Source: a virus
Virus record (IMG/VR): IMGVR_UViG_3300034112_000369
Location: 1-31,023 of that record
Strand: one strand, 5' to 3'
Length of the DNA: 31,023 bases
Shown: piece after piece, positions 1 to 31,023 of the stretch
Layout: each line of letters starts with the position of its first letter
Numbering within the stretch: position 1 is the stretch's first letter
Notes under the pieces: generated by a model
What the model saw: only the letters and a program-made list of their open reading frames with translations
Told to the model about the DNA's origin: nothing
The model's database searches: none
Made by a program: the position numbers and the translations under genes

Positions 1-986
1 GTGAAATCCATTACCACGTTGGTAGCGATAAGACCTGTTACTTGAAACATCTGAGTATTTGCAACAGACGAATAGTCAGTCAGTAACTTCTTGTACATAG
101 TCAACTTGGTAGAGCCACCGCTGGTTACGTTAGTAATCCAGTAGCAGTAGACTCCATCGTCACACATTGCATATACCTTGTCATCGGTACCAGTGTTGTA
201 GTCCACGAAGTGCTGGACATCACTTGTCACAGTTCCCGTAGCTGCTGCAGATGGCACATTTGTTGCAGTCTTGGCATAGGTAAAGGTTGTTGTGGTAGGA
301 ACTGTGGCAATGGTGTAGGTACCGTTGAAGGTAGCATCTACGCCTGTTACTTCAATCTCCATACCGACGGCAAAGCCGTGAGCAGCGCTCGTTGTCAGCG
401 TAGCCACATTCGAGGTTAGAGCCTTGTTAGTGACAGTTGCAGTAATCGTTGGGAATATCTTGTCGATGTCAAAACCATCGAGCATTAGACAGCCATAGAA
501 CTCATTGAAGGTAGATGAACCAGTATTGGTTGCTTGCTTCCATTGAATGGAACGCAGGAACTGCTGTGGTCTCAGGTTGTCATTGAGAGTAGCAGTCGTA
601 TGATGAGTGGCATCGGTATCAAGGATTAGAGTTGCCTGACCCTTGGTCCAGACATCTACACCTTTGGACTCTGTGTACTGAAAGCGCAAGCCTTCATCCT
701 GAGCAGGCTCAAAGTACTTGATGCCCTGCCCAAGATGGAAGGATGACTGAGATCTAAACCACCAACCAGTGAGCGACTGCTCACCAGCTTCACGGGTCTG
801 GTCATATTGCTGCTTACGGTACTGCGCCGTTACACGGCGATAAGGAGTATCGTCAGATGTTCCACTAAAGAATGGTTGTCCGTTGATAGCGATGTCATAG
901 GCAACACCGCTAGGAGTATAAACGGATATTGTTGACGGGTTTGACAGGGTATAGGGAATACCTTCTGTGATGTCAAAGTCGACCAT
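1..986 (-). CDS. Large tail/fibre protein, C-terminal end missing
   Basis: The reading frame is open from an ATG at 986 down to the left window edge, so about 328 residues are visible and the C-terminus is lost. It opens with MVDFDITEGIPYTLSNP. Around residues 185-240 there is a compact beta-rich segment (LTSNVATLTTSAAHGF, VTGVDATFNGTYTIA) of the kind repeated in phage tail proteins and resembling an FCCH-like small beta domain. After it come short stretches such as DDKVYAMCDDGVYCYW that look like beta-propeller blades. The start codon overlaps the stop of the preceding 41-residue gene (TAATG). The position at the distal end of the fibre genes suggests a minor tail or adsorption protein. No enzymatic motif is visible. 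That it is a tail protein is fairly safe; the exact role is not known. Confidence 0.75.
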   Translation of the reverse strand, partial: MVDFDITEGIPYTLSNPSTISVYTPSGVAYDIAINGQPFFSGTSDDTPYRRVTAQYRKQQYDQTREAGEQSLTGWWFRSQSSFHLGQGIKYFEPAQDEGLRFQYTESKGVDVWTKGQATLILDTDATHHTTATLNDNLRPQQFLRSIQWKQATNTGSSTFNEFYGCLMLDGFDIDKIFPTITATVTNKALTSNVATLTTSAAHGFAVGMEIEVTGVDATFNGTYTIATVPTTTTFTYAKTATNVPSAAATGTVTSDVQHFVDYNTGTDDKVYAMCDDGVYCYWITNVTSGGSTKLTMYKKLLTDYSSVANTQMFQVTGLIATNVVMDF

Positions 987-1111
987 TACTCTCCTTCAGA
1001 CTGCGCTTTTGATTCCTCTATGTCTTTGTTGTACTGAGCCAGTTCTTCTGCATTCATTTCTCTTACTGTTTCTTCACCAGTAGAGCAATCAACTATGATT
1101 ATCTGTGGCAT
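986..1111 (-). CDS. 41-residue tail-associated mini-protein
   Basis: This short acidic protein begins MPQIIIVDCSTGEETVREMN and ends in EELAQYNKDIEESKAQSEGE. Both ends use TAATG overlaps: its ATG lies on the stop of the fibre-like gene before it, and its stop lies on the ATG of the large tail protein after it, so translation is probably coupled. A short beta strand followed by a charged helix (MNAEELAQ) is a recurring layout for small proteins encoded beside phage tail fibres, some of which act as assembly chaperones. That role is inference from size and place. No cysteine pair or membrane segment is present. Confidence 0.7.
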   Translation of the reverse strand: MPQIIIVDCSTGEETVREMNAEELAQYNKDIEESKAQSEGE

Positions 1112-1614
1112 TAGTTACTCCCGTATACTGTGATAGTTCCACTGGTAAATGAAGCAGCACTTACAAAAATATCAATTCGGTTTATCTGAGCATTGCCATT
1201 CCAAAATCCGTCACCCGAAGGGCTTGGGTTACCACTGGCCCAGTTGCTCCAAGATGATGTAGATGTTAAATTAGATGTATTATCAATCAATACATCCGTC
1301 ATAAATGAAGTGGTATTTCCGCCGACATTAAAAACTATCCCTGATGAAGCAGCGTTACCAATCGAAGTATAAGTTCCACCAGTGGTAACAGTATAAACGT
1401 GAGAGTAGTTATTGCCAGAATCATTGTTAAAACGCATTGTAGGTTGTGCGGAGGTGTTAAAGTTAGCGTTCCACACAACAACTCTATAAAAAGAGTATGC
1501 TGTTAATGATGTAAATGAAACAGTTGAACCGCTTGTTGGTGATGATGTTCCTAGTTGCACCCAACTGCGATTACCTGTCGAGGCTGTAGATGCTGGTATC
1601 TGTGAAACTCCCAC
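1111..1614 (-). CDS. Putative fibre/beta-sandwich virion protein
   Basis: The product has 167 residues and is strikingly rich in Ser, Thr, Asn, Gly and aromatic residues with almost no charge, as expected of an extracellular beta-sandwich in a tail fibre. Visible pieces include SFYRVVVWNANFNTS, MRFNNDSGNNYSHVY and the closing SGTITVYGSN strand. Translation starts at a GTG that shares a base with the upstream TAG stop (TAGTG), and the stop overlaps the next ATG. It lies between a small beta protein and the 41-residue protein in the host-recognition part of the late operon. No known family is recognised with certainty; carbohydrate binding would fit the composition but is not demonstrated. Confidence 0.7.
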   Translation of the reverse strand: MGVSQIPASTASTGNRSWVQLGTSSPTSGSTVSFTSLTAYSFYRVVVWNANFNTSAQPTMRFNNDSGNNYSHVYTVTTGGTYTSIGNAASSGIVFNVGGNTTSFMTDVLIDNTSNLTSTSSWSNWASGNPSPSGDGFWNGNAQINRIDIFVSAASFTSGTITVYGSN

Positions 1615-1919
1615 TATGAAATCTCCACTCCACTAATGTGGAAGTTCACCGTTGTTGCTGATGCTCCACCTTGAATAGTATTAGTTGTAGCAAGAACCTG
1701 CTTGAGATCAATAAAGACAGTTGAATTAGCAGGGATACTTACCGCCTCAGCCAGTTTGGTTCCAGCCAAAGACAGCGTATAGGTTCCAGCAGATGCGGCG
1801 GTATTAGTTACCGCTACGTTGGTTACTACCGTAGTAGTTGACGCTGGAGTTGTATACAGGGTTGTTGTTGTGGTTGTTGTTGCGGCCCCTCGAAAGAGGA
1901 CTTTAGTTGCTGTAGCCAT
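1614..1919 (-). CDS. Small beta-rich virion protein (101 aa)
   Basis: This 101-residue, Thr/Ala/Val-rich protein reads as alternating beta strands: KVLFRGAATT, TTVVTNVAVTNTAASAGTYT, SIPANSTVFIDLKQVL, TVNFHISGVEIS. A clear ribosome site (GGAAGG, about 7 nt before ATG) precedes it. The layout (strand, small-residue loops, then an IPANS-type turn and a final strand) resembles the small decoration or adaptor-like proteins that accompany phage tail fibres. The 120-residue protein at 7942-8304 has the same type of composition and ends in a similar strand, so they may share a fold. Function unknown; a structural role is inferred from context. Confidence 0.65.
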   Translation of the reverse strand: MATATKVLFRGAATTTTTTTLYTTPASTTTVVTNVAVTNTAASAGTYTLSLAGTKLAEAVSIPANSTVFIDLKQVLATTNTIQGGASATTVNFHISGVEIS

Positions 1920-1937
1920 TAGTTACTACCTTCCTTG

Positions 1938-2477
1938 TTAGATTGCTCCCATAAGTATGAGAGTAAATTGATCTTGTATGCTTCCCATTCCGTTTGTTCC
2001 AGATAGAACAATGTCTCCAGTTGCTGTGACAGTCCCTGTAAACGTTGGACTTGCTAAAGGAGCAACACCAGTAAGTGTGTTACTAGAGATACTGATAGTC
2101 TTGTTTGTCAGAGTTGCTGTGCCAGTTGCTGTAACGGCAGAGTCAACTCCAGAAGTATAAAAGTCTAAATCGTTAGAGGTAAGTACGTGCTTAACTGTTG
2201 CTCCAGCAACGTGAGTTGTGCCAGATGTTCCAGCTTGTCCACGTAGCAAACTGATTAACTGGTTGCCTGATGTACCGCGAACAAAGATGATCTCCTCAGA
2301 TGCTGTATCTGGGTCTACCACGATAGTAAACTGGTCGACGTTACCTGCTGCTAGGGTTACTCCACCAAGGAGTGCTGTTACTGCTGCTGAGTTATCAAGC
2401 GTCAGCGTAGTATCAGCTGCACCCATAGGTGCATCTAATAGTTGCTCAACGCTAATGGATGAGTATTTACGGGTCAT
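1938..2477 (-). CDS. Tail fibre-like protein (179 aa)
   Basis: The N-terminal part (MTRKYSSISVEQLLDAPMGA, then GNVDQFTIVVDPDTASEEII) looks like a small globular beta domain. After residue 110 comes GTATLTNKTISISSNTLTG followed by APLASPTFTGTVTATGDI. These TLTNKTI and SPTFTGTVT motifs are typical of trimeric phage fibre shafts and of proteins that attach fibres to the particle. The sequence then ends with a short hydrophobic stretch. A GAGG ribosome site precedes the ATG. It follows the connector gene with a short gap, in the same direction. A fibre or fibre-adaptor role is the best reading; it is too short to be a complete long fibre. Confidence 0.7.
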   Translation of the reverse strand: MTRKYSSISVEQLLDAPMGAADTTLTLDNSAAVTALLGGVTLAAGNVDQFTIVVDPDTASEEIIFVRGTSGNQLISLLRGQAGTSGTTHVAGATVKHVLTSNDLDFYTSGVDSAVTATGTATLTNKTISISSNTLTGVAPLASPTFTGTVTATGDIVLSGTNGMGSIQDQFTLILMGAI

Positions 2478-2485
2478 TTATTGCC

Positions 2486-3400
2486 TCACTTGGTGTAGTG
2501 GATGCGGATAGGGAACTTATCTTGCAACTTCAACGCTTCCTCATTTAGGCGCTGTTGATACAAGGCAAAGACATAACGGGATGCAGAGGCACCAGAGTTG
2601 TATGGGTTCTTGGTGTCGTTGAGATCAGCCTCAGCAGATGACAGGTTGATACGACCAGCATCAAGGAACGAGAGCAACTTATAGCAGGCACCAAGGATGG
2701 TGACATCCACTGTTGACTCAGGCAGACCAGAGACATCTGCGTAGTCATCTGTGCTGTTGTCTAGAGTGTTAGGTGTGGTTGTGTACCAGACCTGTACAGT
2801 TCTACCAGGCTGGATGTTCTCGTAGATATTGATGGTGTTGTTGGTATTGAAGGTAGCAGCGTTAGCCATACCGTCTGCTCTCCAGCGATTGACTGGGAGC
2901 CACTCTTGAGATGAGCCAGTGGTCTGCCACGATACGAAGAGGATTGCCTCTAGGTCATCTGGCAGTGGGTATGTGGTCTGAGCCGCATTGAAGGTAAAGG
3001 TTGTTGAGTTAATCGCCCAGAGTTTCGGGAAGTAACTATTGATTGTATCGTTGATAGCCTTCTTGATTGAGATACGTGGGAAGGTTGGAGCCAGAGTTAC
3101 CTGAGCGTAGCGAGCGTGTGGCGCTGGGGTAGTTCCTTGGAACCCTCGACCAATCGGGTTGGTAGATGCACCCATAACATTGAGCGTGCTGGCGTTCTTA
3201 TTGAAGGAGTCAATCCAAATCAACTCATCGTCAATTTCAATCAATCCCTTTGCAAGGTTGGACGAAGAACCAACTTCAATATCAAGTGAAGCGGTTGTCA
3301 GACCAGATGCGTTGTTGACATAGGTGATGCGATCTTGACGGAGTGAATAACCTTGTAGGTTAGTTCTCACCTCGTCTATCATTTCCGACAGTGTTGGCAT
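2486..3400 (-). CDS. Head-tail connector/adaptor-like protein
   Basis: I place the start at the ATG at 3400 (MPTLSEMIDEVRTNLQG) because GGAAGG lies about six bases before it; an ATG eight codons upstream at 3424 lacks such a site. The resulting 304-residue protein starts with an alpha-helical segment, continues through a beta-rich region, and has a helical centre (ISIKKAINDTINSYFPKLW). The C-terminal half has LPDDLEAILFVSW, VDVTILGACYKLL and a final helix FALYQQRLNEEAL. The helix-rich plan with A(I)NDTI..FP.LW recalls adaptors that sit under the portal of short-tailed phages. The first 41 bases overlap the end of the GT4 gene. Role inferred from pattern and place, with no catalytic motif. Confidence 0.65.
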   Translation of the reverse strand: MPTLSEMIDEVRTNLQGYSLRQDRITYVNNASGLTTASLDIEVGSSSNLAKGLIEIDDELIWIDSFNKNASTLNVMGASTNPIGRGFQGTTPAPHARYAQVTLAPTFPRISIKKAINDTINSYFPKLWAINSTTFTFNAAQTTYPLPDDLEAILFVSWQTTGSSQEWLPVNRWRADGMANAATFNTNNTINIYENIQPGRTVQVWYTTTPNTLDNSTDDYADVSGLPESTVDVTILGACYKLLSFLDAGRINLSSAEADLNDTKNPYNSGASASRYVFALYQQRLNEEALKLQDKFPIRIHYTK

Positions 3401-4460
3401 TGTTTCCTTCCGTATACCAGCCATCTCCCCACAGGGTCAGTAGCCTGTTGAAGTATTTTTCGTATTGCTTTGCAATGACATCTACGGAGTAGAGCGATAG
3501 CGCTCTCTCTCTGATTACATTGCGGTCTAGATTCTTTACGTTCTGTGTTGCTATGATGAACTCTTCTACGTTGCGGCATCTAAATCCTGTGACACCTTCA
3601 ACGACAGTCTCGGTAAATGCACCCCAGTCCGTAGTGATTACTGGAGTTCCACAGGCTTGTGACTCAATGTTCACATTGCCAAAAGGTTCTAGGTATAGCG
3701 TTGGGACGAATGTAGCAATCGCTCCACCCATCAACTCAGCACGCTTCTCAGGTCCTACTGGGCCTATGTACTCACCATAACTTGGGATGTGGTCACCAGG
3801 ACCTGCCAAGATAAGTCTTGCTCCGATTGTCTTGCAGATATGTGCGGCAATATCCACACCTTTGCGCTTAATCATTCTGCCTACATAGAGGTAGTAATCG
3901 CCATCGCCTTTGCCTTGCGGGAACATCTCAGGATCTAAGTAACCTGGAATGACCGCATCAAAGAAACTGCCATCTGCTGTAGCTGCATCTCTATGCTGTG
4001 CATAGACTGCGTGCATCCAAGCGTAGGATTCAAATACTCGATAGTCAGAAAATACACCAGAGTAACCAACGCCAAACTCTACAACCATCATACCTGGCAG
4101 AGCCAAGGCTATAGGTTGATGTGAACCACCACCGATAACACAAACAAAGTCTTTCTGCTCTGCTCGCTTGCGTATCTCAGCAGCAACCTTTTTGTTGAAC
4201 TTCTGCCAGTGTGGAAGTTTGTAATCAAATGGTGCTTCTACATACGGCTTGTTGCCTACGACGATACGTCGTTGTGTCTCAGTGATGCAAGGAATCAGTT
4301 CATCTACATCTGCCTCATTCTGCTCTCCAGCATAGAGGTAGACTGTGTGGCCTAAGCCCTTCATCATATTGCAGAATCTGCGTACCTTTTCGGTATAAGC
4401 GCAGCCTGCGAAATCTTTAGTGGTCTGTGTGTGTGGCAGTGATACGACGTGGAATCTCAT
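3360..4460 (-). CDS. Glycosyltransferase, GT4/GT-B type
   Basis: This 366-residue protein has a two-domain GT-B layout. The N-terminal part starts MRFHVVSLPHTQTTKDF, and the C-terminal nucleotide-sugar domain begins near YLYVGRMIKRKGVDIA (about residues 191-206). The family's E-x7-E donor-binding motif is intact as EPFGNVNIE (residues 258-266), followed by QACGTPVITTDWGAFTE and EGVTGFRC. These are standard for retaining GT4 enzymes, which move a sugar from a nucleotide donor. It is read directly after a GT25-type enzyme and before the connector, inside the tail module, so a virion protein or a host surface glycan is the likely acceptor. Donor and acceptor cannot be told from sequence. The last 41 bases overlap the connector gene. 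Confidence 0.9.
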   Translation of the reverse strand: MRFHVVSLPHTQTTKDFAGCAYTEKVRRFCNMMKGLGHTVYLYAGEQNEADVDELIPCITETQRRIVVGNKPYVEAPFDYKLPHWQKFNKKVAAEIRKRAEQKDFVCVIGGGSHQPIALALPGMMVVEFGVGYSGVFSDYRVFESYAWMHAVYAQHRDAATADGSFFDAVIPGYLDPEMFPQGKGDGDYYLYVGRMIKRKGVDIAAHICKTIGARLILAGPGDHIPSYGEYIGPVGPEKRAELMGGAIATFVPTLYLEPFGNVNIESQACGTPVITTDWGAFTETVVEGVTGFRCRNVEEFIIATQNVKNLDRNVIRERALSLYSVDVIAKQYEKYFNRLLTLWGDGWYTEGNNANTVGNDRRGEN

Positions 4461-4472
4461 ACCACAAGTCTA

Positions 4473-5042
4473 TCAGAAATACAAGTGTGAATAGTCCACA
4501 GACTCGCCTTGCAAGTCGCTATAGCCTGGGGACTGGTAGACCAAGGTAGGTCTGGCTAGGTACACATTAAGTTGTGGATGGACCAGGCTGAAAGCCATAT
4601 CGATATGACCTTCATAGTTCTTGGCTGACTCCAGTAAGACTGGCAGAGCCTTCTTCTTGACTGCATAGGCGTGGGTTGAGCAGCATCTACGGGACTTATG
4701 CCAGTAGTAGTTGACCTCATAGGTATCCACAAGGTTAGCCCCAAGGTAGACCATATCCCAGTCGTCAGGCAGGTTCTCCATAGCCGTCACAAGCCTGCTA
4801 GAGAAGTCTTCTACGAAGGCTGAGTCGTCTTCAAAGACGAATACCACATCAGAGCCATACATAGTCAAGGCTGCTATATGGCTTAACTTGCATCCTAGTA
4901 TCGGATCTGTGGCAGTTATAGCAGGCAATCTGGTGTACTCGATACCCAGTTCTTTTGCCTGAGCATCAAACTTCTCTAGCCTATCCTGCCTAGTATCTAG
5001 GTTTATCAGGACAGGTTTAGGAAAGTAATCGTTAAACTTCAA
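4473..5042 (-). CDS. Glycosyltransferase family 25-like enzyme
   Basis: The 189-residue product has the family 25 signature VLINLDTRQDRLEKF at residues 11-25, then GCKLSHIAAL (50-59) and the acidic metal/donor motif FVFEDDSAF with EDD at 71-73. GT25 enzymes include bacterial LPS galactosyltransferases and collagen galactosyltransferases. It is slightly short for the family but keeps the core. The start is a TTG overlapping the end of the 66-residue gene by 11 bases; no better start exists nearby. A collagen-like fibre is encoded about 3.3 kb upstream in the same operon, so fibre glycosylation is an attractive but unproven idea. It sits 12 bases before the GT4 gene, so the two probably act together. 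Confidence 0.85.
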   Translation of the reverse strand: MKFNDYFPKPVLINLDTRQDRLEKFDAQAKELGIEYTRLPAITATDPILGCKLSHIAALTMYGSDVVFVFEDDSAFVEDFSSRLVTAMENLPDDWDMVYLGANLVDTYEVNYYWHKSRRCCSTHAYAVKKKALPVLLESAKNYEGHIDMAFSLVHPQLNVYLARPTLVYQSPGYSDLQGESVDYSHLYF

Positions 5043-5232
5043 CCGCTGGCTCTTCTACGACAGGAGCTACAAATGTGCCTGTCTCTGGATCATAGGTCCA
5101 GCCCATACCCGCTGGGTTCTCAGGTGTAATCTCAATCAGTGTGCAGTTCAGCGCTGCCTCTGTTGCTTCCTTATCGTCAGCCACAATTATGTTACTTACT
5201 GAATTGCCATTTATCATTGCATAGTTAGCCAT
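5032..5232 (-). CDS. 66-residue small tail-associated protein
   Basis: The protein starts MANYAMINGNSVSNIIVADD, has a predicted short helix EATEAALNCTLIEI, and then the segment GMGWTYDPETGTFVAP before an acidic tail (VEEPAVEV). This arrangement (a beta hairpin with a V.NII.A sequence, then G-x-Y/W-D-P..G.F..P) recurs in very small proteins encoded beside phage tail fibres. The exact role is unknown; a fibre-tip or assembly-helper role is plausible. A GGAG ribosome site lies nine bases before ATG. It follows the glycine-rich fibre gene by 8 bases and overlaps the GT25 start by 11. Confidence 0.75.
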   Translation of the reverse strand: MANYAMINGNSVSNIIVADDKEATEAALNCTLIEITPENPAGMGWTYDPETGTFVAPVVEEPAVEV

Positions 5233-5240
5233 TTGTTCTC

Positions 5241-6167
5241 CTAATAGTAAAGATAGATTACGCCGTTACCGCCAGCACCAGATGTTCCAGAGTTGTTAGC
5301 GCCTCCACCTCCACCTCCACCATCTCCACCAGTTCCACCTGTGTTACCTGAAGCATTGCCACCAGCAGCGATGTAGCCGCCTCCGCCTCCACCTGCACCG
5401 CCTGTGTTAGCAGCAGTTGATGCGCTACCAGTTCCACCTGCAAACTTATCGCCAGCGCCTCCAGCGCCACCCGTAGCAGTTCCTGTTGGGGTTGCGTTTG
5501 AAAGAAAAGCAGAACCAGCACCGCCACCAATAAGTCCTTGACCACCTACTCCACCTGTTACACTTGCTGCAGCACCACCTGTTACTGCGCCACCGCCACC
5601 GCCACCTGAAACTCCATCCCCACCTGCTCTGTTTGCGGTCGGCGTTACAGTTGCATTGTAAATACCATTACCGCCGCCACCACCATAACCTACAAAACCG
5701 CCACCGCCAGCGCTTGCTGAAGGTGCGCCTGTATAACTAATTCCACTGTTTGTACCATTTCTTGCCGTAGTGCTATCAACGTTTCCACCACCACCAGCAC
5801 CGCCCATAATTGCGTTAGCAGGTGTAGTAGATGTTCCTCTACCAGCAGCACCACCACCTGCAATTATCATTCCGTAAATAGTTGCGCCACCAGGGTTTCC
5901 ATTGGCAGCAGATACGCCAGTACCGCCTGCACCTACTGTTGCTGTCGTTGCAGCATAAGTCCAGCCAGCAGAAAATGCTCCAGCACCTCCGCCACCACCT
6001 GCTTGAGCAGATGAACCACCGCTACCTCCGCCACCGATGCAGACTGCATAGACTCGGCGCACATTGGCAGGGATTGTTACTGATCCGCTTGAAGTGATTG
6101 TCTGTTGCAACTTCAATCCATAAGGAGTATCCGAGAATGAAGGGTTACTATAAATTGATACGCTCAT
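5241..6167 (-). CDS. Glycine-rich fibre/adhesin, copy 1
   Basis: The 308-residue product has a short N-terminal attachment segment (MSVSIYSNPSFSDTPYG) and a conserved block, LKLQQTITSSGSVTIPANV, leading into VYAVCIGGGGSGG. About 230 residues of glycine runs broken by single Ala, Ser, Thr or Asn follow, and it closes with GGNGVIYLYY. Such glycine-rich domains are known from phage receptor-binding tips, where they can pack as polyglycine II helices; whether this one does is inference. It is the third of three tandem paralogues, all with the same opening and closing motifs, and it differs most from the others at its N-terminus. GGAG precedes the ATG. Codons are biased to GGT/GGA, so the opposite strand shows a misleading open frame. 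Confidence 0.85.
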   Translation of the reverse strand: MSVSIYSNPSFSDTPYGLKLQQTITSSGSVTIPANVRRVYAVCIGGGGSGGSSAQAGGGGGAGAFSAGWTYAATTATVGAGGTGVSAANGNPGGATIYGMIIAGGGAAGRGTSTTPANAIMGGAGGGGNVDSTTARNGTNSGISYTGAPSASAGGGGFVGYGGGGGNGIYNATVTPTANRAGGDGVSGGGGGGAVTGGAAASVTGGVGGQGLIGGGAGSAFLSNATPTGTATGGAGGAGDKFAGGTGSASTAANTGGAGGGGGGYIAAGGNASGNTGGTGGDGGGGGGGANNSGTSGAGGNGVIYLYY

Positions 6168-6176
6168 TGTTTCTCC

Positions 6177-7103
6177 TTAGTAATAAATGTAAAGTATTCC
6201 ATTGCCACCAATACCAGGAGTTGCACTACCACTGCCTTGACAGCCACCACCGCCACCACCACCTAAACCTCCGTTGCCACCATTGATGGTTGAACCATTA
6301 GAACCATTACCAGCTATTCCTGCTCCACCACCTGCTCCACCACCTGCAGTTCCAGTTCCAGTCGCACCTGTTCCGCCAGTGTAAATAGTTCCGTCAATAC
6401 CTGAACCGTTACCACCATTACCACCAATTCGTGTGCCTGTTGTTGTACTAGCAGCACCACCACCAGCACCGACTAAACCGCTTCCACCATTGCCACCAGT
6501 TTGAGTAGAAGAACCTGTGCCGCTTGCATTACCTCCACCACCGCCTGAAATACCATCGCCACCACTGAACCCAGTTCCACCACTGGTTGTATTGTTTGCA
6601 CCCCCGCCTGCTCCTGAACCAATCCCTGTAATAGTAGCATCCGTTCTAGCAGTTCCAGCAGGTATCCCATAATAGTTAGTTCCACCATTTGCACCGCCTG
6701 AACCACCACCACCACCGCCGCCTAAAATTCCAGCAGTATTAACTGTCCCGCCTCCACCAGCAATGATGTGTCCATAACGAGTATAACCACCGTTACTTCC
6801 TGCTGCTGCTGCTCCTACAATGCAAGCAGATTGTGGAATTGTCCAACCCCAAGAAATGCCACCAGCACCACCACCAGATTGGTTAACATTTTGAGGACTA
6901 CCACCAGCGCCAGTCATAATTACATAAACCCAATCAATACCAGTAGGAATCGTCACACTGCCTGATGATTGAATTGTCTGTTGCAGTGTCAATCCGTGTG
7001 GCACGAAAAATGATTGTTGCGTAGGAGCAGTTACTTCATCGCTAGAGACGTGCCAGTCAGATACCTGTGATCCGCTTTCACCTCTGCGTAATAGTTCAGA
7101 CAT
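6177..7103 (-). CDS. Glycine-rich fibre/adhesin, copy 2
   Basis: This 308-residue protein starts MSELLRRGESGSQVSDWHVS, then VPHGLTLQQTIQSSGSVTIP and VYVIMTGAGG. Next comes the glycine-rich body with the landmarks ISWGWTIPQSACIVG and TRYGHIIAGGGG, and a closing GGNGILYIYY. Copies 2 and 3 share the VPHGL.LQQTIQSSGSVTIP block, the WGWT and YGHIIAGGGG landmarks and the ending almost word for word, so they are recent duplicates of each other relative to copy 1. The LLRRGESGSQV opening resembles peptidoglycan-binding-like repeats in spacing, but it is too short to assign. GGAG precedes the start. Likely a virion-surface receptor-binding or fibre-tip protein. Confidence 0.85.
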   Translation of the reverse strand: MSELLRRGESGSQVSDWHVSSDEVTAPTQQSFFVPHGLTLQQTIQSSGSVTIPTGIDWVYVIMTGAGGSPQNVNQSGGGAGGISWGWTIPQSACIVGAAAAGSNGGYTRYGHIIAGGGGTVNTAGILGGGGGGGSGGANGGTNYYGIPAGTARTDATITGIGSGAGGGANNTTSGGTGFSGGDGISGGGGGNASGTGSSTQTGGNGGSGLVGAGGGAASTTTGTRIGGNGGNGSGIDGTIYTGGTGATGTGTAGGGAGGGAGIAGNGSNGSTINGGNGGLGGGGGGGCQGSGSATPGIGGNGILYIYY

Positions 7104-7111
7104 TTATGCTC

Positions 7112-7942
7112 CTAATAAAAAATGTAAAGAATGCCATCGCCACCGTTACCTCCACCACCACCGCCGCCTAAGCCGCCATTGCCACCAGCAGCACCAGAAG
7201 CGTTGCTTCCGTTGCCAGCAATGCCAGCACCACCACCACCAGCGCCATCGCCACCAGTATTTGTTCCGCCTGTTCCACCAGTGTAAATAATTCCGTTTAC
7301 GCCAATGGCATCACCGCCGTTACCACCAATGCGAGTTCCAGAAGCAGCGGTATTCCACCCACCCCCACCGCCGACTAAACCTGAACCACCATTACCTGCG
7401 GCTACACCACTGGTAGTGGTCCGTCCACCGCCTCCGCCTGAAATACCATTACCACCTTGTAGCGTAGAAGAATTACCCGACCCAGCACCAGAACCAGGAA
7501 ATCCCCCAGCAGCACCGCCAGGAATTCCGTAATAGTTTGTTGAACCAGCAGAACCGTTGTTGCCACCTGCTCCACCTAAAAATGCAGCAGCGTTAGTTCC
7601 TCCACCACCTGCAATAATATGACCGTAGCGGGAGTAGCCACCAGGACCACCGCCTGCACCGATAATGCAGGTATTCTGTGCTAATGTCCAACCCCACGCA
7701 ACTCCGCCAGCGCCACCACCAGCAAACCCAGAGCCATTACCGCCACCACCAGTCAATACAACATAAACCCACTCCACACCAGCAGGAATTGTTACTGAAC
7801 CTGATGACTGAATGGTTTGTTGTAGGCGTAAGCCGTGAGGAACGACTGTTGAAACTAAATCAGACGGTGTGTGTTTGGCAGTAGAAGGAAACTGGTTAGT
7901 TACCTGATTGCCAGATTGTCCTCGCTTGAGTGGTGAAGCCAT
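7112..7942 (-). CDS. Glycine-rich fibre/adhesin, copy 3
   Basis: The 276-residue product starts MASPLKRGQSGNQVTNQFPS and carries VPHGLRLQQTIQSSGSVTIP, VYVVLTGGGG, VAWGWTLAQNTCIIG and YSRYGHIIAGGGG. It has a glycine-dominated body and ends GGDGILYIFY. Compared with copy 2 it lacks about 30 residues in the middle and end of the glycine-rich part, consistent with expansion or contraction by recombination among similar repeats. Its ATG shares a base with the stop of the 120-residue gene (TAATG). Likely exposed on the virion and used for host recognition; inferred from composition and place among fibre genes. Confidence 0.85.
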   Translation of the reverse strand: MASPLKRGQSGNQVTNQFPSTAKHTPSDLVSTVVPHGLRLQQTIQSSGSVTIPAGVEWVYVVLTGGGGNGSGFAGGGAGGVAWGWTLAQNTCIIGAGGGPGGYSRYGHIIAGGGGTNAAAFLGGAGGNNGSAGSTNYYGIPGGAAGGFPGSGAGSGNSSTLQGGNGISGGGGGRTTTSGVAAGNGGSGLVGGGGGWNTAASGTRIGGNGGDAIGVNGIIYTGGTGGTNTGGDGAGGGGAGIAGNGSNASGAAGGNGGLGGGGGGGNGGDGILYIFY

Positions 7943-8304
7943 TAAGAAATCCTGTTGACGTAACCTGAAATCATAATGACGTTGGCAGCAGCAGCATAGG
8001 CACGAACAGTATTTGCTGCAGATCCTGTACCTGTAAGAATCAATCCTGGTACTACAAGGGTTAAACCAGATTGTGGCGGGATAGTCACCTTGATGTCATC
8101 ATCAGGTGTTGATGTGCTTCCCCATTGAATAGTCAAAAGACGGGCAGCAGTATCAGAGTTGTAGGCATACAGCCAGACTTCATCAATGATTGACGATGAT
8201 GTGCCTGTTGCGTGAATGGTTGTACCGCTTGAGGCAGTAGCAACAACCTTGATTTCACGGCCTTGTGTGCTACCCGAGAGAAGCGTTTTTACGAAAGTTG
8301 CCAT
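7942..8304 (-). CDS. Small beta-rich virion protein (120 aa)
   Basis: This protein begins MATFVKTLLSGSTQGREIKV and reads as regular beta strands: GTTIHATGTSSSIIDEVWLYA, ARLLTIQWGS, DDIKVTIPPQSGLTLVVPG, and a final VIMISGYVNRIS. The strand order with a PPQSG turn resembles small phage decoration or fibre-linked proteins, and the overall plan is similar to the 101-residue protein at 1614-1919. An AGGAAAAG ribosome site precedes ATG. It sits between the collagen-like fibre and the three glycine-rich fibres, so an adaptor or cap role is reasonable. No enzymatic residues stand out. Confidence 0.7.
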   Translation of the reverse strand: MATFVKTLLSGSTQGREIKVVATASSGTTIHATGTSSSIIDEVWLYAYNSDTAARLLTIQWGSTSTPDDDIKVTIPPQSGLTLVVPGLILTGTGSAANTVRAYAAAANVIMISGYVNRIS

Positions 8305-8313
8305 TGTCTTTTC

Positions 8314-9222
8314 CTATCCGAATATCTGGTTGGCTAAAATGTTTTGGTCATCATCTGCAGGATTTCCTCCACCACCACCAGATGAGTTGATGGTTACATC
8401 ACCTAGCCCACTTGTTGGACTGATGGTAATGTTTGTTCCCGCAATGATTGATGTAACTCCGCCTGCAGGTCCAGTAGGACCAGTGGCTCCAGTTGCACCT
8501 GCGGTGCCTGAAGGTCCAGTAGGACCTGTCGGTCCTGCGGGTCCTGTAGCTCCTGTAGCACCTACGTCGCCTTGTGGTCCAGTCGCACCTGTTGCACCAT
8601 CGGGTCCTGTAGGACCTGTAGGTCCAGTTGGACCTGCCACAGTTGACGCTGCACCAGTAGCACCTGTGGGTCCTGTGGCTCCTGCTGGTCCAGTTGCACC
8701 TGTAGCACCAACAGAGCCTGTTGCACCTTGTGGACCAGTGGCTCCAATAGGCCCTGTAGGGCCTGTAGCGCCCACTGGACCGTTAAAACCTGTAGGTCCT
8801 TGTGGTCCTGTTGGACCTGTTGGACCAGTGCTTCCTACGGCTCCCTGTGGCCCTGTAGGGCCAGTTGCTCCTGCGGGTCCTGTAGCGCCCGTAGGACCTG
8901 CGACAGTAGAAGCAGCGCCTGTAGGACCAGTTGGTCCTGTGGCTCCTGCTGGGCCTGTCGGTCCTGTAGGACCTTGAACTGTGGATGCGGCACCAGTTGC
9001 ACCAGTGGCACCTGTTGGTCCTGTAGCACCAGCAGGTCCTGTAGCACCTGTGGGTCCTGGGACTGTAGATGCTGCTCCTGTTGCTCCTGTGGGACCAGTA
9101 GGTCCCGTTGGGCCAGTTGGTCCAGTAACACCTTGACCGCCTTGCGGTCCTTGGTCTGCAGAAAACTCTACGGCGACTTGCGGAGTAATGGACTCAATTA
9201 CGATAATTGTTTCAGCACTCAC
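8314..9222 (-). CDS. Collagen-like tail fibre
   Basis: The 302-residue product has a 23-residue N-terminal segment ([20 protein letters not shown]...), then about 230 residues of Gly-X-Y triplets, mostly GPT, GAT and GPA, and a C-terminal fibre-like piece ([19 protein letters not shown], then [11 protein letters not shown]) that ends [13 protein letters not shown]. The triplet run is broken four times by an AASTV insert, which would kink a triple helix. Collagen-like repeats of this kind form trimeric rods in phage fibres. The start is a GTG overlapping the previous stop (GTGA). The antisense strand of the repeat is open in several frames and is not coding. A family 25 glycosyltransferase downstream is a possible modifier. 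Confidence 0.9.
8458..9150 (-). repeat. Gly-X-Y coding repeat tract
   Basis: This is the collagen-like part of the fibre gene, built from 9-bp units encoding G-P-T, G-A-T and similar triplets, with four AASTV interruptions spaced unevenly. The units vary at synonymous sites, so the array is old or under selection rather than a fresh slippage product. Boundaries are approximate to a few codons. Confidence 0.85.
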
Positions 9223-9572
9223 GTGGTCACTGCTCCTGTCACAACAAACTTGCCTTCAAGAATGCGGGTAATAGTTCCGCCTGAGTTCAGAATAAGATCA
9301 TAGGCATATCGACCAGCATCGATAGCACCTGTGGTTGTTGAATCAATAGTGACAGTAATGCGTCCGTTGAGAGCATCAAAGACCATACGACCATTGGCAG
9401 TAGAGGCAATGACGGTAGTGGTACTAGCGCCCACGTATGGGCGTACTGTCATTGTGCCTGTGTATCCTGTCAGGTTCCAAGGCGTAGTAGTTCCAGAGAT
9501 GTTGTTCTGTACTTGGAACTGAAAGTTGAATGTAGTGGCTTGGTCGCAGACCAGATTATATTTCGCACTCAA
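9219..9572 (-). CDS. BppU-like small structural protein
   Basis: The 117-residue product begins with a TTG overlapping the upstream stop (TTGA) and reads [20 protein letters not shown], then [46 protein letters not shown] and [17 protein letters not shown] beta-sandwich of this order (an initial hydrophobic strand, GYT..M.VR, IT..I...T..I..G.Y.YDL, then EG.F.V) matches the N-terminal domain type used in phage baseplate or fibre-attachment proteins such as BppU. The similarity is judged by eye. It directly precedes the collagen-like fibre, so it may anchor that fibre to the particle. Confidence 0.7.
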
Positions 9573-9856
9573 GATGAGATTCCTCTGAGAGCTTGCGCTG
9601 CATCCAATCCAGAAGTAGTAGCGAGGTAGTTACATACACCAGTAAAATCAAGCCACTTACTTTTATCAGTAATCCCAGCAATTTGATTTAACACCCCCAC
9701 TGTATCTGTGGCAGTAATGGTGACAGCACGAGCAGCGGCCCATTGCTGGGCTGCCAAGTTCTTGTCAACCATATTAGCCATCGTTCGATAAGTACCGCCA
9801 TTAGCCAAACGATTAAGTTCGGAATTGAGCGTCGTACCTGCTACTCCTAGTGCCAC
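9569..9856 (-). CDS. Small structural protein, unknown (95 aa)
   Basis: Translation starts at a GTG with GGAG seven bases upstream (VALGVAGTTLNSELNRLANGG). The protein is helical and moderately polar, with AQQWAAARAVTITATDTVGVLNQIAG in the centre and KSKWLDFTGVCNYLATTSGLDAAQALRGI at the end. No family is recognised. The stop overlaps the TTG of the BppU-like gene. Its place between the basic mini-proteins and the fibre genes suggests a tail or neck component or a scaffold-like helper. Confidence 0.65.
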   Translation of the reverse strand: MALGVAGTTLNSELNRLANGGTYRTMANMVDKNLAAQQWAAARAVTITATDTVGVLNQIAGITDKSKWLDFTGVCNYLATTSGLDAAQALRGISS

Positions 9857-9865
9857 TTGTTTCTC

Positions 9866-10027
9866 CTACTTCTTCTTTTTTGCTACTGCTGCGTTGTCAA
9901 TCAAGTTAGGATAAGGACGACCAGCCTTCTTAGCGCGAGCCTTGGCTGCGCCCTTCTGTGCTGGAGATAGTTTCTTAGATTTTTTCTTTGGGTTTTCAGT
10001 TTCCCAGAATGCTTTCTTCTTCACCAT
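9866..10027 (-). CDS. Lys-rich mini-protein (53 aa)
   Basis: This short protein starts MVKKKAFWETENPKKKSKKL and continues SPAQKGAAKARAKKAGRPYP before NLIDNAAVAKKKK. The LSPAQKGAAKARAKKAGRPYPN segment is a pattern found in small phage and bacterial proteins of unknown function with DNA-binding-like charge. A GGAG ribosome site precedes the ATG, which overlaps the end of the next upstream gene by a few bases. It is one of several consecutive strongly basic genes here. DNA or RNA contact inside the capsid is plausible but unproven. Confidence 0.75.
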   Translation of the reverse strand: MVKKKAFWETENPKKKSKKLSPAQKGAAKARAKKAGRPYPNLIDNAAVAKKKK

Positions 10028-10317
10028 TTCTCCTTATCAGCCCAGTAAGCAGCGCTCATCTTGCCTTTGGAAATGTTCTTCTGATGTCTAGCCTTGAAAG
10101 ACTTACGCTTTGCTTTCATCTTGTCAGACTCACCAGCCTTGGGAGCGCCAGCAGTCTTAGCACCTTGCTCACCAAATCTTATTGTCTTGACTTGGCTTCC
10201 TTCTTTGGCAACGACGACGTGACTCTTAGTTGGGTGAGCAGGCGTACGCTTGGGTTTGTTGAAGCCCGCAACGCCAGCACGTGCCAGACGCGGATCACGC
10301 TTTGTCTTTCTTTCCAT
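10021..10317 (-). CDS. Basic phage protein, unknown (98 aa)
   Basis: I choose the ATG at 10317 (MERKTKRDPRLARAGVAGFN) over one at 10374, because the segment above it is already covered by another gene in a different frame. The protein is dense in Lys/Arg: FNKPKRTPAHPTKSHVVVAK, VKTIRFGEQGAKTAGAPKAG, KMKAKRKSFKARHQKNISKG, and it ends KMSAAYWADKEKW. The VKTIRFGEQG...KRKSFKARH...K.SAAYWAD..KW arrangement is one I recognise from many phages of several host groups, but no function is established. A virion or DNA-associated role is inferred from charge and place. Confidence 0.75.
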   Translation of the reverse strand: MERKTKRDPRLARAGVAGFNKPKRTPAHPTKSHVVVAKEGSQVKTIRFGEQGAKTAGAPKAGESDKMKAKRKSFKARHQKNISKGKMSAAYWADKEKW

Positions 10318-10438
10318 ACTCACCATACTTTCCGAGTACTGCTCTGACTGTGCCATTCTTGTTAAGTCTGACAATCATCCCGTCTTTGATTTGTACGGGG
10401 TTGAAGCCTTCGCGTCGGCGATACTTACCCGACGACAT
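10295..10438 (-). CDS. Small basic protein with SH3-like look (47 aa)
   Basis: The product is MSSGKYRRREGFNPVQIKDG then MIVRLNKNGTVRAVLGKYGE and YGKKDKA. It overlaps the next gene by 23 bases and its ATG shares a base with the stop of the DUF6496-like gene (TAATG). The central IKDGMIVRLNKNGTVRAVLGKY reads as two or three beta strands with basic residues, similar to a tiny SH3-like or RNA-binding barrel, but it is too short to call. Its existence settles the start of the downstream gene. Confidence 0.7.
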   Translation of the reverse strand: MSSGKYRRREGFNPVQIKDGMIVRLNKNGTVRAVLGKYGEYGKKDKA

Positions 10439-10623
10439 TACTTCTTCTTAGCCTTCTTCTTTGACATCCCTGCTGAACTCAAAGCGATAGCGATAGCCTG
10501 CTTACGGTTCTTGACAATAGGTGCCTTCTTAGGACCCTTTGGGTCCTTGCCTGAGTGAAGGGTCCCACCCTTGAACTCACGCATAACCTTGGCTACCTTT
10601 TCTTTTTTGGCGGCTTTCTTCAT
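10438..10623 (-). CDS. DUF6496-like basic protein (61 aa)
   Basis: The sequence KKEKVAKVMREFKGGTLHSG followed by KDPKGPKKAPIVKNRKQAIA and IALSSAGMSKKKAKKK matches the DUF6496 pattern known from phages and bacteria: KVAKVMREFK.GTL.SG...PVKNRKQAIAIALSEAG. Its function is unknown. The composition (about a third Lys/Arg) suggests nucleic-acid contact. It overlaps the upstream gene by ATGA and the downstream gene by TAATG, so it is translationally coupled in the cluster of basic mini-proteins. Confidence 0.85.
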   Translation of the reverse strand: MKKAAKKEKVAKVMREFKGGTLHSGKDPKGPKKAPIVKNRKQAIAIALSSAGMSKKKAKKK

Positions 10624-10754
10624 TTGTCGAGGTACCGTCCTGGGTTCTTGTTCTTGGACTTCAATGGCTTCTGCTTCATAATTGCAGCATCGAGTGCGTT
10701 AATCTTCTTCTTCATTGGAGCCTTCTTCGCTACAGGCTTCTTATTCATCGGCAT
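10620..10754 (-). CDS. Lys-rich mini-protein (44 aa)
   Basis: MPMNKKPVAKKAPMKKKINA opens the product, which ends SKNKNPGRYLDK. It is a short Lys-rich protein with one helix-like centre (LDAAIMKQKPLK). The stop overlaps the DUF6496-like start (ATGA). No family is recognised. It belongs to the group of consecutive basic mini-proteins between the zinc ribbon and the tail genes, and is best regarded as a probable DNA- or capsid-associated peptide of unknown role. Confidence 0.65.
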   Translation of the reverse strand: MPMNKKPVAKKAPMKKKINALDAAIMKQKPLKSKNKNPGRYLDK

Positions 10755-10755
10755 A

Positions 10756-10899
10756 TTATTTGCCCTGCTTTGGAGCTGGCTTACCCATTGCACCTGACAT
10801 CAACTTGTCATAGGTCATAAATGGCTTGTCGTTTGTATCGGAAGGCCAAGGTAGGAAGTCTTCTTCCATCTCGTACTGCTTTGGATCGTTTGCTGGCAT
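10756..10899 (-). CDS. Small acidic/neutral protein (47 aa)
   Basis: The product MPANDPKQYEMEEDFLPWPS then DTNDKPFMTYDKLMSGAMGK and PAPKQGK is acidic at the front and basic at the end. The start is preceded by GGAG. It follows the FmdB-type gene with one base between and precedes the Lys-rich 44-residue gene by one base. No family is recognised. Its intact ribosome site and snug spacing argue that it is a real gene. Confidence 0.65.
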   Translation of the reverse strand: MPANDPKQYEMEEDFLPWPSDTNDKPFMTYDKLMSGAMGKPAPKQGK

Positions 10900-10900
10900 T

Positions 10901-11242
10901 TTATTTCTCCTTGAGGGTCATTGTATTTCCGTCGAACGCTTTGCCTGATTCGTTGGAAAACTTGATTGCTGCGTCTATATCTTTTTGCTTGGTGGAGATT
11001 GGTTCAACTCCTTGACGTACTGCGTCGTAGTAGGAGTTGACTTCTTTATCCCATTTGATTTCTTTGGTCTTATCCCAGTGTTGCCGAGTAGGGAAGCACC
11101 CTGCAAAGTTTGGCATATTGATTGCCCTGACCATCTCGTTATCGCAGGTAGAGCACATCTCTTTCTTATCGAACTCAGAGTACGACTTAGAAATCTCTTC
11201 TTGTACTTCACAGGTGGTGCAGATGTAATCGTATCTTGGCAT
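10901..11242 (-). CDS. FmdB-type zinc-ribbon protein (113 aa)
   Basis: The first 33 residues form a zinc ribbon: MPRYDYICTTCEVQEEIS with Cys 8 and 11, and KEMCSTCDNEMVRAINMPNF with Cys 30 and 33. That spacing and the Y.Y.C..C opening are typical of the FmdB family of small regulators, usually 60-110 residues. The tail after residue 45 (TRQHWDKTKEIKWDKEVN, AIKFSNESGKAF) is helical and phage-specific. The role in phages is unknown; it may act in late regulation or as a head-associated protein. It lies one base upstream of the 47-residue gene and directly follows the 107-residue gene. A second, shorter zinc ribbon of this type lies at 30505-30684. Confidence 0.85.
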   Translation of the reverse strand: MPRYDYICTTCEVQEEISKSYSEFDKKEMCSTCDNEMVRAINMPNFAGCFPTRQHWDKTKEIKWDKEVNSYYDAVRQGVEPISTKQKDIDAAIKFSNESGKAFDGNTMTLKEK

Positions 11243-11566
11243 CTATAACTCCGTTAGGTAATCTGAGTAACCAGCATTGATAAAGATTTGGGCTTCGGCA
11301 TCACTGATAATGGATTCAGTTCCGCCTAGATAGTATGAGTCAGCAGCAGCCAAAGTATCTTGGTTTGGTGTCTGCTCTACTGTCACGGTAGTTCCATTGA
11401 CAATGAAGGTATAGCCACGGGGAATGTCAGTTAAGAAAGGGTTGATAGTTCCAGTGATGCTTCCGCCAGTGATTGGTCTACCAGCAAGACGCGAATACTT
11501 GTCGTGGACATCGAAGGATGCGCCCCACGTTTCCCAACGCCAAGGAGTTGTAAGTTTGTAAGTCAT
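11243..11566 (-). CDS. Small head protein, unknown (107 aa)
   Basis: The product starts MTYKLTTPWRWETWGASFDV and continues through a beta-rich centre (ITGGSITGTINPFLTDIPRG, YTFIVNGTTVTVEQTPNQD) to a helical end with SIISDAEAQIFINAGYSDYL. No family is recognised. It is the first gene after the major capsid protein, separated by a hairpin, which is a common place for decoration or head-completion proteins. A GGTAGCG ribosome-like site precedes the ATG. Confidence 0.65.
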   Translation of the reverse strand: MTYKLTTPWRWETWGASFDVHDKYSRLAGRPITGGSITGTINPFLTDIPRGYTFIVNGTTVTVEQTPNQDTLAAADSYYLGGTESIISDAEAQIFINAGYSDYLTEL

Positions 11567-11592
11567 CGCTACCTTTCTAATTTATTCACCAC

Positions 11593-11614
11593 CAAGCAGG
11601 GTTGCCCCTGCTTG
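11593..11614 (-). other. Perfect hairpin after the capsid gene
   Basis: A nine-base-pair stem (CAAGCAGGG and CCCTGCTTG on the plus strand) closes on a four-base loop 12 bases past the capsid stop. It lacks a following run of U on the minus strand, so it is probably not a full terminator. It may protect or partly reduce the transcript so that capsid is made in excess over the genes beyond it. Confidence 0.6.
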
Positions 11615-11626
11615 ATAGACAACAAA

Positions 11627-12562
11627 CTAGTTGATTGTTGTTGCAGTCTCAATGCGATATAGAGACGCTTCACGGAGGCGGTTCCAGCCACCGAAGAGGT
11701 ACCAGCCGATGGTACGGAAGCGACGGAGTGCGTCGATTTCTGGACCGATGACGACTGATGTGTCTTGAGCAAGTGCTTCTGCAAGTGCTTCACGACCAGC
11801 GATAACCGCGCTGTAAACATTTACAGCAGGTGACTGTGTGTTTGCTGCTGATGGAACACGTGGTGTCTCAACAATGTAAGCACCTTCCAATGCTCCAACT
11901 GCACCAGCGACGAACGGTGTACGCTCGACGTACTTGGTGAGTTCCTGGAATCCACCAGTTCCCGCTTCAGCGCGGAGATCCGCAGACTGACGTGGGTGTA
12001 GGTATGCAGCATAGAGTTCGCCGATACGAGGAACTGACTTGTTGGTGCGAAGCTGAACAACAGCCTTACGGATAAGAGCAGTTGTCATAGTACCTGACGA
12101 TGTAACGCTGTTGGTACCAGTTGCTGTTCCGCCGTAGAGGACGTTTGATCCACCAGTAAGGACGGATGCTACAACTGAGTCGATAGAATCGGCAGCGTTG
12201 TAAGCGATGATGTCAGCAAGTGCTGAATCTACGTCGTTGAAAGAAGTGAGGTTCAACTTCTTGGTGGTTGTTACGGCTGAACCGTACTCATTGAGTGTAA
12301 CGGAAACCTGTGATGGGTTACCGAGTGCGATAGAGGAAACGTCGGATGTTTCTGTCAAAGTACCAGTCGCTGTTGCGAGATCTGAGTAGATGGAGAATAC
12401 AACTGACGAACCTGGCATTGCTTGCTGTACTGGCTTAACGTCAGCCAGCGCTCTCATCACAGGGATGGAGCGAAGAGCCATACGAACATATTGATCGTAT
12501 GCATCTCTTACAAGGTTTGACATTGACGATACTTGCGTCAACGTACCTGTAGGAATTGCCAC
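11627..12562 (-). CDS. Major capsid protein, N4-gp56 family
   Basis: This 311-residue protein starts at a GTG (VAIPTGTLTQ) with GAAAGG eight bases upstream; no ATG is a better choice. The family layout is visible: a helical front (NLVRDAYDQYVRMALRSIPV), a beta-rich middle (LNEYGSAVTTTKKLNLTSFN, then ADIIAYNAADSIDSVVASVL), the AYLHPRQSADLRAEAG segment, and the closing IGWYLFGGWNRLREASLYRI that is characteristic of N4-gp56-type capsid proteins. Hundreds of copies would build the icosahedral head. It follows the scaffold by 27 bases and precedes a hairpin. The assignment of the family is by pattern recognition and fits the context well. Confidence 0.9.
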   Translation of the reverse strand: MAIPTGTLTQVSSMSNLVRDAYDQYVRMALRSIPVMRALADVKPVQQAMPGSSVVFSIYSDLATATGTLTETSDVSSIALGNPSQVSVTLNEYGSAVTTTKKLNLTSFNDVDSALADIIAYNAADSIDSVVASVLTGGSNVLYGGTATGTNSVTSSGTMTTALIRKAVVQLRTNKSVPRIGELYAAYLHPRQSADLRAEAGTGGFQELTKYVERTPFVAGAVGALEGAYIVETPRVPSAANTQSPAVNVYSAVIAGREALAEALAQDTSVVIGPEIDALRRFRTIGWYLFGGWNRLREASLYRIETATTIN

Positions 12563-12589
12563 TTGTTTTGCCTTTCGTTTAGGTTCGGA

Positions 12590-13060
12590 TTAGAGTCCAG
12601 ACTGCCTAATAATTTCGTCCAATTCTTCTTTGCTATTCGCATTCATTAAGCGACGGTGAATATCTGCTTGGAACTCAGGAGTGACTCCTTGTTCTACGGC
12701 ATTAGTCATACGCTGGTATGCGGCAGCTTGTTTTGGGTCTACATTAGGCGTTGCCTGGTTCGACTGGGTTTCAATACCGAATACATCGGAATAATCTTCC
12801 AGCCATTTAGATACAGACTCTTCAGTTGGGTCTATATCCTGTGGGATAAATGAAGCAATTTTGCTATTTACCCCGCGACTAGCGAGGGCATCTTTGATTG
12901 CTCGTTCTCTGTTTGCTTTTGAAAGGTTATCGAACTGCGCCTTTAGTTCAGCGAGTTCTTTATCTTTCTGCTTTGTTGCTTTACGCAACTGCTTGACGAG
13001 ATCGTTACCATCATTGGATGGTGTATCAAAGTCGTCATCTTCGTAGTCGTAGTTGGACAT
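12590..13060 (-). CDS. Capsid scaffolding protein
   Basis: The 156-residue product is acidic at the front (MSNYDYEDDDFDTPSNDGND), then strongly helical with a coiled-coil-like run (LVKQLRKATKQKDKELAELK, then AQFDNLSKANRERAIKDAL). A conserved-looking segment SRGVNSKIASFIPQDIDPTE and a helical C-terminus (SKEELDEIIRQSGL) follow. This composition and its place directly before the capsid gene are typical of scaffolds that line the procapsid. A GAAGG ribosome site precedes the ATG. It lies just after a likely promoter and two hairpins, so scaffold and capsid may have their own transcript start. Confidence 0.85.
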   Translation of the reverse strand: MSNYDYEDDDFDTPSNDGNDLVKQLRKATKQKDKELAELKAQFDNLSKANRERAIKDALASRGVNSKIASFIPQDIDPTEESVSKWLEDYSDVFGIETQSNQATPNVDPKQAAAYQRMTNAVEQGVTPEFQADIHRRLMNANSKEELDEIIRQSGL

Positions 13061-13092
13061 AGGTCCTTCTCCCTTTGTTAGTTGGTTTCGTA

Positions 13093-13127
13093 AGCCACAT
13101 ATAGACTTGGGGATTTTCTATATGGCT
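13093..13127. promoter_or_regulatory. Dyad overlapping the scaffold promoter
   Basis: AGCC-AC-ATATAGA pairs with TCTATAT-GGCT, leaving an 11-base loop and a two-base bulge. The right arm contains the likely -10 of the minus-strand promoter, so the dyad could be an operator or an RNA hairpin in the leader. Transcripts started here would carry only part of it. Confidence 0.45.
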
Positions 13128-13144
13128 CTTACTACTGGTGTTAA
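13117..13144 (-). promoter_or_regulatory. Candidate promoter for scaffold/capsid
   Basis: On the minus strand TTAACA (-35, at 13144-13139) is followed after 16 bases by TATAGA (-10, at 13122-13117), about 60 bases upstream of the scaffold ATG. Both boxes are close to sigma70 consensus. This is the only intergenic gap over 100 bases within the late block. Confidence 0.4.
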
Positions 13145-13151
13145 TGTCGCT

Positions 13152-13176
13152 CTAACGGTGCCAGTCGTTCCGTTAG
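13152..13176. other. Perfect 7-bp hairpin before the late-capsid gap
   Basis: CTAACGG and CCGTTAG flank an 11-base loop, just past the stop of the 447-residue gene on the minus strand. There is no run of U after it, so it is a weak terminator candidate at best; an mRNA 3' stabiliser or pausing site fits equally. Confidence 0.5.
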
Positions 13177-13181
13177 CAGGC

Positions 13182-14525
13182 TTAGAATTGGCCAGCGCGT
13201 TCGCGGCCTAGTGCGCCACCAGCGACTCCTGCGGAGCCACCGAATTGCGCTTGTTCGAGTTCGGAAAGTTTACGACGCTTACGCTCTGCTTCTGCAGCAC
13301 CTGTAAGACCGAATACTTCTTGTTCTGCTGTGGCTTGGGTATAGTCACCAAGACCTTGCTTGCCATAGATGCTTCCAAGTGTGGAGGCTCTAGGTAGAAC
13401 TCCTGCCACTGTTTGGAATCCTTGGCGTGCTTGCTCTCCAGTAACTCCATAACGGGCTAGTTCTTCTGCTCGTGACAGCCCTGTTGCAAGTCCTTGTCCC
13501 ATTGCTGCTCCACCAATTTCAGCGGCAGTTACTTTGCGCTTGATACCAGTCAAGGCTTGCTCTGGGTCAAGGGCGTAGGCAAGGATATCTCCACCAGTAA
13601 TGTCAGGATAGAACTCGCGTAGCGCTCGTGATACTTCTGGAGCAGCATTGACAACGCGGTTCTGTGCGGTCTGGATTCTATCTTCTAGTTCTGCGGCAGA
13701 TACATCTCCACCAATGAACTTCTCGAATCCCTGTTGAACGCCCATCTCACCGCGTGCGTAGTATTCCTTTGGCAGACCATAGTTACGCATAACATTCTGG
13801 TACTGATCTTCAAGGCCAATGTACTCAGCCTCAGATAGAGCGCGAAGTCCTTTGTTAATGCGTTGTGCGTTAGCAGCAAAGCGCTTCTTATAGGCATCTG
13901 TCTGTCTCAAACGCAGGGTAAACTCTGCTGGAGATAAACCCTCAATAATAAAAGATTGAAGTGGCGCGATTAACGCTCCAAGTCCATAATTTTCAAATTC
14001 TGCAAATAACAAGTCATAGGCAGATTGTCCAGTTCTACGTTTTTCATCTGCTTTAAGTTGAGCAAGGTAGGCATTGTAAGCGTCAAAATCTGTAAATACT
14101 TTTCCATCTGGAGCAGTGTAAGTTGTTGTAGTGTTAGTCCCTGTAGGACCTCCGCCGCCTCCTTTTCCATCGTCATTGCCAGTCGTGGTTGAGGTTTTCA
14201 CTGCTTTCCAACTGCCTCCACCGCCAGTTACTGGAAACCATTTCCATTCTTGACCAGCAGGTAGTGGTGTTGTTGGCTTTGACATAACCGAGCCAGCAGA
14301 CTTTGCGGTGCGAATATACCCGCCACCTTGTGCTTCTGCTGCTTCTTGCAAAGCCTTCTGTGCATCTAGTTGTGCTTGACTAAGGCCAGTCTTTGGGTCA
14401 CGAATATAGTAAGCATCTGCTTTGGCTTTAGCCTCTGCATCTGCTTTGGCTTTTGCTGCTGCATCTGCAGCCTGTTGTGCCGCAAGCGCACGAAGTTTAC
14501 GTAATCTATCTTGCTCGTCAGCCAT
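13182..14525 (-). CDS. Putative internal virion protein (447 aa)
   Basis: The front is a long Ala/Lys helix (DRLRKLRALAAQQAADAAAK, then AKADAEAKAKADAYY), followed by a low-complexity Gly/Thr linker around residues 105-145. The main domain (LLFAEFENYGLGALIAPLQS, FTLRLRQTDAYKKRFAANAQ, EAEYIGLEDQYQNVMRNYGL) is helical. Near the end are DILAYALDPEQALTGIKRKV and a Gly/Ala-rich tail. I recognise the YGLG.LI...., LR.TD.YKKRF and YGLP patterns from internal or structural proteins of uncultured actinophage-like genomes, but no function is proven. It is the last gene before the scaffold promoter and probably joins the 317-, 256- and 1550-residue proteins in the ejected set. Confidence 0.7.
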   Translation of the reverse strand: MADEQDRLRKLRALAAQQAADAAAKAKADAEAKAKADAYYIRDPKTGLSQAQLDAQKALQEAAEAQGGGYIRTAKSAGSVMSKPTTPLPAGQEWKWFPVTGGGGSWKAVKTSTTTGNDDGKGGGGGPTGTNTTTTYTAPDGKVFTDFDAYNAYLAQLKADEKRRTGQSAYDLLFAEFENYGLGALIAPLQSFIIEGLSPAEFTLRLRQTDAYKKRFAANAQRINKGLRALSEAEYIGLEDQYQNVMRNYGLPKEYYARGEMGVQQGFEKFIGGDVSAAELEDRIQTAQNRVVNAAPEVSRALREFYPDITGGDILAYALDPEQALTGIKRKVTAAEIGGAAMGQGLATGLSRAEELARYGVTGEQARQGFQTVAGVLPRASTLGSIYGKQGLGDYTQATAEQEVFGLTGAAEAERKRRKLSELEQAQFGGSAGVAGGALGRERAGQF

Positions 14526-14527
14526 TG

Positions 14528-15481
14528 TTACCCCTGGAATCCGAAGTCACGAAGTACGCCCAGCGCTGCTGTTGATACTTCTTCTCTTGCGTTATCTGTG
14601 TACTGCCAACGTGGGTCCTTACGGACAGCACGCTTGAAATCAAAGATTGATGTTTCCTTATCAGGTCCATAGGCGGAACGAAGGATTGGATCATCTAGGC
14701 TGATTGAGTCTGGAGTTACCTCTAGCAATGAAGCCATTGTGTTGCGGTATGGAGCATAGATGTTGGATAGGTCTAAGCCTTCATCAAGCAAGGCTCCAAC
14801 CTTCTCTGGTAATCCCAGTTTGGCTTGTGAGCGAATGATGCGCTTGAAGTCTTCGATATCCTCACCACGAGAGATGCGTTGTAACCAACCATCTACCTGA
14901 TTGCCGAAGTCTTTGTCTAGATTAAAGCCATTTGAACGGGCGATTGTACGTAGCGTATCTAAAGCATTACCTGCTTCGCCTACTGCGCCCTTGGCTGAAA
15001 TACCACCTGTCAACTCATCGATAATAGTTTCATCATCAATGCCATCTATGTAGTACTTCTCAAGAGTAGCATCGTCTGCCTTGAGTCCCTTGGCAGCAAG
15101 TTGCCTCTTGATATTGATGGTCCAAGACTTGAGTTTCTCTTTGTACAGTTTACTGTTTTTAAGTTTCAGCAAATAGGCATCTTGAGCATCTGTATCTAGT
15201 TGTGACCACTTTGACTTGTTGATTAAAGTTTTAGCAAGTGTTTCATTTCCAGCATCAAGGGCTGCTTTAATCGCACGAACTTCTTCTCCATAAACAGGGT
15301 CATTTATGAGTATCTCGGTTATACCAAAAAGCCCTTTGAATAAATCTGGAAGTTGCCCAGTGACAGGGTTTATCTGTGGCATACCTGCTGCTACTTGAGC
15401 AGCGGCAGCCTTTGCCTTGGCTTGTGTTTGTTCGTCCATAACTGGCGCATTAGGGTTGAAAGAATCTCTTGGTTCAGCCAT
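14528..15481 (-). CDS. Putative internal virion protein (317 aa)
   Basis: The product starts MAEPRDSFNPNAPVMDEQTQ and is Ala/Lys-rich and helical. A front domain (LPDLFKGLFGITEILINDPV, YGEEVRAIKAALDAGNETLA) is followed by LKNSKLYKEKLKSWTINIKR and a repeat-like region (YYIDGIDDETIIDELTGG; RISRGEDIEDFKRIIRSQAK). The front and the segments ending in I.DELTGG resemble pieces of the 447-residue protein, so these two and the 256-residue protein may be distant paralogues. No catalytic motif is visible. A capsid-internal role is inferred from place and composition. The start overlaps the upstream stop (TAATG). Confidence 0.65.
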   Translation of the reverse strand: MAEPRDSFNPNAPVMDEQTQAKAKAAAAQVAAGMPQINPVTGQLPDLFKGLFGITEILINDPVYGEEVRAIKAALDAGNETLAKTLINKSKWSQLDTDAQDAYLLKLKNSKLYKEKLKSWTINIKRQLAAKGLKADDATLEKYYIDGIDDETIIDELTGGISAKGAVGEAGNALDTLRTIARSNGFNLDKDFGNQVDGWLQRISRGEDIEDFKRIIRSQAKLGLPEKVGALLDEGLDLSNIYAPYRNTMASLLEVTPDSISLDDPILRSAYGPDKETSIFDFKRAVRKDPRWQYTDNAREEVSTAALGVLRDFGFQG

Positions 15482-16251
15482 TATTTGCTGCCTCTCATAT
15501 TTGATAAGAACCAGTTTTCAAAATCAAGATTCTTCTTGCGCTCTACCGATACTGGATCTGCTGTGGTAACTGCAGTTTCAATAGCTGCTGCTGCCTTCTC
15601 CTTGGTAAACTCTGGAGTCTGCTTAGTTATCTGCTCCAACTTTCCTGTCTTCTTATTCTTGACAAGTTCTGTTGTAGTGACAGTACCCTTTGAAATCATT
15701 TTATTGAGTCCGTTAGTAAGGTCTTGATACCACTCAGCCTGCTTATCAGCATCTACAATCTTGCGACCAAGAACTTTCTGAGCAACTGTGTTGATATCAG
15801 CATCAATCTGCTCTGGTGAGTATTCATAAACCTGACGAGATAGGTCTGCCTTTGGCTTCTTCTGTCCACCAAGGTACCAGTTGGCATATTGCTCTGGGGT
15901 AATCTTCTGGGTTCCGCCAGATGTGGCATACCAGTCAGATGCTCCTGCTACGGCGATATCCCATAGCGCTCTATTCTTGATTGGGTCTGATGTGTTAACA
16001 CCATTCTTCTTTAAGGTCTGAAGCCAATCGGCTTCCACCTTTGGGTCTTTGAGGTACAAGGCCTTAGCTTCTTGAACTGTGATTGATCTGTCGCCAGCAG
16101 GTGCTGTAAATGATTGCCCAGTACGTTTCATACGAATTTGCTTGGCATCTTTCTGTCCAAGATATACTCGGTTTACATAACCACCAGTAGCGCCGAAGCC
16201 GCCACTATCCGAGCTAGACAGGTTGTTATCTAAATTGTCTAAGGCAGTCAT
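15481..16251 (-). CDS. Putative internal virion protein (256 aa)
   Basis: The product opens MTALDNLDNNLSSSDSGGFG, followed by GYVNRVYLGQKDAKQIRMKR. It has a helical core with YLKDPKVEADWLQTLKKNGV, VAGASDWYATSGGTQKITPE and a long region of charged helices (EQIDADINTVAQKVLGRKIV, QAEWYQDLTNGLNKMISKGT) before LSNMRGSK. Its start shares a base with the stop of the 1550-residue gene and its stop with the next ATG, both TAATG. No family is recognised. With its neighbours it probably belongs to the internal or ejected proteins of the head. Confidence 0.6.
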   Translation of the reverse strand: MTALDNLDNNLSSSDSGGFGATGGYVNRVYLGQKDAKQIRMKRTGQSFTAPAGDRSITVQEAKALYLKDPKVEADWLQTLKKNGVNTSDPIKNRALWDIAVAGASDWYATSGGTQKITPEQYANWYLGGQKKPKADLSRQVYEYSPEQIDADINTVAQKVLGRKIVDADKQAEWYQDLTNGLNKMISKGTVTTTELVKNKKTGKLEQITKQTPEFTKEKAAAAIETAVTTADPVSVERKKNLDFENWFLSNMRGSK

Positions 16252-19200
16252 TACAAGCCTCTCCTCAAATCATCTTTTTCAAGATACCGCGTATAGATTC
16301 TATTGAATGTAACATCTTGGTCAATCAACTCACCTGTGAACTCATCCCACGTAGCCTTGAGGTCAGCGTTTGCTTCGTTATCAAGTGACTGGCTTGGACG
16401 AGTAACAAGAATGCTTCTAATCTTTTCACGACCAGCAAGGTACTCTGCCATTGTCTTCATATCTGGACGGCTAGCCATACGTGGATCCTTGACTATATCG
16501 TTTGCATAGCGCAAGAATGTCTGGACTTTATTGATATTGATTTTGCCACGAGCATCTGCCCAATCTCTGTTCTCTGCTTCTAGTTCTGCAACGAACTGAG
16601 CCTTGGCTGCTTTGAGATCTTCAGCGCCTCTGGACTCTAGGCTCTTGAGGCCACGAGAAATACGGGCTGCTTCAATCTTATCCATACCTTTGTTATAGAG
16701 AATCCATCCCTTTTCAACATTGGTATCCTTGATAGCCTCGTAAGCATCCTGTGATTCACGGAACTTAGTAGTGCTACCAGGAGCGACAGATAGTTCACGT
16801 TGCTTTTTATAGACAGCAGGTGAGAACTCACCAGCGTTAGCGTCACCTACGACAAACCAACCGAACTCTGGGTTAGCAGCAATGAGGTCTGAGAACTGCT
16901 TTGAACGTTCATCTGCCTCGATTGTTGCGGCAATACCAGTATTGTTCTTAGATAGGCTGGTTGTGAAGATGTAATAGTCATCGCCATAGAGTTCATAGAA
17001 CTTATCAGCGGCTGTTAGTGGGTCTTCTTCACGTAGTCTGTGGAACTCATCGATAAACAACTGATAAGGGCTGCGGGTATTGGTAGCAAATGGCAAGGTT
17101 AGACGAGATGCTGCGTCAAGAAGTAGAATGTTGCGTACCTTCTTGTTGATTTCTGCTGCTGTAGGCTTTGTCTCACGAACTCCAGCATCATACTTAGCAT
17201 TCTCTTCAGCGGCAATAAGGACCGTTAGGTTCTGGCGCTGTGGGTTATTCTCATCGAGTGCTGCCATAGCCTTACGGACACCAGCAGACTGAATCAAAAC
17301 GTCTGTCCAGCCAGTACCTTGTGGTCCGTATGGAAGGATTTCCTTTGTCAGGAAGTTTCTTTCCAACTTAGGATTGCGCTTGACAATAGCAGACATTGGA
17401 ATCTGTACGAACCAACCAGCACCTGGGTTCCACCACGCACCACCTTGGAAGATAAGGTTCAGTGATGGCTTAGGAATCGCACGAGGGCGTTCTCCTAGAC
17501 CAAGACGACTTGCCCATTCGCCAGGAATGTTGATGTATTTGATGCCATCTTTTTCTTCAACCATACCCATACGATCTGGTGATTCATAGACAGTCTGAAG
17601 AGTACGGATGACAGATGGGTCATTGATGATAATCTTGCCCCACTTCTCAGCAACGTCTGCGAATGCACCAAAGAATGGGAAGATATAACGCAGTGTGCTT
17701 GCAGCATCTACACGCTCTGATGTGTCATAAAGGCTACGACGCATCTCAGCTCTAGCCCATTGACGAGCATTGCCTTCTAGTTTACGTAGGTATGCTGCTG
17801 GGATTTCATCGCCTGGGTAGGTATCGATAGCGTTACGGACGAGTGAATCAATACGCTTGCGGTACAAATCTACGAAGATAGGGTTACGAACGAGCGCTCT
17901 TTCAGGAGCCTCACCTACGATTGAGTAGAAACTCTCTTGGAACTTACCCCACGACTGAGCAATGCTGGATGTTCCATTACCCTGTGCTACCTGAGCAGCG
18001 TTGACAGGTGGACGATCTGCAGCATTTCTAAAGAATGTGCTGATGTCATCATCTGTAAGCGGTCTTTGTTTAGCAATGTTCTTGAGTTCTACCGCAAATG
18101 GCGGGAACAGGTTATCTACGTTCTCTAGGTTTGCCTCAACGATGTCATCTACGTTACGACCTAGCGCTAGGTTGCGCAGAATCTTACGACCCTCTGGGTC
18201 CTTGAGAAGGAAAGCCTTAGCCTTCTTAGCAACTACCTCACGAGGTAGGTCCTCTAGCAAGATAGATGTCAACTTAGATTGACGTACCTGACGGTTGACT
18301 ACGCGCTTGTAAGCCTCTGTCCAGCCCTCGTCATTTCCGTTGATAATAACGAAATCGCCTGTAGTCTCATAGGCATTACGTAGGGCAGTATTGGAAGCAG
18401 TGAAATGGCTATCAACAATCTGTGATGCGTTAGCAATAAAACGGTCACGGATGAATGCGGCTCGCTCAGGAGTTGCGCCTAGCGCATCTTCTACTGTAAC
18501 GACCTTATCTCCGACACGAATCTCATTTAGACCCATACCATACTTGTCAACTACCTTGACTTTACCTGCAAGCATTGCGTCAATCTCTTCGATCTGCTTG
18601 GCAATAACATCAGGATCGTCAGCAATAGTCATCAAAGCCTGTAGTTCTTCGCGCTTTGTCTCTAGTTTGACAGCATTGCTCCACTTGAATATGTCTTCAG
18701 TTGAAGCATTTTTGAACTTTGAGTTGATGAGGTTACGACCAGCAGCACCAAGACCGTAGGATACGCGGTTCATAATAGCCATTGGACCGATTGTGCTCAT
18801 AATGCGTAGGTAACCTTCAGTTACATTACGGATTGGATAGCCTAGACGGGCTAGAACCTCAAACTTGAGTAGAGAGTCTAGACCATCTGCAATGTTAGTG
18901 AACTTATTCTGGCCTCTGACTGCGAACTCATAGGCTCCGCTGCGTTGTGCTCTAGTAAACTTCATCAAAGAGTTGTACATCTGGTCTACATCTAGGGTAG
19001 GCAACTGGCGTACAAGCTGTGATTCGTTCAAAGGTAGCGGGATAACGTGCTGGATTCCGTCCATACCCTCGATAGGGTTGACTTTTGCACCTGCTGGCAC
19101 TACCTGACCTGAAGGAAGTTTGGTTGTTGCACCAGTATAGGCACGTTCTTTAATCATATTACGTGCGCTCTCACGTGCGCTTGCGTACTTTCTGTAGGCT

Positions 19201-20903
19201 GCACGTACATCTGCGGTATCGCTAAAACCAAATTGACGGGCTACAGTATTAAATACTTCTTCTTCAATCTCTTGGTAAGCACGTGCTCTAGCATCAGGAT
19301 CTACTGCAGAGGTGTACTTATCAAAGAGCGCATTGCGCTTCTCAACTGTGAACTCAGCCTGCTTGATGTCAGCCTCGATACGAGAAATCTGTGTATTGAT
19401 AGACTTCTTAGCGTCTGGAGTTGTAGCAGTATCTAGTTGGTTGCGTAGCAACTGGAGTTTGTCAGCATAAACCTTGCCCTGCTTATCAGAGAAGTTACGA
19501 ACTCGACTGAGCATATTATCAAGAGTCTGTACTGACTGGTTATCTGTAAAGTCAATCCAGCCACGAGGACGCTTATAGGCAAATCCTTGAGCAACACGGA
19601 CCACTGGTCCTGCTGCACCATTGCGGATATCTGTGAACCACTGACTGCGGTTTGCTGCTTGACGCAAAGATGTGATGGTGCCAAAGCGAGGAAGAGCATT
19701 TGGGGCTAGGGTTCCTGCAAGGTCTAACTTCTTGTAGGTATCGTCTAGTTCCTTCTGCAAGGTCTGGACAAGTAGTTGGTTCTTCTCAAGATTATCACCT
19801 TGGTTGACAAGGTCCATCGTGAACTGACCAGTCTTATCTGTTGACTTACCTAAGAAGGTAGCCTCATAGACTTCATCTTGCAAGTTAGCAATCTTGATTG
19901 CAATATCCTGCTGTGTAGCAATAAGGTTTCCTGCTGCTGTGGCATCGCCCATAGCCCACTGGATGATATCTGCCTTAGCCTTATGGCGTGCAGTAATGTC
20001 ATCAATCTTGTTGGCTTCGCCTAATACATCTGCAAGAGTGGCAGGGTTTCCAGATTCACGAATAGCCTTGACTCGGAACAAATCTGCCGAGTTCATATCA
20101 TCGGTCTTCTCTAGGAAGTCTTGGAATGTAGCCTTGACTCGCTCTGCTCGCTTACCAGTCTTCTCACCAGCAAGGACAGCCTTGAGTTCACTTGTGCCAC
20201 CGACAGCAAAGCGCGCTGCCTTTGCTATCTTAACGCTTTTACCAACGATAATGGTAGGGTCAATAACGAAACGAGCAATGACATCTGTAGTAAAGGATGA
20301 CCAGCGACCTACGGTCTGCTCACGGAAAGCCTTTTCTCTTTGTTGCTTGTCATAGATATCAAACTCATTAGCAGCAAACAAGACGTGATCTTGAATAAAC
20401 TTATCGGCTTTATCGCCAGCCTTACCAAAGGTAACTGCATTGATTGCATCTTCAACTAGATTGACTGGTTCACCAAACATAGTCTTGACGATTGCTCGAC
20501 CTGGAGATATCTCGCGTGCTTTATCCCACGACTCACGAATCTTCGTTGGGTCAATTCCGCGACCTGCAAAGAGTGGATTGTTCTCATCACCAAGGAGTAA
20601 GCCGAAAGATACTGCTTGTGCTGAAAGGTTGTAGGCAGTCTCTAAACCGTTAAATACTTTACCCCAGAATCCAGGTGGCTTTGCCTGTTCAGCGCGATAC
20701 TGCGCCTGACGGCGGTAGGCATCAACAAACTCAATACGACCTGTTGGGTCAATAGCCTTGGCGACATCCATAGGGACAGACAGAGAGTTCGTCTTTCCTT
20801 GGTTGTACAACTGGTTGAAAGCACCCATTGTGTCGAAGGCAGAAGGTTTATTCTTCTTCTGTAATTCGGCATAGATGCGTTGCGCGATTTCGCGTTCACT
20901 CAT
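16251..20903 (-). CDS. Giant internal virion/ejection protein (1550 aa)
   Basis: At 1550 residues this is the largest product in the window. It is helical throughout with few cysteines. Visible landmarks are an amphipathic stretch FWGKVFNGLETAYNLSAQAV near residues 79-98, a segment FVIDPTIIVGKSVKIAKAAR near 210-240, coiled-coil-like regions around 330-395 and 465-540, LARLGYPIRNVTEGYLRIMS near 690, and FPFFGAFADVAEKWGKIIIN near residue 1071. Charged helices follow to the end. Size, helical content and place between portal and scaffold fit large internal proteins that short-tailed phages inject with their DNA (as T7 gp16 or N4 gp50 do by analogy). No lytic, protease or polymerase motif is evident to me. 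A polyvalent-like fusion cannot be excluded. Confidence 0.7.
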   Translation of the reverse strand: MSEREIAQRIYAELQKKNKPSAFDTMGAFNQLYNQGKTNSLSVPMDVAKAIDPTGRIEFVDAYRRQAQYRAEQAKPPGFWGKVFNGLETAYNLSAQAVSFGLLLGDENNPLFAGRGIDPTKIRESWDKAREISPGRAIVKTMFGEPVNLVEDAINAVTFGKAGDKADKFIQDHVLFAANEFDIYDKQQREKAFREQTVGRWSSFTTDVIARFVIDPTIIVGKSVKIAKAARFAVGGTSELKAVLAGEKTGKRAERVKATFQDFLEKTDDMNSADLFRVKAIRESGNPATLADVLGEANKIDDITARHKAKADIIQWAMGDATAAGNLIATQQDIAIKIANLQDEVYEATFLGKSTDKTGQFTMDLVNQGDNLEKNQLLVQTLQKELDDTYKKLDLAGTLAPNALPRFGTITSLRQAANRSQWFTDIRNGAAGPVVRVAQGFAYKRPRGWIDFTDNQSVQTLDNMLSRVRNFSDKQGKVYADKLQLLRNQLDTATTPDAKKSINTQISRIEADIKQAEFTVEKRNALFDKYTSAVDPDARARAYQEIEEEVFNTVARQFGFSDTADVRAAYRKYASARESARNMIKERAYTGATTKLPSGQVVPAGAKVNPIEGMDGIQHVIPLPLNESQLVRQLPTLDVDQMYNSLMKFTRAQRSGAYEFAVRGQNKFTNIADGLDSLLKFEVLARLGYPIRNVTEGYLRIMSTIGPMAIMNRVSYGLGAAGRNLINSKFKNASTEDIFKWSNAVKLETKREELQALMTIADDPDVIAKQIEEIDAMLAGKVKVVDKYGMGLNEIRVGDKVVTVEDALGATPERAAFIRDRFIANASQIVDSHFTASNTALRNAYETTGDFVIINGNDEGWTEAYKRVVNRQVRQSKLTSILLEDLPREVVAKKAKAFLLKDPEGRKILRNLALGRNVDDIVEANLENVDNLFPPFAVELKNIAKQRPLTDDDISTFFRNAADRPPVNAAQVAQGNGTSSIAQSWGKFQESFYSIVGEAPERALVRNPIFVDLYRKRIDSLVRNAIDTYPGDEIPAAYLRKLEGNARQWARAEMRRSLYDTSERVDAASTLRYIFPFFGAFADVAEKWGKIIINDPSVIRTLQTVYESPDRMGMVEEKDGIKYINIPGEWASRLGLGERPRAIPKPSLNLIFQGGAWWNPGAGWFVQIPMSAIVKRNPKLERNFLTKEILPYGPQGTGWTDVLIQSAGVRKAMAALDENNPQRQNLTVLIAAEENAKYDAGVRETKPTAAEINKKVRNILLLDAASRLTLPFATNTRSPYQLFIDEFHRLREEDPLTAADKFYELYGDDYYIFTTSLSKNNTGIAATIEADERSKQFSDLIAANPEFGWFVVGDANAGEFSPAVYKKQRELSVAPGSTTKFRESQDAYEAIKDTNVEKGWILYNKGMDKIEAARISRGLKSLESRGAEDLKAAKAQFVAELEAENRDWADARGKININKVQTFLRYANDIVKDPRMASRPDMKTMAEYLAGREKIRSILVTRPSQSLDNEANADLKATWDEFTGELIDQDVTFNRIYTRYLEKDDLRRGL

Positions 20904-21334
20904 AGAAGGTTAGCCCTCAAAAGCCTTACATAGTTACGGAATGATTGTGATGATGTAGGCGATTGTGCAATCGCTTCTAGTGCTGGAAGGTAGGAAAGTA
21001 AGCGTTGACGATCTGCATCGGTATCAGCAGATGGTTGATTGATGCCAAGAACTTCTGGCCCAGGGCCTTCGCCCATTGCAATGCCAGCAGTTACTGGCTC
21101 TGTTGGACGCTCTGATGGAGCATATAGTGGAGTCACTGGGCCTTGTGCTGCTGCAGCGCGAACATCTCCTGCTCTAGCGCCACGTACATCTGGAGTCTTA
21201 GCCATAGGTGCGCCTGCTTTATTAGCGGCATTTTCTACACCAGCGCCATACTCTTCTGATTGAAATGATAAACCATCAGTTCTCTTGGAGAACTTACCAG
21301 GACCTGATACTCCTGCTATTGGCCCTCTAGCCAT
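20900..21334 (-). CDS. Small structural protein, unknown (144 aa)
   Basis: The product starts MARGPIAGVSGPGKFSKRTD and has a long Pro/Ala/Gly-rich disordered middle (VTPLYAPSERPTEPVTAGIA, MGEGPGPEVLGINQPSADTD) and a helical C-terminus (LLSYLPALEAIAQSPTSSQS, then FRNYVRLLRANLL). This design, R-G-P-x-x-G-V-S-G-P-G-K-F-S-K-R-T-D then a final YLP.LE..A..P.SS..FRN.VR.LRA, is familiar from uncultured phages, but without a function. It overlaps the 1550-residue gene by ATGA. It may bridge portal and internal proteins. Confidence 0.65.
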   Translation of the reverse strand: MARGPIAGVSGPGKFSKRTDGLSFQSEEYGAGVENAANKAGAPMAKTPDVRGARAGDVRAAAAQGPVTPLYAPSERPTEPVTAGIAMGEGPGPEVLGINQPSADTDADRQRLLSYLPALEAIAQSPTSSQSFRNYVRLLRANLL

Positions 21335-21545
21335 TATTGTCCTCCATCTTCTCTAAATCTTGTGTGAACTGTTCCCATACTCGGGATACTTTTGTTTTTC
21401 TATTTGCGTTATACACTGCTAAATCTAAAATCTCTGAAGCGAGCATCTCTACGGCTCGGATGATATTAACTGCAAAACCTGATACAACTACTAAGAAATC
21501 TGCGAGAGTAATAGAACGCGGTACGTAGTCTTGTTCTTCGTCCAC
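21327..21545 (-). CDS. Small protein with a hydrophobic helix (72 aa)
   Basis: Translation starts at a GTG after a GAGGAT site (MDEEQDYVPRSITLADFLVV). One hydrophobic helix spans about residues 12-35 (ITLADFLVVVSGFAVNIIRA), followed by helical VEMLASEILDLAVYNANRKT and a polar end. It could be a membrane protein or a hydrophobic core helix in a head protein. The end overlaps the next gene by 8 bases. No family is recognised. A place between portal and internal proteins is unusual for a holin. Confidence 0.55.
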   Translation of the reverse strand: MDEEQDYVPRSITLADFLVVVSGFAVNIIRAVEMLASEILDLAVYNANRKTKVSRVWEQFTQDLEKMEDNNG

Positions 21546-21568
21546 GTTCTATCCTCTCATCAATCTAA

Positions 21569-21700
21569 CTAAGCCTTCTTGCCCTTGCGAGCCTTGCCTG
21601 CGTAGCCAAACTTAACATCACTGCCCTTTGGCATTGGAGCTGCCTTTGGACCTTCTGTTGGCTTCTGTACTGGAGCCTTTGCGCGACCACCTTTTTTCAT
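21569..21700 (-). CDS. Lys/Gly-rich mini-protein (43 aa)
   Basis: The product reads MKKGGRAKAPVQKPTEGPKA then APMPKGSDVKFGYAGKARKG and KKA. A strong ribosome site (GGGAGGT) lies about 5 bases before the ATG, better than those of its neighbours, which supports a real gene despite its size. The composition resembles the basic mini-proteins near 10 kb. It follows the portal gene with an 11-base gap. Its role is unknown; a virion or DNA contact function is possible. Confidence 0.65.
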   Translation of the reverse strand: MKKGGRAKAPVQKPTEGPKAAPMPKGSDVKFGYAGKARKGKKA

Positions 21701-21711
21701 ATTACACCTCC

Positions 21712-23439
21712 CTACCCTGCAATAGATGCGAGTAACGTAGCAATGTCTGGACGAGCGCCAGCAGCAGGGGCCGCACCCATTTGTTCTGGAGTTGGCTGCG
21801 AGGCAGGAACGGGGGCCATACCTGCTGCTGGAACTTCTTCGCCCATTGGCATTTCTGGTTGTGGCTCTGGCATAAATACCTTTTCCACAATAGTCTCTAG
21901 TTGTAAACCTTTTTGACGGCCCTTGATTACCTCGGCGATTCGAGAAACAATCTGAGAAGGATCTTGGCCTTGTGCTGCAAGCGCTGGAATAGCTTGAGCG
22001 TATTGAGCAACAGCAACGCGGAGAGAATCACGCATCTCTTCAATATCCACACGCTGTTCTTCTTGAGTAACATTTAACTCCATTGGAATCTCACGACGTA
22101 CATAGTCACGTGATACGAGTTTGTCAGAGCGCATCTGGAGCAAAGCGATGATGGCATTGTTTGGATTCATACCAGACATAATGCCGTAGCGAACATCTAC
22201 GCCGTACTCACCCTTGATATCGCGGGATGGGATGTACTTCATATTGAATGGAGTACCGTCGTCTACACCCTTGATTTCTTTCTGGATGCTACCGAAAATC
22301 TTCTCGTCTGTTTCAAAGCAGAGCGATACTAGTTCGGTAAATAGACGAGCAAACTGTGCTTGCGCTGCACGAACTTGTGTATCAAAACCAGCCTGGAGTG
22401 CTTGAACTCCGCGACCTGTGATGATAGAAGCATCGATATTACCTGAGCGTACTTCTGGGTAGCGAGATCCTAGACGTAGTTCTCGCTCTAACACACCAGA
22501 CTCTGCAAAGATTCCAGGAGGTAGGTCTAGCGATACACGGCGGATTGCTTGGGGATTAGCAGAGCGCATAATCGCATCAGGGCCAAGTGCGAGTTCTTGG
22601 ACATCCTGCGGAATTGCAATCGGTGCTTGAATCGATTTCTCTGCTGCTTGAATCTGTAACACAGCAAATCGAGCACGTGCAAGTTGTACCGCTAGAACGT
22701 CATCGAACTGACCGCGTGCTTCGCCATCTAAGGATGAACGAACTGCAACACGAGCCATACACTTGCCAGTGGGGTTAGGCAAGTTAGACAACACAAGGTT
22801 GTTACGATCTGGTAGGAATACTAAGTCTTGGTCTTTGTCGTGGTAACGGACCATTGAGATATAAGGACTGCCCATTGTGAAAGCAGTCTTAGGCATAATC
22901 TGGGAAGCAAACTCTGGGAACTGTGAGGATAGAGTTTCAGCATCGGTCTGAATAACCTGAGTCAAGGAAATGGTGCGACCAAATCTGTCAATCTCTGGGT
23001 AGACACCGAATGGGTTGAGCAAACGGATACGGGGATTGTTTGTCTCATAATCCATCTCTACCATTGCTGGAAGCATTCCGTAGGTGTTGAACCAGTCAGC
23101 ACCGTTGTACATCTGAATCTGTAGTTCGGAAGTTGAGATGTAATAGTTTGCGATGCGGGTTCTGGTATCTGCAGCTTTGCGTGCAGAATCTGACACCATA
23201 TTGGTAGCAGCGCAGTTGAAGGATGGCAGTGGTGCCATTACCTCTGCTAAGTCACGTGCGGCTACGTCAACAAAGTTAGCAACAAGAGGCTTGGGGTATT
23301 CTTCTGAGAACATAGCAGGATATACCTTGCTGATGTCTCCTTGACGCACCGATAGCACGTCGCGCATACGCTGGTCGCGGGATGCGTACTTCGTTTGAAG
23401 ACGCGATACCTTAGCGACTACCTCTTTGACTGATAACAT
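21712..23439 (-). CDS. Portal protein
   Basis: The 575-residue product lies downstream of the terminase, with one small basic gene between them, the usual place for the portal. It begins MLSVKEVVAKVSRLQTKYAS and has a wing/clip region with VEMDYETNNPRIRLLNPFGV, a helix-rich centre (LAVQLARARFAVLQIQAAEK), and the segment IITGRGVQALQAGFDTQVRA followed by a long stem-like helix. It ends with an Ala/Pro/Gln/Met-rich tail (PEPQPEMPMGEEVPAAG). A dodecameric ring at the head vertex through which DNA passes is the expected role. The family assignment rests on order, length and helix pattern; no motif is unique. GGGACA precedes the ATG. Confidence 0.85.
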   Translation of the reverse strand: MLSVKEVVAKVSRLQTKYASRDQRMRDVLSVRQGDISKVYPAMFSEEYPKPLVANFVDVAARDLAEVMAPLPSFNCAATNMVSDSARKAADTRTRIANYYISTSELQIQMYNGADWFNTYGMLPAMVEMDYETNNPRIRLLNPFGVYPEIDRFGRTISLTQVIQTDAETLSSQFPEFASQIMPKTAFTMGSPYISMVRYHDKDQDLVFLPDRNNLVLSNLPNPTGKCMARVAVRSSLDGEARGQFDDVLAVQLARARFAVLQIQAAEKSIQAPIAIPQDVQELALGPDAIMRSANPQAIRRVSLDLPPGIFAESGVLERELRLGSRYPEVRSGNIDASIITGRGVQALQAGFDTQVRAAQAQFARLFTELVSLCFETDEKIFGSIQKEIKGVDDGTPFNMKYIPSRDIKGEYGVDVRYGIMSGMNPNNAIIALLQMRSDKLVSRDYVRREIPMELNVTQEEQRVDIEEMRDSLRVAVAQYAQAIPALAAQGQDPSQIVSRIAEVIKGRQKGLQLETIVEKVFMPEPQPEMPMGEEVPAAGMAPVPASQPTPEQMGAAPAAGARPDIATLLASIAG

Positions 23440-23444
23440 TGTCC

Positions 23445-23840
23445 CTACTTCTTTTTATTAGACTTCTTGGCTAAATCAGTTGAACGCTTTGTAACCTTAC
23501 GTGATGGTTTGCTTGCCTGACCAGTAAGCGCTCTGGTTGTCTTGGCTTTTTCAGCCTTTGCCTTTGCACGCTTTGTAACTGCTGCTGCACGAGCAGCACT
23601 GCGCTCAGTTTCTGCAGCACGTTGATTCTGCATCAACTTGGCTGCTTTCTTTTCTGCTGAGTTTGGATATCTAGTTCCAATCAAAGGTACTTTTTCAATA
23701 CCTTTTTTAGGGCCACGAGAAAGATTCATCGCTGCTTGTTCTGTTGCATACTCTGAATAAAACTTGTCATTAGCGTATGCTCTGGCTGTACGAGCCTTTT
23801 CTTGCACCTTAGATACTGATTGCTTCTTTACTTTTGGCAT
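23445..23840 (-). CDS. Strongly basic protein (131 aa)
   Basis: The product starts MPKVKKQSVSKVQEKARTAR, contains LSRGPKKGIEKVPLIGTRYP, and ends with long Lys/Arg/Ala helices (RSAARAAAVTKRAKAKAEKA, then SKPSRKVTKRSTDLAKKSNK). It has no acidic stretch or recognised domain. Its place between terminase and portal is where some phages encode head or packaging helpers, and the charge would suit DNA contact. It is preceded by GGAGACATT and starts 9 bases after the terminase stop. Confidence 0.65.
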   Translation of the reverse strand: MPKVKKQSVSKVQEKARTARAYANDKFYSEYATEQAAMNLSRGPKKGIEKVPLIGTRYPNSAEKKAAKLMQNQRAAETERSAARAAAVTKRAKAKAEKAKTTRALTGQASKPSRKVTKRSTDLAKKSNKKK

Positions 23841-23848
23841 AATGTCTC

Positions 23849-25744
23849 CTAGATGAACTGTCTGTCTTTTTCTGCAAGTAGTTCATCTATGTTGACTACT
23901 ACTCGCTTGCCCCGTTCGTAACGGGACAAAAATGGATTTCGTAAATGGTGGGTGGTGTGGATACCTTGGTTGAGCCACTCACGTACTTTGATTTCGCAGA
24001 ACCAGAGAGCCATCACCATATCGGTCTTACCTTTAGTGGTAGGTGACCAAGTAATAAGTTGCTCTATTAAAGCCTTGATATTCTCTGTCTGATCTGAAGG
24101 TAGGTGCATCAGATTATCTCGATGATGCTTACCATCTGCCTGCTTAGTACCAAAGAGGGTGGACATAGATGCCACACCGAAGCCTGCATCCCACTTATTG
24201 TTACCAGTGTGGTGCTCTCTTAGGATAGTTCCTTTGGATGCAAGGAATTGCCTAATTCCCTCATCTTGCGTGAGAAAAGATTGAAAGGCATTACGCTCGA
24301 CGATCCATTCCGCAGGTGCATATACGTTAGTCCAATCGGTAATGAGCTGCCTGATTTGTGCAGGCGTAGGACGCGTAATCTTGATAGCGTCCACAATGTA
24401 GCGCTTATGAGAAATCCTATCAACCGCATAGCAGATTGCCGCTGTGTCTCCGACCATTGCTGGGTCCAGTCCACAAACAAAACTGAAACCGTTGAGGTCT
24501 TTGGGATGACCTGGACTGCCAGGCACCAATCGACCTGCTTTTCGCATTCCATCGATAGAACCTTTCACGCAGACTGGATCAAAGATGGCATCATCTGAAA
24601 TATCTTGTTGCTGATAAACCATAGCCCAGGTAGAGGCATCCATCGCTTGACGCTCATTGTAAAGGTTGCGTCCGTTCCAGCGGGGGTAGAGTCCTTCTTC
24701 GTTCTTGTCAGATTCTTCTTGTCCATCAAATGGAGCATCAGAATGCGACCAGAGGGTCTTCCATTGGTCAGGGTCTTCATTAGGCTCAAGTAGGGCTGGC
24801 ATAGCCAGATAGGTCCAAGGAACCAAACCACCAGGGTATCTATCAGGTGAGCGTAGTTCTCTATAGAGGTCTACTGCTGCAACGCGGGTACCGATAACGA
24901 TGAGCTTGCCTGTCGGGTTAAGACGGCTTCGTACATCTTGAGTGAGCCACTTAATCTGTCGTTCAAAGTCATTGGCATTCGAGAGGGTAACTGCGTCATC
25001 GATAATGATCATATCGGCACGCTTACCGTAAATCTGACCGCCGATACCTACAGCTTCTAGGTTGGGGTCCTTCTCAGATGACTCACGGAGTTCATCACCG
25101 AAGGTGACGCGGGTGGCCTGCCAGGAGGCCGTCTTAGATTTGAACCCAACCCCAGCGGCGTAAGCCTGCTGTAGTTCTTCGTACATCGGGTGCGTCAGTC
25201 GCTGCTTGATAGCATAAAGGAAGTCTGCGGCTAGACGCTGGGTTTGGGAAACTATGAGAACTCTAAAGTTCGGGTTATTAATAATCTTCCAGGTTACGTA
25301 GTCTACGGTGACGGTAATAGACTTGGCGTGGTTAGGAGGAATGTTGATAAGGATGCGGTTATCTGCCAGACCCTTTTCATACTTCATCGCAGGATGGTGC
25401 CAACTGGGGCTACGCCCCTCTATGACATCTATCAGGTTCTGCTGGTGTGGGAAGGTCTTGGACTTGAGGAACTTCTGGCGGAACGCCGCGAAGTCTAAAT
25501 CTTTGGTCTGCTCTTCGATAAAGGATTGACCGCGTAAACCTAGGCGGGTTCTATCCATCCGATCTGCAAAGACCTTATCGGAGCGTCTGTAGTATTCGTA
25601 GGTCTTGATAGACTTGCCAGCGGATTTGCAGGCATCTTCTACCTTCATACCCTGAGCTACGCATTCTAGAATAATGCGCTTTGCTATATCAGCGCTGTTT
25701 TCTGTAATGGCAGGCTCCTGTATTTTTGATAGATTACACCCCAC
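23849..25744 (-). CDS. terL: Terminase large subunit with N-terminal HTH
   Basis: This 631-residue protein has the full ATPase-nuclease layout. Residues 1-70 look like a helix-turn-helix unit (GMKVEDACKSAGKSIKTYEY) of the kind found in small terminase subunits. The ATPase follows with a Walker A-like PPNHAKS (136-142), Walker B MIIIDD (245-250) and coupling GTR (285-287). The RNase-H-fold nuclease has D427 (GLDPAMVGD), E483 (VERNA) and D575 (KTDMVMAL). It cuts and translocates phage DNA into the head. No separate small terminase gene is visible, so this N-terminus may take over site recognition (inference). The start is a GTG without a clear ribosome site, just past two hairpins. Confidence 0.93.
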   Translation of the reverse strand: MGCNLSKIQEPAITENSADIAKRIILECVAQGMKVEDACKSAGKSIKTYEYYRRSDKVFADRMDRTRLGLRGQSFIEEQTKDLDFAAFRQKFLKSKTFPHQQNLIDVIEGRSPSWHHPAMKYEKGLADNRILINIPPNHAKSITVTVDYVTWKIINNPNFRVLIVSQTQRLAADFLYAIKQRLTHPMYEELQQAYAAGVGFKSKTASWQATRVTFGDELRESSEKDPNLEAVGIGGQIYGKRADMIIIDDAVTLSNANDFERQIKWLTQDVRSRLNPTGKLIVIGTRVAAVDLYRELRSPDRYPGGLVPWTYLAMPALLEPNEDPDQWKTLWSHSDAPFDGQEESDKNEEGLYPRWNGRNLYNERQAMDASTWAMVYQQQDISDDAIFDPVCVKGSIDGMRKAGRLVPGSPGHPKDLNGFSFVCGLDPAMVGDTAAICYAVDRISHKRYIVDAIKITRPTPAQIRQLITDWTNVYAPAEWIVERNAFQSFLTQDEGIRQFLASKGTILREHHTGNNKWDAGFGVASMSTLFGTKQADGKHHRDNLMHLPSDQTENIKALIEQLITWSPTTKGKTDMVMALWFCEIKVREWLNQGIHTTHHLRNPFLSRYERGKRVVVNIDELLAEKDRQFI

Positions 25745-25750
25745 TAAAAG

Positions 25751-25788
25751 GGGCGCCGCTTGCGCCCATCTCGGGCTTGGCGCCCGAG
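25751..25788 (-). promoter_or_regulatory. Two tandem GC hairpins at the terminase start
   Basis: GGGCGC/GCGCCC with a five-base loop (25751-25767) and CTCGGGC/GCCCGAG with a five-base loop (25770-25788) sit 7 to 44 bases before the terminase GTG. The interval where a ribosome site should be holds no purine-rich match. The hairpins could hide or replace a ribosome site, or end an upstream transcript. Confidence 0.6.
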
Positions 25789-25905
25789 CTAGCCACAGCG
25801 ACGCGAGGGGTAAGACTGCTACACCCTTTATCGGGCGTAGCGTAAGCGTAGCTAGCAGGTAGACTCACGCCATCCTGTCTACCTGTCTATACTGTATTAG
25901 GCAGG

Positions 25906-25929
25906 AAAAAAAAGCGGTTTCCCGCTTTT
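25906..25929 (-). terminator. Strong intrinsic terminator, minus strand
   Basis: On the minus strand AAAAGCGG, loop GAAA, CCGCTTTT is followed by four more T, so eight U in total follow the GC part. That is a textbook rho-independent terminator with a GNRA loop. The plus-strand version has only TTTTGTT and is weaker. It would stop leftward transcripts before the terminase gene. Confidence 0.85.
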
Positions 25930-25942
25930 GTTCAATAAATCT

Positions 25943-25970
25943 TTTATTTGTGACGGAAGTCACTAATAAA
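25943..25970. promoter_or_regulatory. 28-base dyad with GTGAC core
   Basis: Two arms TTTATT and GTGAC are mirrored as GTCAC and AATAAA around a four-base centre (GGAA), with one T:T mismatch on each side of the core. It is AT-rich outside and lies just right of the minus-strand terminator. It fits a repressor operator or an origin-type recognition site; no protein is assigned. Confidence 0.5.
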
Positions 25971-26108
25971 TACGGACAAACTAGGACAGTGATCGAGAAT
26001 AGCTTCACTTTAGTGGAGATATTTAGAGTGGGTCTATACATATCCCTGCCCCTGCTTTTATCACCTAGGGTTGCCCTTGTCTTTCTGCTGGCATTACCCC
26101 ACCCCTGC

Positions 26109-26127
26109 CTCTCTCTATTCGAGAGAG
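26109..26127. other. CTCTCTC/GAGAGAG hairpin
   Basis: A perfect seven-base-pair stem with a five-base loop (TATTC) lies inside flanks CCCCAC and GTGGGG that could extend it through an internal loop. It directly precedes a run of G-rich repeats. Confidence 0.5.
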
Positions 26128-26128
26128 T

Positions 26129-26156
26129 GGGGGAAAGTGGGGGAAGGTGGAAGGGG
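26129..26156 (+). repeat. G-rich imperfect tandem repeat
   Basis: Three units related to GTGGGGGAA follow each other (GGGGGAAAGT, GGGGGAAGGT, GGAAGGGG). Runs of five, five, two, two and four G on the plus strand are close enough for a G-quadruplex in single-stranded DNA. No gene covers it. Confidence 0.5.
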
Positions 26157-26287
26157 CGATAGCCTCCTCGGCACCTGTGCCTCGCCATAATATTGTCTGC
26201 CACTAGATAATAAACCGCCACCGATAGACCGATACACGCCGTTAGCACTCTCGCGGTCTAAGTGCCAAGCCCTCACCCCCGCCCGAT

Positions 26288-26303
26288 AGTTGAACTTTCA
26301 ACT
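26288..26303. promoter_or_regulatory. AGTTGAA-CT-TTCAACT dyad
   Basis: A perfect seven-base dyad with a two-base centre lies 67 bases before the -35 box of the rightward promoter. The short centre suits binding of a dimeric regulator rather than an RNA hairpin. Confidence 0.4.
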
Positions 26304-26369
26304 AAGTCTCAACCTAAACTCTAGACTTTACGCCCTAAAGGTTTGACTGGTCATAACCGACAACACACC

Positions 26370-26397
26370 TTGACAGGTTAGACTAGCCTCGTATATC
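26370..26397 (+). promoter_or_regulatory. Rightward promoter of the early operon
   Basis: TTGACA at 26370-26375 is a perfect -35 box, followed after 16 bases by TATATC at 26392-26397. The first gene of the plus operon begins 50 bases further on. The spacer is filled by an imperfect dyad (see the operator entry). Confidence 0.7.
26375..26389. promoter_or_regulatory. Operator-like dyad, copy 1
   Basis: AGGTTAGACTAGCCT is a near-perfect palindrome (AGG.TAG.CTA.CCT) lying exactly between the -35 and -10 boxes of the rightward promoter. The same 15 bases recur at 27555-27569. A bound repressor here would block RNA polymerase. Confidence 0.55.
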
Positions 26398-26423
26398 TTT
26401 CTCCTTATCGGCAACACCGCCGA

Positions 26424-26450
26424 ATGAACCGAAAAGGGGCAAAGAAATGA
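26424..26450 (+). CDS. Possible eight-residue leader peptide
   Basis: ATG at 26424 opens a tiny frame (MNRKGAKK) whose TGA overlaps the ATG of the first real gene (ATGA). The leader of the 51-residue gene further right has the same design. It may couple ribosomes onto the main gene; it could also be chance. Confidence 0.3.
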   Translation: MNRKGAKK

Positions 26451-26614
26451 CACGCAAAGACTACGAACTACTGGCAGAAACTATCGCCACCGCGTGGTGG
26501 CATAATAGCGATTACAAGTCTCACTTTGCTAGTGCTCTCGCCGATAAACTAGAAAACGAAAATCCACGCTTTGACCGCCACCGCTTTCTTGTGGCTTGCG
26601 GGGTGATGAACTAA
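26447..26614 (+). CDS. First early gene, actinophage-type (55 aa)
   Basis: The product MTRKDYELLAETIATAWWHN then SDYKSHFASALADKLENENP and RFDRHRFLVACGVMN is helical with a repeated aromatic/acidic pattern. The layout T+.D(Y/F)...A......F...LA..L...NPRFDR.RFL.ACG matches short proteins common in actinobacterial phages, plasmids and conjugative elements, with no known function. The stop shares a base with the next ATG (TAATG). It is the first gene after the rightward promoter. Confidence 0.75.
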   Translation: MTRKDYELLAETIATAWWHNSDYKSHFASALADKLENENPRFDRHRFLVACGVMN

Positions 26615-26829
26615 TGAGCGTTTTTTATGTAGCAAATCAGAACGGCGATTGGTGGAAGATTGACACCGAATCGGGCGAGGGAATGACCCTCTTCGTTATC
26701 TCCGAAGCAGACCTAGCCCGCGCCGTAGCAGAAGAGAACCCCGAACTACCAGAGATTGACCTCGCCGACACCGACAAATTAGAGAGGGCGATTACTAGAC
26801 ACGGCGAAGCAATAGACCTAGAACTCTAG
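26614..26829 (+). CDS. Acidic protein, unknown (71 aa)
   Basis: The start at 26614 (MSVFYVANQNGDWWKIDTES) is chosen because it is an ATG on the previous stop; a TTG six codons upstream is less likely. The protein has a beta hairpin front with a double Trp and an acidic helical rear (ADLARAVAEENPELPEIDLA, then KLERAITRHGEAIDLEL). It is strongly acidic, like many phage early proteins that mimic DNA or inhibit host enzymes, but this is only a resemblance in charge. No family is recognised. Confidence 0.7.
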   Translation: MSVFYVANQNGDWWKIDTESGEGMTLFVISEADLARAVAEENPELPEIDLADTDKLERAITRHGEAIDLEL

Positions 26830-26840
26830 CGTCTGCCTAT

Positions 26841-26862
26841 CGCTCACCCTCACGGGTGGGCG
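26841..26862 (+). other. Leader hairpin 1
   Basis: CGCTCACCC pairs with GGGTGGGCG around a TCAC loop (nine pairs with one G-U), followed by GTGGGGAGG. An equivalent hairpin, also followed by GGGGAGG, precedes the 100-residue gene at 27618. There is no U-run, so it is more likely a mRNA processing or pausing element than a terminator. Confidence 0.55.
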
Positions 26863-26881
26863 GTGGGGAGGTTCTAGCCGA

Positions 26882-26911
26882 ATGAGCGAACCCCGAAAGG
26901 ATAAGAGATGA
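26882..26911 (+). CDS. Possible nine-residue leader peptide
   Basis: ATG at 26882 starts MSEPRKDKR, ending in a TGA that overlaps the ATG of the 51-residue gene. The sequence around it, GCCGAATGA then CGAAAGG, is shared with the leader of the first gene. It is a candidate for translational coupling only. Confidence 0.3.
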   Translation: MSEPRKDKR

Positions 26912-27063
26912 ACACGAAAGACATCGCCGTAGATTTACACGAGACGGACGGCTTCACCCTCTCCGCCATTATCGAGGGCTATCTCGTCCAACGCCGATAT
27001 ATCGGGCACAATATCAAGGAAGCGAAACGCGACTTTATCGCCCGCAACAAGGAGAACGCATAA
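26908..27063 (+). CDS. Small basic/helical protein (51 aa)
   Basis: The product MNTKDIAVDLHETDGFTLSA continues with IIEGYLVQRRYIGHNIKEAK and RDFIARNKENA. It is helical, with alternating charged faces in the second half. AAAGGATAAGAG gives a good ribosome site about 8 bases before the ATG. The stop shares a base with the next ATG. No family is recognised. Confidence 0.65.
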   Translation: MNTKDIAVDLHETDGFTLSAIIEGYLVQRRYIGHNIKEAKRDFIARNKENA

Positions 27064-27188
27064 TGAACGAGACAGAAGATTTCAAGTCGGGCGTTAGATA
27101 CGCCCTTGCCTACCTTTCAGATGTATATGAGGGCGTAGTAGAAACCGACATCTGGACAGAGTTTATGACAGAAGAGGAGGGCGCATAA
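27063..27188 (+). CDS. Small acidic protein (41 aa)
   Basis: The product is MNETEDFKSGVRYALAYLSD, VYEGVVETDIWTEFMTEEEG and a final Ala. It is acidic and helical. Both ends use TAATG overlaps with the neighbours, which argues for a real gene in a coupled series. No function can be assigned. Confidence 0.65.
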   Translation: MNETEDFKSGVRYALAYLSDVYEGVVETDIWTEFMTEEEGA

Positions 27189-27373
27189 TGAGCGAGTGGC
27201 TAATCAACCGCGAGGCGGTAGAAGAACGCTTCGGACAACCCCTCACAGAGGAAGAATGGAACGCGGTCACCGAAGAAGTAGAGGGGCGCGTTGAGAACTT
27301 TATCGAGGAAATACTCGACGGAGTTCTTGAGATGAAAGTGTGGGCAGAGCACAAGGCAAGGGAGGGCAAGTAA
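27188..27373 (+). CDS. Acidic helical protein (61 aa)
   Basis: MSEWLINREAVEERFGQPLT is followed by EEEWNAVTEEVEGRVENFIE and EILDGVLEMKVWAEHKAREG. It is strongly acidic and predicted helical, with a possible helix-turn-helix-like front (NREAVEERFGQPLTEEEWNAV), though too short to call. The start lies on the stop of the previous gene and the stop on the next ATG. Unknown role. Confidence 0.65.
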   Translation: MSEWLINREAVEERFGQPLTEEEWNAVTEEVEGRVENFIEEILDGVLEMKVWAEHKAREGK

Positions 27374-27537
27374 TGAACTCGATCGAACAGAAGCGCGAAC
27401 TGTGGGCAGGGATAGCGAAGGCGAACGGCTGGCATAGTGAGCCATTCTTTGTTCAAGTGTGGATAGATGAGGAGGGGGAAATTGTGGATAGCGTCTCGTT
27501 CGCAGGGCTAGACCGCGACATAATTGAACGCGCCTAA
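27373..27537 (+). CDS. Small protein, unknown (54 aa)
   Basis: The ATG at 27373 is chosen because it overlaps the previous stop (TAATG); a start eleven codons earlier would run through that gene's end. The product MNSIEQKRELWAGIAKANGW, HSEPFFVQVWIDEEGEIVDS, VSFAGLDRDIIERA has a helix followed by two or three beta strands. No family is recognised. It is the last gene before an 80-base leader gap. Confidence 0.65.
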   Translation: MNSIEQKRELWAGIAKANGWHSEPFFVQVWIDEEGEIVDSVSFAGLDRDIIERA

Positions 27538-27566
27538 TGCTTGCCTTTCCCACTAGGTTAGACTAG
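27537..27566 (+). CDS. Possible nine-residue leader peptide into a hairpin
   Basis: An ATG on the stop of the 54-residue gene starts MLAFPTRLD and ends at TAG within the hairpin at 27549-27575. If translated, ribosomes would open that hairpin, as in attenuation leaders. The frame is very short and may be chance. Confidence 0.25.
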   Translation: MLAFPTRLD

Positions 27567-27575
27567 CCTAGTGGG
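27549..27575 (+). promoter_or_regulatory. Leader hairpin 2 containing operator copy 2
   Basis: CCCACTAGGTT pairs with AGCCTAGTGGG around AGACT, eleven pairs with one G-U. Its centre, 27555-27569, is identical to the 15-base dyad in the first promoter. It is followed by GGAGGGGAGG, not by U, so a terminator is unlikely. A protein-binding site or an RNA element are both possible. Confidence 0.6.
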
Positions 27576-27582
27576 GAGGGGA

Positions 27583-27599
27583 GGTCTTAGAGTAAGACC
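27583..27599 (+). other. Leader hairpin 3
   Basis: GGTCTTA pairs with TAAGACC around GAG, a perfect seven-base-pair stem ending just before CCCACGAAAGGATAAGAG, the ribosome site region of the 100-residue gene. It corresponds in place to the GGTTC/GAACC pairing at 26870-26892 in the other leader. Confidence 0.55.
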
Positions 27600-27617
27600 C
27601 CACGAAAGGATAAGAGA

Positions 27618-27920
27618 ATGGAAACAGTAACAAGTTACGCTGAACAATTCGCTAATGATTGGCTATTAGTGGCAGAGAATGATTACGAGACTTATCGCTC
27701 ACTACTAGAGCAAGAGGGCGAGGAGGTAGCCACTATCTCCGATAATTTGCGGGAGGAGTGGGAGACACTAACCGCGCAAGTCGTGGAATTGGTAGAGGAG
27801 AAGATTAGCGACACCGCTTCCCTCTTTATTGCTCAAATGTTACAGGGGCAGGGCTCGACACCTTTCGACCTTATCGCTCGCCGTGTCCTTGAATTGAAGG
27901 CGGAGGTGGCTCGTGTTTGA
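27618..27920 (+). CDS. Acidic helical protein (100 aa)
   Basis: The product METVTSYAEQFANDWLLVAE has a helical, acidic body (NDYETYRSLLEQEGEEVATI, NLREEWETLTAQVVELVEEK) and a C-terminal helix with STPFDLIARRVLELKAEVAR. It is one of the larger early proteins and is preceded by the same CGAAAGGATAAGAG ribosome-site module as the 51-residue gene. The charge profile recalls inhibitors or DNA mimics, but no motif supports this. The end overlaps the next start by 8 bases (GTGTTTGA). Confidence 0.7.
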   Translation: METVTSYAEQFANDWLLVAENDYETYRSLLEQEGEEVATISDNLREEWETLTAQVVELVEEKISDTASLFIAQMLQGQGSTPFDLIARRVLELKAEVARV

Positions 27921-28029
27921 GGTATCAACGAGCTGGACGAATGGGCTAGGGCAAGTGCTGGTCTATTGCCTAGCGATAGGGCTAGGGCTTTACCTAATGA
28001 GCAAGATAGGAAGAGAGGGCAAGAGATGA
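27913..28029 (+). CDS. Tiny membrane protein (38 aa)
   Basis: The GTG-started product MFEVSTSWTNGLGQVLVYCL AIGLGLYLMSKIGREGKR has one hydrophobic helix (about residues 12-29) followed by a basic tail, so the C-terminus would be in the cytoplasm. It overlaps the previous gene by 8 bases and the next by ATGA. It could be a holin-like or membrane-targeting peptide; nothing else identifies it. Confidence 0.6.
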   Translation: MFEVSTSWTNGLGQVLVYCLAIGLGLYLMSKIGREGKR

Positions 28030-28145
28030 GCGATATCTGCCTAGTGTGCGGGGAGAATTACCCACCTAACGGAATAGTGATGTGTGATGACTGCGGTATG
28101 GATAAAGATATAGAACAACAACAAGAGAGAGAGGGCAACAAGTGA
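28026..28145 (+). CDS. Mini zinc-ribbon protein (39 aa)
   Basis: MSDICLVCGENYPPNGIVMC DDCGMDKDIEQQQEREGNK has two CxxC pairs (Cys 5/8 and 20/23), the classic zinc ribbon spacing, and a short acidic tail. Such mini-ribbons may bind nucleic acid or partner proteins. The start overlaps the previous stop by ATGA and the stop overlaps the next GTG (GTGA). Confidence 0.7.
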   Translation: MSDICLVCGENYPPNGIVMCDDCGMDKDIEQQQEREGNK

Positions 28146-28384
28146 AGGTCAAGGAACTAATGAAGCAACTAGAAATCTACGGGCAAGAGGACGAGATTTT
28201 AGTGCTGTATTTCGACAAGGAAACAACAGAGGAACATCACGAGCAGGAGATTACCGACCAACAATGGGGGGAGATCGTGAGCAGGGTAGAGAATACAACT
28301 ATGCCCGAAATTGACTACATCAGAGAAACAATAGACGAACAGACCGAGCAGGTATTACGAGAAGGGAGAAAGGCTAATGCGTGA
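28142..28384 (+). CDS. Acidic protein, unknown (80 aa)
   Basis: A GTG start with GAGGG upstream opens MKVKELMKQLEIYGQEDEIL, followed by VLYFDKETTEEHHEQEITDQ and QWGEIVSRVENTTMPEIDYI. It is acidic with a helix, a strand (ILVLYFDK) and a long helical rear. The opening (K.L...L..YGQ.D.IL..Y.D.E) resembles short proteins in several phages that encode a DUF of this type, but the match is too weak to name. The end overlaps the next gene by 8 bases. Confidence 0.7.
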   Translation: MKVKELMKQLEIYGQEDEILVLYFDKETTEEHHEQEITDQQWGEIVSRVENTTMPEIDYIRETIDEQTEQVLREGRKANA

Positions 28385-28553
28385 GTATGGACTACGCAAG
28401 ACGGAAATCTACTACCTCCGAGCCAATTCGGAGGAGGAAGCGAAGGAGAAACTCGATCAAATGGACAACTCTTACGCTTGGACTGTTGAGGTAGATGTCT
28501 GCTATGTGAGTGGAGAACTACAAGACTGGGAGAAAGAGGGAGTCAATGCCTAA
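28377..28553 (+). CDS. Small protein, unknown (58 aa)
   Basis: The product MREYGLRKTEIYYLRANSEE, EAKEKLDQMDNSYAWTVEVD, VCYVSGELQDWEKEGVNA has alternating strands and a helix (a ferredoxin-like mini-fold is possible: strand, helix, strand). It overlaps its neighbours on both sides by 8 bases. This fits a small regulatory protein, but no family is recognised. Confidence 0.65.
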   Translation: MREYGLRKTEIYYLRANSEEEAKEKLDQMDNSYAWTVEVDVCYVSGELQDWEKEGVNA

Positions 28554-28695
28554 GTGTGGAGTGTGTGGCGGTGGCATAAGTAATACCCTCGTGCCTCACG
28601 GCGCGATTTGTGATGATGACAGAGTGGGGGAGAGAGTGCCCTACTCACCTGAAATAGATGACCTAATCAAAATGGAGGAGGAGTTTCGTGGCTAA
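28546..28695 (+). CDS. Mini zinc-binding protein (49 aa)
   Basis: The ATG at 28546 (MPKCGVCGGGISNTLVPHGA) is used in preference to an in-frame start at 28510, which would lie wholly in the previous gene. The product has CxxC (Cys 4/7), His 18 and Cys 22, possibly a CCHC-type zinc site, followed by an acidic tail. It overlaps the next gene by 8 bases. Unknown role. Confidence 0.65.
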   Translation: MPKCGVCGGGISNTLVPHGAICDDDRVGERVPYSPEIDDLIKMEEEFRG

Positions 28696-28861
28696 ATGGA
28701 AGTGTACAGATTGCGATAATATGTTTGACATTGATCAAGGAACCTATGATATGGAGTGGGGCTTTCATTGTATCTACTGCGGTGGGTTAGAGGTTCACGG
28801 AGTTATAACCTCAACTGATATCAAGTTTGCAGCAATTATGTTACGAGAGGGATTGATATAA
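28688..28861 (+). CDS. Mini zinc-ribbon protein (57 aa)
   Basis: A GTG start gives MAKWKCTDCDNMFDIDQGTY DMEWGFHCIYCGGLEVHGVI and a helical rear (TDIKFAAIMLREGLI). Cys 6/9 and 28/31 make a second two-pair zinc ribbon. Codons here are visibly richer in A and T than in the genes before, which may mark a different origin. It ends one base before the next ATG. Confidence 0.7.
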   Translation: MAKWKCTDCDNMFDIDQGTYDMEWGFHCIYCGGLEVHGVITSTDIKFAAIMLREGLI

Positions 28862-28862
28862 A

Positions 28863-29069
28863 ATGATTGCCCTAAATGGCCCTACTGAAGGCAAGATTTA
28901 CAAAACATCAATTATTACTACAAAGGTTATTGACTATGTTAGGTACGGTTCCTCCCTGTTTGAGGTTACTTACTACAGAACAAAGAATGGGTGGGCTTTC
29001 CACTCTTGGAGATTAGCTTTTAGTTTGTACATCAAAAATAATAATGACCTAATCAAGAAAACTAGATGA
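28863..29069 (+). CDS. Small basic protein, unknown (68 aa)
   Basis: MIALNGPTEGKIYKTSIITT KVIDYVRYGSSLFEVTYYRT then KNGWAFHSWRLAFSLYIKNN reads as a short beta barrel with an aromatic rear. It is one of the few basic proteins in this operon. The DNA is AT-rich. No family is recognised; a small SH3-like fold is possible. Confidence 0.6.
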   Translation: MIALNGPTEGKIYKTSIITTKVIDYVRYGSSLFEVTYYRTKNGWAFHSWRLAFSLYIKNNNDLIKKTR

Positions 29070-29080
29070 AGGAGAGGGAA

Positions 29081-29257
29081 ATGACTAAGCCAACTAAAGA
29101 ATACTATCAAGCAAAGGCAGACCTATGTCAGAAGTTAGCAGTCGAGGCTATGACAGAGGGAGACAGCAAGACAGCAGGAGATAACCTGATCCGTATGGTG
29201 AATGCCTTGAACCAACTCAACCTAATCAACTATCAAGAGGAGAAGAAGAATGGCTAA
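29081..29257 (+). CDS. Small helical protein (58 aa)
   Basis: I choose the ATG at 29081 (MTKPTKEYYQAKADLCQKLA) because GGAGAGG precedes it by 5 bases; an ATG at 29066 overlapping the previous stop is the alternative. The protein is helical (VEAMTEGDSKTAGDNLIRMV then NALNQLNLINYQEEKKNG) with a possible two-helix hairpin. Unknown function. Confidence 0.65.
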   Translation: MTKPTKEYYQAKADLCQKLAVEAMTEGDSKTAGDNLIRMVNALNQLNLINYQEEKKNG

Positions 29258-29375
29258 GACATACACGATAACGCTAGAGCTGGAGTGCGATAGCGACCCG
29301 AATGAATGGGTATATCCCGAAGTGTTAGTGATAGACGAGCCTTATCGAGTAAAGAAAGTGGAGGAGAACAAGTGA
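29250..29375 (+). CDS. Small acidic protein (41 aa)
   Basis: MAKTYTITLELECDSDPNEW VYPEVLVIDEPYRVKKVEEN K reads as two beta strands with an acidic loop, like the N-terminal strands of small phage proteins of the MSTYTVTVEVEADS type. It overlaps the previous gene by 8 bases and the next by GTGA. Its role is unknown. Confidence 0.6.
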   Translation: MAKTYTITLELECDSDPNEWVYPEVLVIDEPYRVKKVEENK

Positions 29376-29629
29376 AGCTCATCAATTTCTATGAGGTAAT
29401 GAACTACAAGGGTGACATTGAATGGGGAGGGGCGAGCGCGAGTGAGGCTATCAAGTGGTTTCGCAAGGGCTTCAACAACTCTATCTTTGTATCAGTATGG
29501 AACGAGGAGGACATAGAGGAACCCGTCCTCGTCACCGATAAGATAGAAGTGACGAACCTATTGCTCTCCCTGCTGGTGAGTGAGAGGGAGGAGTATTACC
29601 CCAAGTCCAAGAAAGAGTGGGCGCGATGA
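29372..29629 (+). CDS. Small protein, unknown (85 aa)
   Basis: The GTG at 29372 gives MKLINFYEVMNYKGDIEWGG ASASEAIKWFRKGFNNSIFV then SVWNEEDIEEPVLVTDKIEV and a helical end. A start 22 codons earlier is in frame but lies inside the previous gene. The beta-alpha-beta look (INFYEVMNY..., EAIKWFRKG, SIFVSVWNEE) resembles small phage proteins of unknown role. It overlaps the next gene by ATGA. Confidence 0.65.
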   Translation: MKLINFYEVMNYKGDIEWGGASASEAIKWFRKGFNNSIFVSVWNEEDIEEPVLVTDKIEVTNLLLSLLVSEREEYYPKSKKEWAR

Positions 29630-29709
29630 TATTCTTAGGCGTAATCGTTATCTGTTGCCTTGCTTATATTCTCATTTGCTGGGAGGATAAGCTCAATGAA
29701 CCTAGATAG
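29626..29709 (+). CDS. Tiny membrane peptide (27 aa)
   Basis: MIFLGVIVICCLAYILICWE DKLNEPR is almost entirely one hydrophobic helix with a short charged tail. The ATG overlaps the previous stop, and the end overlaps the next gene by 14 bases. It lies one gene before the lysin, which makes a holin-like or lysis-accessory role possible, but 27 residues is shorter than usual. Confidence 0.6.
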   Translation: MIFLGVIVICCLAYILICWEDKLNEPR

Positions 29710-29995
29710 ACGCAAGGCTAGTGCTGAGAAGCGAGCCGTATGGCTACGCAACTATCAGCGAGCACGAGGGCGAGCTATGACACGCCTAGCCAAGCACCAC
29801 CCCGACCAATTCAAGGAGATCTTGGAAGAAGAAAGGCTATCTGATGAGGCTAGCGGTAAAGCGTGGAGTGATATTACTGGCGGGAGGGCTAGCACTATGG
29901 ATAGTGCTGGCTCACCCAGCAGGTCAGTTACATCTACCCAGCAACAAACCCACAGAAATCAGCAGGACGAAGGCTACGTGGGAGGAGAAGAATGA
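29696..29995 (+). CDS. Basic N-terminus, disordered C-terminus (99 aa)
   Basis: The ATG at 29696 has GGGAGG upstream. The first half is Arg/Lys/Ala-rich and helical (NLDRRKASAEKRAVWLRNYQ RARGRAMTRLAKHHPDQFKE) with a pattern common in actinophage proteins of this size, possibly nucleic-acid binding. The second half (residues 50-99) is low-complexity (GGRASTMDSAGSPSRSVTST) and is encoded where the lysin's signal anchor is read in another frame, so the lysin probably sets the constraint on this stretch. Its stop overlaps an ATG of a further frame (ATGA). Confidence 0.65.
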   Translation: MNLDRRKASAEKRAVWLRNYQRARGRAMTRLAKHHPDQFKEILEEERLSDEASGKAWSDITGGRASTMDSAGSPSRSVTSTQQQTHRNQQDEGYVGGEE

Positions 29996-30269
29996 GAACA
30001 GAAAACTGGCAAAGCAATACGCGTGGGTTGCGTTTGGTTGGAGAGGAGGAGAGTGGCTCTGCCTCCACGATTTATGGACCCGTGAGAGCAGGTTTGACCA
30101 CCTCGCAAGTAATCAGCAAGGAAGTTCAGCTTTTGGAATCGCTCAAATGCTTGGAGAAGAAAGTCGAAATCCTAGAATCCAAATACTTAGAGGTCTTCGA
30201 TACATTTCTGAGCGTTACGGAAGCCCTTGTCAGGCTTTCCGTTTTCACCAACGCAACAACCACTACTGA
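29844..30269 (+). CDS. Lysin, transglycosylase-like, signal-anchored
   Basis: The 141-residue protein has a basic start (MRLAVKR) and a hydrophobic helix (GVILLAGGLALWIVLA, residues 8-23) that would export it or anchor it in the membrane. Residues 60-141 match a lysozyme-like/transglycosylase fold: WLCLHDLWTRESRFDHLASN with the likely catalytic Glu 81, SSAFGIAQMLG, and RGLRYISERYGSPCQAFRFH. This pattern is typical of small actinobacterial phage lysins and resuscitation-factor-like enzymes that cut peptidoglycan. The first 152 bases overlap the 99-residue gene in a different frame. The ribosome site is weak (AAAGG at 8 bases). Release at the end of infection is the likely role. Confidence 0.88.
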   Translation: MRLAVKRGVILLAGGLALWIVLAHPAGQLHLPSNKPTEISRTKATWEEKNENRKLAKQYAWVAFGWRGGEWLCLHDLWTRESRFDHLASNQQGSSAFGIAQMLGEESRNPRIQILRGLRYISERYGSPCQAFRFHQRNNHY

Positions 30270-30288
30270 GGAGGGCGAGAGTGTTTAG
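29992..30288 (+). CDS. Doubtful ORF nested over the lysin (98 aa)
   Basis: The frame MRTENWQSNTRGLRLVGEEE... fills the interval between the 99-residue gene (ATGA junction) and the 53-residue gene (8-base overlap), exactly like other junctions in this operon. It also contains a coiled-coil-like run (EVQLLESLKCLEKKVEILES). However, almost all of it lies on the lysin in another frame, and the lysin has clear family features. It is probably a by-product of the lysin reading frame, though a dual-coding gene is not excluded. Confidence 0.25.
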   Translation: MRTENWQSNTRGLRLVGEEESGSASTIYGPVRAGLTTSQVISKEVQLLESLKCLEKKVEILESKYLEVFDTFLSVTEALVRLSVFTNATTTTEEGESV

Positions 30289-30442
30289 ATACTGGCTACT
30301 CTTTGGTATCAAGAGAGGTTGGATCAGCAAGCCATACTGTATGACACACGATGGCAACTACGAATATATGACAGAGGAAGAACACGAGGAGTGGGAAGGT
30401 GGCGGAGATCCCTGCCATACTGCTATCTCTCTGTTACAATAA
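30281..30442 (+). CDS. Last early gene, actinophage-type (53 aa)
   Basis: The GTG start (GGAGGG about 6 bases upstream) gives MFRYWLLFGIKRGWISKPYC MTHDGNYEYMTEEEHEEWEG then GGDPCHTAISLLQ. The pattern F.YWLL..I..GW.SKP.C..H.G...T.EE..EWE.GGDPC is recurrent in actinobacterial phages. The Cys/His placement (Cys 20, His 23, Cys 43, His 44) might bind zinc. The function is unknown. It is the last gene before the terminator. Confidence 0.75.
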   Translation: MFRYWLLFGIKRGWISKPYCMTHDGNYEYMTEEEHEEWEGGGDPCHTAISLLQ

Positions 30443-30483
30443 GAACTGCCGAGAGTTACTTATCCTTTCGCTCGGCGTAAGAT

Positions 30484-30506
30484 ACCCCGCTTCGGCGGGG
30501 TTTTTT
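30484..30506 (+). terminator. Intrinsic terminator of the plus operon
   Basis: ACCCCGC and GCGGGGT flank a TTCG loop, followed by TTTTTTATTT. This is a textbook rho-independent terminator with a UUCG tetraloop, 42 bases after the last stop. Its T-run reaches into the stop codon of the convergent FmdB-type gene. Confidence 0.95.
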
Positions 30507-30684
30507 ATTTGTCTTTGTCTGTCGAATAGAACCCTGATCCTCGGAAAGAGATAGGAGGCGAGGACCAGAGTCTATCCATTAGGTTACCGCAGTCAGCACA
30601 AGAGGGGGTGCTAGCTTCGGCGTGGATTGAACGCTCAACGGAAAGGGTCGTCAAGCAGTTCTGACATTTGTATTCGTAGATCAT
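30505..30684 (-). CDS. FmdB-type zinc-ribbon protein (59 aa)
   Basis: MIYEYKCQNCLTTLSVERSI HAEASTPSCADCGNLMDRLW SSPPISFRGSGFYSTDKDK is a compact FmdB family protein. It has the Y.Y.C..C opening (Cys 7/10), a second pair Cys 29/32, the R..S.P.I.F+GSGFY.TD ending, and family-typical length. Unlike the zinc ribbon at 10901-11242, it retains the GSGFY end. The gene converges on the plus operon and its TAA overlaps the terminator's T-run. It overlaps the end of the gene before it by ATGA. Confidence 0.9.
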   Translation of the reverse strand: MIYEYKCQNCLTTLSVERSIHAEASTPSCADCGNLMDRLWSSPPISFRGSGFYSTDKDK

Positions 30685-31023
30685 AAAGCAAAACCATAGT
30701 CTAGGTGGAGGAAGCCAACAAGTTTCATAATCCTGCGGGTATCAGAGAACTCTGTGGTCGCTGGCATACGACGCTCTGACCAGGTTGGTTCAGGCACACG
30801 CGATAAGTCAAAGGCGTAGATACCCTGCGGAGTGGAGTTGATGTAGTAAGGAGTGCGAGTACCAGCTTGGTTGATAAGCCTGCGGTACTTCATCTCTTCA
30901 ATCAGCAGGTCAGGGTAGTGGGTATGCCTACACTTCAACTCTATGTAGAGGTTCTTCTCATTGGTGGTACAGTCGAAAGAATCGTAGGCCCCTTCACTCT
31001 TTTCTAAGTCGGGGAAATGACTA
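30681..31023 (-). CDS. PD-(D/E)XK nuclease-like protein, N-terminus missing
   Basis: The frame is open from the right window edge to a TGA at 30681, so 113 residues are visible and the start is lost. Near the edge DLEKSEGAYDSFDCTTNEKN is followed by LYIELKCRHTHYPDLLIEEM, which fits a D...(D/E)xK nuclease core: Asp in SFDC and Glu-Leu-Lys in IELKCR, then a helix with a conserved-looking KYRRLINQAG. It continues as GTRTPYYINSTPQGIYAFDL. A DNA-cutting role in recombination, packaging or host DNA degradation would be typical. It is an inference from pattern; the missing N-terminus would be needed to confirm. Confidence 0.6.
   Translation of the reverse strand, partial: SHFPDLEKSEGAYDSFDCTTNEKNLYIELKCRHTHYPDLLIEEMKYRRLINQAGTRTPYYINSTPQGIYAFDLSRVPEPTWSERRMPATTEFSDTRRIMKLVGFLHLDYGFAL

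Follow-up and report, generated by a model that had tools for sequence, protein, structure and literature searches.

Two promoters in the early region of a 31-kb linear IMG/VR virus record (all 31,023 nucleotides of which are hereafter called the window) share a 15-nucleotide sequence that lies at the heart of a larger conserved dyad. This dyad is probably an iron box of the DtxR/IdeR type. We lean, by a small step beyond even, toward the view that the two 15-mers belong to iron-box-type operators at the early promoter PA and the predicted promoter PB, that a repressor of the host would read them, and that the RNA stem-loop surrounding the PB copy is a separate element.

The 15-mer AGGTTAGACTAGCCT occurs exactly, on the plus strand, once at each promoter (Table 1), as an earlier note on this DNA had reported. 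A search of the whole window with up to 3 mismatches returned nothing beyond these same two sites read on the other strand. Within positions 25700-31023, the only exact 15-mers that recur are AGGTTAGACTAGCCT and the Shine-Dalgarno-like CGAAAGGATAAGAGA, and any 15-mer repeat was present in 4/200 shuffles of that region. The earlier note had the first copy exactly filling the spacer between TTGACA and a -10 element TATATC. The copy does lie between the two promoter elements, but it overlaps the last base of TTGACA; moreover, TATATC (26392, 16-nt spacer) is possible, but TATCTT with its 18-nt spacer is the better -10 candidate. Likewise, the gap with the second copy, 27538-27617, is not the only other long one: that at 26830-26907 is also long and contains a member of the stem-loop family found at PB.

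Table 1. Features at and between the two promoters of the window
Feature	Positions	Strand	Basis
PA: TTGACA 26370-26375, 18-nt spacer, TATCTT 26394-26399	26370..26399	+	promoter scan; TTGac / TAnnnT conserved in relatives
Two overlapping iron-box-like 19-mers at PA	26373..26396	+	26373-26391, 9.2 bits; 26378-26396, 8.7 bits
15-mer, copy 1	26375..26389	+	exact match search
Stop codon TAG of second early gene, 5 nt ahead of type C stem-loop	26827..26829	+	reading frames
Type C stem-loop, same family, without operator or -10	26832..26871	+	R1 match 21.2 bits; fold z -2.6
Shine-Dalgarno block CGAAAGGATAAGAGA ahead of ATG 26908	26894..26908	+	15-mer repeat
Stop codon TAA of upstream gene, 5 nt ahead of stem-loop	27535..27537	+	reading frames
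Type B RNA stem-loop, 45 nt, 17-bp stem plus basal pairs	27540..27584	+	folding, covariation, family match
PB (predicted): TTGCCT 27541-27546, 17-nt spacer, TAGCCT 27564-27569	27541..27569	+	invariant alignment columns
Iron-box-like 19-mer CTAGGTTAGACTAGCCTAG, 15/19 to TTAGGTTAGSCTAACCTAA	27553..27571	+	top DtxR-matrix match in window, 15.7 bits
15-mer, copy 2	27555..27569	+	exact match search
Small hairpin GGTCTTA-GAG-TAAGACC, 5' leader expected from PB	27583..27599	+	folding
Shine-Dalgarno block CGAAAGGATAAGAGA ahead of ATG 27618	27603..27617	+	15-mer repeat

To follow the motif in relatives, we used the terminase encoded in the window, which gave 599 matches from which 80 loci were fetched; extra motif copies were gathered by pattern scans. 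The count at PA rests on the 61 terminase relatives with at least 1050 nt of upstream sequence. In 26 of these, GWTAGAYWAGCCT (at most 1 mismatch) lies about 600-1000 nt from the terminase start and points into the early operon, whereas the other 35 lack it at the early promoter. The motif therefore marks a clade. In the PA sites of relatives, it occupies the spacer between TTGAC or TTGCG and TAnnnT, with a degenerate -35 in two or three members. The second of the two overlapping registers, which is shifted and runs into the -10, as in TTAGAYTAGCCTCGTCTAA, is the stronger in most relatives (up to 16.9 bits); in the window the two nearly tie. Several other features accompany PA. Its transcripts would also start with a small hairpin, like the PB leader, both in the window (26410-26424) and in relatives, among which the hairpin varies (e.g., GCCTGGC-GCCAGGC, GGTTAG-CTAACC). 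In one subgroup (L037, L038, L043, L044, and L119), PA is immediately preceded by repeated GTTATC units (CGTTATCAAATTGTTATC), and TTGACCGATTATGACCG is found upstream of PA in other relatives.

The relatives also revise the unit that is conserved. Both places carry the exact 15-mer only in the window and its close kin, L093 among them, whereas the wider group keeps a 19-bp iron-box-like palindrome. The dyad GGNTAGNCTANCC has 34 copies in 1.09 Mb of sequence, where chance would give 1 and the reversed control gives 0, and all 34 are at PA or PB sites. This set was partly selected by the motif; the terminase-selected subset alone holds 12 copies, again all at PA or PB. Thus, the idea of a dedicated operator gains from sites that fall only in intergenic promoters and from conservation in the clade, but not in the form first given, with the 15-mer as the unit and the extended palindrome as part of the operator.

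PB is a prediction that scores below the promoter-scan cut-off. Its elements form 29 distinct intergenic copies that precede many different genes and follow the pattern TTGCnT-17/18-TAnnnT. In an alignment of 27 copies, the invariant letters are TTGC.T, TA...T 17/18 nt on, and a TA opposite the latter, which is the pattern predicted for a promoter with a corynebacterial-type -35 (consensus TTGCCA; PMC1382209). Each junction is built in the same order. The stop codon of the preceding gene, in most cases at a distance of exactly 5 nt, is followed by CTTGCC[T/C][T/A]TC and by a variable stem that carries the motif at its apex and closes with the compensating strand; after these come GG[A/T]GGGGAGG, another, small hairpin, GAAAGGATAAG, and, 29-50 nt on, a start codon. 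All 63 hairpins examined come after a reading frame that ends where the hairpin begins or slightly earlier, and all are followed by a start codon with its own Shine-Dalgarno block; the proteins encoded downstream, sorted by eye, are of more than a dozen kinds. The sequence CGAAAGGATAAGA(G/A)A, which resembles a start-associated repeat, precedes start codons, in the window and in relatives, after both stem-loops and after many PA leaders. A reading of the two as a class of host promoter was dropped: the PB pattern was found in 0 of 84,980 genomes and the PA pattern in 6, scattered and chance-like.

Likeness to iron boxes was measured with a symmetric DtxR matrix made from the 31 Corynebacterium glutamicum sites with an expression effect (Table 1 of PMC1382209), which themselves span 7.1-19.6 bits. 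The choice of regulator was post hoc, prompted by the motif, and DtxR is the only regulator compared. Across 862 kb comprising the terminase relatives and the window, 14 matches reach at least 14 bits, versus 1 in the reversed control. Of these best 14, eleven belong to PA or PB; two represent a single conserved site in coding sequence, in L018 and L019, and one, in L045, is unassigned. Strong matches outside PA and PB in L018, L019, and L021 lie in coding sequence (AIEWFRRGLDNS...) and were set aside. In the window, the PB site at 27553-27571 ranks first and the PA site at 26373 fourth. The best PB copy, TTAGGTTAGCGTAACCTAA in L094, reaches 24.1 bits and agrees with the consensus at 18/19 positions, the copies in L025 and L029 reach 21.3 bits, and PA sites of relatives score 5-16.9 bits. 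Among 4000 randomised palindromic matrices of equal information, none fitted either PA or PB as well on average; under a milder shuffle, 4 and 2 of 4000 reached these fits, and never both together.

The form and the placement of the sites agree with this result. Each is a 19-bp palindrome like TTAGGTTAG(G/C)CTAACCTAA that overlaps the spacer and -10 of predicted PA or PB. Similarly, boxes of the C. glutamicum DtxR regulon are 19-bp palindromes (TTAGGTTAGSCTAACCTAA) with a one-base centre that overlap the core promoter (PMC1382209), and PB copies match them at up to 18/19 positions. The half-site GGNTAG departs from the textbook GGTTAG at the position expected to be T, and this third position is looser than in known DtxR/IdeR boxes; the corynephage tox operator TTAGGATAGCTTTACCTAA likewise has a GGATAG half. 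In the PA site of the window, the right half reads AGCC rather than AACC. Known boxes serve iron genes or a cargo toxin gene, whereas those described here would place early phage promoters under a putative binder; tox, the known phage gene under DtxR control, is cargo and has no part in an early promoter. Two perfect 19-bp copies of the iron box TTAGGTTAGSCTAACCTAA stand 85 bp apart in intergenic sequence of another, apparently unrelated phage, represented by four IMG/VR contigs (L153 4047 and 4132; L154, L155, and L156 likewise).

The earlier note saw no repressor gene in the window and named a host repressor as one option, and our searches agree. No DtxR domain was found in the window or in 12 relatives and no HTH_3 domain in those 12; for other helix-turn-helix families, 79 early and middle proteins were scanned with Pfam, among the top 25 families listed. 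With neither DtxR nor HTH_3 found in the phages, the sites are likely to be read by a repressor of the host. WhiB is encoded by 10/12 relatives, and a sigma-70 region 4 protein by two of the three examined, one of them below the cut-off; these genes (L151 5641-6273 and 9803-10204, L152 9899-10243, all on the minus strand) lie in a part of the genome missing from the window. Cultured 'Ca. Planktophila' phages E7 and F5 likewise carry WhiB and sigma-70 region 4 (PMC10202952), and this shared content makes an actinobacterial host likely. The terminase of E7 and F5 is 45% identical to that of the window, and neither a strong iron box at the early promoter nor a match to the stem-loop was found in these two phages. 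A host DtxR/IdeR would be the simplest binder. In C. glutamicum, DtxR sites that overlap a promoter repress it (PMC1382209), from which repression would be expected when the cell is iron-replete. That a lytic phage should then accept repression in such cells is a point against the proposal.

It is also conceivable, though on balance unlikely, that the sites serve an unrecognised dimeric repressor encoded by the phage for early shut-off and that their iron-box likeness is convergent. Most early proteins are small and without a Pfam or PHROG function, so a novel repressor could hide among them, the sites occur at phage promoters only, and the consensus leaves the textbook box at the third half-site position. 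Such a repressor is harder to reconcile with the domain searches in the 12 relatives and with a DtxR-site likeness above that of all 4000 randomised palindromic matrices.

The palindrome extending around the second 15-mer is real, as the earlier note claimed, and reaches 45 nt, but it is better described as a separate RNA stem-loop than as part of the operator. In 24 copies, 15 stem pairs are 99.7% paired, and double changes occur at 6 pairs in 35 cells, versus 8.7 in shuffles (0/500 reach it); sliding the pairing partner abolishes the signal. Such compensatory changes mark a conserved structured RNA. Furthermore, G-U pairs are frequent, such that the stem pairs perfectly in RNA but imperfectly in DNA. 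Many other junctions, 26832-26871 among them, have hairpins with this lower stem but a different apex and neither -10 nor operator; the stem-loop is therefore a separate intercistronic element that PB shares. The centre of the iron box falls at the hairpin apex in nearly every PB lineage. An operator displaced from the apex was considered for L018, L119, and L115 and dropped, since the 19-bp box is centred at the apex there too. Type C hairpins are near-identical before quite different genes (L119 7177-7216, L101 2522-2561, L105 3013-3052, and others), which suggests recent spread of a cassette. A search of Rfam gave chance matches only, none above the gathering score.

For the stem-loop, we prefer a role in processing or message stability. 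Stem-loops of the T7 type that are cut by RNase III are stable and lie between early genes, some of them beside internal promoters; unlike these, the loop described here carries a predicted operator and -10. By analogy only, the polypurine blocks GGGGAGGGGAGG and GAAAGGATAAGAGA could fit a stabilising leader, as the katG mRNA of mycobacteria is stabilised by a polypurine leader (PMC2358910). That the stem-loop instead terminates PA transcripts, with PB restarting transcription, appears doubtful. Hairpins of -21 to -31 kcal/mol that begin right behind a stop codon and have a predicted promoter after them would suit a terminator, but no U-run follows the hairpin, neither stem-loop of the window is in the terminator scan list, and the type C copy has a gene downstream yet no restart promoter.

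The strong covariation, G-U pairs included, and the lower stems that occur without an operator might also mean that the palindrome at 27555 is an RNA element and nothing else, acting in processing, stability, or termination, and that the PA spacer resembles it through the coincidence of TA-rich promoters. We regard this as improbable. A matrix derived from PA matches 28/29 PB copies at p 0.0003 to about 0.02 under a null that keeps the hairpin pairing and promoter hexamers. With the hairpin-preserving null, the DtxR matrix also gives p<0.05 in about 21/29 PB copies, the remainder including L021, L115a, L103, and the L018 type. The copies are related by descent, and counts of this kind, those of the matrix matches included, are not independent events. 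Moreover, PA is located ahead of the start site it serves, where an action as RNA is impossible. That the motif serves promoter recognition, for instance by a phage sigma factor, is very improbable: a sigma-70 region 4 protein is encoded in relatives and the motif keeps one orientation relative to transcription, but its offset from the -35 and -10 differs between PA and PB, and the hexamers stand at standard spacing. Two further candidates were dropped, namely an integron attC-like site (GTTAGAC fits GTTRRRY, but variants do not, and the core is at the apex rather than the base) and a single-stranded hairpin promoter of the Frpo/N4 type, whose -35 and -10 would here be on opposite arms.

Several phage systems resemble this arrangement in part. 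The stoperators GGTGGMTGTCAAG of cluster A mycobacteriophages such as L5 are likewise short oriented sites that lie at an early promoter and between genes. A scan with the stoperator sequence gave 2 matches versus 1.5 expected, none at the PA or PB sites. The SAS/ESAS repeats of cluster K mycobacteriophages (PMC3203893) also occupy early intergenic gaps before different genes and place an inverted repeat ahead of a Shine-Dalgarno-like repeat at start codons. However, the ESAS arms are reported to be unable to pair as RNA, whereas the stem-loops described here covary strongly, and SAS GGGATAGGAGCCC has 0 matches in the window with up to 2 mismatches.

Taking up the iron-box proposal again, we envisage that a metal-bound dimeric repressor, most likely the host DtxR/IdeR, would cover the spacer and -10 of PA, which precedes the first early gene, and of PB, which lies between two later early genes. 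It would block RNA polymerase and let go when metal is scarce. The PB operator would be embedded in the separate 45-nt stem-loop directly after the upstream stop codon. In RNA reading through from PA, this stem-loop would fold and most likely separate the upstream and downstream messages by processing or stability, and transcription would begin anew at PB, giving an RNA with a short hairpin at its 5' end and a Shine-Dalgarno block of the standard kind. Four points limit our confidence: the weak PA score in the window, the departure from the textbook box at the third position of the half-site, a regulator chosen post hoc, and a distribution confined to a clade.

The broader picture, to which we give slightly less than an even chance, is of a clade of freshwater actinophages with early promoters under the iron repressor of the host, in which one operator forms the apex of a mobile promoter/RNA-hairpin cassette that inserts between various early genes. 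The iron status of the host may then decide whether the first phage genes switch on. If the host iron regulator does bind, the early infection programme of a lake phage group would be tied to host iron status, and a connection of iron limitation with phage success could be tested. The hairpin-promoter-operator cassette is a compact, reusable junction design, and perhaps it explains the shuffling of small early genes in these phages.
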